Below, piece by piece: positions 1 through 64,000 of a stretch of DNA of 64,000 nt. Source of the stretch: Meiothermus sp. Lineage in GTDB: Bacteria; Deinococcota; Deinococci; Deinococcales; Thermaceae. The stretch spans positions 345,501-409,500 of the forward strand of contig NZ_BPIK01000001.1 in assembly GCF_026004075.1 (NCBI RefSeq), read 5' to 3'. The notes beneath the pieces are model-generated. The model worked only from the letters and a program-made list of their open reading frames with translations, was not told the origin of the DNA and made no database searches. Position 1 is the first letter of the stretch. Each line of letters opens with the position of its first letter. Position numbers and translations under genes: made by a program.

Positions 1-678
1 CAGGGTAAAAGGCCCCTCGGCGGCCTCGAGCGGCAGCAGCCGGTTGGCGACCACCGAGCCCCACAGCAGCTTGACCACCTCTGCAAAGCCACCCCCGGCG
101 TGGGCGATTTTTTCCTCGCCGTCCACCACCAGCCGCAGGGCTATTTCCGGGCGGTGCAGCAGGTAGCGCGAGACCAGGTGCACCACCTTGCGCGCCTCGG
201 CGGCGGGGGCCTCGAGGGCGTTGCGGCGGGCGGGCAGGTGACAGAAGAGCGCCGTCACCTCGACCTGGGTTCCGGCGGGGGCAGGGTGTTCGAGCAGCTC
301 GGTTTTGTCCTGAAAAGCCGTCAGGGTGGCCCCGCCGAGCTGCTGGGGGGGCCTCGAGGTGAGCCGCACCTGGGCGGCCTGGCGGATGGCCCACAGCCCC
401 TCCCCCCGAAAGCCCAGGGTGTGGATATTTTGCAGGTCGGTGAGCTTGCTGGTGGTGTGGTGCTCGAGGGCCAGTTCCAGCTCCTCCTTGGGGATGCCCA
501 GGCCGTTGTCGCGCACCAGGATTTTGTCCAGCCCCCCGCCCCACAGCTCGATGTAGAGCCGAGTGGCGCCCGCGTCCAGGGCGTTCTCAAGCAGCTCCCG
601 CACCACGTCGGCGGGGCCCGAGATCACCTCACCGGCGGCAATCTCGCGGATGAGTTCGGGTGGCAGTTTGCGAATCAT
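1..678 (-). CDS. mutL: DNA mismatch repair protein MutL, N-terminal part (runs off window start)
   Basis: Read on the minus strand from the ATG at 678, the frame stays open for 226 codons to the window edge, so only the N-terminal GHKL ATPase region is present. Family motifs are in order: EIAAGEVISGPADVVRELLE with the Mg-binding Glu/Asn helix (about residues 12-32), DNGLGI (57-62) and the lid TLGFRGEGLWAI (87-98). MutL couples mismatch recognition by MutS to downstream excision. Its ATG overlaps the mutS stop (ATGA), so the two are translationally coupled and co-transcribed, mutS first. The C-terminal domain, which would show whether the endonuclease motif exists, lies outside the window. Confidence 0.95.
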   Translation of the reverse strand, partial: MIRKLPPELIREIAAGEVISGPADVVRELLENALDAGATRLYIELWGGGLDKILVRDNGLGIPKEELELALEHHTTSKLTDLQNIHTLGFRGEGLWAIRQAAQVRLTSRPPQQLGGATLTAFQDKTELLEHPAPAGTQVEVTALFCHLPARRNALEAPAAEARKVVHLVSRYLLHRPEIALRLVVDGEEKIAHAGGGFAEVVKLLWGSVVANRLLPLEAAEGPFTL

Positions 679-3236
679 ACCTGCGAAAGGCGTTCCGCTT
701 CGGCCTCCTGGGGGGCCAGGCCCCGGAGCTGGTCCTGCAGCCGGCGCAGGAACAGCAAGGCCTCCAGGGGGCTGGTACGGGCCAGGTCGAGCTGCAAAAG
801 CTCTTCCAGAATCTCCTTGGACAGCCCCTTCTGGCTGGCTTCCAGACTCTCTAGCACGCTTCTGGCCCGCTGCAAGACGGCCTGGGGGAGCCCTGCCAGC
901 CGGGCTACCTCGAGGCCGTAGCTCTGGCTAGCCGGGCCAGGCAGAACCTGGTGATAAAACACCAGCCCCCCTGCTTCCTCTTTGGCAGCTACGTGGGCGT
1001 TGCGGGCCGCGGCCATGCGCAGGGGCAGGGCGGTGAGCTCGAAGTAGTGGGTGGCAAACAGGGTGTAGGCCCGCACCTGGTCGTGCAGGTACTCGCAGGC
1101 CGCCCAGGCCAGGGCCAGCCCGTCGTAGGTGCTGGTGCCGCGCCCGATCTCGTCCAGCAGTACCAGGCTCCTGGGCGTGGCCCCCTGCAGGATGCCGGCC
1201 AGCTCGTCCATCTCCACCATAAAGGTGCTGCGCCCGCCGGCGATATCGTCGGAGGCCCCAATCCGGGTGTAGATGCGGTCGAAGAGGGGCAGGGTGGCCG
1301 ACTCGGCGGGTACGAAGGAGCCCACCTGGGCCAGCAGGGCGATCAGGGCGGTCTGCCGCAGGTAGGTGGATTTGCCGGCCATGTTGGGGCCGGTCAGGAT
1401 CAGCAGCCGGGCCGCCGGGCTCAGCGAAAGATCGTTGGGGATGAAGGGGTTGTTGCGTTCCACCACCGGGTGACGCCCGGCCACAATCTGCAGGGTTCCA
1501 TCCCGGGAGAAGCGGGGGCGGCTGTAGCTGTACTCCACCGCGGCCTCAGCCAGTGCAGCGTACACGTCCAGCTCGGCCAGCACCTGGGCAGCCTGGCGCA
1601 CCTCGTCGGCGGCCTGGGCCACCCGTTCGCGCAGCTCGAGGAAGACTGCGTACTCGCGCTTGACGGCCTCGGTCTCGGCCTGCAGAATTCTGCGCTCCTG
1701 CTCCTTGAGTTCGGGTGTGCTAAAGCGCATGCGGTCTTTGAGGGTTTGCAGGGCCCGCCAGTCCTGGGGCACCAGGGCGTAGTGGGGCCGGGTGACCTCG
1801 AGGTAATACCCAAACACCGCGTTGTAGCCCACCTTCAGGTTGGGGATGCCGGTCTTCTCGCGCGCCTCGCTTTCCAGCCGGGCGATCCAGGCCCGCCCCT
1901 CCTCGGCCCGCTGACGCAGCTCGTCCAACTCGGGGTCGAAGCCCTCGCGGATCAGGCCGCCGTCGGTAATTTTGAGCGGTGGATCTTCTACCAGCGCCGC
2001 GGCGATCTGCTCGGCCACCGCCACCGGCTGGGGCAGGCGCTCGGATACGCTCAGGAGCGGCCCTACCCCGGCCAGCAGTCCGGCCAGCTCGGGCAGCAGC
2101 GCCAGGCTGCGCTGCAAGGCCGCAAGGTCGCGGGGGCTGGCCCGTCCGGCCAGCAGGCGGGCGGCCAGGCGCTCGAGGTCGTGCATTCGGTAGAGCACCT
2201 TGCGCACCTCGGCCCGCAGCACCCCGTCCTTTACCAGGGCCTCCACCGCATCCAGCCGGGCTTGCAGGGGGGCTTCCTCCACCAGCGGATGCCGCAGCCA
2301 GGCCCGCAGCAGACGCCGCCCCGGCGCGGTGCGGGTCAGGCCCAGCACCCCCAGGAGGGTGCGCTCCTCGCTGCGGTCGCCCACAAAGCTGGGCTCGAAG
2401 ATCTCCAGGGTGCGCAGGGTGGCCTCGCTAAGCTGCATGAAGGCGCCGGGGTCGTAGCGCACGAAGCTGCGCACCTGGGGCAGCCCGTTTTCCTGCACCC
2501 GCAGGGCGTAGGCCAGCACCGCCCCCGCCGAACGCTGCAGCGCGGGGTGCTCGAGGCCGGCGGGCAGGGGGTTGAACTGCTTGTGCAGGGCGGCTTTTCC
2601 TACCCCGTCCTGAAAGCCCTCCTCCGAGAGCATCACCGGAAAGCGCCGCTGGAACTCCTGCAAAAAGGTGGGGTTGTGGTACAGCTCCGAGGCCAGCAGC
2701 ACCTCGGCGGGCCGGAAGCGGAAAAGCTCGTCGTATAGGGCGCTTTTGCTATAGAGCACGCTGCCCCGAAACTCCCCGGTGGAGACGTCCAGCAGGGCCA
2801 GGCCGTAGCCGTCGCCGGTGCTGATGGCGGCCAGGTAGTTGGCTTCTGGCTTCAGCAGGTTCTCGCGCAGGATGGTGCCGGGGGTGAGCAGTTGCGTGAC
2901 CTCGCGGCGCACCAGCTTGTCGGCCTCTTCGGCCAGCTCGACCTGGTCGGCCACCGCCACCCGGAAGCCCAGTTTGAGCAGTTTTTCCAGGTGCACGTCC
3001 ACCGCGCGCACCGGAATGCCGGCCATGGGGGTGGTGAAGTCCTTGGCGGTTTTGTGGGTGAGGGTGAGGTTCAGGGCCCTGGAGAGCCGCTCGGCGTCCT
3101 CGCCGAAGGCCTCGTAAAAGTCGCCGACCTGGAATAGCAGCAGGTAATCGGGATAAGCGTCCCGCAGTTCGACGTACTGCTCGAGCAGAGGTGGTAGGGG
3201 CCCCGGCCCCTGGCCCTTGAGGGTCATGCTCCCCAT
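675..3236 (-). CDS. mutS: DNA mismatch repair protein MutS
   Basis: 853 residues, the usual size of bacterial MutS1. The mismatch-reading FxE motif is visible as GDFYEAFG near residue 38, and the ABC-type ATPase domain has Walker A GPNMAGKST near residues 615-623, then the DDIAGGRSTFMVEM and LLDEIGRGTSTYDG motifs. It binds mispairs and small loops and recruits MutL. The start is either the ATG at 3236, preceded by GGGGGT, or the in-frame ATG three codons later; family alignment does not decide. It is the first gene of a mutS-mutL pair joined by an ATGA overlap. Confidence 0.97.
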   Translation of the reverse strand: MGSMTLKGQGPGPLPPLLEQYVELRDAYPDYLLLFQVGDFYEAFGEDAERLSRALNLTLTHKTAKDFTTPMAGIPVRAVDVHLEKLLKLGFRVAVADQVELAEEADKLVRREVTQLLTPGTILRENLLKPEANYLAAISTGDGYGLALLDVSTGEFRGSVLYSKSALYDELFRFRPAEVLLASELYHNPTFLQEFQRRFPVMLSEEGFQDGVGKAALHKQFNPLPAGLEHPALQRSAGAVLAYALRVQENGLPQVRSFVRYDPGAFMQLSEATLRTLEIFEPSFVGDRSEERTLLGVLGLTRTAPGRRLLRAWLRHPLVEEAPLQARLDAVEALVKDGVLRAEVRKVLYRMHDLERLAARLLAGRASPRDLAALQRSLALLPELAGLLAGVGPLLSVSERLPQPVAVAEQIAAALVEDPPLKITDGGLIREGFDPELDELRQRAEEGRAWIARLESEAREKTGIPNLKVGYNAVFGYYLEVTRPHYALVPQDWRALQTLKDRMRFSTPELKEQERRILQAETEAVKREYAVFLELRERVAQAADEVRQAAQVLAELDVYAALAEAAVEYSYSRPRFSRDGTLQIVAGRHPVVERNNPFIPNDLSLSPAARLLILTGPNMAGKSTYLRQTALIALLAQVGSFVPAESATLPLFDRIYTRIGASDDIAGGRSTFMVEMDELAGILQGATPRSLVLLDEIGRGTSTYDGLALAWAACEYLHDQVRAYTLFATHYFELTALPLRMAAARNAHVAAKEEAGGLVFYHQVLPGPASQSYGLEVARLAGLPQAVLQRARSVLESLEASQKGLSKEILEELLQLDLARTSPLEALLFLRRLQDQLRGLAPQEAEAERLSQV

Positions 3237-3297
3237 GATACCCCCAAGTAGCCGGGTTCAAGGATGGGCGCTTGTGTTGTGCAGGACAGAGGAAGAA

Positions 3298-3810
3298 CTA
3301 CCGGGCCACTTCCCAGGCCAGGTGCTCGAGCTCGGGCTTGATTAGCTTTTCCCAGGCTACCTTCACCGCGTTGGGCGAGCCGGGAGTGGAGATCACCACC
3401 TTTTGGCGGTAGGTGCCGGCGGTCGCCCGCGAGAGCATGGCCGCGGCCCCCACCTCGCTGTAGGAGAGCATCCGGAACAGCTCACCGAAGCCCGGCATGG
3501 GTTTTTCAATCTTGCGGGCCAGCACGTCGTAGGTGGTGTCGCGCGGGGCGATGCCGGTACCACCATTGAACAGAATAATTTGTGCTCCGCTGTTCACCAT
3601 CTCCTCGAGGGCCCCGGCCACCTGGTCGGGCTCGTCCTTGATGATGCGGTAGCCCACCACCCTGTGCCCCAGCGCCTCAATTTCGGGCTTAAGGTAGTGG
3701 TAGTTGGTGTCGGTCTCGGGGGTGCGGGTATCGGAAACCGTCACGATGGCGAGGTTCACCGGGCCCCTGGTTTTGGCGATCTCCTTGTGCTTTACGGTGC
3801 TCTCGGACAT
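3298..3810 (-). CDS. moaB: Molybdenum cofactor biosynthesis protein MoaB/MogA family
   Basis: 170 residues of the MoaB/MogA fold that handles molybdopterin adenylylation. Family signatures are VTVSDTRT (24-30), [11 protein letters not shown] (81-91) and the late [10 protein letters not shown] (141-150). The protein acts in the cytoplasm on the pterin dithiolate before molybdate insertion. A -10 box TATAAA ends only 5 nt before the ATG, so the mRNA is probably leaderless and no Shine-Dalgarno is seen. mobA, a later step of the same pathway, lies in the window at 44.6 kb but is not linked. MoaB and MogA cannot be separated by eye. Confidence 0.9.
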
Positions 3811-3815
3811 ATCTG

Positions 3816-3821
3816 TTTATA
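3816..3821 (-). promoter_or_regulatory. -10 box of moaB (leaderless promoter)
   Basis: On the minus strand TATAAA is followed by CAGAT and then the moaB ATG. A start point 6-7 nt downstream of the box would fall on or next to the start codon. No convincing -35 hexamer is visible. Confidence 0.6.
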
Positions 3822-3956
3822 CCGACTTCATAAAGAAACGCATAAAAAGAGGCGCATCTTTGTGCGGCCTGGCTTACTCCTGGATATTATTCTACGCTAC
3901 ACGCTCTCAGACCAGGAGCCTCATAAGCCTTCACACCCATCCCCGCTACAAAAGCC

Positions 3957-4577
3957 TCATACCAAGGGCTTGCTTAAGCCATAGGCCTCGAGCATCCTGA
4001 ACACCAAATCGCGGGTTTCTTCGTCGTCGGCGTAGTTAACGCTGTCGCTGGAAATTACCAGCACCGGCGACAGGTCGTAGGCCCTAATCCAGGCTTCATA
4101 GAGGCGATTGAGGGAGGCCAGGTACTCCAGGGGAATGTGCTGCTCGTAGTCCCGCCCCCGGCGGGCGATGTGGGCCTGGAGGGTCTCGACCGAGGCCCGC
4201 ACGTAAATGAGCAGATCGGGTTTCCGCAACGCTGGCGCAATGCCCTCATAGAGGGCCAGGTAGGTCTGCCAGTCGCGCTCGGCCAGGTGGCCCGAGACCC
4301 GCAGGTTCTGGGCAAAGATGAAGGCGTCCTCGTAGATGGTGCGATCCTGCACCACGTACTGGGCGGGGTTGATCTGCTCGAGGTGCTGTTTGAGCCGCTT
4401 GGCCAGAAAAAACACCTGCGACTGAAAGGCCCAGCGTCCCATGTCGGAATAAAAGTCGGCCAGGTAAGGGTTCTCGTCCACGGTTTCGTAGACCGGCAAG
4501 AGCCCGTAGTGCTGGGCCAGTAGCCCGGTCAGGGTAGACTTGCCGGAACCAATGTTGCCTGCGATTGCGATATACAT
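3957..4577 (-). CDS. Deoxynucleoside kinase (dAK/dCK-like)
   Basis: 206 residues of the deoxynucleoside kinase family, salvaging deoxynucleosides to 5'-monophosphates. P-loop GNIGSGKST is at residues 7-15, the substrate-binding ETVDENPYL at 31-39, DRTIYED at 78-84 and the arginine-rich lid RRGRDYEQ at 139-146. The DR-x-IYED form is the version I associate with dAK/dCK-type enzymes, but specificity is inferred. A paralogue follows upstream at 4656-5309, a pairing reminiscent of bacterial dCK/dGK gene pairs. No Shine-Dalgarno precedes the ATG; a degenerate heptamer tract (about 4590-4608) lies there instead. Confidence 0.88.
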   Translation of the reverse strand: MYIAIAGNIGSGKSTLTGLLAQHYGLLPVYETVDENPYLADFYSDMGRWAFQSQVFFLAKRLKQHLEQINPAQYVVQDRTIYEDAFIFAQNLRVSGHLAERDWQTYLALYEGIAPALRKPDLLIYVRASVETLQAHIARRGRDYEQHIPLEYLASLNRLYEAWIRAYDLSPVLVISSDSVNYADDEETRDLVFRMLEAYGLSKPLV

Positions 4578-4655
4578 GGTGATTGTGAAGCTAAGGACTA
4601 AAAAGCCAGGTTATATGCAGTGAGGCTGGGCTTCCCCAGATCTGGATATCTGGCA

Positions 4656-5309
4656 CTACGAACGCTTCAGGCTGGCGATGGGCGAGGGGTTGGGCTGGTG
4701 GTCAGAGCGAGCAGTGAGCCCCAACTTTTCCTGCACCTGCCGGACTATCCAGTCCTGGTCGGCCTCGAGCTCGGCGAAGTTGAACTCCTGGGTCTCGAGA
4801 ATCCAGAGCGGATGGGGGTAGGTGGCAAAATGGTGCTCGTAAAACTCGTGGAGACGGGCCAGGTACTCCGGTTCCATCTGCTGCTCGAAGGCCCGCCCCC
4901 TCCGCTGGATGCGCTCCAGGATGACCGGCAAAGGCGCGCGCAGGTAGAGGGTCAGATCGGGGGTGGGGATTTTGGGCGCCAGACTTTTGTAGAGGTCGTT
5001 GTATAGATCCCACTCGGCCCCGGAGAGGTTCATGGCCGCAAAAATGGCGTCCTTGTCGAAGAGGTAGTCGGCCACCACCCCACCGGTAAACAGGCTGGGT
5101 TGGGCCAGGGGCAGCAGTTGCTTGTACCTCGAGAGCAAAAAGAAGACCTGCACCTTGAAGCCGTAGCGGACGGGGTCTTGATAAAAAAGTGGCAAAAAAG
5201 GATTTTCTTCCACTACCTCGAGCAAACTCTCGGCTCCCAGCCGCTCGGCCAGTAGCCGGGCCAGGGTGGTTTTACCTACACCAATTACCCCTTCAATCGC
5301 GACATACAT
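4656..5309 (-). CDS. Deoxynucleoside kinase (dGK-like)
   Basis: 217 residues, paralogous to the preceding kinase. P-loop GVIGVGKTT is at 7-15, EVVEENPFL at 31-39 and the lid RRGRAFEQ at 136-143. The DRS-type motif is replaced by ADYLFDKDAIFA (80-91), which I associate with deoxyguanosine kinase-like enzymes, so the two genes probably split dA/dC and dG salvage. The C-terminus has a short polar tail beyond the domain. The ATG has no Shine-Dalgarno but is preceded by three heptamer repeats at 5312-5336. Confidence 0.88.
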   Translation of the reverse strand: MYVAIEGVIGVGKTTLARLLAERLGAESLLEVVEENPFLPLFYQDPVRYGFKVQVFFLLSRYKQLLPLAQPSLFTGGVVADYLFDKDAIFAAMNLSGAEWDLYNDLYKSLAPKIPTPDLTLYLRAPLPVILERIQRRGRAFEQQMEPEYLARLHEFYEHHFATYPHPLWILETQEFNFAELEADQDWIVRQVQEKLGLTARSDHQPNPSPIASLKRS

Positions 5310-5311
5310 CC

Positions 5312-5336
5312 GCTTAAGGCTAAAAGCTAAAAGCCC
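5312..5336 (-). repeat. Heptamer tandem repeat before a kinase start codon
   Basis: Read on the minus strand: GGGCTTT, TAGCTTT, TAGCCTT, then AAGC, ending 2 nt before the ATG of the dGK-like gene. The same unit and the same CCTTAAGC ending occur before gltX at 8951-8982. No Shine-Dalgarno is present. Confidence 0.6.
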
Positions 5337-5402
5337 AAAGGGGAAGTCTTGACAAGCGGGGGCAGAAGCCTTTTTCCCCGCCCAGGCAGTCGGCGCGATG
5401 GC

Positions 5403-6461
5403 CTAGCGCCGGGCAATCATGGTCACAACCACGTCCAGCCGCTGCCCGTTGCGCCAGATGGTCAGGTTCACCCGGTCGCCGGGGCGGTAGCGGGCGATGG
5501 TCTGGGTGACCTCGCTGGCGTTGCGCATGGTGCGGCCACCCACAGCCAGGATGATATCGCCCAGACTGACCAGCTTGCCGCGCTGGTCGCGCTGGGCCGG
5601 GCGCAGGCCGGCCCGGGCTGCCGGGGAGCCGGGTTGCACCTTTTCGATCATGGCCCCGCGGGTGGAGAGCAGGCCCACCCGTCCCAGCAGGATGGGGTCG
5701 AGTTCGTCTAGGTCGAGCAGGGTGGCCCCCAGGTTGCCGCGCTGGGGAACGCCGAAGCGCTCGAGGTCGCTCACGCTCTGCCGCACCAGGTCGCCCGGAA
5801 TCGCCACCCCTACCCCGCCCACGCCGCTCAGGTCGCCCAGGGTGGCGTTGGCTACCCCCACCACCCGGCCCTGCAAATCGAGCACCGGGCCCCCGGAGTT
5901 GCCCTGCACGATGCGGGCGTCGGTAAAGAGCAGGTCGCCAATTTCTGCGCCAATCTCGGGGTCGAGGTCGTTTTTCTCGGCAGAAGTGGGGCCAATGCCG
6001 GCCAGAATGCCATACGAAGCCAGGTTGCGCTGCCCAAAGGGGCTTCCAATCACCACCAACCCCATGCCCACCGGCAGGTTCTGTGAGCTGCCAAAGGAAA
6101 GCTGGGCCGGGGCGGTCACGCCCTGCACGGTCAGTATGGCGATGTCAATGCCCTTGTCCACTGCAAACACCTGGGCCGGAAAGGTGCGCCCATCGAACAA
6201 CTCCACGCTGATGTCGCGCAGATCCTGCACCACGTGGTAGTTGGTGATGATGCGGCTGGGGGCATAAAAAAAGCCGGAGCCGTTGGTGGGGCCTTCGTTG
6301 CCAGTCTGGGGGTCGCGCAGGATGCCAAAAATCTTGACCACTGCCGGTAAAGCCCGGCGGATGACTTCTACCCGGGCCACCTCCTCGGGGGTGGTGAGGC
6401 GGGGGGCCTGGGCCAGGGCCTGGGATAGGGTAAGCAGAACCAATAAAATGACCATGCGCAT
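5403..6461 (-). CDS. Exported trypsin-like serine protease with PDZ domain (S1C/HtrA family)
   Basis: 352 residues from the ATG at 6461; two in-frame TTG codons upstream are possible but less likely starts. An N-terminal signal peptide (hydrophobic residues 3-17, Ala-rich cleavage site near SQALAQA) sends it across the membrane. The catalytic triad is His in ITNYHVV (76), Asp in GIDIAIL (106) and Ser in VQGNSGGPV (189). One C-terminal PDZ domain follows (about 235-345). Proteases of this family degrade or refold damaged envelope proteins. A plausible promoter, TTGATA-N17-GACAAT, lies upstream. Confidence 0.92.
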   Translation of the reverse strand: MRMVILLVLLTLSQALAQAPRLTTPEEVARVEVIRRALPAVVKIFGILRDPQTGNEGPTNGSGFFYAPSRIITNYHVVQDLRDISVELFDGRTFPAQVFAVDKGIDIAILTVQGVTAPAQLSFGSSQNLPVGMGLVVIGSPFGQRNLASYGILAGIGPTSAEKNDLDPEIGAEIGDLLFTDARIVQGNSGGPVLDLQGRVVGVANATLGDLSGVGGVGVAIPGDLVRQSVSDLERFGVPQRGNLGATLLDLDELDPILLGRVGLLSTRGAMIEKVQPGSPAARAGLRPAQRDQRGKLVSLGDIILAVGGRTMRNASEVTQTIARYRPGDRVNLTIWRNGQRLDVVVTMIARR

Positions 6462-6639
6462 CGTCAACAAACCTTCTACATTGTCATATGCCGGTGTGGA
6501 GTTATCAATAGCTGGTTCTTACCGGTGCAAAAGACACTTTTCCCTGTGCAGGTAGAGCAAGGCGTTCAAAAAGGGTTTTGGGGGGTTATTCAAGAAACCT
6601 TAATATGCCCCTGAACCTGAATCTGGTCGGGGTATGGCA

Positions 6640-8088
6640 TCACGGCAGCAGCCTGAGGCCCAGCCGGGGTGGATCGGTGGGGTAGAGGTTGTCCAGTGCT
6701 ACCACTACAATCCGCGCCCCACCCCGTCTACCCGAAAGCTGGGAGGCCAGGACTACGAATTCCTCGAGGGCGATTCCCCCCTTGGCCAGTTTTTCGGGCA
6801 CCCAGCCTGCCTCGCTGAGCCGGTTTTCGGCGTTCTGGCTCAGGATATCAAGACGCCGGCGCAGCTCGGCCTGGCTGGCCGGCAGGATCAGGTAGGTGGA
6901 GGCCAGCACATCCCCCTGGGAAAAGGCCTGTTCGCGGGCCCGGTACTCGACCACCACCCGCGCCCGCCCATCGGCGCCGATGCTTTGGATGCGGGCCAGA
7001 AATATCCCCGGCTTGAGGTTTGCCAAAGTCGGGTTCTCCAGGATCTCTGCACCCCGCAACCCGATCAGACGAACCCGGCTGTCGACCCGTCGAGTAATCT
7101 CGTTCAAGGCCACCAGTTCGTTGCCTGGTAAGACCAGCTCCTCTGCCAGGAGATTCTGGCGCAGGTTTTTGTCCAGACTGGCGACCAGCGTCTGATTGCG
7201 CTCACGCAATTGCTGCAATTCGCGCTGAGCCTCAGTAAGCTTGCTCTTGAGCTCGCTGTTGCTGCGCTGCAGCGCCTCGAGCAGACGGTTATCACTAGGA
7301 GGCGTCGAAGTAGAGACGCCGCTCAGGATGGCCACGTCCCCCTCGAGACTGCGCTTGTCGGCCTCGAGCTGGCTCAGACGGCTCTCGAGCTCCTTGGTAC
7401 GAGCCTGGAGGCTACTCAGGCGGGCTCTGGCCTCGCGGCTGGCGGCTTCGAAAGCCTGTAGCTGCTGCTTGGCTTTACGGGCCTGGGCCAGGAGTTCTGT
7501 GCGACTAGCTAGCAATTGCTCCTTTTCCTTCAAGAGCTGCTCTTTTTCCTGCAGCAGACTGGTGCGAGCCTGCCTGAGCTGATCGAGGGTTTTGCGCTGA
7601 GCGGTGCTGTCTGCCTGAAGTTTTTCTACTTCCTGGCGTAGCTTTTCCCGCTCCACCAGAGCATTCTCCAGATCCTGGCGGGTTTGGCGCTGGAACTCGG
7701 CGTTCTGCGCGAGCTGCCGGGCTAGCAGGGTATTGTTTTTCTCAAACTCATCGCGCTCGAGCTTGAGCTGCTCGTACTGACTAAAGATACTGGCCGCACG
7801 GCTTTCCAGTCGTCCCACCTCGGTGCGCAGTCGGTCGCGCTCCTGTCGTACCGCCTCGGCCTGCAAGATGGTCTCGCGGGCATCCCGCACCACCAGAAAG
7901 AAAGCCCCAAAAGCCCCCAGTCCAATGAGCACCCCGGTGCCCACGGCCACCAGGGTTGCGGTGGTCTTGGGGCGCAGTCCCAGAAAGCGCCAGTGGCGCT
8001 TGCCCACCCGCTTGGCCACCAGGTCGCCCACGTAGGCTACCAGTCCGGCCACGAGCACCAGGAGGATGAGGATGGCCCAGAATGTCAT
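6640..8088 (-). CDS. DUF3084 family membrane-anchored coiled-coil protein
   Basis: 482 residues. Two hydrophobic segments (about 3-20 and 46-67) bracket a short basic loop, then a very long charged coiled coil rich in Glu, Gln, Arg and Leu heptads (about 75-300), then a globular C-terminal part (about 320-480) matching the DUF3084 layout. The function is unknown. The coiled coil and the membrane anchor suggest an envelope structural or scaffold role, which is inference. It lies 27 bp downstream of the lptB-like gene in the same orientation and is probably co-transcribed with it. Confidence 0.82.
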   Translation of the reverse strand: MTFWAILILLVLVAGLVAYVGDLVAKRVGKRHWRFLGLRPKTTATLVAVGTGVLIGLGAFGAFFLVVRDARETILQAEAVRQERDRLRTEVGRLESRAASIFSQYEQLKLERDEFEKNNTLLARQLAQNAEFQRQTRQDLENALVEREKLRQEVEKLQADSTAQRKTLDQLRQARTSLLQEKEQLLKEKEQLLASRTELLAQARKAKQQLQAFEAASREARARLSSLQARTKELESRLSQLEADKRSLEGDVAILSGVSTSTPPSDNRLLEALQRSNSELKSKLTEAQRELQQLRERNQTLVASLDKNLRQNLLAEELVLPGNELVALNEITRRVDSRVRLIGLRGAEILENPTLANLKPGIFLARIQSIGADGRARVVVEYRAREQAFSQGDVLASTYLILPASQAELRRRLDILSQNAENRLSEAGWVPEKLAKGGIALEEFVVLASQLSGRRGGARIVVVALDNLYPTDPPRLGLRLLP

Positions 8089-8115
8089 AGGGAATAGATG
8101 GGGGCGGCGAAAAGG

Positions 8116-8886
8116 TCAAAGCTCGTACTCGTCCCCCAGGTAGTGGGTTCGCACCCCTGCGTCTCGAGCGAACTCCTCAGGTGAACCCTGGAAGGCCACC
8201 TGGCCGTCGTACATCAGGTAGATGCGGTCGGCAATGGCCAGCGTTTCGCGCACCGAGTGGTCGGTGATGAAGATGCCCACCCCGCGCCGCTCGCGCAGTT
8301 CGGAGATGAGTTTCTGAATGTCGTGGACGTTTTTGGGGTCTACGCCGGTGAAGGGCTCGTCCAGCAGGATGAAATCGGGGTTGGTGCAGAGGGCGCGGGC
8401 AATTTCCAGTCGCCGCCGCTCGCCCCCTGAAAGGGTGTAGGCATATTTGTCGCGCAAGTGGCTAATGCCCAGCTCCTCCAGAAGCTCGGCAGCCCGCTGG
8501 GCCCGCTCGGCTTTGGAGAGGGGCTGGAACTCCAGCACCGCCAGCAGGTTTTCCAGGGCGGTCATGCGGCGGAAGGCCGAGGGCTCCTGGGGCAGGTAGC
8601 CCAGCCCCAGTCGGGCCCGCTTGTACATGGGCAGCCGGGAGACATCCCGCCCGCCCAGGCGGATCTGCCCGGCGTTGGGTTCGATGAATCCGACCAGCAT
8701 GTAAAAAGTGGTGGTTTTGCCGGCCCCGTTGGGGCCGAATAGGGCCACAATCTCGCCGCGGGAGAGCTCGAGGCTTACTCCCCGCACCACCTCCCGCTTG
8801 CCGTAGCGCTTGACCAGCCCAATGGCCTCGAGGCGGGTGGCAGGGCTCTTGGTTAGGCCAGGACTCTGTTGCAATGCCGCTTCCAT
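8116..8886 (-). CDS. lptB: ABC transporter ATPase, LptB type
   Basis: 256 residues, a single cytoplasmic ABC ATPase. Walker [10 protein letters not shown] is at 51-59, the signature [16 protein letters not shown] at 151-166 and Walker B LLDEP at 174-178. The GGERRRxEIARAL form is typical of LptB, the motor of the LptFG lipopolysaccharide exporter. Thermaceae have an outer membrane but are reported to lack classical LPS, so the cargo here is likely another envelope glycolipid; that is inference. The partner permeases are not in the window. gltX diverges on the other side. Confidence 0.88.
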
Positions 8887-8950
8887 CTGGTTATCAGGGT
8901 ATCATCACCGGCTAAGGCGGCTGTGAGAGGTATAACCCAAACGCCAGGCT

Positions 8951-8982
8951 GGGCTTTCGGCTTTGGGCTTTGGGCCTTAAGC
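8951..8982 (+). repeat. Heptamer tandem repeat before gltX
   Basis: Four consecutive heptamers GGGCTTT, CGGCTTT, GGGCTTT, GGGCCTT followed by AAGC, 8 nt before the gltX ATG. It has the same register and ending as the minus-strand tract at 5312-5336. Confidence 0.65.
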
Positions 8983-8990
8983 TATCGGTT

Positions 8991-10430
8991 ATGGTTGTGA
9001 CGCGTATCGCCCCCAGCCCTACCGGCGACCCCCATGTGGGGACGGCGTACCAGGCCCTGTTCAACTACGTTTTCGCCAAACAGCACGGCGGCAAGTTCAT
9101 TGTTCGCATCGAGGATACCGACCGTACCCGCTACAACCCCACCTCCGAGCGGCGCATTCTGGAGATGCTGGACTGGCTGGGGCTTTCCCCCGACGAGTCG
9201 CCCATCAAAGGTGGCCCCAACGGCCCCTATGTGCAGTCGCAGCGCCTGCACATCTACCGGCAGCACGTGCAGATGCTGCTGGAAAAAGGAGCTGCTTACC
9301 GCGCTTTTGACACCCCGGAAGAGCTGGCTGCTGCCCGCGAGGCCGCGCAAAGAGCCGGCCACAAAGAGCAGGGCTATAACCGGCGCTACCGCGACTACCC
9401 GGTCGAGGAGGCCGAGCGCCGGGCCGCAGCGGGGGAGCCCCATGTGGTGCGGCTCAAGGTGCCCCTCGAGGGTAAGACCATCGTCCACGACTTACTGCGT
9501 GGTCCTATCGAGTTCGACAATGCCGCCCTGGACGACAAGGTAATCCTGAAGGCCGATGGCTACCCTACCTACCACCTGGCGGCCATGGTAGACGACCACC
9601 TGATGGGCGTGACCCACGTGATCCGGGCCGAGGAGTGGATTACCAGCACCCCCTTTCACATCCTGATTTTGCGGGCTTTTGGCTGGGAGGAGCCGGTCTG
9701 GTGTCATACCCCCCTGTTGCGCAACCCCGATAAGTCCAAGCTTTCCAAGCGCAAGATGGACACCAGCGTGGACAGCTACCGGGCCCAGGGCTATTTACCC
9801 GAGGCCTTGCTCAACTACCTGGGCACCATGGCCTGGAGCATGCCCGACGGGCGGGAAATTTTCAGCCTGCAAGACATGATCGAGCACTTTAGCCTCGAGC
9901 GCATCAGCCTGGGCGGGCCGGTCTTCGACCTAAACAAGCTCAAATGGATGAACGGCAAGTACATCCGCGAAGTCCTGACCCTGGACGACCTGGCCGAGCG
10001 GGTTAAGCCCTTCCTCGAGCGGGCCGGGCTTGCTTACCCCTCCGAAACTTACCTCAAGCAGGTGCTCGAGGCCATGCGGGCCCGCTTCGAGACCCTGCAG
10101 GAGTTCGTGGATAAGTCCCTCTACTTTTTCAGCGAGGCCTACCCCATGCAGGAGAAAGCCCTGGCCAAGCTGCGTGAGGGAGCGGCTTTTCTACCCGAGC
10201 TACACGAGCAACTATCCAGGCTTCCGGATATGCTGCAAGACAGCACCGAGCCCCTGCTCAAGTCCTTTGCCGAGGCCAAGGGCGTCAAGGCCGCCGCGGT
10301 GATGCAGCCGCTGCGGGCGGCCCTTACGGGCAGCCTCGAGACCCCCGGTATGTTCGATATCCTGACCCTGCTGGGTAAGGAGCGGGTGCTGAAAAGGCTC
10401 GAGCGGGCCATTGAGCTGGTCAAAGACTAG
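8991..10430 (+). CDS. gltX: Glutamyl-tRNA synthetase
   Basis: 479 residues from the ATG at 8991; an upstream in-frame TTG at 8970 would add seven residues and interrupt the heptamer repeat, so it is less likely. It is a class I synthetase with the HIGH-like PHVGT motif at residues 14-18 and the KMSKS-like KLSKRK near 250. The enzyme charges tRNA-Glu; whether it is discriminating cannot be read directly. No Shine-Dalgarno precedes the start, only a heptamer repeat. It converges on ppsR, with 15 bp between the stop codons. Confidence 0.97.
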   Translation: MVVTRIAPSPTGDPHVGTAYQALFNYVFAKQHGGKFIVRIEDTDRTRYNPTSERRILEMLDWLGLSPDESPIKGGPNGPYVQSQRLHIYRQHVQMLLEKGAAYRAFDTPEELAAAREAAQRAGHKEQGYNRRYRDYPVEEAERRAAAGEPHVVRLKVPLEGKTIVHDLLRGPIEFDNAALDDKVILKADGYPTYHLAAMVDDHLMGVTHVIRAEEWITSTPFHILILRAFGWEEPVWCHTPLLRNPDKSKLSKRKMDTSVDSYRAQGYLPEALLNYLGTMAWSMPDGREIFSLQDMIEHFSLERISLGGPVFDLNKLKWMNGKYIREVLTLDDLAERVKPFLERAGLAYPSETYLKQVLEAMRARFETLQEFVDKSLYFFSEAYPMQEKALAKLREGAAFLPELHEQLSRLPDMLQDSTEPLLKSFAEAKGVKAAAVMQPLRAALTGSLETPGMFDILTLLGKERVLKRLERAIELVKD

Positions 10431-10445
10431 AGGGGCCGGCTCCTA

Positions 10446-11261
10446 TCAGCCGATCCGACGCTGTAGACCGGCGCTCTGTACGATGTTGGTGGCAATTTCC
10501 TCTATGGAGGCGCTGGTGGTGTCGAAGTACGGAACGCCCAGCCGCTTGAACAGCTGCTCGGCCCGGCGCACCTCGTACTCGCACTGCTCGAGCGAGGCGT
10601 ACCGGCTGTTGGGCCTGCGCTGAGTACGTATCTGATGCAGCCGGCCTGGGGCAATGGTCAGGCCAAACACCTTATCCTTGTAGGCCCTGACCGGCTCGGG
10701 CAGCGTGTCGCGCTCGAAGTCGTCCTCGGCCAGGGGGTAGTTGGAGGCCCGCAGACCATACTGCAGGCCCAAAAACAAGCAGGTGGGGGTTTTGCCTGCG
10801 CGACTGACGCCAATCAGGATTACGTCGGCCATCTGATAGTGGCGGTCGCCAATCCCGTCGTCGGTGGCCAGTACGAAATCGACCGCATCGATGCGGGTGA
10901 AATAACCGTTATCGTTCACGCTGTGCAGCCGGCCGACCCGGCCTGTGGGGGGCTGGCCGAGTTCGCGCTCGAGCTCTCCTAGGTAGGTACTAAAAAGGTC
11001 GAAATGCAGGGCGGGCGCGGCTTTGAGTTGGTCGTACAGTGCCCGATTGGCCAGGGTGGAGAACACGATGGGTCGCACCCGCTCGCGCTGGTAAAGCGAG
11101 TTAATCTCGTATACAAGGTCGTAGACCTCTTCCTCGGTATCCGTGAAGGGCCGGGTTACATAACGGAACGAAACCGACTCAAACTGAGCCAGCAAACTCC
11201 TGGCCACCGACTCCGCTGTCAGGCCCGTATGATCTGAGACGATAAAAACGGTACGTTCCAT
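10446..11261 (-). CDS. ppsR: PEP synthase regulatory protein (kinase/pyrophosphorylase, DUF299)
   Basis: 271 residues from the ATG at 11261, giving the family N-terminus MERTVFIVSDHTGLTAE; the longer TTG start is rejected. The nucleotide-binding loop GVSRAGKTPT is at 151-160. Proteins of this family switch PEP synthase off by ADP-dependent phosphorylation of an active-site Thr and on again by Pi-dependent dephosphorylation. The target gene ppsA is divergently transcribed 146 bp away, a classic pairing. The PEP synthase version (PSRP, EC 2.7.11.33) is favoured over the PPDK version only because of that neighbour. Confidence 0.94.
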   Translation of the reverse strand: MERTVFIVSDHTGLTAESVARSLLAQFESVSFRYVTRPFTDTEEEVYDLVYEINSLYQRERVRPIVFSTLANRALYDQLKAAPALHFDLFSTYLGELERELGQPPTGRVGRLHSVNDNGYFTRIDAVDFVLATDDGIGDRHYQMADVILIGVSRAGKTPTCLFLGLQYGLRASNYPLAEDDFERDTLPEPVRAYKDKVFGLTIAPGRLHQIRTQRRPNSRYASLEQCEYEVRRAEQLFKRLGVPYFDTTSASIEEIATNIVQSAGLQRRIG

Positions 11262-11407
11262 AAGTGGGCTTCCAAGAGAACCCAAATAACAGTGTAGTTT
11301 ATGTGTGTAGCACTCTTTACACAGAACGGCGGGCTATACATACACCAAAACCGGCGGCTCCAATTCGCCTAACACACAAACTACCATCAATCTCAACGAG
11401 GTGTGTT

Positions 11408-13783
11408 ATGGCATATATCCGCTGGTTTGAGACACTGAGCATGAAAGACCTCGAGATCGTGGGAGGCAAAAACGCCTCCATTGGCGAGATGATGGCCAAT
11501 CTTTCCCAGGCTGGGGTGCGGGTGCCGGGGGGGTTTGCCACTACCGCGGAGGCCTTTCGCGAGTTTTTGCGTCACAATCGGCTAGAAGAACGTATTTATA
11601 AGGCGCTGCAAAACCTCGATACCGACAACGTGGACGAGCTGGCCCGGGTGGGGGCCGAGATTCGCAGCTGGGTAGAAAATGCCGAGCTACCCAAGGCCCT
11701 GGAAGTAGCCATCGTAGATGCCTATATTCGCCTCGAGTCCGCCTCCCAGGGCGGGCTTTCAGTTGCGGTGCGCTCCTCAGCCACTGCCGAAGACCTACCC
11801 GAGGCCAGCTTTGCCGGGCAGCAAGAGACTTTTTTGAATGTGCAGGGAGTGGAGAGCGTACTGCAGCACATCAAGAAGGTCTTTGCCTCCTTGTACAACG
11901 ACCGAGCCATTGCCTACCGTGTGCACCACGGGTTCGCCCACGAGGAGGTGGCCCTCTCGGCGGGCGTGCAGCGCATGGTGCGCAGCGACCTGGGGGCTTC
12001 GGGAGTGGCCTTTACCCTGGATACTGAGTCGGGGTTCCGGGACGTGATTTTCGTGACCTCGAGCTACGGTTTAGGGGAGCTGATCGTGCAGGGAGCGGTT
12101 AACCCCGATGAGTTTTATGTGTATAAGAAAGGCCTGGCCGAGGGCCGTAACACCATCCTGCAGCGTACCCTGGGAACCAAGCTACAAAAGATGGTGTACG
12201 CGGTGGAGGGCCGTGGGGTAGAAACTGTCCCGACGTCGGAACTCGAGCGCCGCAGCTTCTCTCTTTCCGATGCAGAACTGCTGGAGCTGGCTCGACAGAC
12301 CCTCTTGATTGAGCAGCACTATGGCCGGCCCATGGACATCGAGTGGGCCAAGGACGGGCTGGATGGACAGATCTATATCCTGCAGGCCCGCCCTGAGACC
12401 GTGCAGAGCCGTTCGGGACGGGTGCTGGAACGCTTCGAGATGCTGGAGCGTGCGCCGGTGCTGGTAACGGGCCGGGCAGTGGGGCAGCGCATCGGGGTGG
12501 GCCCGGTGCGGGTTATTAGCCACCCCCGCGAGATGAACCGCGTGCAACCCGGCGACGTGCTGGTGGCCGATATGACTGACCCCGACTGGGAGCCGGTTAT
12601 GAAAAAAGCTGCGGCCATCGTGACCAACCGGGGTGGACGCACCTGCCACGCAGCCATCGTAGCGCGGGAACTGAACATCCCGGCGGTGGTGGGGACTGGT
12701 AATGCCACCCAGGTACTGCGCGATGGGGATATGGTCACGGTTTCCTGCGCCGAGGGCGATACCGGTCGGGTGTATGCCGGTACGCCGCGCTTCGAGGTGA
12801 AGCGGATTGAGCTGGACAACATGCCGCCCATCCCCACCAAGATCATGATGAACGTGGCCTCGCCCGAGCGGGCCTTCAGCTTTGCCAGCTTGCCCAACGC
12901 CGGGGTGGGGCTGGCGCGGCTCGAGTTCATCATCAACAACACCATCGGCATCCATCCCAAAGCGCTTTTGCAATTCGATCAGCAGCCTGAAGAACTCAAA
13001 GCCGAAATCACCCGGCGCACTGCGGGCTACCAAAGCCCGGTGGACTTCTACCGCGAAAAGCTGGCCGAGGGCATCAGCATGATTGCAGCGGCTTTTGCGC
13101 CCAATCCGGTCATCGTGCGGATGTCGGACTTCAAATCGAACGAGTATGCCCATCTGCTGGGGGGCAGCCGCTACGAGCCCAAGGAAGAAAACCCCATGAT
13201 TGGCTTCCGGGGGGCCGCGCGCTACCGCAGCCCGGAGTTTGCCGAGGCCTTTGCGCTGGAGTGCCAGGCTATCCGGGAGGTGCGCGAAGAGAAAGGCCTC
13301 ACCAACGTCTGGGTGATGATACCTTTCGTGCGTACGGTGGGGGAGGCCAGGGCGGTAATCGAAATCTTGAAGACCCACGGCCTCGAGCGCGGTCGGGACG
13401 GGCTCAAGCTGATCATGATGTGCGAGGTGCCTTCCAACGCGATTCTGGCCGAGCAGTTCTTAGAGTTGTTCGACGGCTTTTCGATTGGCTCCAACGACCT
13501 GACCCAGCTCACCCTCGCGCTGGATCGCGACTCGGGGCTGGTGGCCGATCTGTTCAGCGAACAGGACGAGGCGGTGAAGTTCCTGCTCGAGCGGGCCATC
13601 GGCTCTGCCCGGCGCATGGGCAAATATATCGGCATCTGCGGCCAGGGTCCCTCCGACCACCCCGAGTTTGCCTTGTGGCTCGTGCAGCAGGGTATCGAGA
13701 GCATCTCGCTCAATCCCGACAGTGTGCTGGAAACCTGGCTGTATCTAGCCGAACAGCAAAATATACTGACCAGGGCAGAATAA
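11408..13783 (+). CDS. ppsA: Phosphoenolpyruvate synthase (pyruvate, water dikinase)
   Basis: 791 residues from the ATG at 11408, which follows GAGG at a normal distance and gives the canonical N-terminus [20 protein letters not shown]. An open frame continues upstream to 11264 but is promoter DNA. Order: N-terminal ATP-grasp domain, phospho-histidine swivel domain with catalytic His 414 in [13 protein letters not shown], and C-terminal PEP/pyruvate barrel ending with [12 protein letters not shown] and ISLNPDSV. It converts pyruvate and ATP to PEP, AMP and Pi for gluconeogenesis, and is controlled by the divergent ppsR product. The preceding Thr in RTCH matches the regulatory residue position. 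Confidence 0.97.
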
Positions 13784-14089
13784 TATCGCTCTGCACGTGG
13801 TGTGGAGTAATACGCATTTCGGCAGTATCGTTCACTTCGGCGAGCCTAAACGATACTACCGAAATGCTTTTCTACTCCCTTCGGTCGGCTTGAATCCTTC
13901 ACCTCTGACTGCGGCGGGCGGCGAAGGATTCAAGCGGAAACGGTATAATATACCCAGCACAGTAAAAACTGCTGTACTGGGCGTTCGCGACCCCCTCTTT
14001 TTTGCTGCCAGCCCTGGTGGCAAAAATAGAGTTCAACAAAGCTTGTTGACTTTTGAGGAAGACCTAAAAGGTAGTGGAGACCATACTGC
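13784..14089. other. Intergenic region between convergent ppsA and gpsA
   Basis: 306 bp without a gene. It holds the inverted-repeat element described separately (13814-13935), a palindromic GGTATAATATACC at about 13943-13955 that could act as a -10 region, an imperfect hairpin CCCAG...CTGGG just after it, and a small perfect inverted repeat TCAACAA/TTGTTGA near 14034-14050. I see no protein-coding frame with support. Confidence 0.7.
13814..13935 (+). repeat. Dispersed inverted-repeat element, copy A
   Basis: Two nested hairpins in tandem. Arms GCATTTCGGCAGTATCGTT (13814-13832) and AACGATACTACCGAAATGC (13849-13867) pair with one mismatch. Arms GCTTGAATCCTTC (13888-13900) and GAAGGATTCAAGC (13923-13935) pair perfectly. 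The linker reads TTTTCTACTCCC. A diverged copy in opposite orientation lies at 45809-45914. Both copies sit between genes. It has no coding capacity, so it is a MITE-like or REP-like element. Confidence 0.8.
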
Positions 14090-15124
14090 TTACTCCGGTT
14101 TGGCCTCGCGGCTCATCAGGCGGATGAGCTCCTGCATGGGATCGGCCCCCTGGTAGATGACCCGGTACACAGCTTCGGTAATCGGGAGATCGGCCCCGGT
14201 GGCCCGATCCCAGGCGTGCAGGGCTTTGACCGTGTAGATGCCTTCCACCACGGTTTTCTGGGCCTCGAGCTGGGCCAGGGTCAGGCCCTTGACGATCTGC
14301 TCCCCTGCGGTGCGGTTGCGCGAATAAGGGCTGCTGGCGGTGGCAATCAGATCACCCAGCCCCGAGAGGCCCATGAAGGTGGTTTCCTGGGCACCCTGGG
14401 CCACACCAAATCTGGTAATTTCGCGCAGACCCCTGGTAATCAGGGCAGCTTTGGCGTTGTCGCCGAGCCTGAGGCCGTCCACCATACCCGCAGCCAGGGC
14501 AATTACATTCTTGAGTGCGCCGCCCAGCTCCACCCCCACCCGGTCGGTTGAGGTGTAGACCCGGAAGCTCTTACCCGAAAAGACCCGCTGTACCTGCTGG
14601 GCCAGTGCCGGGTCTTGAGCCGCCACTACCGCCGCAGCAGGTAAAAACCGGGCAATCTCCTCGGCCAGATTGGGGCCCGACAATACGGCCACCTGCGAAA
14701 CCCCGGTCACCGCCTCGATGACCTGGCTCATGCGCAGTAGGTGTTGGTCGGTAAACTGCAACCCCTTAGTGACCGAAACATAGGCGCTGGCCCTGGGCAA
14801 TTGTGCTAGGGTTTCCCGCAGGGCCTTGGATGGGACGGCCACAACTGCGAACTGGGCTTTATGCAGGGCTTCTTCGGGGTCGGCTGTTGGGTAAAGCGAT
14901 TCGGGGAACGCTACGCCGGGTAGGTACTCCCGGTTTTGCCGCTCGAGCTGCATGGCCAGGGCGTGCTCGGCCCGACGGGCCCAAAGATAAACCGGAACCC
15001 CTTTAGACGAGGCCAGCAAAGCCAGGGCGGTGCCCCAAGATCCTGCGCCCAGCACGGCTATAGGACTTTTCCCCTCACGGGTGCTGTGGCTTTGGGTACG
15101 TGACACACCAGACGACATGGACAT
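14090..15124 (-). CDS. gpsA: NAD(P)-dependent glycerol-3-phosphate dehydrogenase
   Basis: 344 residues. The Rossmann motif GAGSWG is at 26-31, preceded by about 20 non-conserved Ser/Thr-rich residues, so the true start may be later than the ATG at 15124 (a second ATG is two codons in). SVTKGL near residue 137 and the catalytic Lys in GGALKNVIALAAG near 207 fit the family. It reduces dihydroxyacetone phosphate to sn-glycerol-3-phosphate for phospholipid synthesis. It converges on ppsA across the repeat-bearing intergenic region. Confidence 0.95.
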   Translation of the reverse strand: MSMSSGVSRTQSHSTREGKSPIAVLGAGSWGTALALLASSKGVPVYLWARRAEHALAMQLERQNREYLPGVAFPESLYPTADPEEALHKAQFAVVAVPSKALRETLAQLPRASAYVSVTKGLQFTDQHLLRMSQVIEAVTGVSQVAVLSGPNLAEEIARFLPAAAVVAAQDPALAQQVQRVFSGKSFRVYTSTDRVGVELGGALKNVIALAAGMVDGLRLGDNAKAALITRGLREITRFGVAQGAQETTFMGLSGLGDLIATASSPYSRNRTAGEQIVKGLTLAQLEAQKTVVEGIYTVKALHAWDRATGADLPITEAVYRVIYQGADPMQELIRLMSREAKPE

Positions 15125-15210
15125 AACGCTTTGCTCGAGGTCAAGTTTGCGTTGGACAGATTGCTCTTAGGTCAGAGAAAAGCGGTGGCTGAATGCCCCA
15201 TGCTATCGTT

Positions 15211-16275
15211 CTATGGGCGCATTAGAAACAGTATCGAGAAAGCCTCGTACCAGGCACCTACCAGCAGGAAGAAAGCCCCAAGGTAAATGGTGAGGCCCAG
15301 GGCCCGCAATCCAGCCCGATAGCCTTCGCCCCGCAGGGTTTTGAGCATCAGCACCAGCCCGCCAAAAGTGACCAGGATATAAGCCTGTAGCTCCACCACA
15401 ATGGTGGGCAGGTGCAGTAGGTAGTTGGCTGCGGGCAGGGCCACCGGGCTCAGGGCAAAGCCCAGCACAAAGTAGCGCAGCGCGTTGAACAGCAGGGCCG
15501 GAATACCCAGCAATAAGCCCGGTACAGCTGTGGTTAGCAGCAGACCGTTGGTGAAATTCCAGTAAAAGATCACGGTGGCAAGGCCCAGGACACCCCCTGC
15601 CAGGGCGCTGCCCAGACCGATTTGCTCGAGCGCCCCGCCCACCAGCTCCTGCATCAGCCGCACCATCTGGGGGTTGGTATAGGCCACCAGCCCGCCCAGG
15701 GCAAACAAACCATACAGGCCGATGTTGGTACCCAGGTACAACCCCCGGTACTGGCGCACCAGGGCCCAGCCTTCGGCCCACCAGCGGGCCAGGGCGCTGT
15801 TGCTGCGCAGGGCTACCAGCCAACCCAGGGAGAGGGCTGCAAACAGCACCCAGGCCACGGGGCTTTTGAGCCAAGCTGGTAACAACCCGCCCTCGGGAGT
15901 AAACCCTATCCGGGTTACCGCCCCATCCCGGATGGTGACCCGCACCTCGCCGCCGCGCCCAGCTACAGTAGCAGGAAATTTAACGATGGTGCCGTTGGGG
16001 ATGGACTCTTCTAAGGGCTCATTTAAGTTAACCAAAAGCTCGCGGGGTGGAGGAGGGAAGGCCAGGCTCTGCTCGAGCAGCCGGATGGCCTCCTCGGTGG
16101 GCTTGCCCAGGGCTTGCGAGGGATCTGTCTGGTATTTGCCGGCCTGCCAGTCCTGTACGGCCTGACGGGCCAGCTCCAGGTTGGACTGAGCCAGAGCCAG
16201 CCCCAGCAACAGCCCGGTTGCCAGCAGCCACCTTCCAATTTGGGGCGGTGCGAGAAAAGCAACACGTCGCAACAT
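15211..16275 (-). CDS. Membrane protein, SpoIIM family (DUF95)
   Basis: 354 residues from the ATG at 16275; longer starts would overlap pyrE. The N-terminus is a signal-like hydrophobic stretch (about 12-30) ending LALAQ. A soluble Ala/Glu-rich section (30-130) follows, then about six membrane helices (145-350). The segment LHLPTIVVELQAYIL matches the family pattern in which His-Pro-x-(x)-Glu-Leu lies in a helix. SpoIIM acts in endospore engulfment, but the family occurs widely in non-sporulating bacteria with no assigned function. It lies 23 bp after pyrE and is likely co-transcribed. Confidence 0.75.
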   Translation of the reverse strand: MLRRVAFLAPPQIGRWLLATGLLLGLALAQSNLELARQAVQDWQAGKYQTDPSQALGKPTEEAIRLLEQSLAFPPPPRELLVNLNEPLEESIPNGTIVKFPATVAGRGGEVRVTIRDGAVTRIGFTPEGGLLPAWLKSPVAWVLFAALSLGWLVALRSNSALARWWAEGWALVRQYRGLYLGTNIGLYGLFALGGLVAYTNPQMVRLMQELVGGALEQIGLGSALAGGVLGLATVIFYWNFTNGLLLTTAVPGLLLGIPALLFNALRYFVLGFALSPVALPAANYLLHLPTIVVELQAYILVTFGGLVLMLKTLRGEGYRAGLRALGLTIYLGAFFLLVGAWYEAFSILFLMRP

Positions 16276-16298
16276 ATGCTTTAGCCTACCAAGTCTGC

Positions 16299-16850
16299 CT
16301 AGACTTCTTGTAAGGGCTCGCCCCGCTGGCACAAGGGGCAGGTTTCCGGGGCATAGGTAGGAAAGTCGAGCTGCACCAGCGAGCGGTAGGGCACGCTGAA
16401 CTCGGCCCGGCCTGCACTGCGATCAACGATGGCTCCAACGGCCACGCAGCGAGCCCCCCTGGCCTCGGCAGCCCGGATGGCCTGCTGCACCGAGCCCCCG
16501 GTGGTAACCACGTCCTCTACAGCGAGAAAGCGCTCGCCAGGATGAATGGTGAGCCCTTCGCGCACCCGCATACTCCCCTGGCCGTCCTTCTCGGCAAAGA
16601 GGGCCCGTACACCCAGGGCCTTGGCAGTTACAAAGGACAGTATGACACCTCCCATGGCCGGGCCAATTACAAAGTCGAGCTCGAGCGTCTCGAAGAGTTC
16701 GCCTAGGGCCTGTCCCACGGCCTCGGCGTACAGGGGGTGTTGGAGCAAAGTGGTGGACTGCAGAAACTTGGGAGAGTGCCGTCCAGATCGTAATAAAAAA
16801 TGACCCTCCAGCAGGGCTCCGGTTTCTTTGTAAAGATTAAGTACGTCCAT
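16299..16850 (-). CDS. pyrE: Orotate phosphoribosyltransferase
   Basis: 183 residues from the ATG at 16850 (a GTG directly before it is the alternative). The PRPP-binding motif VEDVVTTGGS is at 111-120, and RSGRHSPKFL and GPAMGGVI are also family-typical. It joins orotate to PRPP to give OMP in pyrimidine synthesis. The C-terminus ends in an extra CPLCQRG two-cysteine knuckle beyond the usual fold. TAGCAT lies 6 nt before the ATG, so the transcript may be nearly leaderless. It diverges from the ATPase gene at 16889, with only 38 bp between. Confidence 0.95.
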   Translation of the reverse strand: MDVLNLYKETGALLEGHFLLRSGRHSPKFLQSTTLLQHPLYAEAVGQALGELFETLELDFVIGPAMGGVILSFVTAKALGVRALFAEKDGQGSMRVREGLTIHPGERFLAVEDVVTTGGSVQQAIRAAEARGARCVAVGAIVDRSAGRAEFSVPYRSLVQLDFPTYAPETCPLCQRGEPLQEV

Positions 16851-16888
16851 CACTCCATGCTACTAGAACCGGCTTACACTAGAACAGC

Positions 16889-17632
16889 ATGAGCCAGCGT
16901 ATTCCCAGAGCCAATCTATACCTGCCGGGTGAAAATGCCCCGCAAGAAAGCCGTCGTCTGACCGAACTACCCCTGCTGATTTTGGTGGGCCTGACTGGTG
17001 TGGGCAAAACCAGTCTGCTCGAGCGCCTGGGTTATCCCACCCTGCCCGATCGACGGGAGCTGGTAGACCGCTACGTGTTTCCCCTGTACGGCTACTCCGG
17101 CCAGACGCTCGACCGCAGCGAACGTTTTGCCCTTACCCGACGCTTTCGCCAGGAGCATCCCGGCGGGGTAGCGGAGATTTTGCTTAGCGCTCGCGCTGTG
17201 CCTACCTGGCCCCTGCTGTTTGACGGCTTGCGTGGTGAGGAGGAGGTGCGATTTGCCCTGGCACACCTGCCTCAAAGCCGCTTTATTGTACTGGAGGCCC
17301 GCGATCTGACCCGGCTCTCACGCCTGTTGACACGGGGAGATGCCTTCGACCGGGTGCGGGTCGAACAGAGCGACCTGACTACCCTGCGCGAGCTGGCCCA
17401 GGGGGTACTGGGTGAAGAGGAGCTTGAGGAAGCCCTGGGCTGGAACGTTCCCATACCCGAGCTGATTGCCAAGCTCAAGATTGTGGCCGAGGAGCGCAAG
17501 AACTACAACCCCGATGCAGCCCGTGAGGCGCTTCAGGACTCGCCGCGGGCCTTGTTTCTGGATACCGAAGCCCTGAGCCTGGACGAAGAGGCGGCGGCCA
17601 TCCGGGCCTTTGTGGAGCGGAGCCATGCCTAG
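16889..17632 (+). CDS. P-loop ATPase/kinase-like protein of unknown function
   Basis: 247 residues, predicted soluble. A clear P-loop LVGLTGVGKTS occupies residues 32-42 after a 30-residue leader. FDGLRGEEEVRFAL (about 111-124) and FIVLEARD (about 131-138) could be Walker B-like strands. No sensor or lid motif is certain. I do not recognise a named family; the layout resembles small nucleotide-kinase-like NTPases. It is the first gene of a tightly coupled trio: the next ATG lies inside its stop region, and the third gene overlaps the second. TACACT lies 8 nt before its ATG. Confidence 0.75.
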   Translation: MSQRIPRANLYLPGENAPQESRRLTELPLLILVGLTGVGKTSLLERLGYPTLPDRRELVDRYVFPLYGYSGQTLDRSERFALTRRFRQEHPGGVAEILLSARAVPTWPLLFDGLRGEEEVRFALAHLPQSRFIVLEARDLTRLSRLLTRGDAFDRVRVEQSDLTTLRELAQGVLGEEELEEALGWNVPIPELIAKLKIVAEERKNYNPDAAREALQDSPRALFLDTEALSLDEEAAAIRAFVERSHA

Positions 17633-18707
17633 TCTAAAGCGAATCACCCCACGTCCTTTCCGCCTGCCCCTGCGGGGTGCTTTGCGCTGGGGTAAGGCTT
17701 CGGAGCTGGCCGCACTGGAGCATGTTCTGCTCGAGGTTGAGCTTTCTGATGGTTCCATTGGCCGTGCGGAGATTCCGCCGCGCCCTACCATTTACGGCGA
17801 AACCCTGGGTACAGTGCTGGCGGCGCTGGAATATCTATCGCCACAGCTTCTGGGCCTCGAGGTCGAGGACACCACGGCCATCCAAAGGGTTCTCAACAGC
17901 TTTCCCAACAACCTCACCACCAAGGCGGGCCTGGACATTGCGCTGTGGGAGGCCTGGGCCCATAGCGAAGGGCAGACCCTCTGGCAGGTGTTTGAGCCCC
18001 ATCAACCTAAGGTGCAGGTCAGCTACATTCTGGGCATTGCCGACGAGACCGAGATGCTGGCCGACGCCGCAGCGGCCTATGAGGCCGGGGTGCGGGTGCT
18101 CAAAGTCAAGGTAGGCCGCGACCTGCAAGGCGACTTATTTCGGATAGCAGCCCTCAAGGAGCGCTTCCCCGATATGGCCCTGTACGCCGATGCCAACGAG
18201 ACACTTTCCCCAGAGGAGGCCCCGGCCTACTTGCAAAAGTGGGCTGGGGCTGGGCTTCTATACGTAGAAGAACCCCTGCCAATAGCCGAGATATTGGCCC
18301 GCAAGCGCCTGCGACAGGCCGCCATTCTGCCCCTTATCGCTGACGACTCGGCCTTTACGTTGCGCGACCTGTGGCGTGAGATTCAGCTCGAGACCTACGA
18401 CATCCTGAACCTCAAACCCGCCCGCACTGGCTATACCCAGACCCTAGAGATGCTGGCCCTGAACCGCGCCGAGGGCAAAAAGGCCATGGTAGGCTCACAG
18501 GCTCTCTCCAGCTTTGGAGCCTACCAGACCGCTCTGATGGCTTTCCAGGAAGGGGTCAGCGAGCCGTGTGAGCTGGCCTTTCACCTCAAGGCCGAGGGCG
18601 GCTTTTGTACCTTTCCCCCTCTAAAGGAGGGTTGGTTATACTGGGAAGACCTTGCCCAGTGTCGCTTCGACCCCCAGGCCTTCGAGCGTTATGCCCTGAA
18701 CACGTGA
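17625..18707 (+). CDS. Enolase-superfamily enzyme (muconate cycloisomerase / dipeptide epimerase / OSB synthase type)
   Basis: 360 residues from the ATG at 17625, which overlaps the end of the ATPase gene. It has the MLE-subgroup active site: Lys pair in LKVKVGR (160, 162), metal ligands Asp 189 (YADANE), Glu 215/216 (VEEPL) and Asp 240/241 (IADDSAF), and catalytic Lys 264 (LNLKPAR). Members racemise dipeptides, cyclise muconates or make o-succinylbenzoate; residues visible here do not decide among them. The neighbours are not menaquinone genes, so I favour a dipeptide epimerase or related activity, at low certainty. Confidence 0.85.
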   Translation: MPSLKRITPRPFRLPLRGALRWGKASELAALEHVLLEVELSDGSIGRAEIPPRPTIYGETLGTVLAALEYLSPQLLGLEVEDTTAIQRVLNSFPNNLTTKAGLDIALWEAWAHSEGQTLWQVFEPHQPKVQVSYILGIADETEMLADAAAAYEAGVRVLKVKVGRDLQGDLFRIAALKERFPDMALYADANETLSPEEAPAYLQKWAGAGLLYVEEPLPIAEILARKRLRQAAILPLIADDSAFTLRDLWREIQLETYDILNLKPARTGYTQTLEMLALNRAEGKKAMVGSQALSSFGAYQTALMAFQEGVSEPCELAFHLKAEGGFCTFPPLKEGWLYWEDLAQCRFDPQAFERYALNT

Positions 18708-19213
18708 TGGCGATGACACCTATTTTGCTGCCCGAACGAATCGTCCAGGTGCTACGGGTTATCTGCCCCATCCTGAACGATGCTCAAGTGGAATGGGCGA
18801 CGAGCGGCAGCCTGGCCCTGGCCCTGCATGGGTTGCCGGTGGTGCCCAAGGATGTAGTCCTTAAAACCGACCGGGTGGGGGTCGAACAGACAGCCCGACT
18901 GCTAGTCGAGTACCTCAGCCATCCGCCGGGTCTGCACCTGGGGGTGCGTTTGATACGCGCGTACATGGCTCAGCTCAAGATTCAAGGCCTCGAGGTCGAG
19001 GTCATGGGAAACCTGGAATTCCAGAGCCCAGATGGTCGCTGGAACCCCGCACCAGACTTCCGGCACAGGCGCACTGTAATCGACTACCTGGGCCTCAGCA
19101 TCCCGGTGGTTTCGCTGGAGTTTTTGTTTGCGCTGTACACCCAGCTCCAGCGCCCAGGCCGGGCAGCCCTGATCAAAGCCCGTTTAGAAGCCCTGGGTGG
19201 TGGGTTGGGTTAG
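18707..19213 (+). CDS. Nucleotidyltransferase-fold protein (AbiEii/NTase-like)
   Basis: 168 residues. The ATG shares its A with the TGA of the preceding gene (TGATG), so translation is coupled. The segment WATSGSLALALHGLPVV, followed after a short gap by KDVVLKTD, fits the start of a minimal nucleotidyltransferase fold: a Gly-Ser switch, then the strand that normally carries metal-binding Asp residues. Here the second motif reads KDVVLKTD rather than DID, so catalysis is doubtful. The function is unknown. The stop overlaps that of the convergent GNAT gene by 4 bp. Confidence 0.65.
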   Translation: MAMTPILLPERIVQVLRVICPILNDAQVEWATSGSLALALHGLPVVPKDVVLKTDRVGVEQTARLLVEYLSHPPGLHLGVRLIRAYMAQLKIQGLEVEVMGNLEFQSPDGRWNPAPDFRHRRTVIDYLGLSIPVVSLEFLFALYTQLQRPGRAALIKARLEALGGGLG

Positions 19214-20079
19214 TAAAGCTCGAGCGCGTAGGTCACAACGGCACTGGTCTGCTGGAAACCCAGTCGCTTATAAAGAGCCTGAGCGGCTTTTTCGTGGTCA
19301 TGGGCGCGCACCTGTAGGGTCTCGATCTGCGGATTGGCAAAGGCCCATTCGGCAGCAGCCCCCAACAGCGCTCGCCCCAGGCCCTTGCCCCGGGCTTGCG
19401 GCACCACCCCGATGTAAGCGATCTCGGCCTGGGTATCGTCGAGTTCGAGCTCGGCCAGACCCACAGGCTCCCCGGTGGTATCGGCGTAGGCCATAAAAAG
19501 CTCGACTTCGGAGCCGATAAAGTGCTGGCGCAGCTCTTCGTCGGTCCAGTGTAGCCGAAGGCTCCAGCCATCCTCGACGCGGCTGTACAGATCGCGGTAC
19601 ACCTTGGGGTCGCAGGGCTCGGCCCGCTCAATCTTGTAGCCGACAGGAACGGGATAAGCCAGATCGGTGCGGCCAATGGCGTAGAAATAAGTGGTGTGCT
19701 CAGCAGAAAAGCCCATCTGCTCTAGCAGGGCTCGAGCCTGATGGTTGCTAGCCTCGGGGAAGGCATAAAGGGTGGGATATCCTTCCTGGCGGGCTTTTCT
19801 GATCAGGTGCTCCAAAAGCGCTTTACCGTTGCCCCCGCGGATGATGGGGCCCTCGAGGGCTGCCCCGTCCCAGAAGGGAACCAAAGCGCCATATCCCTGT
19901 ACCCGGCCAGCCTCGAGCCAGACCCAGGCTTTTTCGTCCTCGCCGGCCAGCACCTCCCACCACAGCCCTTCGGGGGTACGTGCCTCAGGGGCCAGCGAAC
20001 GGCGCTCGGGTGTTTCATCCATCCAGCAGAGCAGCTCGGCGAGCTGCGAAAGGTGGGCTTGTGCGACGGGTCGGTTCAT
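19210..20079 (-). CDS. Tandem GNAT-domain N-acetyltransferase
   Basis: 289 residues from the ATG at 20079, preceded by AAGGAAGG. Two GNAT folds are visible. The N-terminal one (about 1-150) keeps the late pattern PEASNHQARALLEQMGF, but its acetyl-CoA loop reads RGGNGKALL and looks weakened. The C-terminal one (150-289) has the full acetyl-CoA loop VVPQARGKGLGRALL and the ending HEKAAQALYKRLGF. Substrate unknown. Tandem GNATs of this length include mycothiol synthase-like enzymes, but nothing here proves that. Confidence 0.82.
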   Translation of the reverse strand: MNRPVAQAHLSQLAELLCWMDETPERRSLAPEARTPEGLWWEVLAGEDEKAWVWLEAGRVQGYGALVPFWDGAALEGPIIRGGNGKALLEHLIRKARQEGYPTLYAFPEASNHQARALLEQMGFSAEHTTYFYAIGRTDLAYPVPVGYKIERAEPCDPKVYRDLYSRVEDGWSLRLHWTDEELRQHFIGSEVELFMAYADTTGEPVGLAELELDDTQAEIAYIGVVPQARGKGLGRALLGAAAEWAFANPQIETLQVRAHDHEKAAQALYKRLGFQQTSAVVTYALELY

Positions 20080-20202
20080 AGAACCTTCCTTAAATATCTC
20101 CGGGCTCCTACCCATATACCATGCAAGCGGTGCTGCGGAAACCCCGTTTAGATATGGCTGTATTGTACAACGTCGGCCTCTGCTAGAATCTTACGAAACA
20201 CA

Positions 20203-21093
20203 ATGCGTAGCTATACGATTTTTGTCATCAATCCAGCAGCAGGGCGGGGGCGGGTGGGCCAGATGCTGGGCCTGCTCGAGGCCGCTATCCGGCGTGCCCA
20301 GTCTTCAGATACCGAGATGGTGGTGACCCAGGCCCCGGGGCACGCGATCCAGATTGCCCGGAACGCTCCAGCCGGCAGTCGGGTGGTTGCGGTGGGGGGC
20401 GATGGGACGGTACACGAGGTGGTGCGCGGAATCGCCGGTTCAGATAAGGCTATTGGAGTGGTGCCCATCGGCAGCGGTAACGACTTTGCCCGCATGGTGG
20501 GACTGCACAAGCTACCCCTTGAGGCTGCTTTGCATACAGCCTTGCGGGGCCCCATCCGCCATGTAGACCTGGGCCTGGTTAATAACCAGCCATATGGAAC
20601 CAGCCTGGGTATCGGTTTCGATGCAGCAGTGGCTCGGAAGGCTCTCACTGCTCCTACTTTTTTGCGGGGAATGCCGCGTTACTTATACTCCATTTTTGCT
20701 GTACTGAAGGGGCTCGATCTGCCTAACCTCGAGCTTATCCAGAACAACCAAATCCTCTACCAGGGCCCTAGCCTGCTGGTAGCCCTGATGAATGGCCCGT
20801 GCTATGGTGGGGGTATTCCCATTGTGCCCGATGCACGGCCTACCGATGGCCTTATTTCCGTAGCGGTGGCCGGGGCCTTTAGCCGCCTGGGGGTGGTGGG
20901 GATTCTACCCCGGTTGATTGTGGGTAAGCACGTACACCACCCCCGTCTGCACTTCTTTCACGGAACCGAGTTTATCGTCCGCTTCGACCGTCCGGTTCCG
21001 GCCCACACCGATGGGGAACTGCTTGAGCCCAGCCACGAGTATCGGGTACAGGTCATCCCTGATGGGCTACGGGTGATTACCCAGAGGGCGTAA
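20203..21093 (+). CDS. Diacylglycerol/lipid kinase (YegS/DagK family)
   Basis: 296 residues. The nucleotide-binding NPAAGRG is at 10-16 and the kinase signature VGGDGTVHE at 64-72, followed by IPIGSGNDFAR-like VPIGSGNDFARMVG (about 86-99) and the C-terminal HTDGE. These are the hallmarks of the DAGK catalytic domain, which phosphorylates lipid substrates at the membrane surface. The exact substrate (diacylglycerol, undecaprenol or a glycolipid) is unknown. A -10 TAGAAT lies about 14 nt before the ATG, giving a very short leader. Confidence 0.92.
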   Translation: MRSYTIFVINPAAGRGRVGQMLGLLEAAIRRAQSSDTEMVVTQAPGHAIQIARNAPAGSRVVAVGGDGTVHEVVRGIAGSDKAIGVVPIGSGNDFARMVGLHKLPLEAALHTALRGPIRHVDLGLVNNQPYGTSLGIGFDAAVARKALTAPTFLRGMPRYLYSIFAVLKGLDLPNLELIQNNQILYQGPSLLVALMNGPCYGGGIPIVPDARPTDGLISVAVAGAFSRLGVVGILPRLIVGKHVHHPRLHFFHGTEFIVRFDRPVPAHTDGELLEPSHEYRVQVIPDGLRVITQRA

Positions 21094-21207
21094 CCCGGGC
21101 GCACAGATTATCGCGAGAGCTGGTGACCAATAACCATGCACATCACCCTGTACCTTGTACATTAGAATTGTGGCTGCTTGGAGCCCCCGCAGAAAGGATT
21201 GGCATTG

Positions 21208-23202
21208 GTGAACGAGGTTAGTTGGAAGCTATTTGCACCGCTCTCGATTGAAGGGGCCACCCTCCTGATTGAGCACCAGGATATGCCTTCTGGTATGGCT
21301 ATACGCCTGGGAGGGGCTGGGGGTGTGGTACTCAAACCCCAAGAAGCGCAAGAGTTGCTGCTCAACCTGCTTACCGGCGAATCTTGGGTGAGCAGCCGTT
21401 TGGTTTGGGCAGCACCACGGCTACACATTGGGCAAAAAGGCTACAACTTAAACGAGCGGGCCAAGCTGGCCCTGATCGAGGCCTTGCAGTCGTTGCTGGT
21501 CGAATCCCAGGGTGTGGCTGTCAACCCCATGCCTAAGGAATCCTGGCAGCGTTCACTGCTCGAGATTACCCAGCACCGCTTCGCCAGCGTAGAGGAAGCA
21601 CTACCCAAGCTAGGGGAGATGCTAATTTCTCTAGGATTCAAGGGCCTCTGCCTGTGGCTGCGTGAAGGCAGTGCGCGCAGCCTGAAACCGGCTGGGCAAT
21701 ATCCCGAAGCGGCTCCACTCGAGGAACTCCAGCCCGAACGCCACCCGGTCTATTTTCAGGTACTTGAGCGCAACCTGCTGATTGCCGCCGACGACACCCG
21801 CCAGGATGCCCGCATGAATGAGTTGCGCGACATCCTGATCGGACGTGGTCTGGGGGCGGTTTTGCAGGCGGTCTTGCATGGGGAAGGGGGATTGCGGGGT
21901 GTGGTATGGATTGAAAGCCTGCAGCCCCGTAAGTGGAGCAATGCCGACGAGACCCTGGCCCTGGCCGTGGCCCAGGTGATTGATCGTATCCTGCGCCCGC
22001 TCAAAGACGAGATTAAAATCCAGACCTCCGAGCGCAAGTCACTGGCGGTTAAGCGCAGCGAATTTGAGCTCAATTTGGCCCAGGCGCTCTCGATGGCCCA
22101 GCGGTATGAGCGTTCGCTGGCTTTAATGCGCATTCAGATTGATGGGATGAACAAGGCCCAGACCGAACGGGCTGCCCGGGAGATTGCCTACACCCTGCGC
22201 CAGAGCGACTCGCTGGCTTACCTGGGTGAACAGGGCTTCGCCCTGCTGCTATCCGAGGTGCGCTGGACAGCTGGGGCCAGCCGGGTGGCGCACCGCCTGC
22301 TGGGCCGTCTACGGGCTGCTCTGTCGGGTTTAAAGGTGGGCATTGGGATTGCTATGTACCCGCAAGACGCCACTACCGTAGACGGACTCTGGGGCCAGGC
22401 CGAACAAGCCTGCCAGATGGCTCTCGAGGCGGGTGGGGGTATCCGGTTGCTGACCCCCGGTGCAACCGAACTGCAGGAAGCTATCTCGCAAGATGGCCTA
22501 ACCCTGCATTTCCAGCCAGTATTCAACCTAAGCGACCTCGAGCTAGTAGCCGTGGAGGCCCTGGCCCGCTGGCCCAGGCCCAAAGGGCTGCATCAAGCCG
22601 GGGAGTTCCTGCCCCTGGCCGAGCAGGTGGGCCTGATGAGCGTTCAGGATCGCTGGACCCTGGAAAAAGTGCTCGAGCAGGCCGCCCTCTGGAGGCCTTC
22701 TGGGGTTAACGCCCGCTTCAGTATTAACGTCTCTACCGAAACCCTTATCGATCCAAACTTTCCCAGTGTGCTGCAAGAGATGCTCTCGGCTAAGCGTCTT
22801 CCGGCCGATACCCTCATCGTAGAACTGCGTGAAGAGGCTATCCTGAGCGACCTCGAGACCACCAGCCGCAGCCTCGAGATCCTCAAGCACCTGGGCGTTC
22901 TGGTTGCTCTCGATAATTTTGGTTCCAATCCCCTTCCCCTCACCCAGCTCAAACGGCTACCCATCGACTGGATAAAACTTAATCCCGTCCTTTCGGTCTC
23001 AGAAAACGCCATGCTGGCGAAGGCAGCCATCGATATGGTGCATGCTGTGGGCGCCAAGGCTGTGGCCAAAGGTTTGGAGGAACAGTCTCAGCTTACCCGC
23101 ATGAAAGAGCTGGGCGCCGATCACGGTCAGGGCCATATCCTGGGCTGGCCGGTTCCTGCCGAGGACCTGGGGGCCTTGCTGGTCTGGGGCATCGGCTCGT
23201 AA
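21208..23202 (+). CDS. Degenerate GGDEF-EAL signalling protein with GAF-like domain
   Basis: About 664 residues. The GTG at 21208 (or TTG at 21205) is chosen because AGAAAGGA ends 9 nt before it. Layout: an N-terminal region of unknown type (1-110), a GAF-like sensor (about 115-275), a GGDEF-like domain (280-420) whose signature reads GEQGF, and an EAL domain (430-660). The EAL domain keeps EALARW, NVS and ELREE but has LDNFG in place of DDFG, IKLN in place of KID, and AKGLEE in place of AEGVE. It therefore lacks several metal-binding and catalytic residues and is probably a c-di-GMP binder or an inactive regulator. No membrane segments. Confidence 0.88.
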   Translation: MNEVSWKLFAPLSIEGATLLIEHQDMPSGMAIRLGGAGGVVLKPQEAQELLLNLLTGESWVSSRLVWAAPRLHIGQKGYNLNERAKLALIEALQSLLVESQGVAVNPMPKESWQRSLLEITQHRFASVEEALPKLGEMLISLGFKGLCLWLREGSARSLKPAGQYPEAAPLEELQPERHPVYFQVLERNLLIAADDTRQDARMNELRDILIGRGLGAVLQAVLHGEGGLRGVVWIESLQPRKWSNADETLALAVAQVIDRILRPLKDEIKIQTSERKSLAVKRSEFELNLAQALSMAQRYERSLALMRIQIDGMNKAQTERAAREIAYTLRQSDSLAYLGEQGFALLLSEVRWTAGASRVAHRLLGRLRAALSGLKVGIGIAMYPQDATTVDGLWGQAEQACQMALEAGGGIRLLTPGATELQEAISQDGLTLHFQPVFNLSDLELVAVEALARWPRPKGLHQAGEFLPLAEQVGLMSVQDRWTLEKVLEQAALWRPSGVNARFSINVSTETLIDPNFPSVLQEMLSAKRLPADTLIVELREEAILSDLETTSRSLEILKHLGVLVALDNFGSNPLPLTQLKRLPIDWIKLNPVLSVSENAMLAKAAIDMVHAVGAKAVAKGLEEQSQLTRMKELGADHGQGHILGWPVPAEDLGALLVWGIGS

Positions 23203-23222
23203 AGCTCTGCTACCATAAGTTC

Positions 23223-23492
23223 ATGACCGAAGGCGCGGTGCTGCTGCTGCGGCTGTTGTTGTGGCTTCTTCCTGGCCTGCTGGCCTTTCTCTCGGTGCGC
23301 AGCTTGCTGACCGGGCGTATCCGCGTGGGCCTGGGCTTGCTGGTGGGTGCCGTGTTGGCGGTGTTCCTGATCAAACCCATCCCGGTGAGTCTGGCTTTTT
23401 TGCTTATCGGCGGACTGGCGGCCCTGGGGGGCGGGCGCAACCCCCGCTATGCCCGCGAACTGCGCGAGCGTCTGGAGGAGTGGCGAAAATAA
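23223..23492 (+). CDS. Small hydrophobic membrane protein, unknown function
   Basis: 89 residues. Three hydrophobic stretches (about 5-25, 32-50 and 51-68) are followed by a basic, cytoplasmic-looking tail ending in charged residues (RELRERLEEWRK). The family is not recognised. TACCAT ends 6 nt before the ATG and no Shine-Dalgarno is visible, so the mRNA may be leaderless. It is followed directly by the bidirectional terminator shared with tRNA-Arg. Confidence 0.7.
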   Translation: MTEGAVLLLRLLLWLLPGLLAFLSVRSLLTGRIRVGLGLLVGAVLAVFLIKPIPVSLAFLLIGGLAALGGGRNPRYARELRERLEEWRK

Positions 23493-23525
23493 AAAAGCAC
23501 GGAGTGGATAAACTCCGTGCTTTTT
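23492..23525. terminator. Bidirectional intrinsic terminator
   Basis: Stem GCACGGAGT (23497-23505) and ACTCCGTGC (23512-23520) with a 6-nt loop. A run of A precedes it and a run of T follows, so it can stop both the plus-strand small membrane gene and the minus-strand tRNA-Arg transcript. Confidence 0.9.
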
Positions 23526-23528
23526 GTA

Positions 23529-23605
23529 TGGCGGGCGCGGCAGGATTCGAACCCACGACCTACTGATCCGTAGTCAGTCGCTCTATCCAACTGAGCTACG
23601 CGCCC
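23529..23605 (-). tRNA. tRNA-Arg (anticodon ACG)
   Basis: The minus strand folds as a complete cloverleaf: acceptor GGGCGCG/CGCGCCC, D-arm TAGCTCAGTTGGATAGAGC, anticodon stem ACTGA/TCAGT with loop CTACGGA (anticodon ACG), and T-arm with GTTCGAATC. Discriminator G and an encoded CCA end it at 23529. The A34 would be deaminated to inosine to read CGU, CGC and CGA. A bidirectional terminator lies 4 bp beyond the 3' end. Confidence 0.97.
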
Positions 23606-23738
23606 TTGCCGCATTGGTGTGTACCACCAAATGCGTCCTGTAGGTTAACACAGGCGCTGCAAGCTGTCAACACGAACGAGGTTGCACGCCTGGGGGAAGT
23701 GTGCCCTGGCTCCTAAAAGCATCGGGTACACTTATCTA

Positions 23739-23754
23739 GGAGCCTCGAGGCTCC
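23739..23754 (+). promoter_or_regulatory. Perfect palindrome at the predicted mnmA mRNA 5' end
   Basis: GGAGCCTCGAGGCTCC is a 16-bp perfect palindrome 6 nt upstream of the mnmA ATG. A -10-like TACACT (23727-23732) places transcription start near 23739, so the palindrome would form a hairpin at the extreme 5' end of the mRNA, or be a protein-binding site. Confidence 0.45.
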
Positions 23755-23760
23755 CTTGGT

Positions 23761-24852
<1,092 letters not shown>

Positions 24853-24893
24853 CAGAGCACTTCCCGATCCATTTGCTTTTTCCCAAACCCTCC

Positions 24894-24918
24894 GGGTAGC
24901 CTCGAGCAGGAGCTACCC
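24894..24918 (+). promoter_or_regulatory. Hairpin enclosing the ribosome-binding site of the exchanger gene
   Basis: GGGTAGC (24894-24900) pairs perfectly with GCTACCC (24912-24918), and the ATG follows at 24919. The loop and the base of the right arm contain AGGAG, the apparent Shine-Dalgarno, so the folded RNA would hide it. A translational switch or RNA thermometer is possible. Confidence 0.5.
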
Positions 24919-25848
24919 ATGTTGTTACTTTTCCTGACCTTTTTTGGAAGCCTGGCCCTGCTGTTGGTTTCGGCGCGCTTGTTTACCGGAGCCGCCGAGC
25001 GCATAGGGCTGGCCCTGGGGCTGTCTAGCTTCATGGTGGGCGTGATTATCGTGGGGGTGGGCACCTCGCTGCCTGAACTCATCACCGGGCTTTTTTCGGT
25101 GAGCCAGGGGGTTTCCCAGATTGTCAGCGGCAACGTACTGGGGGCCAACGTCTCCAACCTGCTCCTGATTCTGGGGGTCAGCACGGTTTTCTCGGTGCTG
25201 CGTCCGGTCTATCTGGGTGAGGCCTATATCGCCATTGACCTGCACTTTCTGGTGGGCTCGGCGTTTGTGCTGGGGGTGGTGATGTTCGATGGGGTGGTGG
25301 GCCGGGTGGAAGGGCTGTGTTTGCTGGCGGTGTATGGGGTATATGTGGCCTACTTACTCAAAGAGGGCAGCAGCGGCCAGAAGGGCGAAACCCGCACTTC
25401 CATCGCCCCGCGCGACCTTCTTTTGGTGGCCCTTAGCGCGGTGGGCATCTACTTTGGCGCCGAATGGACTGTGAACAGCCTCCAGGGGCTTGCCATGGGC
25501 CTGGGCGTACCCACCGCTATCGTGGCGGTCACCATTCTGGCCCTGGGTACCACCCTGCCCGAGCTGGTGGTGAGTATCGGTGCAGCCCGGCAGGGCAAGG
25601 CCTCGCTGGCGGTGGGCAACATCCTGGGTTCCTGCATTTTCAACGCGCTGGTGGTGGTGGGGGCTGGTGCGGTTTATGGCACCGTCAAAGTGACACCCGA
25701 GCTGACCGGCTTTGCCCTGCCCTTTGCGGTGGGAGCTTCGCTGTTGTTCTACCTGCTGGTGCAGGATCGGCGCATCTCGAGCTGGGAGGGGATGCTGTTC
25801 TTGGTGATGTATGGGTTGTTTGTGCTGAAGGTTAGCGGCCTGGCTTGA
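24919..25848 (+). CDS. Na+/Ca2+ exchanger family membrane protein (YrbG-like, CaCA)
   Basis: 309 residues, about ten membrane helices. The two antiparallel alpha repeats of the CaCA family are plain: VGVGTSLPELITGLFSV with GNVLGANVSNLLLILG in the first half, and LALGTTLPELVVSIGAA with GNILGSCIFNALVVVG in the second. Glu in each TSLPE/TTLPE binds Ca2+. It exchanges Na+ (or H+) for Ca2+ across the inner membrane. Its ribosome-binding site lies in a hairpin next to the ATG. It converges on the sugar transporter operon. Confidence 0.92.
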   Translation: MLLLFLTFFGSLALLLVSARLFTGAAERIGLALGLSSFMVGVIIVGVGTSLPELITGLFSVSQGVSQIVSGNVLGANVSNLLLILGVSTVFSVLRPVYLGEAYIAIDLHFLVGSAFVLGVVMFDGVVGRVEGLCLLAVYGVYVAYLLKEGSSGQKGETRTSIAPRDLLLVALSAVGIYFGAEWTVNSLQGLAMGLGVPTAIVAVTILALGTTLPELVVSIGAARQGKASLAVGNILGSCIFNALVVVGAGAVYGTVKVTPELTGFALPFAVGASLLFYLLVQDRRISSWEGMLFLVMYGLFVLKVSGLA

Positions 25849-25882
25849 GGCATAGCAGCTTTTGAAGGAAGATGGAAATGCA

Positions 25883-25913
25883 ATAAAACGCGCGCCTCAC
25901 GGTAGTGAGGCGC
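25883..25913 (-). terminator. Intrinsic terminator of the sugar ABC operon
   Basis: On the minus strand GCGCCTCAC pairs perfectly with GTGAGGCGC (4-nt loop) and is followed by GCG and TTTTATT. It lies 19 bp past the solute-binding protein stop codon. Confidence 0.8.
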
Positions 25914-25931
25914 AGCGTGAGCGTGGGAGGT

Positions 25932-27188
25932 TTAGCGCGTACGGCCCGACAGCAAGTCCTCGGCGGCTTTCTGGGCCTTGTCCAATGCAGCTTTGGGGGT
26001 GGCCTGGCCCAGCACAGCCTCTTTGATGGCCTGCCCCAGGATATCGAAGCGGATCTGCTCCCAGTCGGAAAGGGCCGGCTCAAACTTGGCGTAGCGGGCC
26101 TGGGTGATGGCCACACCAAAGGCGGGGTTCTGCTTGATGTAGCGGGTTACCACGGGGTCGGCGCCCGAGCCCAGGTTGACGGGCACGTAGTTGGTGGCGA
26201 CCCCGAAAACCGCCTGCACCCTGGGCGAGATCACAAACTTCAGGAAGTCGGCGGCGACCTTTTTCTCTTTTTCGTCAGCCCGTTTGAAAACCACCAGGTT
26301 GGTGCCCTGCACCAGTCCGAAACCAGGCTGCTTGTCGGTGCGGCCCGGCAGGGTGGCCACACCCAGGTCGAACTTGGCGGCCTGGAGATAAAAGCTGTAA
26401 CCCGCCGAGGTATCGGTGGAGAAGGCGAAGGGGCCCACGCCAAAGTTGGCGTTGATGAAGCCGCTGGTAATGGGCCGGGCCCAGCCGTCTTTGACGCCCT
26501 GCACCAGGAGCTCGAGCGTCTCGACGGCCTTGGGCGAGTTGAGCACCAGCTTCCCGTTTTGCAGGTAGCTCCCGCCCAGGGTGAAGAACCAGTACGAGAA
26601 GGTCGAGGTGTCGGGCTGGAAGAAATAGACCGGGGCTTTTTCTCCCTGGGAAATTTGCTTGGCGGTGGATATAAACCCTTCGATGGTAGTGGGCACCTTG
26701 GCGTTGTACTTCTTGAGCAGGTCGCGGTTGAAATACAGGATCTGGATGCTTTTGTTGAAGGGAACTCCGTAAGCTTGCTTGTTGAAGGTTACCGCATTCA
26801 CAAAAAGGGGGTTGACCCCTTTCAGGTCCACACCCAGCGCCGACATGGGTGTAAGGGCGTCGGACTCGAGGTACAGCGCCATGTTGTTCTCGAAGGCCTG
26901 GGCCATCACTGGCACCTTGCCGCTGGCGAAAGCGGCCTTAATCTTGGTGGAAAGATCGCGGTAATTGCCCTGCGCAATGGGGCGCACGCACACCTGGCCG
27001 TTCTGGGTGCGGTTGAACTCCACCACCAGGTTCTCCAGGGCGGTCTTGGGAGCGCCACCGGTAAAGCCGTGCCACAGCTCGGCCACCACGCTGGCCTTCT
27101 CACACTGGCTCTTGATGATGTCCTCGGGCCGCTGCTGCGCTAGAGACAGGCTCAGGAAAGCGAAAAAAGCGATGGTTAGATATCTCAT
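25932..27188 (-). CDS. Sugar ABC transporter solute-binding protein
   Basis: 418 residues with a signal peptide (hydrophobic 3-17, cleavage near SLAQQ). It is a family 1 extracellular solute-binding protein, UgpB/MalE-like. Features include AELWHGFTGGAPKTALENLV early (the WHG...G pattern is common in the glycerol-3-phosphate/sugar group), then AYGVPFNKSIQILYFNRDLL near residues 145-165. The substrate is not determined. It is the last gene of the operon after two permeases, with an 83-bp gap holding a -10-like TATAAA and GGAGAC before the ATG, so it may also have its own promoter. No ATPase gene is adjacent. Confidence 0.9.
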   Translation of the reverse strand: MRYLTIAFFAFLSLSLAQQRPEDIIKSQCEKASVVAELWHGFTGGAPKTALENLVVEFNRTQNGQVCVRPIAQGNYRDLSTKIKAAFASGKVPVMAQAFENNMALYLESDALTPMSALGVDLKGVNPLFVNAVTFNKQAYGVPFNKSIQILYFNRDLLKKYNAKVPTTIEGFISTAKQISQGEKAPVYFFQPDTSTFSYWFFTLGGSYLQNGKLVLNSPKAVETLELLVQGVKDGWARPITSGFINANFGVGPFAFSTDTSAGYSFYLQAAKFDLGVATLPGRTDKQPGFGLVQGTNLVVFKRADEKEKKVAADFLKFVISPRVQAVFGVATNYVPVNLGSGADPVVTRYIKQNPAFGVAITQARYAKFEPALSDWEQIRFDILGQAIKEAVLGQATPKAALDKAQKAAEDLLSGRTR

Positions 27189-27271
27189 CTCACGTCTCCT
27201 TTTCGTTTGTTTATACCCACAACAACGTCAGCTAAGGGTCAGGTCGTCTACTACATTACCCTATGGTGGGC

Positions 27272-28486
27272 CTACTTGATCCCGCTGCGGGCCACCCCCT
27301 GGATAAACTGCCGCTGTGCCAGAAAATACCCCAGCACAATGGGCAAAATAGCCAGCGTTGAGGCGGCCATCAGGGCCCCGTAGTCGCTGCCGGCCTCCCC
27401 GATGAAAACCTGCAGGCCCCGCTGAATGGTGTACATCTCGGGCCGGTCGGTCACAATCAAGGGCCACAGCAGGGCATTGTAGGCTCCCAGAAAAGTAAAG
27501 ATGCCATAGGTGACCAGCCCCGGTATCGAAAGCGGCAGGGCAATGCGCACGAGCTGCGTCCAGTAGCTGGCCCCGTCAATCCGGGCCGCATCGAACAGAT
27601 CCCTGGGCAGCGAGAGGTAAAACTGCCGCAGCAGGAAAATTCCGAATACCGAGGCCAGCCAGGGCACCACTAGGGCGTAGTAGGTGTTGATCCACTCGAG
27701 CCTCGAGAGCAGGATGTAGTTGGGGATGAGCAGTACCTCGCCGGGAATCATCAGAGTTGCCAGGATCATGAGCCAGACCAGATTCTTACCGGGGAACTCG
27801 ATGCGGGCCAGGGCGAAAGCGGCCATGGCGGCCAGCAGCAGCCCCACCAGCACCTGGGTTCCTGCGGTTATAAAGCTGTTGAAGAAGTACTGCCCGAAAG
27901 GAGCGGCCAGCCAGGCCTCGCGGTAGTTGTGGAACACATAGCCCAGTGCGCCGGGGGCCAGATTGACCCATTCCAGCCGCCAGTCGTCGCCGCTCGAGCG
28001 CACCGCATCGGGGGGTAGCTCGGGCCGGTAGCTCGAGTAGCTTTTGGAAAGCAGCACCACCGCCGGGAGCAGCCGGAAAGACTCACCCGAGGCGTTGGTG
28101 AAAGTGATCTCCCAGTGATCCCCCTGGTAGCGGGTGCGAATCTGGGTGCCCTCGGCCCGGGGGTCGCTGAAAGCGCCCACAGCCGTGGGAATAAAGACCT
28201 GGGGCTCGGGCCCCATCCGGTCGGTGTAGATGCGCAAGGTGACGCTTCGGCCGTCCTGGTAGCCGCCCCAGAGGGGGGTTCCACCTGCGGCACCGAGCTG
28301 GGCTGCAACCCTCCAGTTGGCGGGCTTGAGCCGCTCGGGAACCCAGATGGGCTGGGCCTGCTGGGCCTCCTGGGGGCTTTTCAGGCTGGTAGCCAGCATC
28401 CAGTAAAAAGGGAAAGCCATTGCAATGGCCCCTAGGCTCAAAACCAGGTAGATCAGCAGGCGGCTCAGGGCATACGGGAGGGTCAT
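27272..28486 (-). CDS. Sugar ABC transporter permease (MalG/UgpE type) with large extracytoplasmic insert
   Basis: 404 residues, about 120 longer than typical MalG-type permeases. TM1 is at 9-31. The TM1-TM2 region then expands into a soluble stretch (about 50-185) rich in beta-forming residues. The remaining five helices and the EAA loop (FDAARIDGASYWTQLVRIALP, split here as FDAARIDGAS and YWTQLVRIALP) are standard. The insert presumably faces outside and could contact the binding protein. It lies 27 bp downstream of the MalF-type permease gene. Confidence 0.88.
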   Translation of the reverse strand: MTLPYALSRLLIYLVLSLGAIAMAFPFYWMLATSLKSPQEAQQAQPIWVPERLKPANWRVAAQLGAAGGTPLWGGYQDGRSVTLRIYTDRMGPEPQVFIPTAVGAFSDPRAEGTQIRTRYQGDHWEITFTNASGESFRLLPAVVLLSKSYSSYRPELPPDAVRSSGDDWRLEWVNLAPGALGYVFHNYREAWLAAPFGQYFFNSFITAGTQVLVGLLLAAMAAFALARIEFPGKNLVWLMILATLMIPGEVLLIPNYILLSRLEWINTYYALVVPWLASVFGIFLLRQFYLSLPRDLFDAARIDGASYWTQLVRIALPLSIPGLVTYGIFTFLGAYNALLWPLIVTDRPEMYTIQRGLQVFIGEAGSDYGALMAASTLAILPIVLGYFLAQRQFIQGVARSGIK

Positions 28487-28513
28487 GAGGTTCCTTCCTT
28501 TGCGCTGTTGAAA

Positions 28514-29773
28514 TCAGGTCTCATAGGTTACTCTGCGCTCGAGCACCCGCTGCTGCACCAGCGTGAGCACCAAAATAACCGCAAACACCACCACCGCGAT
28601 GGCGCTGGCGTAGGAGAAATCGGAGTCGCGGAAGCCCTTGTTGTACATGTACAGGGTGATGGTCAGGGTGTCTTGCAAGACCCCGCCGGTGGGGGTCATG
28701 ATCAGCACCTGGGTAAAAACCTGAAAAGCTCCGATCAGGCCCAGCGTGGAAAGAAAAAAGGTGGTGGGGGAGAGCAGGGGCCAGGTGATGTAGCGCTGCT
28801 GCTGCCACCAGCTTGCGCCGTCGAGCTGGGCGGCCTCGTAGTACTCCTTGGGGATGTTTTGCAGCCCGGCCAGAATGACCACCACCTGGTAGCCCAGCAG
28901 GTGCCACAGGCTCATCACCATGATCGCCACAAAAGCCACGCTGGGCCCGGCCCAGAAGCCTTGAAGCTGGATGCCCAGTGGGGCCATAGCCAGGGCAAAG
29001 ATGCCCTGGGGGGTAGAGAGCCAGTCCAGCCCTGGCGTGCCGAGCACCCAGTTGAGGAAGCCAAACTCGGGGTGATAGATCCAGTCCCATACCGCGGCGG
29101 CCGCGGTGAGCGCCGTAATGTAGGGCAGGAAGTAGAGCGTGCGGAAGAAGCCCAGCAGGCGCACCCTTTCGTTGAGCAAAATGGCCACCAGCGTCGCCAG
29201 CAGAATCCCCAGGGGAACTGTAAAAATCACGAACCAGAAAGTGTTGCCCATGGCTTTCCAGAACAGGGGATCGCGCGTGAGCAGGATTTCGTAGTTAAGG
29301 AGCCCTGCGAACCTGCTCTGGCCGATGAAGTTAAACCGATCCAAAAACGAAAGCCACAGGGCGTACAAGCTGGGGAAGATCTGCCAGACCAAGAGTAGCC
29401 CCACTGCAGGCCAGACCAGCAACCACCCCCAGAAGCTGGCCTGTTCGCGCTCGGACATCTGGGGAGCCCAGGCCCAGTAAAGAGCGCCCACCCCAAGCAG
29501 GGCCAGCAGCACGGCAGGGGCGGTACTGTACCCCAGTCCGAGCCCCGCCAGCAGGAGGCCCAGCCCCGGCAGTAGGGATGGCTTGTAGGCTCGAACCAAC
29601 GCCTCGAGGGTCACCCCAAAAAGCAGGATGGTTCCCACCCCATAAGCCCAGGCGGGGAGTAGCTCGAGCGCCACAGCCAGCCGAACCAGGGCCAGCAGCA
29701 CCGTCATGCCGAGCACCAGGGTGGGACGGTGGCCGAGTGGGGGTTTATTTGTAGACCCACGAAGCGTTCGCAC
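28514..29773 (-). CDS. Sugar ABC transporter permease (MalF/UgpA type)
   Basis: 419 residues, GTG start at 29773. An N-terminal pair to quartet of extra membrane helices (about 20-100) precedes the usual six-helix permease core. The EAA loop reads YYEAAQLDGASWWQQQRYI near residues 300-320, where the ATPase docks. First gene of the permease-permease-binding protein operon; the ATPase must be encoded elsewhere, as is common for shared MsmK-type ATPases. The gene upstream, a diguanylate cyclase, starts a separate unit in the same orientation. Confidence 0.9.
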   Translation of the reverse strand: MRTLRGSTNKPPLGHRPTLVLGMTVLLALVRLAVALELLPAWAYGVGTILLFGVTLEALVRAYKPSLLPGLGLLLAGLGLGYSTAPAVLLALLGVGALYWAWAPQMSEREQASFWGWLLVWPAVGLLLVWQIFPSLYALWLSFLDRFNFIGQSRFAGLLNYEILLTRDPLFWKAMGNTFWFVIFTVPLGILLATLVAILLNERVRLLGFFRTLYFLPYITALTAAAAVWDWIYHPEFGFLNWVLGTPGLDWLSTPQGIFALAMAPLGIQLQGFWAGPSVAFVAIMVMSLWHLLGYQVVVILAGLQNIPKEYYEAAQLDGASWWQQQRYITWPLLSPTTFFLSTLGLIGAFQVFTQVLIMTPTGGVLQDTLTITLYMYNKGFRDSDFSYASAIAVVVFAVILVLTLVQQRVLERRVTYET

Positions 29774-29827
29774 GGCGTAAGTCTATCAAGCCGGGGTTCT
29801 GAGGTGGAGTGGAACCAGAAAACCCAT

Positions 29828-30901
29828 CTAGCCCACTACCTCAATGCGGTTGCCACCTGCCTGCTTGGAAAGGTACATGGCCGCATCGGCCCGTGAAACC
29901 AGCTGATCCGGGGTATCACCCGGAATGGCGCTGGCTATCCCAAAGCTGGCCGATACGGGGCGTAGAGATTCCAGCGAGTTTTCAGCCAAAAGCTGCCGGA
30001 GTCGATGGCATAATTCCTGGGCTTCTTGAAGAGAGGTACTGGGCAGCAGCAGCACAAACTCCTCGCCGCCCCATCTTCCCATGTAGTCACCCTGCCGCAG
30101 GTTTTGCCGCATCAACCTGGCCACATGCACCAGCACCTTATCGCCTGTTTCGTGCCCGTATTGGTCATTGACCTTCTTAAAGTGATCTAGATCCAACAGT
30201 ACCAGCGACAAGGGCTCTTTGGTTTTGTTGTGGTGCTCGAGGGCCCGGTGCATAGCCTCTATGATCGAGCGTCGATTGGCCACGCCGGTCAGGGGATCGG
30301 TGTGGGCGAGCTGGTATAGCTGGATGGCTTTAATCTGGGCTTGAAGGGCATGTTCTTTGGCCAGAATCAACAGCCTGAAAAGCACCAGGTAACATAGCTG
30401 CGAGATATAAAGTTGCAATACTGCATTTGAGTCTATGGGAGCACCTGCTGTTACTTGGGGAGCCAGTGCCAGGACGCCGGCCACCCCAAAGGCTGTAAAG
30501 ATTCCCAGTGAGACCCGCCAGGCTGTCCGGGGTTCAAACACAAAATAGGCCAGCACAAATACCATGGCAATCCAAACCGAAGAAGGCCACAGGCTTTCTT
30601 CAGCGACGGATAGCAGATTGTAGTAAATATTGAGCACCATCAATAGTGCAGTGCCCCAGAAAATACCACCCTCAACGGCACGGAAAGGTACCCATCTAGG
30701 CAACAACAAACCTGCCCAGCAGAGGAGGAGCCATGAGGCTATGACCAGCAGCGAATACTTTTCGTACAAGTTTTCTTGGGCGGGGAGATCCAGTTTAGCC
30801 CAGGCAAAAAGGGCCGCGTAAGCTGCCACAGGCAAAAAGAAAAGATATATTTTCGTCCGCACCGCAGCGGTGGAATCTAACCCCTGAGTCGATGCTGGCA
30901 T
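29828..30901 (-). CDS. Membrane-anchored diguanylate cyclase (GGDEF)
   Basis: 357 residues. The N-terminal half (about 15-190) has six or so membrane helices with no recognised sensor family. The C-terminal GGDEF domain starts at about 195 with LAHTDPLTGVANRRS. The active-site loop is GRWGGEEFVLL, and an RQGD inhibitory I-site lies five residues before GGEEF, so product feedback is expected. The enzyme makes c-di-GMP from two GTP. Together with the degenerate GGDEF-EAL protein at 21.2 kb it shows c-di-GMP signalling in this organism. Confidence 0.93.
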   Translation of the reverse strand: MPASTQGLDSTAAVRTKIYLFFLPVAAYAALFAWAKLDLPAQENLYEKYSLLVIASWLLLCWAGLLLPRWVPFRAVEGGIFWGTALLMVLNIYYNLLSVAEESLWPSSVWIAMVFVLAYFVFEPRTAWRVSLGIFTAFGVAGVLALAPQVTAGAPIDSNAVLQLYISQLCYLVLFRLLILAKEHALQAQIKAIQLYQLAHTDPLTGVANRRSIIEAMHRALEHHNKTKEPLSLVLLDLDHFKKVNDQYGHETGDKVLVHVARLMRQNLRQGDYMGRWGGEEFVLLLPSTSLQEAQELCHRLRQLLAENSLESLRPVSASFGIASAIPGDTPDQLVSRADAAMYLSKQAGGNRIEVVG

Positions 30902-30980
30902 AGACTAACAACATTCTCCTGCATTTTGTCTTATAGACAAGCCCATATTCGGGGAGCAATACACTACCAGCCCGACTGCC

Positions 30981-31015
30981 AAAAAAAGCACCGGCCGGTA
31001 CTGGCCGATGCTTTT
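30981..31015 (-). terminator. Intrinsic terminator of the sdh operon
   Basis: On the minus strand AAAAGCA, CGGCC, a short loop, GGCCG and TGCTTTT form a stem with one mismatch, followed by seven T. It begins 23 bp after the sdhB stop codon. Confidence 0.85.
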
Positions 31016-31038
31016 GCTCAGCTGGAAGAGATTTTTTG

Positions 31039-31809
31039 CTAGTCGTCGGCCGCCTGGCTCGAGGCAGCGGCCTGCTTTTTGCTACCGAACAGCCGCCGGA
31101 AGAAGCCCAGGATTGGGTCGTAGTACTCGTCCACCACCCGCTCTTTGAGCGGGATGATGGCGTTATCGGTAATGTGGATGTGCTCGGGGCAGACCTCGGT
31201 GCAGCACTTGGTGATGTTGCAGTAGCCGATACCCCCTTCGTTTTTGAGCATATCCAGGCGGTTTTCCACGTCCAGGGGGTGCATCTCGAGGCTGGCGGTG
31301 CGTACCAGCAAGCGCGGCCCAATAAAGCCGGTTTTTTCGTCGTGCTCGCGCAGCACGTGGCAAACGTTCTGGCACAGGAAGCACTCGATGCACTTCCTGA
31401 ATTCCTGCACCCGATCCACGTCCTCCTGGAACATGATCCAGTCGGTGTTGGGGGCTGGGGTGAAGGGCTTGATTTTTTTGTTGGCCTCGTAGTTCCACTT
31501 CACATCGGTGGCTAGGTCGCGGATCACCGGGAAGGTTTTCATGGGCCGTACCGTGACCGGCTTGCTGGTGTCGATGGTGTCCAGCCGGGTCATGCACATC
31601 AGGGTGGGCTTCCCATTGACCTCGGCCCCGCAGGAGCCACACTTGCCGGCCTTGCAGTTCCAGCGGCAGGCCAGATCGGGGGCCTGTTCGGCCTGGATCT
31701 GGTGGATGGCGTCCAGCACCACCATGCCTTCCTGGACTTCGATGGTGTAGTCCTTCAACTCACCACCATTGCGATCCCCACGAAAAATTCTAAAAGTGAC
31801 GGTCGACAT
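31039..31809 (-). CDS. sdhB: Succinate dehydrogenase iron-sulfur subunit
   Basis: 256 residues from the ATG at 31809, placed 1 nt after the sdhA stop (TGAGATG); a GTG three codons upstream is possible. The [2Fe-2S] ligands are CRWNCKAGKCGSCGAEVNG with a later Cys (LMC), and two further Cys clusters CIECFLCQNVC and CTEVCPEH bind the [4Fe-4S]/[3Fe-4S] centres. It passes electrons from the flavoprotein to the membrane anchor. A charged, Ala-rich tail (residues about 235-256) is extra. Last gene of sdhC-sdhA-sdhB. Confidence 0.95.
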   Translation of the reverse strand: MSTVTFRIFRGDRNGGELKDYTIEVQEGMVVLDAIHQIQAEQAPDLACRWNCKAGKCGSCGAEVNGKPTLMCMTRLDTIDTSKPVTVRPMKTFPVIRDLATDVKWNYEANKKIKPFTPAPNTDWIMFQEDVDRVQEFRKCIECFLCQNVCHVLREHDEKTGFIGPRLLVRTASLEMHPLDVENRLDMLKNEGGIGYCNITKCCTEVCPEHIHITDNAIIPLKERVVDEYYDPILGFFRRLFGSKKQAAASSQAADD

Positions 31810-31810
31810 C

Positions 31811-33640
31811 TCAGGCACCTACCTTGTCACTGAGCTCCTTGAGGTCTTTGGCCTCAGCCACTTTACGCAGCTCCTCCGGCATCTCGGGCAGTGGCTCAGC
31901 CACCACCGTAAGGGTTCCATCGCTGCTGCGCCGGATGATGTGGTTGATTTTGGCAAAGGTGGGGTCGGGGTCGGGGTAGTCGAGGCGCGCATGGCCCCCC
32001 CGGCTTTCCTTGCGTGCTAGGGCGGCCAGCACCACGGCCTCGGAAATCTCCACCATCAGGCGCATGTCCAGGGCCGTGTGCCAGCCGGGGTTGTAGGCCC
32101 GACTGCCCGAGACCGAGGTGTTCCAGGCCCGCTTTTTGAGGTTAGCCAGAATCTCGAGCTGGGCTTTGAGTTCGCTTTCTTCGCGCATAATGCCAGCGTT
32201 TTTCTGCATGGTGGCGCGAAGCTCTTTCATGAGTGCAAAGGGGTTCTCGCCCTGGGGGTTGTTGAAGGGTTGCAGGGCCTCGGCGATGTAGGCCCGTACC
32301 TGGGCCTCGTCCACCTGGTAGGAGCCGGTCTGCTTGGCCGCATACTCAGCGGCAGCCATACCGGCCCGCCGCCCAAACACCACCAGGTCGGACAGGGAGT
32401 TGCCGCCCAGGCGGTTGGCCCCATGGAGTCCCCCCGCCACCTCGCCCGCAGCGTACAGCCCTGGTACGTTGGTGGCCTGGGTGTCCGGGTCGACCCGCAC
32501 CCCACCCATCACGTAGTGGCAGGTGGGGCCCACCTCCATGGGTTCTTTGGTGATATCCAGGTTGCCCAGCTTCATGAACTGGTGGTACATGCTGGGCAGT
32601 TTCTTTTTGATGTAGTCGGCAGGGCGTCGGCTGGCAATGTCGAGGTAAGCACCACCGTGGGGGCTTCCCCGGCCCTCGTTAACCTCCTTGCGGATGGCCC
32701 TTGCGACTACGTCGCGGGTTAGCAACTCGGGCGGACGGCGGGCGCTGCGGTCGCCCTGGAGCCAGCGCTCGGCTTCCTCCTCGGTTTCGGCAAACTCGCC
32801 TTTGTAGCGCTCGGGCACATTGTCGAACATGAAGCGCCTGCCCTCGCTGTTCTTGAGGACACCCCCTTCGCCCCGCACGCCTTCGGTCACCAGAATACCC
32901 ATCACGCTGGGCGGCCAGACCATCCCGGTAGGGTGGAACTGGATGAACTCCATATCGATCAGATCGGCGCCCACCATGCTGGCCAGCGAGAAGCCATCGC
33001 CGGTGCACTCCCAGGAGTTGGAGGTGATCTGGTAGATGCGGCCCAGCCCGCCTGTAGCCAGCACCACCGCCTTGGCCCGGAAGACCAGGAATTCCCCGGT
33101 CTGGCGGTTAAAGCCTAGGGCCCCTACTACCCGGCCGGCATCGGTCAGAAGGCGGTAGACGGTGGTCTCCATGTGGGCATGGATGCCCATCTTTACCGCG
33201 TGGTCTTGTAGGGTGCGGATGAGCTCGAGGCCGGTGCGGTCGCCGACGTGGGCCAGCCGGGGGTAGGAGTGCCCCCCAAAGTTGCGCTGGTTGATCCGGC
33301 CATCGGGGGTACGGTCGAAGACAGCCCCCCATTGTTCTAGCTCACGCACCCGGTCGGGGGCTTCCTTGGTGTAGTTCTCCACCATCTTCCAGTTGTTGAG
33401 CATGCCCCCGCCCTTGAGGGTGTCGCGGAAATGTACTTTCCAGTTGTCCTCCGGGCGTACGTTGCCCATCGCGGCCGCCATGCCCCCCTCGGCCATCACG
33501 GTGTGGGCCTTGCCCAGGAGGCTCTTGGTAACCACCCCCACCTTGGCCCCTTGCTCGATGGCCGCGATGGCAGCCCGCAGACCGGCGCCCCCAGCGCCGA
33601 TAACAAGTACGTCGTAGTCGTGGATTGTATAGGATTCCAT
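31811..33640 (-). CDS. sdhA: Succinate dehydrogenase flavoprotein subunit
   Basis: 609 residues, ATG preceded by AAGGAG. The FAD Rossmann motif GAGGAGLRAAIAA lies near residues 17-29, and the covalent-FAD His sits in KAHTVMAEGG (about 45-54). HPTGMVWPPSVMG and the active-site Arg region of the C-terminal half fit the SdhA/FrdA family. It oxidises succinate to fumarate (or the reverse). Sequence style and the unusual anchor next to it suggest the actinobacterial Sdh1-like group rather than the classical SdhCDAB type. Confidence 0.95.
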   Translation of the reverse strand: MESYTIHDYDVLVIGAGGAGLRAAIAAIEQGAKVGVVTKSLLGKAHTVMAEGGMAAAMGNVRPEDNWKVHFRDTLKGGGMLNNWKMVENYTKEAPDRVRELEQWGAVFDRTPDGRINQRNFGGHSYPRLAHVGDRTGLELIRTLQDHAVKMGIHAHMETTVYRLLTDAGRVVGALGFNRQTGEFLVFRAKAVVLATGGLGRIYQITSNSWECTGDGFSLASMVGADLIDMEFIQFHPTGMVWPPSVMGILVTEGVRGEGGVLKNSEGRRFMFDNVPERYKGEFAETEEEAERWLQGDRSARRPPELLTRDVVARAIRKEVNEGRGSPHGGAYLDIASRRPADYIKKKLPSMYHQFMKLGNLDITKEPMEVGPTCHYVMGGVRVDPDTQATNVPGLYAAGEVAGGLHGANRLGGNSLSDLVVFGRRAGMAAAEYAAKQTGSYQVDEAQVRAYIAEALQPFNNPQGENPFALMKELRATMQKNAGIMREESELKAQLEILANLKKRAWNTSVSGSRAYNPGWHTALDMRLMVEISEAVVLAALARKESRGGHARLDYPDPDPTFAKINHIIRRSSDGTLTVVAEPLPEMPEELRKVAEAKDLKELSDKVGA

Positions 33641-33650
33641 ATTGGCTCCT

Positions 33651-34403
33651 TTAGAACAGGCGAATGTCGGTGATGGTGCCCATGGAGCACAGGCGGATGT
33701 AGACGTCGGTGAACCACACCGAGAGCATGCTGGTTACCCCCCAGAAGCCGTGGCTCTCGTTGATGCGGGTGATGCGCTGCCACAGGGTATAGCGGGTTTT
33801 ATGTTTGGACATGCAGTTGAGGCAGCCGCCCGCCAGGTGCCGCCAGGCGTGGCAGGAGAAGGTGTAGTACGAGAGCAGAATCACGTTGCCCAGCATGACC
33901 AGGCTGCCCACACCCACCCCGAAGCCGTCCTCGAAGAAAAAGGCCCGGATGGCATCGTACCAGAGGAAAGCCACCACCGGCACCGAGAGATACCAGAAGT
34001 AGCGGTGCAGGTTGTTTAGCACAAAGGGGAAGGCCCGCTCACCGCTATAGGCTTTGCGCAACTCGGGCACAGCGCAGGCCGGGGGGTCCCAGAAGAAGGC
34101 CCGGTAATAGGCTTTGCGGTAGTAGTAGCAGGTTGCGCGGAAGCCCAGGGGAATCCAGAGCACCAGGAAGGCCGGCGAGATGGCCAGCCAGTCGAGGTCT
34201 TTGGCGTGAACGCCGGGTATGGGTATGGAGTAGAACGGCGATAGGTAGGGCCCGAACTCAAAGTGTTGACGGTTCCAGGCTACCCAAAGGGCGTATACCC
34301 CAAACAAGCCCAGGCTCAGCACCGTGAAAAGGGGCTCGATCCACCAGGCGTCCTGCCGATCGCTTTGCCGAGATTCTGTACCTGAAACGGGTTTCGTACT
34401 CAT
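33651..34403 (-). CDS. sdhC: Succinate dehydrogenase membrane anchor, Sdh1-like
   Basis: 250 residues from the ATG at 34403, where AGAGGA lies unusually close (2 nt). Five or so hydrophobic segments. Unlike classical SdhC/SdhD it is one larger subunit with conserved-looking Cys and His: TCYYYRKAYYRAFFW with a Cys after WDPPA, and SCHAWRHLAGGCLNC followed by KHKTR. This resembles the anchor of mycobacterial Sdh1, whose structure has been described with a membrane-embedded Rieske-type cluster. Ligand identity here is inference. First gene of the operon. Confidence 0.8.
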   Translation of the reverse strand: MSTKPVSGTESRQSDRQDAWWIEPLFTVLSLGLFGVYALWVAWNRQHFEFGPYLSPFYSIPIPGVHAKDLDWLAISPAFLVLWIPLGFRATCYYYRKAYYRAFFWDPPACAVPELRKAYSGERAFPFVLNNLHRYFWYLSVPVVAFLWYDAIRAFFFEDGFGVGVGSLVMLGNVILLSYYTFSCHAWRHLAGGCLNCMSKHKTRYTLWQRITRINESHGFWGVTSMLSVWFTDVYIRLCSMGTITDIRLF

Positions 34404-34684
34404 TTCCTCTAAACTATACCTGTTTGTGCGCAGGTATGGAAACTTCGATGGGCTACATTGAACCCTGGGCAGTACTGGTGTAATTAATAACACTTATTCC
34501 AAACAACCTTGGCTCAAGTCGTGGAATTGCCTTTTCAGAAGGAAGATTTCAATGAGGATTGACAGGATATGCCCTCGAGTCCATAATTGTTGGCTGTTAA
34601 GACGCCCCTTGGGTGGCCGTCTAACGAGGCGCTGCGGACAAGGCACTTGTGCTTGAAAGCCGCAAGCTTTTGGAGGATACGAGG

Positions 34685-35125
34685 TTGGAACTGTTTGGTT
34701 TTGGCCCGCACCTGATGATCGACGGCTACCATGCAAACGCTGAAAAACTGGCCGATTTCGAGCTTATTCGGCAGGTTCTGGATCAGCTTCCCGAAGAGAT
34801 GGAGATGACCAAGGTGCTGCCGCCGGTAGTGCAGCGCTACCCGGCGCTTCCAGGTCATGCGGAGGGGATTACGGGGGTGGTGATCATCGCCGAGAGCCAC
34901 ATTGCCATACACACCTTCCCCAGCGAGCGTTTTATTAGCGTGGATATTTTTTCCTGCAAAGAATTCGACCTGGGCAAAGCCCTCAAGCGGGTGGTGGAGC
35001 ACTTCGAGATTGGACGCTACGAGACCTACCTGATTAACCGGGGCAAGGAGTATCCCAAGGACCTCGAGCTGGCCCGGCAGATAGTGGCCGGGGAGCGGGA
35101 GTACGTACAGGCCCGCATCGGTTAG
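34685..35125 (+). CDS. speD: S-adenosylmethionine decarboxylase proenzyme
   Basis: 146 residues from the TTG at 34685, chosen because GGAGG lies 8 nt upstream; an in-frame GTG at 34649 would add 12 residues with no ribosome site. The pyruvoyl-forming Ser is S71 in AESHIAIHTFPSE, with His and Cys of the active site following (VDIFSCKEF). The proenzyme cleaves itself between Glu 70 and Ser 71. Decarboxylated SAM feeds the long-chain and branched polyamines important in thermophiles. The 281-bp upstream gap holds a possible structured leader near 34598-34625. Confidence 0.95.
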   Translation: MELFGFGPHLMIDGYHANAEKLADFELIRQVLDQLPEEMEMTKVLPPVVQRYPALPGHAEGITGVVIIAESHIAIHTFPSERFISVDIFSCKEFDLGKALKRVVEHFEIGRYETYLINRGKEYPKDLELARQIVAGEREYVQARIG

Positions 35126-35151
35126 CCGGGTGAAACCCCGGCTAATTTTTT
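35122..35151 (+). terminator. Intrinsic terminator between speD and the IclR gene
   Basis: TTAGCCGGG (35122-35130) pairs perfectly with CCCGGCTAA (35137-35145) and is followed by six T. The stem includes the speD stop codon and the T run overlaps the end of the convergent regulator gene. Confidence 0.88.
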
Positions 35152-35947
35152 AGCCCGACCAGCCCAGCCGCGCCGAGACTGCATCGGCAGCCTGGCGCAC
35201 CCGCGCGCCGAGTTCGGGCAGACGCTCGTTGGGAACGCGGGTGGTAGGGGCCGATAGCGACATGGAGGCAACCACCTTGCCCCGGTTGTCGTGGATGGGG
35301 GCCGCAATGCAGCGTACCCCGTCTTCCCGCTCTTCATCGTCCAGCACGTAACGGCGCTGGCGGGCTTCCTGCAGGGTTTTCAAGAAGCCTTCCAGGGTGG
35401 TGATGGTCTTGGCGGTGTAGGGTTTGAAGGGCCCTGCGCCCACAATCCGGCGAATTTCCGGCTCACTGTGTTCTAAAAGCAGGGCTTTGCCCACCCCGGT
35501 GCAGTAGATGGGGGCCCTGGCCCCGATGCGGGTGAACATCCGGATGAGCTGCCGCCCCTCCACCTGAGCGATGTAGATGACCTCGTTGCCGTCCAGAACG
35601 GCCAGGTTGACGGTTTCGTTGAGTTCGTCTACCAGTTTCTCCATCTCCGGGGTAGCGGCCTCGATTAGCCCGCCCCGCGTCAGGAAGGCCGAACCTACCT
35701 GATAAGCCCGCAGGCCCACCTTCCACAGGCCCCGGGTCTCGTCCCAGTCGGCAAAGCCTCGGCGGCGCAGAGTTTCTAGAAGCCGGTAGGCGGTGCTGGG
35801 TGAGAGGTCGGTTTTGCGGGCCAGCTCTGAGAGAGAGAGGGTCTCGGCCTCAGATAGAACCTCCAGCAGGTGCAGGCCGCGCTCGAGTGTCCGTACCTCA
35901 CCAACCTCGGTCGAACGGCTGCGCCCTGGGCGACGCTTGGTATTCAT
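35150..35947 (-). CDS. IclR-family transcriptional regulator
   Basis: 265 residues from the ATG at 35947, which gives MNTKRRPGRSRST. The N-terminal winged helix (about 18-80) contains LSLSELARKTDLSPSTAYRLLETL. The C-terminal IclR effector domain (85-260) has YIAQVEGRQLIRMFTRIG and GVRCIAAPIHDNRGKVVASM. It is divergent from malate synthase aceB, 129 bp away, so it very likely controls the glyoxylate shunt in the manner of E. coli IclR. Two palindromes in the shared region are candidate operators. Confidence 0.92.
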   Translation of the reverse strand: MNTKRRPGRSRSTEVGEVRTLERGLHLLEVLSEAETLSLSELARKTDLSPSTAYRLLETLRRRGFADWDETRGLWKVGLRAYQVGSAFLTRGGLIEAATPEMEKLVDELNETVNLAVLDGNEVIYIAQVEGRQLIRMFTRIGARAPIYCTGVGKALLLEHSEPEIRRIVGAGPFKPYTAKTITTLEGFLKTLQEARQRRYVLDDEEREDGVRCIAAPIHDNRGKVVASMSLSAPTTRVPNERLPELGARVRQAADAVSARLGWSG

Positions 35948-35975
35948 GGCCGTAGCATAGGGGAGTCGGGGCATT

Positions 35976-35993
35976 TTTTCAATAAATGGAAAA
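35976..35993. promoter_or_regulatory. Candidate IclR operator
   Basis: TTTTCAAT-AA-ATGGAAAA is an 18-bp near-perfect palindrome (7 of 8 pairs) between the divergent IclR and aceB genes. It resembles the A/T-flanked TGGAAA...TTTCCA style of IclR sites. Confidence 0.55.
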
Positions 35994-36005
35994 CAATCCC
36001 GTAGA

Positions 36006-36046
36006 TTGACAAACTGATTCCACCGAGGCTAGGCTTTGACCTAGCC
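36006..36046 (+). promoter_or_regulatory. aceB promoter with overlapping operator
   Basis: A consensus -35 TTGACA (36006-36011) lies 18 nt before -10 TAGGCT (36030-36035). A perfect inverted repeat GGCTAGG (36027-36033) / CCTAGCC (36040-36046) covers the -10, well placed for repression. Confidence 0.6.
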
Positions 36047-36076
36047 GCGTGTCCGGCCATTCCACAGGAGACTGCC

Positions 36077-37651
36077 ATGAGCGAGATGCCCAAAGGTGTG
36101 CAAATTCTAGGCCCCAAACTCCCTGCCTCCGATACGGTGCTGACCCCTGAGGCCCTGGCTTTTTTGGCCGGACTTCAGCGTGAGTTCAATGCGGTGCGCA
36201 AGGGTTTGTTGCAACGTCGCGCCGAAGTAGCCCAGCGCATCCAGGCCGGCGAAAAGCCCGGATTCCTCGAGCACACCCGGTTTGTCCGGGAAGGGGACTG
36301 GAAGGTGGCCCCCGCCCCCCCCGACCTCAACGACCGGCGGGTCGAGATTACCGGCCCTACCGAACGCAAAATGATGATTAATGCCCTTAACTCCGGGGCC
36401 AAGGTCTTCATGGCCGACTGCGAGGACTCGCTCTCGCCAACCTGGGAAAACGTGGTGCAGGGCCAGCAAAACCTGATGGATGCTGTGCGCCGTACCATTT
36501 CCCTGAGCACTCCCGAGAAGGAATACCGACTGAACGAGAAAATTGCCACTCTGGTGGTGCGCCCCAGGGGCTGGCACCTGAACGAACGGCATGTGCTGGT
36601 GGATGGCGAACCCATGTCCGGAAGCCTCTTCGACTTCGGGCTTTACTTTTTCCACAACGCCCACGAGCTACTAAAGCGCGGTAGCGGCCCCTACTTCTAC
36701 CTGCCCAAGCTGGAGAACCACCTCGAGGCCCGCCTCTGGAACGACGTCTTCAAGTTTGCCCAGAGCTATATGGGCATTCCCCAGGGCACCATCCGGGCCA
36801 CGGTGCTCATCGAGACCATCCTGGCCGCTTTCGAGATGGAGGAAATCCTCTACGAGTTGCGCGAGCACGCCGCCGGCCTCAACGCAGGGCGCTGGGACTA
36901 CATCTTTAGCTGCATCAAGAAGTTCGCCACCCACGAGGTGCTCTTCCCCGACCGGGCCCAGGTCACCATGACCGTGCCTTTCATGCGGGCCTACACCGAG
37001 CTGCTGGTGCGCACCTGCCATAAGCGCGGAGCCCACGCCATTGGGGGGATGTCGGCCTTCATCCCCAGCCGCAAAGACCCCGAGGTGAACGCCAAGGCCA
37101 TCGAGCAGGTCACCAAAGATAAGGAGCGGGAGTCGGGGGACGGCTTCGACGGCACCTGGGTGGCCCACCCCGACCTGGTGCCGGTAGCCATGGCGGTATT
37201 CGATAAGGTGCTGGGTGATAAACCCAACCAGAAAGACCGCCTGCGCGAGGATGTGGACGGCAAGATTAAGGCCGAAGATCTGATTAACTTCGAGGTGCCG
37301 GGTGGCAAGATTACCGAGGCGGGGATTCGCAACAACATCAGCGTGGAGTTGCAGTACATGGCGGCCTGGCTGGGCGGAAGCGGCGCGGTAGCCATCTTCA
37401 ACCTAATGGAAGACGCTGCTACCGCCGAAATTTCCCGCTCACAACTGTGGCAGTGGCTCCGCAAGGGGGCTAGGTTGGACGATGGGCGCACCTTTACCCA
37501 GGAGCTATACGCAAAGCTCAAGCAGGAAGAGATGGCTAAACTGGCGGGTCTGAAGAACCTGGAAGAGGCCGCCCAACTCCTGGATGAACTGGTGCTGCAG
37601 CCAGAGTTCAAAGAATTCCTGACCCTGCCGGCCTACGAGCGGCTGGGTTGA
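36077..37651 (+). CDS. aceB: Malate synthase A
   Basis: 524 residues, ATG preceded by CAGGAGA. Family features: [19 protein letters not shown] (about 90-108), [12 protein letters not shown] with the catalytic acids, and the signature [12 protein letters not shown] near residues 272-283, followed later by [11 protein letters not shown]. The enzyme condenses glyoxylate with acetyl-CoA to malate, completing the glyoxylate bypass for growth on acetate or fatty acids. No isocitrate lyase gene is in the window. Probably controlled by the divergent IclR-type regulator. Confidence 0.97.
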
Positions 37652-37682
37652 AAAGTGCCCTACCGCTGGTTCTCCTTCATCT

Positions 37683-37775
37683 GGGAAGCGCAAGCAAAAG
37701 GGCGAAGCTTCCCATGGGGGTGCTGGTGGGTATCTCCACGGGACTTTGGGTGGACGGCCCGAATGTCCACCCAAA
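37683..37775. repeat. Inverted repeats in the aceB/SSB-like convergent gap
   Basis: Two perfect inverted repeats: GGGAAGC/GCTTCCC (37683-37689 and 37707-37713) and TTTGGGTGGAC/GTCCACCCAAA (37745-37755 and 37765-37775). The second is a strong hairpin without a clear T run on either strand; it may terminate both convergent genes weakly. Confidence 0.55.
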
Positions 37776-37795
37776 ACCCGGTAATTGTTGCTGCT

Positions 37796-38536
37796 CTAGG
37801 CGGCTTTAGTCTTCTGCTTTGACTTGGTGCGAGGCTTGACCTGTGCAGGTGCATCCTGGACTCGTTCGGTAGGGCGGATGCGGGCCAGCGGGGTCACGCG
37901 CTGGACTTCCAAAACCCGCTTGTAGCGCCTGGTTTTGGTTTCTTGGTCTTCCCAGACCTCGGTCTTGAGCGCACCTTCCAGCAGCACCGGCGAGCCCTTC
38001 TTGAGGCTTGCGAACGGTGCGGCCAGCTCGCGCCAGGCTTCCAGCTCAATGTAATGGCTCCTGGCTTGCTTGGCTGAAGCGTCCCAGCTCGAGAAGCCCA
38101 GGCTGGCCCTGGCTACCGGGGTCTTGCGCGGGGTCTGGCGGATCTCGGGGTCGGCGGTCAGGCCACCGGACAGGATCACCCGGTTCTCGGCCCCGTAGAG
38201 CACCGGGCCCTGTTCTTCCTGCCGCACATCGGCGTTTTCCAGCCTGAAGAGATCCTCGCCCACGATGCGCAGGCGCGAACCTTTTTGTCCATCGGCCTCC
38301 CAGGACTCATAGACCAGGTGGCCCATCGCCTGATAGGCTTCTCCAGCTACCAGATGGTTGGCCCAGTGCTCGGCCATCCTGCCATAGAAGGTCAGGTCGG
38401 CGCGGGAGAAAATATGCTCGTTGCCAACGGCCCGTTTGCCGATCAGGGTGACCTCGAGCACCGGGGTACCTTTAGGGGTATAGCGAAGGTCGTGTTTGCT
38501 CAGAACACCGCTGATGAAGACTAGGTTGGTGGACAT
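37796..38536 (-). CDS. SSB-like protein with two OB folds and no acidic tail
   Basis: 246 residues from the ATG at 38536, preceded by AAGGAGAG; the frame stays open a further 59 codons upstream but that part is low-complexity leader. Two OB-fold halves are visible, each opening with an SSB-like strand: LVFISGVLSKHDLRYTPKG (5-23) and VILSGGLTADPEIRQTPRK (about 122-140). Thermus and Deinococcus SSBs share this double layout. Unlike replicative SSB it ends in a basic Lys-rich tail (KTKSKQKTKAA) and lacks the acidic DDxPF-type tail used to recruit partners. A paralogue for repair or competence is plausible. Confidence 0.72.
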   Translation of the reverse strand: MSTNLVFISGVLSKHDLRYTPKGTPVLEVTLIGKRAVGNEHIFSRADLTFYGRMAEHWANHLVAGEAYQAMGHLVYESWEADGQKGSRLRIVGEDLFRLENADVRQEEQGPVLYGAENRVILSGGLTADPEIRQTPRKTPVARASLGFSSWDASAKQARSHYIELEAWRELAAPFASLKKGSPVLLEGALKTEVWEDQETKTRRYKRVLEVQRVTPLARIRPTERVQDAPAQVKPRTKSKQKTKAA

Positions 38537-39152
38537 GTTTGGCTCTCCTTGTACGTTACGGTCAGATGCTGTGGGTTTGGCGGGTGGATTGTTTGTTGGG
38601 CCATAAGAACCTACGCTATGGCCGGTGCAAGCGGCTAGGCCTGGCAGGGGGATGGGGGATTCTCGAGCGTTTTCATCGTTCACGTCCGTTGCGGTCTGCG
38701 CCACAAGGGGCACACTGAGTATGAGGTTTGGGGTTTCGGTCGGCTCGTCTTGGGTGCGTTGCGGTCAGTTCTTCAGCTCTTCTACGTTTCGTTCCTTCCC
38801 CCGTTTGGTTGTACCAAATCGGATGAACTTAGAGTATAACATAATGCCGGTTTTGTCTAGGGTCTATGAACAATAAAACAAAACCCAATCGAAACGGAAT
38901 TTTTACAAAACCAAGCCCTGTCCGACACCGGTTTACTGCTGTAATGACGCCTGGATTACGTCAAAAACGTATAGGAGGGTTCTAATGTAGGTGCCGAGCA
39001 AGCAGCCCCATAGATAGGCTTTTCGAGTGGCCGGGGGTTATGGTAGACTTTGAAGGCTTGTGTTTTGAACCCTGCTTGGCTGGGGTGGTGTGAGCAGATA
39101 AAAAATCCAGAGCTGGCCAATGCTGGCAACGGAAAAGTTTTGGAGGAAGGGA
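38537..39152. other. Intergenic region between the SSB-like gene and rplY
   Basis: 616 bp with no supported full-length gene. On the minus strand TATACT near 38832 with an upstream TAGACA could start the SSB-like transcript, leaving a leader of about 290 nt. On the plus strand a strong AGGAGGG (38973-38979) precedes ATG-TAG, a start codon directly followed by a stop, and TAGACT near 39045 could be the rplY -10. The rest is AT-richer than its surroundings with no clear structure. Confidence 0.6.
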
Positions 39153-39773
39153 ATGGAATACCGCATCAAAGCCCAAATCCGTGGGAACGAAAAACCCATG
39201 GCCCTGCGCGACGCCGGCAAGCTGCCGGGGGTGGTCTACAACCGCAGCGAAAACTATAAGGTTACGGTAGACCTCAAGGAGTTCAACAAGGTCTTTATGG
39301 CCGCTGGGATCCACCACGTGATCACCCTCGAGCTCGAGAACGGGAAAACCGTGGATACCCTGGTGCGCCAGGTCAACCTGGATAAGCGCCGCCGTCGCCC
39401 CGAGCATGTCGACTTCTACGCCCTCTCGGATGAGCCGGTGCAGATGTGGATTCCGGTCAAGATTGTGGGTACGGCGCAGGGTGTACGTGAAGGCGGGGTG
39501 CTGCAACTCGTCAACAACGATGTGCAGGTCAAGGTTTCGCCCAAGGCCATTCCGCCCCATATCGAGGTCAACGTAAGCCACCTGCGGATTGGCGATAGCA
39601 TCCATGCCGACGAGCTGAGCCTGCCGCCGGGTGTAAAGCTGGCCATGAACCCCCGCGACACCATTGTCGCCATCGTGCCACCTGAGGATGCTGAGAAGCT
39701 GGAAGCCCAGGCTGCGGCGGCTCCTGCCGAAGTGGAAGTCATCAAGAAGGGCAAGACCGAGGAAGAGAAGTAG
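39153..39773 (+). CDS. rplY: Ribosomal protein bL25 (general stress protein CTC / TL5 type)
   Basis: 206 residues from the ATG at 39153, preceded by GGAGGAAGGGA; an ORF start 33 nt upstream is rejected. This is the long CTC form: an N-terminal 5S rRNA-binding L25 domain (1-90, RDAGKLPGVVYNRSE) and a C-terminal beta domain (95-185), with a Lys/Glu tail. The length matches Thermus TL5. The protein binds the 5S rRNA loop E region in the large subunit. pth follows after an intrinsic terminator. Confidence 0.96.
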   Translation: MEYRIKAQIRGNEKPMALRDAGKLPGVVYNRSENYKVTVDLKEFNKVFMAAGIHHVITLELENGKTVDTLVRQVNLDKRRRRPEHVDFYALSDEPVQMWIPVKIVGTAQGVREGGVLQLVNNDVQVKVSPKAIPPHIEVNVSHLRIGDSIHADELSLPPGVKLAMNPRDTIVAIVPPEDAEKLEAQAAAAPAEVEVIKKGKTEEEK

Positions 39774-39793
39774 CCATCCCTCGGGCGGCCCAG

Positions 39794-39831
39794 GGGTCGA
39801 GAGCCAGAGTGGTCTCTCGACCCTTCCTTTT
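39794..39831 (+). terminator. Intrinsic terminator after rplY
   Basis: GGGTCGAGAG (39794-39803) pairs perfectly with CTCTCGACCC (39814-39823), followed by TTCCTTTT. It lies between rplY and pth and may only attenuate read-through. Confidence 0.8.
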
Positions 39832-39868
39832 GGCGCCTTAGGCCCAAATAAAAACCAAACGCTGAATT

Positions 39869-40447
39869 ATGTTTCTGATCGTAGGACAGGGCAACCCCGG
39901 CCTGCAATATGCCCGTACCAAACACAACGTGGGGTTCTGGGTGCTGGATCGGCTTAGCTCGGAATTTCGTCCCAAGGGCAATGCACTGATAGCTGAAATA
40001 AAGCTTCAGAGGCCATCAGGTGAGTGGGTTTCAGGCCTGCTGGTCAAGCCCACCACCTTTTACAACGCCACCGGCGAGGCCGTAGCCCCGCTGGCCCGCT
40101 ACTACAAGGTGCCCCCCGAGCGCATCCTGGTGATTCACGACGAGCTGGATCTGCCCCCTGGCCGGCTGCGCTTCAAAGCCGGTGGGAGCAACGCGGGCAA
40201 CTACGGCCTGGAGTCCATTACCGCCCACCTGGGTACACGGGATTTCCACCGCTTGCGCATTGGTATCGGCAAGCCCCCTTCACCCGAGGCAGGGGCAGGC
40301 TGGGTGCTCTCGGGTTTTCATCCCGATTTGGTGCCAGTAATGGACAGGGTGATTGCCGCCGCAGCCGAAGCAGCCAAACTCTGGGCGACCGAAGGCCTCG
40401 AGGCCGCCCAGAAAAAATACAACGGTCTCAGACTCGATGTGGCCTAA
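39869..40447 (+). CDS. pth: Peptidyl-tRNA hydrolase
   Basis: 192 residues. Active-site residues of Pth1 are present: N9 (VGQGNPG), catalytic H19 (TKHNVGF), N66 (TTFYNATG), D91 ([10 protein letters not shown]) and N111 (AGNYGLESI). The GGSNAGNYG loop replaces the more common GGHGGHNG. It recycles tRNA from peptidyl-tRNA dropped by ribosomes. It lacks a visible Shine-Dalgarno. Its stop codon overlaps that of the convergent pstB by 3 bp. Confidence 0.96.
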
Positions 40448-41250
40448 CCGAACCGGCCCGTTACATAGGCCTCGGTGCGGGGGTCGCGCGGCACCGTGAA
40501 GATTTCGTTGGTGGGGCCTTCCTCGATGAGCACACCCAGGTGCATGAAGGCGGTGCGGTCGGCGATGCGCGCGGCCTGCTGCATGTTGTGGGTCACAATT
40601 ACCAGCGAGAAGCGCTTTTTGAGTTCCAGCAAAAGCTCCTCGATGCGTTCGGTGGCGATGGGGTCGAGGGCGCTGGTGGGCTCGTCCAGGAGCAGCAGTG
40701 GGGGCTCGGTGGCGATGGCCCGGGCGATGCACAAGCGTTGCTGCTGACCGCCCGAGAGCCTGAGCGCAACCTCGCCAAGCTTGTCTTTGACCTCCTCGTA
40801 GAGTGCGGCGCGCTCGAGGGCTTGCTTTACTGCTTGCTCGAGGCCCGCTTTTTGCCCTTGTAAGCGCAGCCCAAAGGCTACGTTCTCGAAGATGCTTTTG
40901 GGGAAGGGGTTGGGCTTCTGAAAGACCATGCCGATGTGGCGGCGCACCTCCACCGGGTCAACCTGGGGGTCGTAGATATCAATCCCCTCGTAGATGACCT
41001 TGCCCTCGAGGCGTACCCCCGGCACCAGGTCGTTCATGCGGTTGAGGGAGCGTAGCAGGGTAGACTTGCCGCACCCCGAAGGCCCAATGATGGCGGTAAT
41101 CTTGTTGCGCGGGAAGTTGATGCTTACGTTGTAGAGGGCCTGATGCTTGCCGTAAAAGAGGCTGAGGTTCTGTACCTGTACAACGGCTTCCTCGGCTGGC
41201 ACCGGCTCGCGCCGAACGGTCTGGTGTCCAATTGCAATCTCTTGAACCAT
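40444..41250 (-). CDS. pstB: Phosphate ABC transporter ATPase PstB
   Basis: 268 residues from the ATG at 41250, with GGAG 8 nt upstream and 2 bp after the pstA stop; a GTG three codons earlier is the alternative. Walker [10 protein letters not shown], signature [15 protein letters not shown] and Walker [13 protein letters not shown] are plain. It powers high-affinity phosphate import through PstC and PstA. Last gene of pstSCAB; no phoU follows it here. Confidence 0.97.
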
Positions 41251-41252
41251 AG

Positions 41253-42470
41253 TTACCACTCCACCCTAAAGCGCCGCCGTACCCAGAAGGCCAGCGCATA
41301 CAAACCGGCCAGCGTCAGGAGCAGCACGATGATACCTGCCGCTGCGGTGTTGGCAAACTCACTCAGATTGGCCGAGATCCACAGGTAAATCTGCACCGGT
41401 AGCACGGTGTACTCCGACATAGGCCCCTGCGGTACAAAGGCTACATAGGCCGCTGCCCCTACCAGCAGAAGCGGGGCTGCCTCGCCAATGGCCCGGGCCG
41501 CAGCCAGAATAACCCCCGTAGCGATGCCGGGAATGGTAGCCGGAATGACCACCCTGGAGATAGTCTGCCACTTGGTGGCTCCCAGCGCATAGGCCGCCAG
41601 GCGTACCGAGTCGGGCACGGCCCGCAAAGCCTCGCGGGCCGCGATGGTAATGGTGGGCATGATCAAAAGGGCCATGGTCAGGGCGGCGGCGGCCAGGGTG
41701 GGGCCCAGGTTCATCCCGCGCACGAAGACCGCCAGCCCCAGCAGCCCAAAGACGATGCTGGGCACCCCGGCCAGGTTGCGCAGGTTGATCTCGATGAAGC
41801 GGGTCAGGGCGTTTTTGGGGGCGTACTCCTCGAGGTAAATAGCCGTACCTACCCCAATGGGAACGCTTAGCAGCAGGGTCATGGTCAGGAGCCACAGGGT
41901 GCCGAACAGGGCCACCCGCAGCCCTGCCGAGATGGGGTTGCGCGAGGGGTCGCGGTTAAGAAAGGAATAGTCGAGCCAGGGATTGAGGCGAAGTTGCTGG
42001 TTTTCCTGCAAGCCCGCTTTGAGTTCGTTCCAGCGCCGCAGGCCCTCGAGGAGCGAGTAGTTGCTCACGCGTTCGTCGTCAATGCTGCTGACCACCCAGC
42101 GCAGCGGCCCGTCCTGGGTTGCCCACATCAGCTCGACCCGGTTGCGGAGTCCAAAGATGCGCATCTCCTCCGGATCGGCCATCAGCCGGTTCACCTCTTC
42201 CTCAGGCAGACCCTGGGCCAGAAGCTCGAGGCGGATCACCTGTTCGGCGTTCCAGGCCTGCCCCAGGGGAAAACTCTTCCCGCTGGTCTCGGTGACCTCG
42301 ACCACCTGCACCGAGATGGTGTCGTATAGGGTGTCCAGAATCAGCACGGCGATCAGGGCCAGCGCCAGCGCGGTGGGTACAATCACCGCACGGGCGAACA
42401 CCCGGTTGATCCGTTCGCGCCGCAGGTTCTCTGGACTTTTAGAGGACTCCAGCGATAAACCCCGTTGCAT
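41253..42470 (-). CDS. pstA: Phosphate ABC transporter permease PstA
   Basis: 405 residues, longer than the usual 280-300. TM1 (about 28-48) is followed by a 110-residue extracytoplasmic insert (about 55-165, with [17 protein letters not shown] and LRNRVELMW) before the standard permease core. The core carries the EAA-type loop [20 protein letters not shown]. The ATG overlaps the pstC stop by one base (TAATG), so the genes are coupled. Confidence 0.95.
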
Positions 42471-43396
42471 TATTCGTACCTCTCGCGGTAGCGCTCGACC
42501 ACCCGTTGGGCCAGGATGTTGAACGTCAGGGTAAACATAAACAGCGTAGCCCCCACCGAGAAGAGGGCCCTCGAGGCTAGCGAACCGGCAGGCTGGTCGC
42601 CGGTGGCCGCCTGCACGATGTAGGAGGTCATGGTGGCGATGGTCTCGCGCGGATCGAGGGTCAGGAGCGGACGTTGTCCCGCGGCGATGGCGGCAATCAT
42701 AGTCTCGCCCACAGCCCGGCTGGTAGCCAGCAAGATGGCCGCTACAATGCCCGAGATGGCTGCTGGAAAAACCACCCGCGTGACCACCTCAAACTTGGTG
42801 GCCCCCAGCGCATAGGCAGCCTCGCGCAGGCTGCGGGGAACCGCCATCATGGCGTCGGAGGCCACGTTGGAGATGTAGGGCAGGATGGCAAACCCCAGTA
42901 CCAGGCCAGCCGATATGGGGTTAAAAAGGTTAAGACCTGGAATCAGGCTTTGTAGGATGGGGGTCACGAAAAGCAAAGCAAAGTAGCCAAACACCACCGT
43001 AGGCACCCCCTCGAGCAGCTCCATAATGCCCTTAACCCGCACGCTTTGCTCGAAAGGGGCATACTCCGAGAGGTAGGCCGCGGTCATCAGGCCCAGGGGA
43101 ATGGCCACAACGAGGCCGATACCGGTAAACAAAAAGGTTCCGGCCAGCAGCGCCCCAATCCCATAGCGGGGGTCGGCAAAAAGGGGTGTCCACTCGGGGG
43201 CGAAGAGAAACTCGGTGAGGGGAACCTGGCGGAAAAACTGAAAAGTCTCGCTGAAAAGTACCACAATCACCGCGGCGGTGGTTAGCACGGAGATAGTGGC
43301 CAGGATAAACAAACCTGTCCCAATGAGGCGTTCAGACAGGCTCTTTCCGGGATGTTTGTTGGCCCAGGAATTGGCGTTTTGGGAGGAAGTGCTCAT
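42470..43396 (-). CDS. pstC: Phosphate ABC transporter permease PstC
   Basis: 308 residues, six membrane helices. The cytoplasmic loop [19 protein letters not shown] is the PstC EAA motif. It forms the membrane channel with PstA. A strong hairpin (43415-43441) separates it from pstS. The stop overlaps the pstA start. Confidence 0.96.
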   Translation of the reverse strand: MSTSSQNANSWANKHPGKSLSERLIGTGLFILATISVLTTAAVIVVLFSETFQFFRQVPLTEFLFAPEWTPLFADPRYGIGALLAGTFLFTGIGLVVAIPLGLMTAAYLSEYAPFEQSVRVKGIMELLEGVPTVVFGYFALLFVTPILQSLIPGLNLFNPISAGLVLGFAILPYISNVASDAMMAVPRSLREAAYALGATKFEVVTRVVFPAAISGIVAAILLATSRAVGETMIAAIAAGQRPLLTLDPRETIATMTSYIVQAATGDQPAGSLASRALFSVGATLFMFTLTFNILAQRVVERYRERYE

Positions 43397-43414
43397 CGCT
43401 ACGAGAAAATAATA

Positions 43415-43441
43415 CCCTGCCCTCTAAGGAAGAGGGCAGGG
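43415..43441 (-). terminator. Attenuating hairpin between pstS and pstC
   Basis: A perfect 11-bp stem CCCTGCCCTCT/AGAGGGCAGGG with a 5-nt loop, followed on the minus strand by TATTATTTT. It probably stops part of the transcripts, so that the binding protein is made in excess of the permease. Confidence 0.8.
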
Positions 43442-43450
43442 GGTAGGGGG

Positions 43451-44431
43451 TTACTTGGCCTCGGCCTCGAGCTTCTTCATGATCTCGACCAGGGGGGTGC
43501 CGGGCTCAATACCGCTGAAAACCGAGCCCTTGACCCGCTTGTCCACCAGCACCTTACCGATGCGGTAGGCCTCGTCGGGGAGCAGCACGTAGCCGGTTTT
43601 GCGGATGGCGGTGCGGGCACGGCTGTTGGTCAGGAGGAAGTTGACGAAGTCCTGCAACGAGCGCTTCTCGTTGAGGCTCTTGACGCTAACGTAAATGAAC
43701 AGGGGCCGCGAAAGGGGCGCGTAGGTGCCGTTGTTGATGGTGGCCTCGGTGGGGGCTACGCAGCCTTTGCCGTTGTCCACCGAAACAGCCTTGAGCTTGC
43801 CCCTTTCCTCGACGTAGTAGGCATAGCCGAAGAAGCCCATGGCGTTGATATTGCCCTCGACCCCGCGCACCAGCACGTTGTCATCTTCCGAGGGGAAGTA
43901 GTCCTTGCGGATGGCCTTGGCCTTACCGTTAATGGCCTCGGTGAAGTAGTCGAAGGTGCCCGAGTCGGTACCCGCGCCATAAAGCACCAGCGGGCGGTTG
44001 GGGAAGCTGGGGCGTACCTGGTTCCAGTTGGTGACCTTGGAGTCGGGCTCCCAGATCCGCTTGAGTTCGGCCACGGTCAGGCACTGGGCCCAGGTGTTCT
44101 GGGGATTGACCACCACCGTGAGGCCGTCGAAGGCCACCGGAATCTCGATGAACTCCACCCCGTTTTTACGGCACTCGTCCATCTCGGCTTTGGTGATGGG
44201 GCGGCTGGCGTTCTGCAGGTCGGTCTCACCGACGCAGAACTTCTTAAAGCCCCCACCGGTGCCGGAGAAGGCCACAGTGACCCTAACGTCGGGCCGAGCG
44301 ATGTTGAACTCCTCGGCCACTGCCTGGGTAATGGGATATACCGTTGAGGAGCCGTCGCCGCGGATGGGCTGGGCCAGGGCTAGGCCAGCAAGTCCCAAAA
44401 GTGCAGCGGCTGTGATAAATAACCTTTTCAT
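43451..44431 (-). CDS. pstS: Phosphate-binding protein PstS
   Basis: 326 residues from the ATG at 44431, preceded by GGAGGT. A signal peptide (MKRLFITAAALLGLAGLALA) exports it. Phosphate-binding loops are recognisable: GDGSSTVYP near 24-32, FSGTGGGFKKFC and GAGTDSGTFDYF. It captures phosphate outside the membrane for PstCA. First gene of the operon, driven by a promoter with a three-repeat Pho box. Confidence 0.96.
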   Translation of the reverse strand: MKRLFITAAALLGLAGLALAQPIRGDGSSTVYPITQAVAEEFNIARPDVRVTVAFSGTGGGFKKFCVGETDLQNASRPITKAEMDECRKNGVEFIEIPVAFDGLTVVVNPQNTWAQCLTVAELKRIWEPDSKVTNWNQVRPSFPNRPLVLYGAGTDSGTFDYFTEAINGKAKAIRKDYFPSEDDNVLVRGVEGNINAMGFFGYAYYVEERGKLKAVSVDNGKGCVAPTEATINNGTYAPLSRPLFIYVSVKSLNEKRSLQDFVNFLLTNSRARTAIRKTGYVLLPDEAYRIGKVLVDKRVKGSVFSGIEPGTPLVEIMKKLEAEAK

Positions 44432-44490
44432 CTTTAACCTCCGGTTGCTTTTGTAGCGGCAGGTATGCTCACTACCAGCCACCCATAGCT

Positions 44491-44519
44491 TGTCGTTCAG
44501 ATGTCAGGAGATTGTCAGG
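44491..44519 (-). promoter_or_regulatory. Pho box of the pst operon
   Basis: Plus-strand repeats TGTCGT, TGTCAG and TGTCAG start at 44491, 44502 and 44513, an exact 11-bp period; on the coding strand this is CTGACA-N5-CTGACA plus a weaker third copy. That spacing is the mark of PhoB/PhoP sites. GCTATG about 3-8 bp downstream could be the -10. Confidence 0.72.
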
Positions 44520-44579
44520 AGGAGGGCAAAAAACCCATGAATTTCGAAATTTATACCCCTGCGTACTAAGCTATTTTTG

Positions 44580-45128
44580 ATGCGCTGGAGTGGAGCCGTT
44601 TTAGCAGGAGGCAGGTCGAGCCGGTTTGGCCAGGACAAGGCGCTCTACGTATACAAAGGCAAACCCCTCATCGCCTGGGTGCTGGACTCGATGGCCGGGG
44701 CCTCCGAGCGTTTGGTTATTGCCAACCGCCCCTACCCAGGGCTCGAGGTCTATCCCGACCTCTGGCGCGGGGGGGATACCCTGTCGGGGTTGCATTCGGC
44801 GCTCGCGCACGCCCAGCAAGACTGGGTGGGGGCGGCAGCCTGCGACCAGCCTTTCCTGAGCCAGGGCTTCTGGTCGTTTATGCTCGAGCACACCCGGGCC
44901 AATATCCAGGCGGTGGTAGCGGTTTCGGACGATTTTTACGAACCGTTGGGTGCGCTGTACCACAAATCGCTCGAGCCCGAGGTTCTACGCCGCCTCGAGG
45001 CGGGCAACCTCAAGATGCAGGCGCTGCTACATGACATTCCCCTGATATCTCTGGATAAGCGGGCGCTCGAGGCCCGCTTTGGTTCTCATTTATTCCTAAA
45101 CGCCAACCGCCCACAGGATCTTCCCTGA
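44580..45128 (+). CDS. mobA: Molybdenum cofactor guanylyltransferase
   Basis: 182 residues from the ATG at 44580 (a TTG directly before it is an alternative). The nucleotidyltransferase signature LAGGRSSRFGQDKA is at 8-21, and ACDQPFL near 97-103 carries the metal-binding Asp. MobA attaches GMP to molybdopterin, making the guanine dinucleotide cofactor for DMSO-reductase-family enzymes. The intergenic space is shared with divergent pstS. Confidence 0.93.
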   Translation: MRWSGAVLAGGRSSRFGQDKALYVYKGKPLIAWVLDSMAGASERLVIANRPYPGLEVYPDLWRGGDTLSGLHSALAHAQQDWVGAAACDQPFLSQGFWSFMLEHTRANIQAVVAVSDDFYEPLGALYHKSLEPEVLRRLEAGNLKMQALLHDIPLISLDKRALEARFGSHLFLNANRPQDLP

Positions 45129-45141
45129 ACAGGCATAGGCA

Positions 45142-45759
45142 TCAGCTCAGCATCCTTTTGAGCTCTTCTAACTGGGTTCGCAGGTCGTGTACCTCGGCTT
45201 CCAGGGCCTCTAGACGTTGCTCGAGCTCGCTTCTGGCCTCCGTGCGCACAAGGGGGGCTGGCTTTCCGGCCAGCAGATGGGCATAGCGTACCTCGCGTTC
45301 GCCGGGCTGGCGCTCGAGGGGGGTCACCAGGGGGTGGGGGGCCAGGTTAATGAGCCCCTGTAGCACCGCCTCCACTTCTTGCAGCGAGGCGAACTTGTGG
45401 TTCATGCTCTCGGCCCGGGCCCGCAGCTCGCCCAGGGTTTGGGGGCCACGCAGCATCAGCAGAGCCATCAGGATGGTGGCGGGAGCATCTAACCTGAACT
45501 CCCGATCCAGAAACTGCCGGTACTTGGGAGCCCTGGCGTTGTGCTCGCGGAACATCCCGCACAGCCGTTTGCGCTGGAGGGCATCCAGGACCTCGCGAAC
45601 CTCGGTTTCGCTCAGGTTGGTAACGGGCTGGCGGTTGTTTTTTTGGTTGGCTCCCAGCCGGACGGCGTTCTCGGTCAGGGGGTAGTGGTCGGGGGTGGCG
45701 TACTGCTTCTCGATCAGGGTGCCCAGCACCCGAACTTCGGCCTCGCTCAGTAGCTCCAT
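45142..45759 (-). CDS. DUF480 (YceH) family protein
   Basis: 205 residues. Two winged-helix-like halves: N-terminal SEAEVRVLGTLIEKQYATPDHYPLT-type opening (given in parts: EVRVLGTLIEKQ and TPDHYPLTENAV), then ILMALLMLRGPQTLGELRAR. A C-terminal coiled coil (about 175-205) follows. The family is widespread and conserved but has no settled function; the fold suggests DNA binding. It converges on mobA, with 13 bp between the stops. Confidence 0.9.
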   Translation of the reverse strand: MELLSEAEVRVLGTLIEKQYATPDHYPLTENAVRLGANQKNNRQPVTNLSETEVREVLDALQRKRLCGMFREHNARAPKYRQFLDREFRLDAPATILMALLMLRGPQTLGELRARAESMNHKFASLQEVEAVLQGLINLAPHPLVTPLERQPGEREVRYAHLLAGKPAPLVRTEARSELEQRLEALEAEVHDLRTQLEELKRMLS

Positions 45760-45808
45760 CGGTGAAGATTGTAAGCCAGGTTAGGGCCTTGGCTGGATGA
45801 CCGATTCT

Positions 45809-45914
45809 GCTTGAATCCTTCATTGTTACGTGCAGTCGTCAACCGAGGGGAGTAGAAAGGTATTTTTGATAATATTGTTCGGGCTTGTCAAAGTGAACGA
45901 TACTACCGAAATGC
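45809..45914 (-). repeat. Dispersed inverted-repeat element, copy B
   Basis: Diverged copy, in opposite orientation, of the element at 13814-13935. It keeps the outer marks GCTTGAATCCTTC (45809-45821) and AACGATACTACCGAAATGC (45896-45914), and in between the shared GGGGAGTAGAAAGG. The inner arms have decayed, so it no longer folds as two clean hairpins. Confidence 0.75.
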
Positions 45915-45965
45915 GCATAAAAGAGCACTTTGGAGGTAGTTTGGTGGACAGACCGTCAAATAACC

Positions 45966-45982
45966 AACCCCTAGGGGTTTTT
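45966..45982 (+). terminator. Palindrome with T run, possible terminator
   Basis: AACCCCTAGGGGTT is a perfect 14-bp palindrome that runs into TTTTT on the plus strand. No plus-strand gene lies upstream, only repeat copy B. Confidence 0.4.
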
Positions 45983-45999
45983 CTTGCTAGGCTGAAAGT

Positions 46000-46113
46000 A
46001 TCCTTCGGAGGTGTCTGGGTCGGGTAGCCTCGAGGGGAGGTGTTTCCGAACCTACACCGCTCAAAGCACACCTTCCGAAGTAAGCTGGGCGGCTCGAGGG
46101 GAGCCGCCTTTTT
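46000..46113 (+). ncRNA. Candidate structured small RNA with intrinsic terminator
   Basis: Between two minus-strand genes the plus strand carries a long-range stem, CTTCGGAGGTGT (46003-46014) with ACACCTTCCGAAG (46068-46080, one bulge). Inside, GGTGT and ACACC (about 46039-46058) can form a smaller hairpin. A canonical terminator follows: GGCGGCTC (46088-46095), loop GAGGG, GAGCCGCC (46101-46108), TTTTT. No protein frame explains it. The 5' end is uncertain; no good promoter is seen. The family is not recognised, and SRP RNA signature loops are absent. Confidence 0.5.
46088..46113 (+). terminator. Intrinsic terminator on the strand opposite pdxY
   Basis: Perfect 8-bp GC stem with a 5-nt loop and T5-A-T3. 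On the minus strand there is no T run, so it serves a plus-strand transcript ending beside the pdxY stop codon. Confidence 0.8.
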
Positions 46114-46993
46114 ATTTCACTGGTTCGGCTTCAAAGTGCCGGCTAGGGTTGGTGTATTCCTCCTGGGCGGCGACGAGCTGAATTTCGCGGGTGTTCATCT
46201 GGTGCGTGAGCAGCAGCAGGCTGTACATAGCCGAGACGGCGTGCTCGAGGCTCTGGGCCACGTTGCCGGTCTTGAGGTAGCGGCCTAGAAACAGGGCGGC
46301 AATGGCATCGCCGGTTCCGTTGCGGGGGGGCTCGAGGGGGATGCGGGGGGTGCGCACCAGCCAGGCCCCCTCATCGGCCACAGCAAGGGTTTCGATGATA
46401 TTTTCAGGGGCTCCCTGGCGCAGCAGGCTGGTTACCACCACGATGCGGGGGCCATCTGGGTGCATCCGGGCTCGAGCCATGCGGGCCGCCTCGAGCGCCT
46501 CCGGCAGGGTTTTGCTGGAATGCCCGGTGAGGAGCTCGAGCTCGAACTGGTTGGGGGTGAGGATATCGGCCTGGGGCAGCACCTGGTTTTTGATGATCTC
46601 GGGGATTTCTGGGCGCACAAACAGGCCCCGGCCCTCGTCGCCCATCACTGGATCGCAGCAGAACAGTGCGCTGGGGTTGAGCTGTCGTACCTTGCTCAGA
46701 GCCGACAGAATCGCCTCGGCAGTATCGCCACTGCCCATGTAGCCCGATAGCACCGCGTCGCACTGGCCCAGCACGCCGCGCTCGGCAATGCCCTCCACGA
46801 CTGCTGCCAGATGCTCTGGCGGTAGGATCATGCCCTTCCACTGTCCGTAGCCGGTGTGATTGGAGAACTGCACGGTGTGGATGGCCCAGACCTCGAAGCC
46901 CATGCGTTGCAGTGGAAACACTGCGGCGGCATTGCCGACATGGCCGTAGCTGACCCAGCTCTGGATTGAGAGAATGTTGCGGGGCGGCTGCAT
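46112..46993 (-). CDS. pdxY: Pyridoxal kinase PdxY
   Basis: 293 residues of the ribokinase fold. [13 protein letters not shown] (9-21) and [13 protein letters not shown] (about 113-125) are PdxY/PdxK-type substrate motifs, and the anion-hole motif [17 protein letters not shown] lies near 225-241 with catalytic Asp in GTGD. It phosphorylates pyridoxal to PLP in vitamin B6 salvage. Confidence 0.92.
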
Positions 46994-47118
46994 GGGGGAA
47001 GTTTATCGCACACCACCCATTACAACGTACCGTGTGTGTCGTTCACAGCGATGGCAATTACTCCCGTGGTGAGGGGTGCGCAGGTACCGAGGCGAACGGG
47101 ATGTGGGATGTCTTGGAC

Positions 47119-48009
47119 TCACCGATTCTCGAGCACCTCGAGGGCCAGGCGGTAGGTCTGGGCATGGCCAGCAACGGTCACCTGTGGGTCGCGATTGTAG
47201 CCGCCGCCCATCACCACCACCAGCGGAAGGTGGGCCTGCTGAACCTTTGCCAGCACCTGCCGATCCCGCTCGGCCAGCCCTTGCAGGCTCAGGCCCAGGC
47301 GCCCGAAGCGGTCGTTTTGCAGCACATCCACCCCGGCGTTGTAGAAAACCAGATCTGGCCGGTGAGCGAAGGCCTGTTCCAGTGCAGGCTCCAACGCTTC
47401 CAGATACGTTGCATCGTTGGTGGCATCCGCCAACCCTATGTCCAGGTTGCTCTCCTCTTTTTTAAGGGGGTAGTTGCGCTCGGCGTGCACCGAAAGGGTA
47501 AAGACGGTGGGGTCGTTCCGAAAAAAAGCCGCTGTGCCATTGCCCTGGTGAGCATCGAGATCCACGATCAGCACCCGGCCATTCCAGCCCTGGGCCCGCA
47601 AGTAAGCAATTGCTACAGCTACATCGTTGAACAGGCAGTAGCCCTCGGCCCGCCCCGGATAGGCGTGGTGGGTTCCTCCGGCCAGGTTGAGGCCCAGGCC
47701 GGTCTGAAGCGCGTCCAGGGTGGCGGCCAGGGTTCCGCCTGCTGCATGCAAGGCCCGGGTGAGCAGGCTCTGGCTCCAGGGCAGCCCCACCTTGTGCGAT
47801 TCCTGCCGGCTGAGCCCTTCCAGCCGAAGCTTTTGCAGGTAGTCCGGGGCGTGGGCCAGGGCCAGGGTCTCCCAGGCGATGGCTGGGGCGGGTTGTACGT
47901 TCAGCTCATTCTGCAGTGCCTCGGCGACCCCGGCGTACTTGTACTTGGGAAAAGGGTGGTAATCGGGAAGCTCGAGGGTGCAGTGAGCGGTGGAGTAGGC
48001 CCGGCGCAT
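47119..48009 (-). CDS. Histone-deacetylase-family (AcuC-like) deacetylase
   Basis: 296 residues. The Zn-deacetylase active site is complete: GGTHHAYPGRAEGYCLFND (about 111-129), the metal ligands in DLDAHQGNGT (about 149-158), the third metal Asp in YNAGVDVLQNDR (about 223-234), and a late GGGYNRD. Bacterial members deacetylate small amides such as acetylpolyamines or acetyl-lysine on enzymes. The substrate here is unknown. A downstream partner is not evident; pdxY lies 125 bp further on. Confidence 0.9.
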   Translation of the reverse strand: MRRAYSTAHCTLELPDYHPFPKYKYAGVAEALQNELNVQPAPAIAWETLALAHAPDYLQKLRLEGLSRQESHKVGLPWSQSLLTRALHAAGGTLAATLDALQTGLGLNLAGGTHHAYPGRAEGYCLFNDVAVAIAYLRAQGWNGRVLIVDLDAHQGNGTAAFFRNDPTVFTLSVHAERNYPLKKEESNLDIGLADATNDATYLEALEPALEQAFAHRPDLVFYNAGVDVLQNDRFGRLGLSLQGLAERDRQVLAKVQQAHLPLVVVMGGGYNRDPQVTVAGHAQTYRLALEVLENR

Positions 48010-48092
48010 CGAGATCAGAATGCCACAAACCCTCGAGGCGCTATGTGGCCTGGGCTTTCAATATCTTTTGCATAACTCGTTGCTACTATGCA

Positions 48093-48230
48093 GTTGCTTG
48101 GCCCTGAGCCACCCCTGCTCAAAAAGGCTCCCATTGGAGCCCCTCAGGGCCAAGCAACCTAACCAAACCGCACATTCGCACCCGTATTTGCCCGACATTA
48201 CGTCCCCCTGCCAAAGGGGGACTTTATTTT
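48093..48230 (+). ncRNA. Candidate small RNA with 16-bp closing stem and intrinsic terminator
   Basis: In the gap between two minus-strand genes the plus strand carries GTTGCTTGGCCCTGAG (48093-48108), which pairs perfectly over 16 bp with CTCAGGGCCAAGCAAC (48143-48158), and an inner hairpin GGCTCC/GGAGCC (48126-48131 and 48136-48141). A single-stranded stretch and a terminator (48202-48230) follow. A -10-like TACTAT at 48084-48089 would start transcription within a few bases of the stem. The RNA would be about 138 nt. No known family recognised. Confidence 0.6.
48202..48230 (+). terminator. Intrinsic terminator of the candidate small RNA
   Basis: GTCCCCC pairs with GGGGGAC across a 7-nt loop, followed by TTTATTTT. 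No T run exists on the other strand, so it does not serve the minus-strand lipoprotein gene next to it. Confidence 0.85.
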
Positions 48231-48250
48231 GGGTACAATTTCGAACCTAC

Positions 48251-48655
48251 TCAAAAATCTATCTCGAGCTTGTAGCGCCCACTTTTGCCCTGCTGGTCGA
48301 GCTCGAGCTTGAAGCGCTCGGCCCCGCGGCGGTACTCGGCCTCGAGTTGGCTGGCCGGGCCTTTGTACTCGAGGCGGGTGCGCACCCAGCCCCGGCTGGC
48401 GAGCCAGTTGTGGAAGAAGGCGTAGACCTGCTCGAGGGAATCGCGGGTCTCGAACTCGGCCTCGCTCGAGCCGCCCCGCTCCTCGCGCTTGAGGGCAACG
48501 CTGCCCGGATAGGGCGGCAGGCCCAGCCGGGCATTCAGCACGAAACCGGAGGTCTGGGGTACGGGCCGCACCGGCGGGGGAGGGGCGGGTTCGGGCCGCA
48601 CGCCCACCACACAGGCCGAAAGCACCAAGGGTAAAAGCCAAAGCAAACCACGCAT
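48251..48655 (-). CDS. Small putative lipoprotein
   Basis: 134 residues. The N-terminus MRGLLWLLPLVLSAC has a lipobox (LSAC, Cys 15), so it is probably lipid-anchored. A Pro-rich linker (about 20-35, PEPAPPPPVRPVP) leads to a charged 95-residue domain with LEQVYAFFHNWLASRGW. The family is not recognised; the domain pattern resembles small envelope proteins that examine a two-point difference in sequence length only loosely, so no function is given. The candidate small RNA terminator lies 21 bp beyond its stop. Confidence 0.7.
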   Translation of the reverse strand: MRGLLWLLPLVLSACVVGVRPEPAPPPPVRPVPQTSGFVLNARLGLPPYPGSVALKREERGGSSEAEFETRDSLEQVYAFFHNWLASRGWVRTRLEYKGPASQLEAEYRRGAERFKLELDQQGKSGRYKLEIDF

Positions 48656-48696
48656 ACCTTAGCTAGCTTAAACCGCTCGGATGAGTAAATTGAGGC

Positions 48697-49101
48697 ATGG
48701 AAATGAAGGTCGGCTATAAAAAGCTGCTCGAGCAGGCCCTGGCCGAGATCGAGACCATCCCGGCAGAGGAGGCCAAAGGCTACCTGGGCCACCCCGACTA
48801 CGTGTTTGTGGACTTGCGGGATATTCGCGAACTCCAGCGCGAGGGCAAGATCCCCGGCGCTTTTCACGCCCCCAGGGGCATGCTGGAGTTCTGGATAGAC
48901 CCCGAAAGCCCCTACCACAAGCCCATCTTCGCCTCGGGTAAAAAGTTCGTGTTTTACTGCGCGGGGGGCTGGCGCTCGGCCCTGGCAGCCCAGACCGCCC
49001 AGCGGATGGGATTGGAGCCGGTCTGCCACATCGAGGGCGGCTTCAAAGCCTGGGCCGAGGCCGGGGGGCCGGTCGAGCGGCTCGAGGGGCCCAAAAATTA
49101 A
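48697..49101 (+). CDS. Rhodanese-domain protein
   Basis: 134 residues, one rhodanese domain. VDLRDIRELQREGKIPGAFHA (split: VDLRDIREL and GKIPGAFHAPRG) marks the family, and the active-site loop is CAGGWRSALAA with Cys 88. It can carry persulfide sulfur, as sulfurtransferase or sulfur relay protein; the partner is unknown. GAGG lies 3 nt before the ATG, and TAAATT overlaps that region. First of a plus-strand run continuing into murE after 19 bp. Confidence 0.92.
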   Translation: MEMKVGYKKLLEQALAEIETIPAEEAKGYLGHPDYVFVDLRDIRELQREGKIPGAFHAPRGMLEFWIDPESPYHKPIFASGKKFVFYCAGGWRSALAAQTAQRMGLEPVCHIEGGFKAWAEAGGPVERLEGPKN

Positions 49102-49120
49102 GCCTAACGGAGCGGCCCGG

Positions 49121-50566
49121 ATGCCAACCTTACGAGAGCTTTTTGGACTGTTCGGCCAGACCGCCCCGGCCCTGGAGGTGCGGGGTGTGACCCACGACTC
49201 GCGCCTGGTGCAGCCGGGTTTTATCTTCGTGGCGATTCCCGGCGTGCCCCTGCCGAGCCGCAAACCTTTCGATGGGCACGACTACATCCCCCAGGCCATC
49301 CAGAACGGGGCGGTGGCGGTGGTGGGGATGCGCGAGCTGCACCTGAACGCGCCCTACCTGCGGGTGGCCGATGCGCGCGCGGCCCTGGCCGATCTGTCGG
49401 CGGCCTTCTGGGGGTATCCGGCGCAACGGCTGGAGCTGCTGGGGGTGACCGGCTCCAAGGGCAAAACCACCGTTGCGGTGCTGCTCCATCACCTGCTGCA
49501 AAAGGCCCGTCCGCCGGTGGGCAGGCTCTCCACGGTGGGGATCAAAATTGGCGAAGAAGAGCTTTTTTTGCCCGGCCACTTCACCACCCCCGAGGCCCCG
49601 CAGGTACAGGAGATGCTGTACCGCTTTGTGCAGGCGGGCTGTCGGCAGGCAGTGCTCGAGGTCAGCAGCCACGCACTGGCGCTGGAGCGGGTGCGGGGGC
49701 TGGAATACCGGGTGGGCGTCTTCACCAACCTCTACGAAGACCACCTCGACCTGCACGGGAGCATGGAGAACTACTTTGCTGAGAAAAAGAAGCTCCTGGA
49801 GCGCTCGAGGTTCGCCGTTGTGAATAGCGACAACCCCTGGACCCAGACCCTGCGGGGCCGCCCCCAGACCTGGAGCTACGGCCAGCAAGGGGACTGGCGG
49901 GCCCAGCACCTGGTGGAAAGCAGTACGGGCCTCGAGTTCGAGGTGGTCTCGCCCATGGGCCGGTTTGCCGTGCAGCTTCCCATGGTGGGCCGCTTCAATG
50001 CCGAGAACGCCCTGGCTGCCATGGCCGCTGCTGCGCAGGTGGGCCTCTCGGTGGGGCAAATCCAGGAGGGCCTGGCCAGTTTTCCCGGCGTGCCGGGCCG
50101 GATGCAGCTCGTGCAGGCCGCGCCCTTTCGGGTGGTGGTGGACTTTGCCCACACCGGGGCCAGCCTCGAGGCCGCCCTCCAGACCCTGCGCCCCACCACC
50201 CAGGGCCGCCTGGTGGTGGTGATCGGGGCCGCTGGGAATCAGGATCCCAGCCGACGCGTGGGCATCGGCCAGGTGGCGGCGCGGCTGGCCGATCTCGCCA
50301 TCTTTACCGAGGAAGACCACCGCACCGAGCCGCTGGAGGCCATTTTGGAGGCCATGGCCCAGGCCCACGGCGACCCCCGCCGCTACATCCTCATCCCCGA
50401 TCGGCGCGAGGCCATCCGCTACGCCATCCGGGAAGCCCAGCCGGGCGATACCCTGCTCTTTAGCGGCAAGGGCCACGAGCGGACGCTCGAGCGGGGCACG
50501 GAGGCCATCCCCTGGAACGAGGTGGACGAGGTGCGCAAGGCCCTGGCGGCGCAACCGGTAGACTGA
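49121..50566 (+). CDS. murE: UDP-N-acetylmuramyl-tripeptide synthetase MurE
   Basis: 481 residues of the Mur ligase fold. The ATP loop GVTGSKGKTT is at 108-117, EVSSHALALERV near 185-196 and the carbamylated-Lys region NLYEDHLDLHGSMENYF near 208-225. In the third domain, where DAP-adding MurE enzymes have DNPR, this one reads TEEDHRTEP (about 396-404). Thermus-group peptidoglycan has L-ornithine at position 3, so an ornithine-adding MurE fits; that is inference. It acts in cytoplasmic peptidoglycan precursor synthesis. Confidence 0.94.
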   Translation: MPTLRELFGLFGQTAPALEVRGVTHDSRLVQPGFIFVAIPGVPLPSRKPFDGHDYIPQAIQNGAVAVVGMRELHLNAPYLRVADARAALADLSAAFWGYPAQRLELLGVTGSKGKTTVAVLLHHLLQKARPPVGRLSTVGIKIGEEELFLPGHFTTPEAPQVQEMLYRFVQAGCRQAVLEVSSHALALERVRGLEYRVGVFTNLYEDHLDLHGSMENYFAEKKKLLERSRFAVVNSDNPWTQTLRGRPQTWSYGQQGDWRAQHLVESSTGLEFEVVSPMGRFAVQLPMVGRFNAENALAAMAAAAQVGLSVGQIQEGLASFPGVPGRMQLVQAAPFRVVVDFAHTGASLEAALQTLRPTTQGRLVVVIGAAGNQDPSRRVGIGQVAARLADLAIFTEEDHRTEPLEAILEAMAQAHGDPRRYILIPDRREAIRYAIREAQPGDTLLFSGKGHERTLERGTEAIPWNEVDEVRKALAAQPVD

Positions 50567-50570
50567 GGCC

Positions 50571-51939
<1,369 letters not shown>

Positions 51940-51984
51940 CCCCGGTCTCATTCATCTTGGGGGCCTTGCGGTAAGGTAAAGGGC

Positions 51985-52746
51985 GTGGCTCGAGCGTTCC
52001 TTGCCCTCTTGGCCCTGCTGGGCCTGGCCCTGGCCCAGCCCTCGGTTCCGGTCTGGGGTTTTCGCATCGTCAACACCTACCCCCACGACCCCCAGGCCTT
52101 CACCCAGGGCCTCATCTACCACAACGGTTTTCTGTACGAGGGCACCGGCCTCTACGGCCAGTCCAGCCTGCGCAAAGTGGAGCTCCAGACTGGGCGGGTG
52201 CTGCAAAGCCGGCCTTTGCCGCAGAAATACTTTGGCGAGGGCATCACCCTCTTCCAGAACCGCTTCTATCAGCTCACCTGGCAGAACCAGGAGGGCTTTA
52301 TCTACGACCTGAACTTCAACCCGGTGGGGCGCTTCACCTACCAGACCGAGGGCTGGGGCCTGACCCACGACGGCCAGCGCCTGATTATGTCGGACGGCTC
52401 GGCCCAGCTATTCTTCCTCAACCCCCGCACCCTCCGGCCCGAGCGCACCCTTACGGTGCGAGCCGGGGGGCAGCCGGTAACCCGGCTGAACGAGCTCGAG
52501 TACATCCAGGGCCGCATCTGGGCCAATGTCTGGCAGACCAGCCGCATCGCCGTTATTAATCCCCAAAGCGGCAACGTGGAGGCCTGGCTCGACCTGGGCG
52601 GGCTTGCGCTCCTGGCCCAGGCCCGTAACCCCAACCCCGACGCCGTGCTCAACGGTATCGCCTACGACAGCCAGAACCGGCGCATCTTCGTCACCGGCAA
52701 GCTCTGGCCCTTCTTGTTCGAGATTGCAGTGGTAAGCAACCCATGA
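51985..52746 (+). CDS. Secreted glutaminyl-peptide cyclotransferase (glutamine cyclotransferase)
   Basis: 253 residues, GTG start. A signal peptide (hydrophobic 4-17, LALAQ) is followed by a beta-propeller with the family pattern: YPHDPQAFTQGLIY (32-45), YEGTGLYGQSSLRKVEL, FGEGITL and ELEYIQGRIWANVWQT. Enzymes of this plant-like type cyclise N-terminal Gln to pyroglutamate. The next gene starts inside its last codons (ATGA-like overlap), so they are coupled. Confidence 0.9.
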   Translation: MARAFLALLALLGLALAQPSVPVWGFRIVNTYPHDPQAFTQGLIYHNGFLYEGTGLYGQSSLRKVELQTGRVLQSRPLPQKYFGEGITLFQNRFYQLTWQNQEGFIYDLNFNPVGRFTYQTEGWGLTHDGQRLIMSDGSAQLFFLNPRTLRPERTLTVRAGGQPVTRLNELEYIQGRIWANVWQTSRIAVINPQSGNVEAWLDLGGLALLAQARNPNPDAVLNGIAYDSQNRRIFVTGKLWPFLFEIAVVSNP

Positions 52747-53270
52747 ACGGCTCTGGACGCCTGCGTGGCTATGGTCTGGGGCTCATTGCCCTGGTGGTGG
52801 CGTTGTCCACCACGGGCTACTTTTGGGCTGGTCAGATTCTGAGCCGTCCGCAAGAGCGGCGCATCCCGCCCATGTCCAGCGCGGTGGTGAGCATTGCGAG
52901 TCCCAAAGGGACGGTGGAACTGCCAGTGTACACGCGCGCCAACCCCCGGGCGCTCGACCTCCTGGCCCGAAAAGCCCATCAGGGCACGCTGTATAGCTTT
53001 TTGCAGCCTCGCGACGATGGCTGGACGGGGCTGGGTCTGGAAAAGCCTGTCTCGGCGGCCTTTTTGGATAGCCGCGGCACCATTCTGGCGATTCTGGACA
53101 TCGAGCCCTGCCCCACGCCCCCCCCAGGCAAAGGCTGCCGCAGCTATGCGCCGGGGGTGGTCTACCGGCAGGTGCTCGAGGTGGGGCGGGGTTGGTTTGC
53201 GCTGAACCAGGTGGGGCCCGGTGCTACGGTTCGTGTGCGAACGCTCGAGGCCACCCCCAACGGCCAGTAG
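52743..53270 (+). CDS. DUF192 domain protein, membrane-anchored
   Basis: 175 residues. One N-terminal membrane helix (about 10-30) anchors an extracytoplasmic domain. The DUF192 pattern is clear: ELPVYTRANP, AAFLDSRGTILAILDIEPC (about 102-120) with a second Cys a few residues on in GKGCRSYAPG, and VLEVGRGWFALNQVGPG. The two Cys could form a disulfide. Function unknown. It overlaps the cyclotransferase gene and ends 4 bp before the convergent SPFH gene. Confidence 0.82.
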   Translation: MNGSGRLRGYGLGLIALVVALSTTGYFWAGQILSRPQERRIPPMSSAVVSIASPKGTVELPVYTRANPRALDLLARKAHQGTLYSFLQPRDDGWTGLGLEKPVSAAFLDSRGTILAILDIEPCPTPPPGKGCRSYAPGVVYRQVLEVGRGWFALNQVGPGATVRVRTLEATPNGQ

Positions 53271-53274
53271 GCGT

Positions 53275-54234
53275 CTACCGTGCGGGCTGCGCCGGCTGGG
53301 CCTGCTGCAGGCTGCGCAGGTCAAGCAGGAAGTTGCCGGTGGTGGGCACCATGATGGTCTGGATGTTGGGGGCCAGCTTCTCGGCCACCGTGAGCTGGAT
53401 GACCTGGGGGCTTTGCCGCAGGGCCTCGCCGCGCAGGCGGATGGCCTGGGCCTCGCCCTCGGCCCGCAGAATGGCGGCGTCGCGCTCGCCCTTGGCCTGT
53501 ACCACGGCCCGCTGAGCGGCGATCTCGGCCTGCTGGCGGCGGTTGATCTCCACCTGCACCTGCTGCTCGGCGGTTTGCTTCTCCTCGATCACCTTGGCCA
53601 CCGAGGGCGGAATGTCAATCCGGCGCAACAGCACCGAGATCAGTTCGATGTGTTGTGCGCCAAGGTCCTCGCGCAGCTCCTTGGTTACGGCGGCCTCGAG
53701 CTGGGTTCGCTGGGTGCTGATGAGTTCGGCGGCGTTGAACAAACCCACCGCGTCGCGCACCTTGCTGCGAATCTGGGGCACGATCAGGGTCTCGAGGTAG
53801 TTCGGCCCCAGGTTGCGGTGAAGCTGGGGGGCCTCCTCGCGCTTGATGCGGTACTGCACGGTGACGTCTACTCCAATGTCCAGCCCCTCCTTGCTGCGGG
53901 CGGTAATGGCGTCCTCGCCGGGGGTGCTGGTACCTGCGGGGGCCGGCCCCTTGGCCAGGGTTACTTCCTTCAGGCGGGCATCGTAAAGGATGACGTTTTG
54001 AATGCCCGGTATCACGATGCGGAAGCCTTCCCCCAGGGGGGCGGGCTGCACGCCGCCAAACACGTTGAACACCACCCCCACATGGCCTGCCGGAACCACC
54101 ACAAAGCTCTGGGAGATGGCCGCTATAGCCAGCCCAACGAGCAGGAGCGGCGCACCCAGCGCCCGCCGCCCCCCGGGCTGCGCAAGCAGGACGATGCCCA
54201 GGATAGCCACCACGATGCCTAAGAGCAGGAACAT
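53275..54234 (-). CDS. SPFH/Band 7 (prohibitin-like) membrane protein
   Basis: 319 residues from the ATG at 54234, preceded by GAGGTGT. Two hydrophobic segments (about 2-18 and 26-42) lead to the Band 7 domain (45-235: VPAGHVGVVFNVFGG, FRIVIPG, and TVQYRIKREEAP). A long Ala/Gln/Glu/Arg helix (about 215-280) of the kind that drives oligomerisation follows. These proteins form large membrane-bound rings that organise membrane proteins or proteases. No NfeD-type partner gene is beside it. Confidence 0.9.
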   Translation of the reverse strand: MFLLLGIVVAILGIVLLAQPGGRRALGAPLLLVGLAIAAISQSFVVVPAGHVGVVFNVFGGVQPAPLGEGFRIVIPGIQNVILYDARLKEVTLAKGPAPAGTSTPGEDAITARSKEGLDIGVDVTVQYRIKREEAPQLHRNLGPNYLETLIVPQIRSKVRDAVGLFNAAELISTQRTQLEAAVTKELREDLGAQHIELISVLLRRIDIPPSVAKVIEEKQTAEQQVQVEINRRQQAEIAAQRAVVQAKGERDAAILRAEGEAQAIRLRGEALRQSPQVIQLTVAEKLAPNIQTIMVPTTGNFLLDLRSLQQAQPAQPAR

Positions 54235-54394
54235 ACACACCTCGCTTTTCTCAGCATACGACCCCAGTATGGTGGATAAAGGGCTGCTTAGGATAGAGGC
54301 AAAGGCCAAAGCCCGGGTGCCCTACCCCTAAGGGCCCCGTGGGAAGCGAAAGTGAGTTTTCGAACAGGAAAATCTTGTTTGTGGCGACGGGTTA

Positions 54395-54430
54395 TTAGAA
54401 GAAGCCCGGCCACAAAGGGGCCAGGGCTTC
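54395..54430 (-). terminator. Hairpin terminator after the FmdB-like gene
   Basis: GAAGCCCGGCC (54401-54411) pairs with GGCC-A-GGGCTTC (54419-54430). On the minus strand it is followed by TTCTTCTAAT. It lies 33 bp past the stop codon. Confidence 0.65.
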
Positions 54431-54462
54431 AGGTTATGTAAGTTTTGAGACCATCCCCGAAA

Positions 54463-54699
54463 CTAATCGGCTGCCGCGCTCCCAGTGTCCTTGCTGCCGG
54501 ACTCGGACTTGCCGTTGGATCCGGCCTTGGAGTCTTTGATGTACCAGCCCGAGCCCTTGAACACCACCGCCGGGGCAAAAATCAGACGCTTAATGGGGGC
54601 GCCGGTCTCGGGGTGATGGGTGTAGGCGGGATCGTGAAAACCCTGCTCGAACTCGTATTGTTCGCCGGTCTCGAGGTTCTGGTAAACGTATCTGGGCAT
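54463..54699 (-). CDS. FmdB-like small protein lacking its zinc cysteines
   Basis: 78 residues from the ATG at 54699, with AGGAG upstream. The N-terminus MPRYVYQNLETGEQYEFEQG follows the FmdB pattern, where MPxYxYxCxxCGxxFE is normal, but the positions of both CxxC pairs are N8/T11 and H29/T32. FKGSGWYIKDSKAG and the Ser/Gly-rich tail are typical of the family. The zinc ribbon is therefore gone while the rest is kept. Function unknown. A strong inverted repeat overlaps its promoter. Confidence 0.8.
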   Translation of the reverse strand: MPRYVYQNLETGEQYEFEQGFHDPAYTHHPETGAPIKRLIFAPAVVFKGSGWYIKDSKAGSNGKSESGSKDTGSAAAD

Positions 54700-54757
54700 A
54701 GCTGACTCCTGTAGGACAAAAGTGTCTCGAGGGGTCACCTCCCTCATCTGTAGGATT

Positions 54758-54784
54758 TTGACAGACAACACCCCCGACTGTCAA
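54758..54784 (-). promoter_or_regulatory. Inverted repeat over the promoter of the FmdB-like gene
   Basis: TTGACAG (54758-54764) and CTGTCAA (54778-54784), a perfect 7-bp repeat with a 13-bp spacer. On the minus strand the TTGACA would be the -35 and CAAAAT the -10 at 18 bp, so the repeat covers the promoter like an operator. The divergent cyclo-ligase gene starts 73 bp away. Confidence 0.5.
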
Positions 54785-54856
54785 CCAAATTCCTGGTGAT
54801 GCCAGCCATAACTTCTGGTCAGCCGATGGGGGCTAGCAGGTGAAATACTAGCTGCT

Positions 54857-55405
54857 ATGAGTAAGGCCGAACTCCGACGCTGGGCCAAAGAGGTGCGCAA
54901 AAACCTTCCCACCGGAACGCTTTCGCAAGAAGTGAACCAACACCTGGCCAGTTTTTTGCAAGAACACCGGGCCCAGCACATCCTGCTCTACAGCGCTTTT
55001 GGCTCCGAGCTCGACCCCGCCGCACTGCAGCGCCTGTACCCCGCTGCCTACTACCTGCCCAGGGCCCGCACCTACCAGCTCGAGGTGCATCCCCTGCCCT
55101 GCCGGCTGGTCAAGCACAAGTACGGCTTCTGGGAGCCGGCCCCCGAGACGCCCAAGGTGGCGCTCGAGGTGCTGGATGCCGTGCTGGTGCCGGGCCTGGC
55201 CTTCGACTCCTGGGGCCACCGGCTGGGCTATGGGCAGGGCTTCTACGACCGCTTTCTAGCGCAACTGCGTCCGCAGACCCTGACCCTGGGGTTGGTGCCG
55301 GAAGCCTTGGTGCTGCCCGAGCTGCCCCACGACCCCTGGGACGTGCCCGTGCAGTTTCTGGCTACCGAGCAAGGGGTTCGCCCGGCGCGCTGTGTCACCC
55401 TGTAG
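54857..55405 (+). CDS. 5-formyltetrahydrofolate cyclo-ligase family protein
   Basis: 182 residues. KAELRRWAKEVRKNL opens the fold, YGFWEPAPET (about 94-103) and the signature GHRLGYGQGFYDRFL (about 124-138) close it. The enzyme converts 5-formyl-THF to methenyl-THF using ATP. It is divergent from the FmdB-like gene and converges on the LysM/M23 gene. Confidence 0.92.
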   Translation: MSKAELRRWAKEVRKNLPTGTLSQEVNQHLASFLQEHRAQHILLYSAFGSELDPAALQRLYPAAYYLPRARTYQLEVHPLPCRLVKHKYGFWEPAPETPKVALEVLDAVLVPGLAFDSWGHRLGYGQGFYDRFLAQLRPQTLTLGLVPEALVLPELPHDPWDVPVQFLATEQGVRPARCVTL

Positions 55406-55414
55406 GCCGCCGGG

Positions 55415-56410
55415 TCAGGGAACGCTCAGGAACCAGGGGGCAGGGTTGGTGGGGATGCCCCGCACCCGGATCTCGAAGTGCAGGTGGGGCCCGTTGGACA
55501 GGCCGGTGTTGCCCGAGTAGCCGAGCAGGTCGCCGGCCTGCACGGCCTGGCCCGGCTTTACTGCAATGCGCGAGAGGTGCCAGTAGCCGCTGCACACCCC
55601 CAGCCCGTGGTCGAGGGTGACGGCGTTCCCCCGCACCTCAAGCCGTTCGGCCAGGCCCACCACGCCGGGGGCCGGGGCATAGACCGGGGTGCCTTCGGGT
55701 ACGCCGTAGTCGAGCCCCTCGTGGTAGGAGTAGGTGCGCCCCTGGTCGTAGCTGCGGCGGGTGCCGAAGGGGTCGGTGATACGGTTGGTCTGGATGGGCT
55801 TTCGGAAGGGGCCCCGCCACTGCTGGGGCCGGTCGAAGTCGCAGGAGCCCACCACCTTGAGCCGCTCGGCCCGCAGCCGCTCAGGCACCAGCAGGGCCCG
55901 GCGGTCGGGGGGTAGTTGCAGCACAAAGCGCCCAAAGCTTCCGGCCACCACCCGCACCTCGAGCCCCACCTCCGCACCGCCCACCCGCAGCCGGGCGGGG
56001 TAGACCCCAGGGGCTTGCAGGGCCGGTACGGGCAGCAGTACGCGGTTTTGCTGGATGGGGTAGGTGTTGCCCAGGAAGCGCACCTCGCCCTGTACCGGCG
56101 CCGGGGCTGTTATGCGTACCACGGCGAGGTGGCCCTGGATGGTCTCGCGGGGCCACTCGAGGGCCTCGATGGGGGCCGGAGCCTGGGTAAGCCGGTGCAG
56201 GGCTAGGCTGGGCCGTCCGGTTACCCGCAAGACCTGCCCCACCCGAAGTTGGGTGGGGTCTGCGATGTTATTCAGCACCTGCAGGGCTTCCACGCTGGTG
56301 TTGTACTGCCTGGCGATGCGGTAGAGGGTCTCGCCGGGCTGGACGGTGTGGGTGGTCTGGGCCAGGGTGAGGGAACACAGGACAAGGAACGCAGAAAGCG
56401 GGCGGCGCAT
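55415..56410 (-). CDS. Secreted LysM and M23 peptidase protein
   Basis: 331 residues. Signal peptide (1-18), one LysM domain (about 20-65: THTVQPGETLYRIARQYN) that binds peptidoglycan, a middle beta region (75-190), and a LytM/M23 metallopeptidase (about 215-331). Zn ligands are His and Asp in YHEGLDYG and His in GPHLHFEIRVRG; GYWHLSRI adds the catalytic His. With a full ligand set it should be an active endopeptidase, likely in cell-wall remodelling. Confidence 0.93.
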   Translation of the reverse strand: MRRPLSAFLVLCSLTLAQTTHTVQPGETLYRIARQYNTSVEALQVLNNIADPTQLRVGQVLRVTGRPSLALHRLTQAPAPIEALEWPRETIQGHLAVVRITAPAPVQGEVRFLGNTYPIQQNRVLLPVPALQAPGVYPARLRVGGAEVGLEVRVVAGSFGRFVLQLPPDRRALLVPERLRAERLKVVGSCDFDRPQQWRGPFRKPIQTNRITDPFGTRRSYDQGRTYSYHEGLDYGVPEGTPVYAPAPGVVGLAERLEVRGNAVTLDHGLGVCSGYWHLSRIAVKPGQAVQAGDLLGYSGNTGLSNGPHLHFEIRVRGIPTNPAPWFLSVP

Positions 56411-56472
56411 AGGGCCAGTTTATCGCTTTGGATGAGGTGTTTAAAAACCCATTTTCTCCTACCGGATTGATG

Positions 56473-56838
56473 TTATGACGGCCGCTCGAGGGCCTCCTCC
56501 AGCACCACCAGCCAGTAGGGCAGGGTGCACTGGATTAAGTCCCAGATAATTTCGTCCTGAATGCCAAAGTGAAGGTGGCCGACCAGGTCGGGCAGATCCA
56601 GGATGCTCCTCCAGTCCAGTTCGGGCAGCTCCTCGCGCAGGCTGGGGTGCATGGCAGCAGCCAGCGTGCCCAGGCGGTGCAGGTTGTGGCTTATGGCGTC
56701 CTGGGTACGTGTATCGGCAGTAAATGCGGCGAAGTCCATCCCGGCGGTGTAGCGCAGGACTTGCCGGGCGGCTTCTTGCATCTGCTCGAGGTAGACCCGC
56801 TTGAGCAGATGGGGATTGGGGGTCTGGGCATGGCGCAT
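56473..56838 (-). CDS. HepT/DUF86-like protein of a MntA-HepT type pair
   Basis: 121 residues, all-helical. The tail segment LVGHLHFGIQDEIIWDLI matches the HepT region just after its RNase motif. However, the catalytic and AMPylated motif R-x4-H-x-Y reads P83-x4-H88-x-H90, so both Arg and Tyr are missing. HepT toxins are RNases silenced when MntA AMPylates that Tyr; this version probably cannot follow that scheme. It starts 9 bp after the MNT gene and shares its transcript. Confidence 0.78.
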   Translation of the reverse strand: MRHAQTPNPHLLKRVYLEQMQEAARQVLRYTAGMDFAAFTADTRTQDAISHNLHRLGTLAAAMHPSLREELPELDWRSILDLPDLVGHLHFGIQDEIIWDLIQCTLPYWLVVLEEALERPS

Positions 56839-56847
56839 AGGCCCCCT

Positions 56848-57138
56848 TCAAATAAGTTGCAAGACATCGGCCTCGAGGTGAGGACGCAGCTCGGCCGGTA
56901 CTTTTTTGGCGCTGACCAGATCCACCTTGCAGCCCAGCAGATCCTCCAGGCTGTGTTTGAGGCCGATGTAGTGCTCGAAGGTGGGTTGGGCCAATCTCAC
57001 CAAAAAATCCACATCGCTATCGGGATTGGCCTCGTCGCGGGCGGTGGAGCCGAACAGGTACAGGCTTTTGATGCTGTACTGCTCAGCCAGACTGGGTAGC
57101 TGTTCCTCCAGGATGGCCAGCACACTTCCCCTGCGCAT
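56848..57138 (-). CDS. Minimal nucleotidyltransferase (MntA-like)
   Basis: 96 residues, a bare MNT domain. The signature GSTARDEANPDSDVDFLV occupies residues 30-47, with Ser 31 and Asp 42/Asp 44 in the GSx10DxD spacing needed for catalysis. In known pairs the enzyme AMPylates its HepT partner and so acts as antitoxin. First gene of the two-gene unit. Confidence 0.88.
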   Translation of the reverse strand: MRRGSVLAILEEQLPSLAEQYSIKSLYLFGSTARDEANPDSDVDFLVRLAQPTFEHYIGLKHSLEDLLGCKVDLVSAKKVPAELRPHLEADVLQLI

Positions 57139-57219
57139 GAGACCATAGTACTGCCAGGCATAGTGAGGTATGTTGGGCGCGACCCACTCGAGCCGCCTCG
57201 GGTAGAGTTAAATGGAGGC

Positions 57220-57783
57220 ATGAAAATCTACACCAAAACCGGCGACGCGGGGGAGACCGGCCTGTACGGGGCCGACCGGGTGGGCAAGGACCACCCCAGG
57301 GTGGAGGCCTACGGCACGGTGGACGAGGCCAACAGCGCCATCGGGCTGGCCCGCGCGGCCCTGGGCGCGGCCCATGCCGACCTCGAGGCCGACCTCGAGT
57401 ACCTCCAGAACGCCCTCTTTGACCTGGGAGCCGACCTCGCCACCCGCGCCGGCGGCCCTTACGAGCGCAACCTGGCCCGCATGGACACCTCGGACGTGGA
57501 GAAGCTCGAGGCCCTGATTGACCGCTACCAGGAAGAAGCCCCCCGCTTCACCGGCTTCATCCATCCCGGCGGCCACCCCGCGGCGGCGGCCCTGCACCTC
57601 GCCCGCACCATTGTGCGCCGGGCCGAGCGCCGGGTGGTGGAGCTGATGCGCCACGAGGAGGTGAACCCGGAGGCCCTGCGCTACCTCAACCGGCTCTCGG
57701 ATCTGCTTTTTACGCTGGCTCGAGTGGTCAACCAACGCGAAGGCTTCGCCGAGGAGAAGTGGCTGGTCAAAAAACGCCGGTGA
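57220..57783 (+). CDS. ATP:cob(I)alamin adenosyltransferase (PduO type)
   Basis: 187 residues from the ATG at 57220, preceded by GGAGG; a 19-residue upstream extension is rejected. The N-terminal ATP motif YTKTGDAGETGLYGADRV is at 3-20, followed by YGTVDEANSAIG, and the helical bundle carries RTIVRRAERRVVEL and the late Asn in YLNRLSDLLF. It makes adenosylcobalamin. A BtuF-like protein follows after 12 bp, so both belong to B12 handling. Confidence 0.94.
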   Translation: MKIYTKTGDAGETGLYGADRVGKDHPRVEAYGTVDEANSAIGLARAALGAAHADLEADLEYLQNALFDLGADLATRAGGPYERNLARMDTSDVEKLEALIDRYQEEAPRFTGFIHPGGHPAAAALHLARTIVRRAERRVVELMRHEEVNPEALRYLNRLSDLLFTLARVVNQREGFAEEKWLVKKRR

Positions 57784-57795
57784 AGGAGGGCTGGT

Positions 57796-58581
57796 ATGCG
57801 CCTGGTAAGCCTGACCTGCTCCAACACCGAGATCGTCTGGGCCCTGGGCTGCCTGGACAGGCTGGTGGGGGTGGACAGCAACTCCGACTTTCCCCCCGAA
57901 GTGGCCCGGCTGCCCCGGGTGGGGCCCGACCTTCAGATTGACCTGGACAGGGTCGAGGCCCTGAAGCCCGACCTGGTGCTGGCCAGCCTGAGCGTGCCGG
58001 GCATGCAGCGGGTGGTGGAGGGTTTGCAGGCGCGGCAAATCCCCCACGTGGTGCTCGACCCGCAAAGCCTGCAAGACGTCTACGACGATATTATGCGGGT
58101 GGCGGGTCTCCTGGGGGTGGCCTCGCAGGGCCGGCATGTGGTGCGGGCCATGCAATGGATGATCGCCCAGGCCCGGGGCTCGCTGCCCAACTGGGTGCGC
58201 CCCCCCAGGGTGATGGTGGAGTGGTGGCCCCGGCCCATGATTGCCGCCGGGCAACACAGCTGGGTAACGCAGATGCTGGAGGCGCTGGGGGCGGAAAACG
58301 CCTTTGCCCACCTGCCGGTGCGCTCCCAACCCCTCACCCCCGCCCTGGTGGAGGAGGCCCAGCCCGACCTGATTACGGTCTCGTGGTGCGGGGCGAAAAA
58401 ACTGCGCCCAGAGGTGGTTTTGCAGCGCGAACTGAAAATTCCTGCCCTGAAGCATAAGCAGGTGTTCGCCCTCGAGGAGGCCTACCTGGGCCGTCCGGGG
58501 CCGCGCCTGGCCGAGGGGGCGAAAAAACTCGCCGATCTACTGCGGCAGGTGCCGGTCTGGCAGCACGGAGGCCGGCCATGA
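57796..58581 (+). CDS. BtuF-like cobalamin/metal-chelate binding protein without signal peptide
   Basis: 261 residues. It has the helical-backbone layout of TroA/BtuF periplasmic binding proteins: MRLVSLTCSNTEIVWALG, GVDSNSDFP, ALKPDLVLASLSVPGM and, in the second lobe, LITVSWCGAKK. It starts directly with the first strand of the fold, with no signal peptide or lipobox, so it appears to stay in the cytoplasm. Placed after the adenosyltransferase, it may carry or sense corrinoid inside the cell. Substrate unproven. Confidence 0.82.
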   Translation: MRLVSLTCSNTEIVWALGCLDRLVGVDSNSDFPPEVARLPRVGPDLQIDLDRVEALKPDLVLASLSVPGMQRVVEGLQARQIPHVVLDPQSLQDVYDDIMRVAGLLGVASQGRHVVRAMQWMIAQARGSLPNWVRPPRVMVEWWPRPMIAAGQHSWVTQMLEALGAENAFAHLPVRSQPLTPALVEEAQPDLITVSWCGAKKLRPEVVLQRELKIPALKHKQVFALEEAYLGRPGPRLAEGAKKLADLLRQVPVWQHGGRP

Positions 58582-58883
58582 CCCCCCTCAAGGTGGTCAC
58601 CTTCTGGGTGCGCCCGCTGGAGGGTGAGCCCCTGCCCGAGGCCAGGGCCTTGCTGGAGGGCCTTCTGGCTATTTTTTACGAGGCTTTTCCGGAATACGCC
58701 GGGGTGCTCACCTTCAGCCAGTCGCCCCGCCCGCCCGGCTATGTGTTTGTTTATGTGAACCAGGGCTGCACCGGCCTGCTGCCCATGGCGGGGCGGTTCT
58801 TACAGGAACTCTTGCAGCAGGCCTTCCCCCAGGGTGAGGTGCGTCCCTATGGGCGGGTCTGGCCTGAGCTAGGGTCTGAATAA
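58578..58883 (+). CDS. Protein of unknown function in the cobalamin cluster
   Basis: 101 residues, coupled to the BtuF-like gene by an ATGA overlap. Soluble, mixed alpha/beta; PLKVVTFWVRPLEGEPLPEA at the start and RPPGYVFVYVNQGCTGLLPM near 50-70, with a single Cys. No family recognised. Context suggests a role with its corrinoid-linked neighbours. Its last 15 bp overlap the convergent WD40 gene. Confidence 0.65.
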   Translation: MTPLKVVTFWVRPLEGEPLPEARALLEGLLAIFYEAFPEYAGVLTFSQSPRPPGYVFVYVNQGCTGLLPMAGRFLQELLQQAFPQGEVRPYGRVWPELGSE

Positions 58884-60635
58884 AGCCACGGTGCCGGCCT
58901 GCCGCAGGGTGCCGCTGCCCACCGCCAGCCGGCCATCCGGGGCCCAGGCCACCGCGTAGAGGGGCCGCACAAACCCCGAGGTGGTCTGCAAAAGCTGCCC
59001 CTGCACGCTCCACAGGCGCAGGGTCTTGTCCCAGCCTACGCTGGCCAGCCGTCGGCCGTCGGGCGCGAAGGCCAGGGCCTGGGCGGCCTCGGTGTGCCCT
59101 TCCAGCACCCGGAGTAGCTTGCCCGACTGGGCATCCCAGAGCTTGAGGGTCTGGTCGTGGCTGGCGGTGGCCAGGAGGCGTCCGTTGGGGCTCAGGGCCA
59201 GGCCATAGAGGCCCCTGGCGTGGGCCATGACCCGGCGCAGGAGCCCTACCCCTTCGGGGCGCAGGCGCCACCAGGCCAGGCTTTCATCGCTGCTGCTGCT
59301 GTATAGGGTGCGTCCGTCGGGGCTAAAAGCCAGGCCCGTTACGTGCGACTCGTGGGCGCGGAACTCGAGCACCTTCCGGCCACCCTGCCAGTCCCAGACC
59401 CGGATCAAGCGGTCGCGCCCGCCGATGGCCAGCGCCCGCCCGTTGGGGGCGAAGGCCAGGGCCCCCACCCCGTTGCCGTGGGCCTCGAGGCTCTGCTCCA
59501 GCCGTCCGCTGGTGGTTTGATAGATGCGGGTCAGGCCGTCGCGGCTGCCCGCGGCCAGGTGTCGTCCGTCCGGGCTGAAGGCCAGGGCGGTAATTTCCAG
59601 GGTGGCCTCGCCCAGCCTGTGAACAGGCTGCCCCTGGCGGTTCCACAGCCAGACCTCGCCGTCCCAGCCCCCGCTGGCGAGCAGGCGTCCATCGGGGCTG
59701 TAGACCAGGACGCTCACCGAGGCCGCGGGGGGCTCGAGGGTGCGCAACAGCGTCCCTTGCAGGCTCCATAGCCGGGCCCGCCCGTCGTCGTGGCCGCTCA
59801 GGAGCCGGCTTTCATTCACCGCCAGGGCCAGCACCGAGGCGGTCTGAAGGGTTTTCTGGGGCTGGTTTTTTTCCCAGAGGATAATCTGCCCGTCCTGCCC
59901 GCCGCTGATGAGCTGGGCATCGCTGCTCCAGGCCAGGGCGCCCACCGCGAGCTGGTGGGCGTTCCACTGCTGCAAAAAGCGCCCCTCTACATCCCACAGT
60001 TGTATCTGTCCATCGCGGTCGCCGGTAGCCAGGTAGCCCTGCGGCCCCCAGGCCAGGCTTCGCACCGAGAGTTTCCCTAAAAGAGGCAGCCGGTAGCCGC
60101 TCTGAGGATTCCATAAGAGCACGCCATCCTGTCCTCCAGCCGCCCACCTATTTCCTGCTGGAGAAAGTCCAATGCTGTATATCCAGCCATGCCCTGCGTA
60201 AATGGATAGAGATGGCCTCGAGCCCTGGGTATCCCAGAGGCGCAATTCGCCATCGGCCCCGCCACTCAACACCTGCCGTGCATCCGGGCGAATCCGGGCC
60301 GTCCAGACCTGATCGCGGTGGCCTTGCAGCACGCCTTGCAGCAGACCGTTCCGGGGATTCCAGAGCCTGAGGGTGGTATCGGAGGATGCGCTGAGCAGGG
60401 TGCCATCCGATGCGAAATCCAGCGCCCGCACCGTGTCGGTGTGTCCGCTCAGGGTACGTAAAAAACGCCCATCGGCTTGGTAGAGTTGAATATAGGCATC
60501 CGCGCCCAGGGCCAGGGTGCCCCCAGGGCCGATAGCCACAGCCCCAACCGGGGCCCGGTGACCTGCAAGAAGCTGTGCCGGTTGCTGGGCTGCCGCCAGC
60601 GACAAGCACAAAAGCCAGCTAATCCACCGCTGCAC
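58869..60635 (-). CDS. Secreted WD40-repeat beta-propeller protein
   Basis: 588 residues. A signal peptide (1-16, SLAAAQQ) is followed by WD40 repeats almost to the end, about 40 residues each, roughly fourteen in all, enough for two seven-bladed propellers. Repeats have the usual GH...V..LAFSPDGR.LAS.S.D..LRLW pattern. No other domain is attached. It presumably works outside the inner membrane as a binding scaffold; partners are unknown. It converges on the unknown gene of the cobalamin cluster. Confidence 0.88.
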   Translation of the reverse strand: MQRWISWLLCLSLAAAQQPAQLLAGHRAPVGAVAIGPGGTLALGADAYIQLYQADGRFLRTLSGHTDTVRALDFASDGTLLSASSDTTLRLWNPRNGLLQGVLQGHRDQVWTARIRPDARQVLSGGADGELRLWDTQGSRPSLSIYAGHGWIYSIGLSPAGNRWAAGGQDGVLLWNPQSGYRLPLLGKLSVRSLAWGPQGYLATGDRDGQIQLWDVEGRFLQQWNAHQLAVGALAWSSDAQLISGGQDGQIILWEKNQPQKTLQTASVLALAVNESRLLSGHDDGRARLWSLQGTLLRTLEPPAASVSVLVYSPDGRLLASGGWDGEVWLWNRQGQPVHRLGEATLEITALAFSPDGRHLAAGSRDGLTRIYQTTSGRLEQSLEAHGNGVGALAFAPNGRALAIGGRDRLIRVWDWQGGRKVLEFRAHESHVTGLAFSPDGRTLYSSSSDESLAWWRLRPEGVGLLRRVMAHARGLYGLALSPNGRLLATASHDQTLKLWDAQSGKLLRVLEGHTEAAQALAFAPDGRRLASVGWDKTLRLWSVQGQLLQTTSGFVRPLYAVAWAPDGRLAVGSGTLRQAGTVALFRP

Positions 60636-60728
60636 GCCTACAGATTACCGGATGGGCCTGCAAGCAAAGGTGAGGTCGAGGTCTTGGCGAATTTGTGCGC
60701 CCAGCCTAAAATTCCGATGGGAGTTCCA

Positions 60729-61532
60729 ATGGATAAATACCGCATCCAAGCTGCCAGTCGCTTTCGCCTCGAGGATTTCGACCCCAACGATACCAGCGCC
60801 TTTGAGGGGGGTAAGCAAGAAGCTCTGGAAGCCCTGGCTGGGCTCAATAAGCGGCTGGAGAAACTGCAGGAGCTACTCTATGCCGAGGGCAAGCATAAGG
60901 TGCTGGTGGTATTGCAGGCGATGGATGCGGGTGGTAAGGACGGCACTATTCGGGTGGTTTTCGATGGAGTAAACCCCAGTGGGGTACGGGTAGCCAGCTT
61001 TGGCGTACCCACCGAGCATGAGCTGGCCCGCGACTACCTCTGGCGGGTTCACCAACAGGTGCCACGCAAGGGCGAGCTGGTTATTTTCAACCGCTCTCAC
61101 TACGAGGATGTGCTGGTGGTGCGGGTCAAAAACCTGGTGCCCCAGTACGTCTGGCAGAGGCGCTATCATCACATCCGTGAGTTCGAGCGTATGCTGGTCG
61201 AGGAGGGAACCACCATCCTCAAATTCTTCCTGCACATCTCCAAAGACGAGCAACGTAAACGCCTGCAAGAGCGCCTGGACAACCCCGAGAAGCGCTGGAA
61301 GTTCCGCAAGGGCGACCTCGAGGATCGCAAGCTTTGGGATGCCTATCAGGAAGCCTTTGAGGTAGCCATTCGGGAGACCAGTACCGAGTATGCTCCCTGG
61401 TACGTCATTCCGGCCAACAAGAACTGGTACCGCAACTGGCTGGTGAGCCGCATTCTGGTGGAAACCCTCGAGGGGCTCGGGATGCAGTACCCTCAGCCCG
61501 AGACTGGCTTAGAGAAAATTGTGATCGAATAG
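60729..61532 (+). CDS. ppk2: Polyphosphate kinase 2 (PPK2 class III-like)
   Basis: 267 residues from the ATG at 60729; the long upstream open frame is antisense to the WD40 gene. Walker A is QAMDAGGKDGT (about 64-74), with FNRSHYEDVLV (about 119-129) as Walker B and the lid lysines after. It is very close to the Meiothermus ruber PPK2 I recall, a class III enzyme that phosphorylates both nucleoside mono- and diphosphates from polyphosphate. It may regenerate ATP and GTP from stored polyphosphate. Confidence 0.94.
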   Translation: MDKYRIQAASRFRLEDFDPNDTSAFEGGKQEALEALAGLNKRLEKLQELLYAEGKHKVLVVLQAMDAGGKDGTIRVVFDGVNPSGVRVASFGVPTEHELARDYLWRVHQQVPRKGELVIFNRSHYEDVLVVRVKNLVPQYVWQRRYHHIREFERMLVEEGTTILKFFLHISKDEQRKRLQERLDNPEKRWKFRKGDLEDRKLWDAYQEAFEVAIRETSTEYAPWYVIPANKNWYRNWLVSRILVETLEGLGMQYPQPETGLEKIVIE

Positions 61533-61692
61533 TCCAGGCATCCCACGGAAAGCACCACCTCCTGGCCCTTCTCGAACAAATATTTGTGCTTCCCGCACGG
61601 CCCAGGATGGGGGAAAATTGGTGGTAGGTGCTTGGCAAGACAAACAATTTCTTTCCGCTCAGCAGAAATCTTTTCAACGGCAAAATGAGGAC

Positions 61693-62679
61693 ATGCCAAA
61701 CGCACACCAGGTTTATCAGCGGGTACTGCAAGCAGGCCGGGCATTCCTGAACCGGCCGGAAGCCGACGACCAACAGATTGCCTCGAGCCTATTGGGGCTG
61801 GATCAGGCTGCGTTTAAGGTTTTTACTCATCAGGTGGGGATGACCAGCACCAAGCACCTGCGCTACACGGTGCTCTCCCTGGTCTGTTTAGAACCACCTA
61901 TTGGCCCCCTCTTGCGTGAGATTTTGGCGGATGGGGCCAGCTTTGCAGAGGTGCACAGGCTTCTGAGCCGATACCGAAGGCGGGACTTGGAACTGGTCGA
62001 ATTACAGGAGGCCGTCCGGATAGGTTCCTGGCGCAGCTTGCTTACACCAGGCCAGGCCCAACCCGACTGGGCGAGTAAGCCAGTCTGGATTTTTCCTGCG
62101 AATAAGCGGGCCCGTCGGCTCGAGGGCCTGAATCCGGTGATAGCTGAAGCATTGATTGGGCGCTATAGCAAGCCGGGGGCGCTGGTGGTTGACCCCATGG
62201 CGGGTGCGGGCACGGTGGTGAAAAAAGCCCTGGAGATGGGGCGCCAAGCCTGGGGTAGCGACATTGCCGGAGATGGCCGGCTGGTAAGAAAAATGGATAT
62301 TGCCGGCCTGGTAAGCGCCATCGGAGAAGAAGTGGCCGACCTGCTGGTGCTACACCCTCCTACATTTGCCTGGTTTGTTCGCAAGGTGTTTGATCCCAGC
62401 GTGCACGATCACCCCGAAACCGACTACACCAACTGGCTTTCCCAGCACCTAGAACGCGCCCTGCCGGTACTCAAGCCGGGTGGCCGACTGATTCTAATCG
62501 TGCGACCCGAGCACAAGCCCCGGCGGCTTATCCGGCAGGATGGACTTACACGCTGGGCCTTTGTGGCCCCGCTGGAACTCTTGCTAAGTGAGCACGAACT
62601 CGAGCCCCTACACTACCACCTGGCCGTTTCGGAGGACGGAGTGGAGGACTGGAGTATTTTTGTGGGCCAGAAGCCCTGA
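61693..62679 (+). CDS. DNA-methylase-like SAM methyltransferase
   Basis: 328 residues from the ATG at 61693, preceded by GAGG. An N-terminal helical region (1-130) precedes a methyltransferase domain. Motif I/X region: VVDPMAGAGTVVKKALEMG (about 173-191), the arrangement of N4/N6 DNA methylases in which the DPMAGSGT motif binds SAM. The catalytic motif IV, normally DPPY or SPPY, reads LHPPTF (about 233-238). It may be a degenerate or RNA/other-substrate enzyme. No restriction endonuclease is adjacent. A perfect palindrome ACAAATATTTGT lies upstream at 61576-61587. Confidence 0.75.
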   Translation: MPNAHQVYQRVLQAGRAFLNRPEADDQQIASSLLGLDQAAFKVFTHQVGMTSTKHLRYTVLSLVCLEPPIGPLLREILADGASFAEVHRLLSRYRRRDLELVELQEAVRIGSWRSLLTPGQAQPDWASKPVWIFPANKRARRLEGLNPVIAEALIGRYSKPGALVVDPMAGAGTVVKKALEMGRQAWGSDIAGDGRLVRKMDIAGLVSAIGEEVADLLVLHPPTFAWFVRKVFDPSVHDHPETDYTNWLSQHLERALPVLKPGGRLILIVRPEHKPRRLIRQDGLTRWAFVAPLELLLSEHELEPLHYHLAVSEDGVEDWSIFVGQKP

Positions 62680-62795
62680 ACTGGATTTCCCACAAATAAA
62701 CTGTATTCGATACCGATTTGCTCATACGCCGTTTCAGTACGGTACGCTGTGCCAGGTAACCGTGCAACTGCTCCAATGTCTTGAACAAGGCTGCA

Positions 62796-63590
62796 CTAGG
62801 GCACCCTGCTAGTACGCACCACGAATTTCCACTGAACGGGGTATTCCATGTCGGGGTCGGGATAGGTGGCTTCCACCCATCTGGCCAACTCGGCCACTGA
62901 GGGCCTAAAAACATCCTCGGGAACGTTCCAGGTAAAGGAATAGATGCGCTCCAGCAGCATCTCGAGGCTGGTACGGGGGCTGCGCGGTTCGACCCATTCG
63001 GCTACTATTCGAACCCTGGGATCGAGGCCGAGCCGAACCAGCTCCTGTTCTACCTCTGCCAGGCGAGCCTGATGACGACCTCGTATCAGCGGGTAGCCCA
63101 TGCCGGCCAGAATTTCCTTCCACTTTTGCTGGATACGACAGTCCTCGCTTTCGCCGTCGGACTGATCCCAGCCTTCAAACAAGAACCCGCCTTGGCGCAA
63201 CACCCGCAGGCTTTCGTGTAGGGCTTGCTGCCAGTTGTCGACCAGGTGCCAGAAATGCACTGCAATCACCGCGTGGAGGCTACCCCGTTCGAAGGGTAGC
63301 TCACGGGCATCGGCTTCGATCAGGCGGGCTTTGCGGGCTACCCCGGCCACCTTTTGCCGCAAGACCTCGAGCATGGCCGGGTTATTGTCCAGGGCGATAT
63401 AGCGATAGCCCCGCGCGATAATCGGGACTGCGATTCGACCTGTCCCTGCTCCAATTTCCAAAAACAAGGGGTCGCGGAACAGCTTCTCAACGGGCGCGGT
63501 GATGGCGGTAGCGATGCGTCCGGAAACCTCGGGTGGATGATACCGCGTCCGGTCGTAGGTAAAAGCTACCCGACTGAAATGAGAAGTCAT
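62796..63590 (-). CDS. Class I SAM-dependent methyltransferase
   Basis: 264 residues from the ATG at 63590; longer ORF starts run through the promoter. Motif I is FLEIGAGTGRIAVPI (about 42-56), then ALDNNPAMLEVL and ADARELPFERGSLHAVIAVHFWHLV, the UbiE/Methyltransf_11 pattern. A C-terminal part (about 150-264) is specific. Small-molecule substrate unknown. A promoter TTGCAA-N16-TATCAT lies upstream, overlapped by a 14-bp palindrome. Confidence 0.88.
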   Translation of the reverse strand: MTSHFSRVAFTYDRTRYHPPEVSGRIATAITAPVEKLFRDPLFLEIGAGTGRIAVPIIARGYRYIALDNNPAMLEVLRQKVAGVARKARLIEADARELPFERGSLHAVIAVHFWHLVDNWQQALHESLRVLRQGGFLFEGWDQSDGESEDCRIQQKWKEILAGMGYPLIRGRHQARLAEVEQELVRLGLDPRVRIVAEWVEPRSPRTSLEMLLERIYSFTWNVPEDVFRPSVAELARWVEATYPDPDMEYPVQWKFVVRTSRVP

Positions 63591-63618
63591 GCTCGGCTTT
63601 ATGATAGCAACGAAGTAT

Positions 63619-63632
63619 AAATTTGCAAATTT
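63619..63632. promoter_or_regulatory. Palindrome over the methyltransferase promoter
   Basis: AAATTTGCAAATTT is a perfect 14-bp palindrome that includes the -35 hexamer TTGCAA of the minus-strand methyltransferase promoter. It may be an operator, or chance in an AT-rich spot. Confidence 0.4.
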
Positions 63633-63796
63633 ACCCCGAAAAAGTCGGCTCGAGTGTGGATAGCTCGGTGAGGCGTAAACTTCACTATGGCCAAAGTTTT
63701 TTTGCCCCACGACCTGGCGGGTGCTCTGCGAGACGGCTCCCTGTTATGTGATCAATGCGAACGGCCAGCCCTCATAAAGCCCTCGGCGCGGTTTGT

Positions 63797-63802
63797 ATAA
63801 TC
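63797..63802 (+). promoter_or_regulatory. -10 box of the last gene (leaderless)
   Basis: Consensus TATAAT ends 5 nt before the GTG at 63808 and 8 nt before a second GTG. Transcription would begin on or beside the start codon. No Shine-Dalgarno and no clear -35. Confidence 0.65.
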
Positions 63803-63807
63803 GCTTG

Positions 63808-64000
63808 TGGTGTCGCTACTGGACGATAAGTTTACCATTCTGACCGAAGAGCCGGCCCATGGCTTTGTACGCCCTTATTGGGTGCAAACACTGGAGGGGC
63901 TTAAAGGCCAGTTGTATTGGTTTGAAGTGCATAGCCCGGAGGCCCGCACTGCTTTTCACCGCTACAAGAATGCTATTCGCCGACTCGAAGGCCAGGGCTT
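63808..64000 (+). CDS. N-terminus of an unidentified protein (runs off window end)
   Basis: 64 codons are visible from the GTG at 63808 (or 63811), with no stop before the edge. The protein opens VSLLDDKFTILTEEPAHGF and continues with LYWFEVHSPEARTAFHRYK. It is soluble with no signal peptide. The family is not recognised from this fragment. The start is set by a perfect TATAAT box 5 nt upstream, which indicates a leaderless mRNA. Confidence 0.6.

Follow-up and report, generated by a model that had tools for sequence, protein, structure and literature searches.

Organization of the locus

The window analysed here is a stretch of 64,000 nucleotides from Meiothermus, a hot-spring bacterium, and the locus of interest is the intergenic region 48010-48250. 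Both flanking genes lie on the minus strand, as the initial annotation had indicated. One of them (47119-48009) codes for an AcuC/HDAC-like deacetylase (PF00850, E 1.5e-57) and is the divergent neighbour in every genome carrying the candidate described below. The convergent neighbour (48251-48655) is a short predicted lipoprotein-like ORF with no Pfam match, whose position was not conserved, other minus-strand genes standing there in most orthologous loci. On the plus strand the region successively displays a TACTAT box, a perfect inverted repeat around a small hairpin, a linker, a G+C-rich hairpin and, finally, TTTATTTT. The two arms of the repeat, GTTGCTTGGCCCTGAG (48093-48108) and CTCAGGGCCAAGCAAC (48143-48158), match exactly over 16 bp. 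The predicted fold had a minimum free energy of -59.5 kcal/mol, against -35.9 +/- 3.5 kcal/mol for shuffled sequences (z -6.7), and none of 200 shuffles was as good.

A separate inverted repeat, GCCACA...TGTGGC (48022-48049), stands just upstream of acuC. It was common to genomes with and without the candidate (e.g. G010, G012 and G016 among the latter) and is probably an operator or leader hairpin of acuC.

Distribution and history

Searched at the DNA level, 61 related genomes yielded nine strong orthologues besides the one in the window. A covariance model (R1), built from nine sequences and run on 111 genomes of the order, again singled out these ten genomes, scoring them at 80-95 bits, while all other matches remained below 27 bits except for one of 32 bits, which turned out to be the reverse strand of an orthologue. 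The weak matches in Thermus and other genera (<27 bits) corresponded to coding-like sequence or to the closing stem only and were considered as chance; no orthologue was found in Thermus or in any other genus scanned. Carriers amounted to 10 of the 18 Meiothermus genomes. The search among relatives that had been proposed initially was in this sense fruitful, yet it confined the RNA to part of one genus. When 84,980 species genomes were scanned for exact copies of GAGCCACCCCTGCTCAWAA, the sequence occurred in four records only, all of Meiothermus: M. hypogaeus, M. rufus and two MAGs. The locus is single-copy in the genome, and all ten orthologues were located directly upstream of acuC, in divergent orientation.

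Three close relatives (G010, G012 and G016) lacked the promoter, the RNA and the terminator altogether; their acuC leader directly abuts the end of the next gene, an arrangement that indicates a clean loss. On the AcuC tree, carriers (including M. rufus and G014) occupied several Meiothermus branches with non-carriers interspersed, giving five label changes. Together with the constant position, this topology fits a single ancestral gain in Meiothermus followed by repeated loss.

Predicted promoter, start and terminator

The TACTAT box pointed out in the initial annotation (48084-48089) is indeed present, and each of the ten orthologues carries a TAnnnT box 6-7 nt upstream of the conserved G that opens the stem. 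It was preceded by TGn in about seven of them (TGnTAnnnT), so that the window sequence TGC-TACTAT (48081-48089, plus strand) reads as an extended -10 element. A generic sigma-70 scan returned no two-hexamer promoter. Further upstream lies a 22-bp block, TTTCAATATCTTTTGCATAACT (48056-48077, plus strand; consensus TTYCAHATCTTTTGCAHAACT), about 19-40 nt before the putative +1. Its mean pairwise identity reached 80% among the ten orthologues, against 34% just upstream. The block is single-copy in the genome and displayed 0-4 mismatches in loci with the RNA, compared with 5-9 at best beside acuC in loci devoid of it; it probably belongs to the promoter of the RNA. At the sequence level, the candidate is thereby provided with a promoter of its own, predicted to be of the extended -10 type with a separate conserved upstream block, and these elements were missing where the RNA was missing. 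In G014 the block abuts the acuC start codon. It reads there TTATCCACA, a perfect DnaA-box consensus, the other carriers displaying TTTTGCACA or TTTTACACA-like sequences.

The outer 3 bp (GTT/AAC) of the 16-bp repeat were not conserved and lie upstream of the G with which the conserved stem opens. As the spacing between the -10 box and the conserved 13-bp stem is 6-7 nt throughout the ten orthologues, transcription probably starts at 48096 (+1), which would give an RNA of about 135 nt (48096-48230, plus strand); both ends are deduced from the distance to the -10 box, the conserved onset of the stem and the terminator. The perfect 16-bp closing stem and the 138-nt RNA proposed initially therefore need slight revision: the repeat is exact in the window, but the transcribed stem most likely comprises 13 bp, and comparison supports a small RNA gene of somewhat shorter length. 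Predicted lengths in the orthologues ranged from 130 to 145 nt, with the exception of G014 (87 nt).

The intrinsic terminator GTCCCCCTGCCAAAGGGGGAC-TTTATTTT (48202-48230, plus strand) had been described as clean and restricted to the plus strand. Comparison bore this out, a terminator being found on the plus strand in 10/10 orthologues and on the minus strand in 0/10, where dinucleotide shuffles expect 0.5 and 0.1, respectively. The candidate accordingly ends at a terminator of its own.

RNA structure and covariation

The conserved core combines a 13-bp stem with a one-sided loop of 16-17 nt and a hairpin of 6 bp; a single C is left unpaired. In the window, the 5' arm of the closing stem, GCTTGGCCCTGAG (48096-48108), pairs with the 3' arm, CTCAGGGCCAAGC (48143-48155), and encloses the asymmetric C-rich internal loop CCACCCCTGCTCAAAAA (48109-48125), invariant in ten orthologues, followed by the inner hairpin GGCTCC-CATT-GGAGCC (48126-48141), all on the plus strand. 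All 13 pairs of the closing stem were kept in 100% of the cells among nine distinct orthologues; five pairs were changed on both sides and no cell was broken. These are the compensatory changes in related Meiothermus that the initial annotation had named as support. The inner hairpin, which it had also recognized, was paired in 94% of the cells with a double change at one pair. Over the whole core, 98.2% of the cells paired in the nine distinct sequences and double changes affected 6 of the 19 pairs (T-A/C-G, G-C/A-T and so on). None of 500 shuffles attained as high a covariation score, and slid controls dropped to 22-56% paired. The core thus displays the covarying conserved structure expected of a free-standing small RNA gene. 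The pairing itself is less informative about orientation, with 168 paired cells on the plus strand vs 166 on the minus strand (of 171), and wobble pairs do not decide the strand.

Conservation in the loop was stricter still. The 16-nt motif GAGCCACCCCUGCUCA was invariant in the orthologues, as was GAG with the adjoining loop (GAGCCACCCCTGCTCA) in ten of them, and the inner hairpin (GGUUCC-CAUU-GGAACC) was kept almost as strictly. Loop length differed by 1 nt between orthologues, which argues against a coding frame. An alternative 4-bp hairpin, GAGC-CACCCCU-GCUC, was found 0.7-1.6 kcal/mol above the minimum free energy at 37 C; this GAGC/GCTC pairing would expose CACCCCU in a hairpin loop, making a structural switch possible.

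Identity was 86-94% over the core but averaged 40% over the linker (48156-48201, plus strand), which showed no conserved structure in the window genome. In G014 the linker is absent and the terminator lies directly 3' of the core; the 87-nt RNA of this genome therefore designates core plus terminator as the minimal unit. Most orthologues (L009, L011, L012, L014 and L015) contained one more hairpin, CCTGGC...GCCAGG, within the linker, whereas the window and G014 did not.

Relation to known RNA families

In agreement with the initial annotation, which recognized no known RNA family, Rfam 15 returned nothing above the gathering threshold. At E<=10 only sub-threshold matches of chance level appeared, the best of them with eukaryotic miRNA models and well below threshold. 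The 6S RNA model (RF00013) matched neither the window (gathering threshold), nor the region (E<=10), nor the genome (E<=1). The candidate resembles 6S RNA in having an internal bubble enclosed by a long closing stem and in being a free-standing gene. Yet its core is much smaller (about 60 nt), its distribution is restricted to one genus and it has a one-sided loop (16-17 nt facing 1 nt) in place of a two-sided central bubble; identity with 6S was rejected on this shape and on the lack of a model match. With the same model, no 6S RNA was detected at E<=1 in the window genome (G000) and 49 Thermaceae genomes; a Thermus composti control gave a weak signal.

A closer resemblance in design exists with Gram-positive sRNAs with C-rich unpaired motifs, such as the RsaE/RoxS class of S. 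aureus. Like these, the candidate is intergenic, ends at a terminator and leaves unpaired a conserved run of C-rich sequence that would fit ribosome-binding sites rich in G. No Rfam match links it to them by sequence. It also differs in that the C-rich run sits within an internal loop that is one-sided and enclosed by the 13-bp stem, and its target is putative. Within the same phylum, Deinococcus radiodurans possesses dsr sRNAs, e.g. dsr11, which are stress or regulatory sRNAs (PMC7022480). No homologue of the Meiothermus RNA was found outside Meiothermus among the genomes scanned. The open literature (as distinct from subscription journals) yielded no description of a regulatory sRNA from Meiothermus. 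The RNA is most likely a previously uncatalogued family restricted to this genus.

Proposed function and target searches

Conserved RNA structure, strand, boundaries and a dedicated promoter region all support, by comparison, an autonomous small RNA gene, an assignment that we regard as highly probable, with transcription deduced from these features. RNA polymerase would start around 48096 from the extended -10 promoter assisted by the conserved upstream element, and would stop at the intrinsic terminator near 48230. The transcript is expected to fold into the 13-bp closing stem holding a strictly conserved, C-rich asymmetric loop beside the small hairpin, the variable linker joining this core to the terminator stem. 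Since the C-rich loop hardly changes while the stems covary, the former is pointed to as the active site. The exposed stretch CCACCCCUGC may then act in trans by pairing with one mRNA or a few, at G-rich segments resembling Shine-Dalgarno sequences. Such pairing at ribosome-binding sites is the likeliest mode of action and protein binding comes next, although the pairing mode and its targets, taken by themselves, are proposed tentatively and stand somewhat short of an even chance. For the explanation as a whole, i.e. an autonomous sRNA gene acting in trans through its C-rich loop, the chances appear about equal either way.

Searches for partners brought no support for pairing. The seed complement GAGCAGGGGTGG (+/-1) had 48 one-mismatch 12-mers in the genome vs 44 for the reversed control, i.e. 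no enrichment, and none of 30 sites checked fell at a convincing start site. One match antisense to tRNA-Tyr was taken as chance. The acsA gene was tested because of its link to AcuC; with approximate start positions, pairing at the start regions of acsA and acuC was no better than for shuffled sequence. In several carriers, a bactofilin start site (AGCAGGGGTG) offered 10 bp of complementarity immediately ahead of the ATG. It was rejected as a target, the match being kept in G010 and G016, which lack the RNA, and lost in carriers G000, G008, G009 and G014. This bactofilin gene sits between M23 peptidase genes, and its leader contains GCAGGGGTGTAGACTATG in several species (L174, L201-L215).

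Whatever its partner, the candidate comes with boundaries, a covariance-supported fold and an invariant putative active site. The ten carriers and eight non-carriers, the latter including the three close relatives with a clean loss, form a natural comparison set. The RNA is suited to genetic or expression work in a thermophile phylum where RNA regulation has been little studied.

Alternative explanations

The same gene might instead produce an RNA that binds a protein through the invariant loop and inner hairpin, either as a sponge or scaffold or as an RNA-polymerase binder like 6S or Ms1. This is a less probable but serious possibility, consistent with an invariant loop flanked by rigid stems, with the almost equally strict conservation of the hairpin, with the failure of the seed, acsA/acuC and bactofilin searches to reveal a complementary target, and with the lack of 6S detection in Thermaceae by the Rfam model. 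A 6S-like mode is disfavoured by the one-sided loop and the small core, and a general RNA polymerase partner is argued against by the absence of the RNA from 8/18 Meiothermus genomes and all Thermus. An improbable variant would be an RNA peculiar to the genus and working by a new class of mechanism, for instance a ribonucleoprotein or RNA-polymerase regulator replacing 6S in some Thermaceae with the one-sided C-rich loop as active site.

Equally improbable is a cis element of the acuC promoter or leader acting on the minus strand (a structured leader or operator), with an incidental plus-strand terminator. Its constant position directly upstream of acuC, the contact of the promoter block with the acuC start codon in G014 and the ability of the near-perfect repeat to fold on either strand (166/171 cells paired on the minus strand) would agree with such a role. 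However, the terminator was plus-only in 10/10, it is on the plus strand that the stem follows the -10 box and the upstream block, and acuC persists without the element in eight Meiothermus genomes and in Thermus. Finally, a dispersed repeat, MITE or transposon end, suggested by the perfect inverted repeat and the patchy presence among relatives, is very hard to reconcile with the lack of any match among viral, plasmid and phage sequences, the absence of a target-site duplication at the empty site, and a single copy standing at the same site in every carrier.
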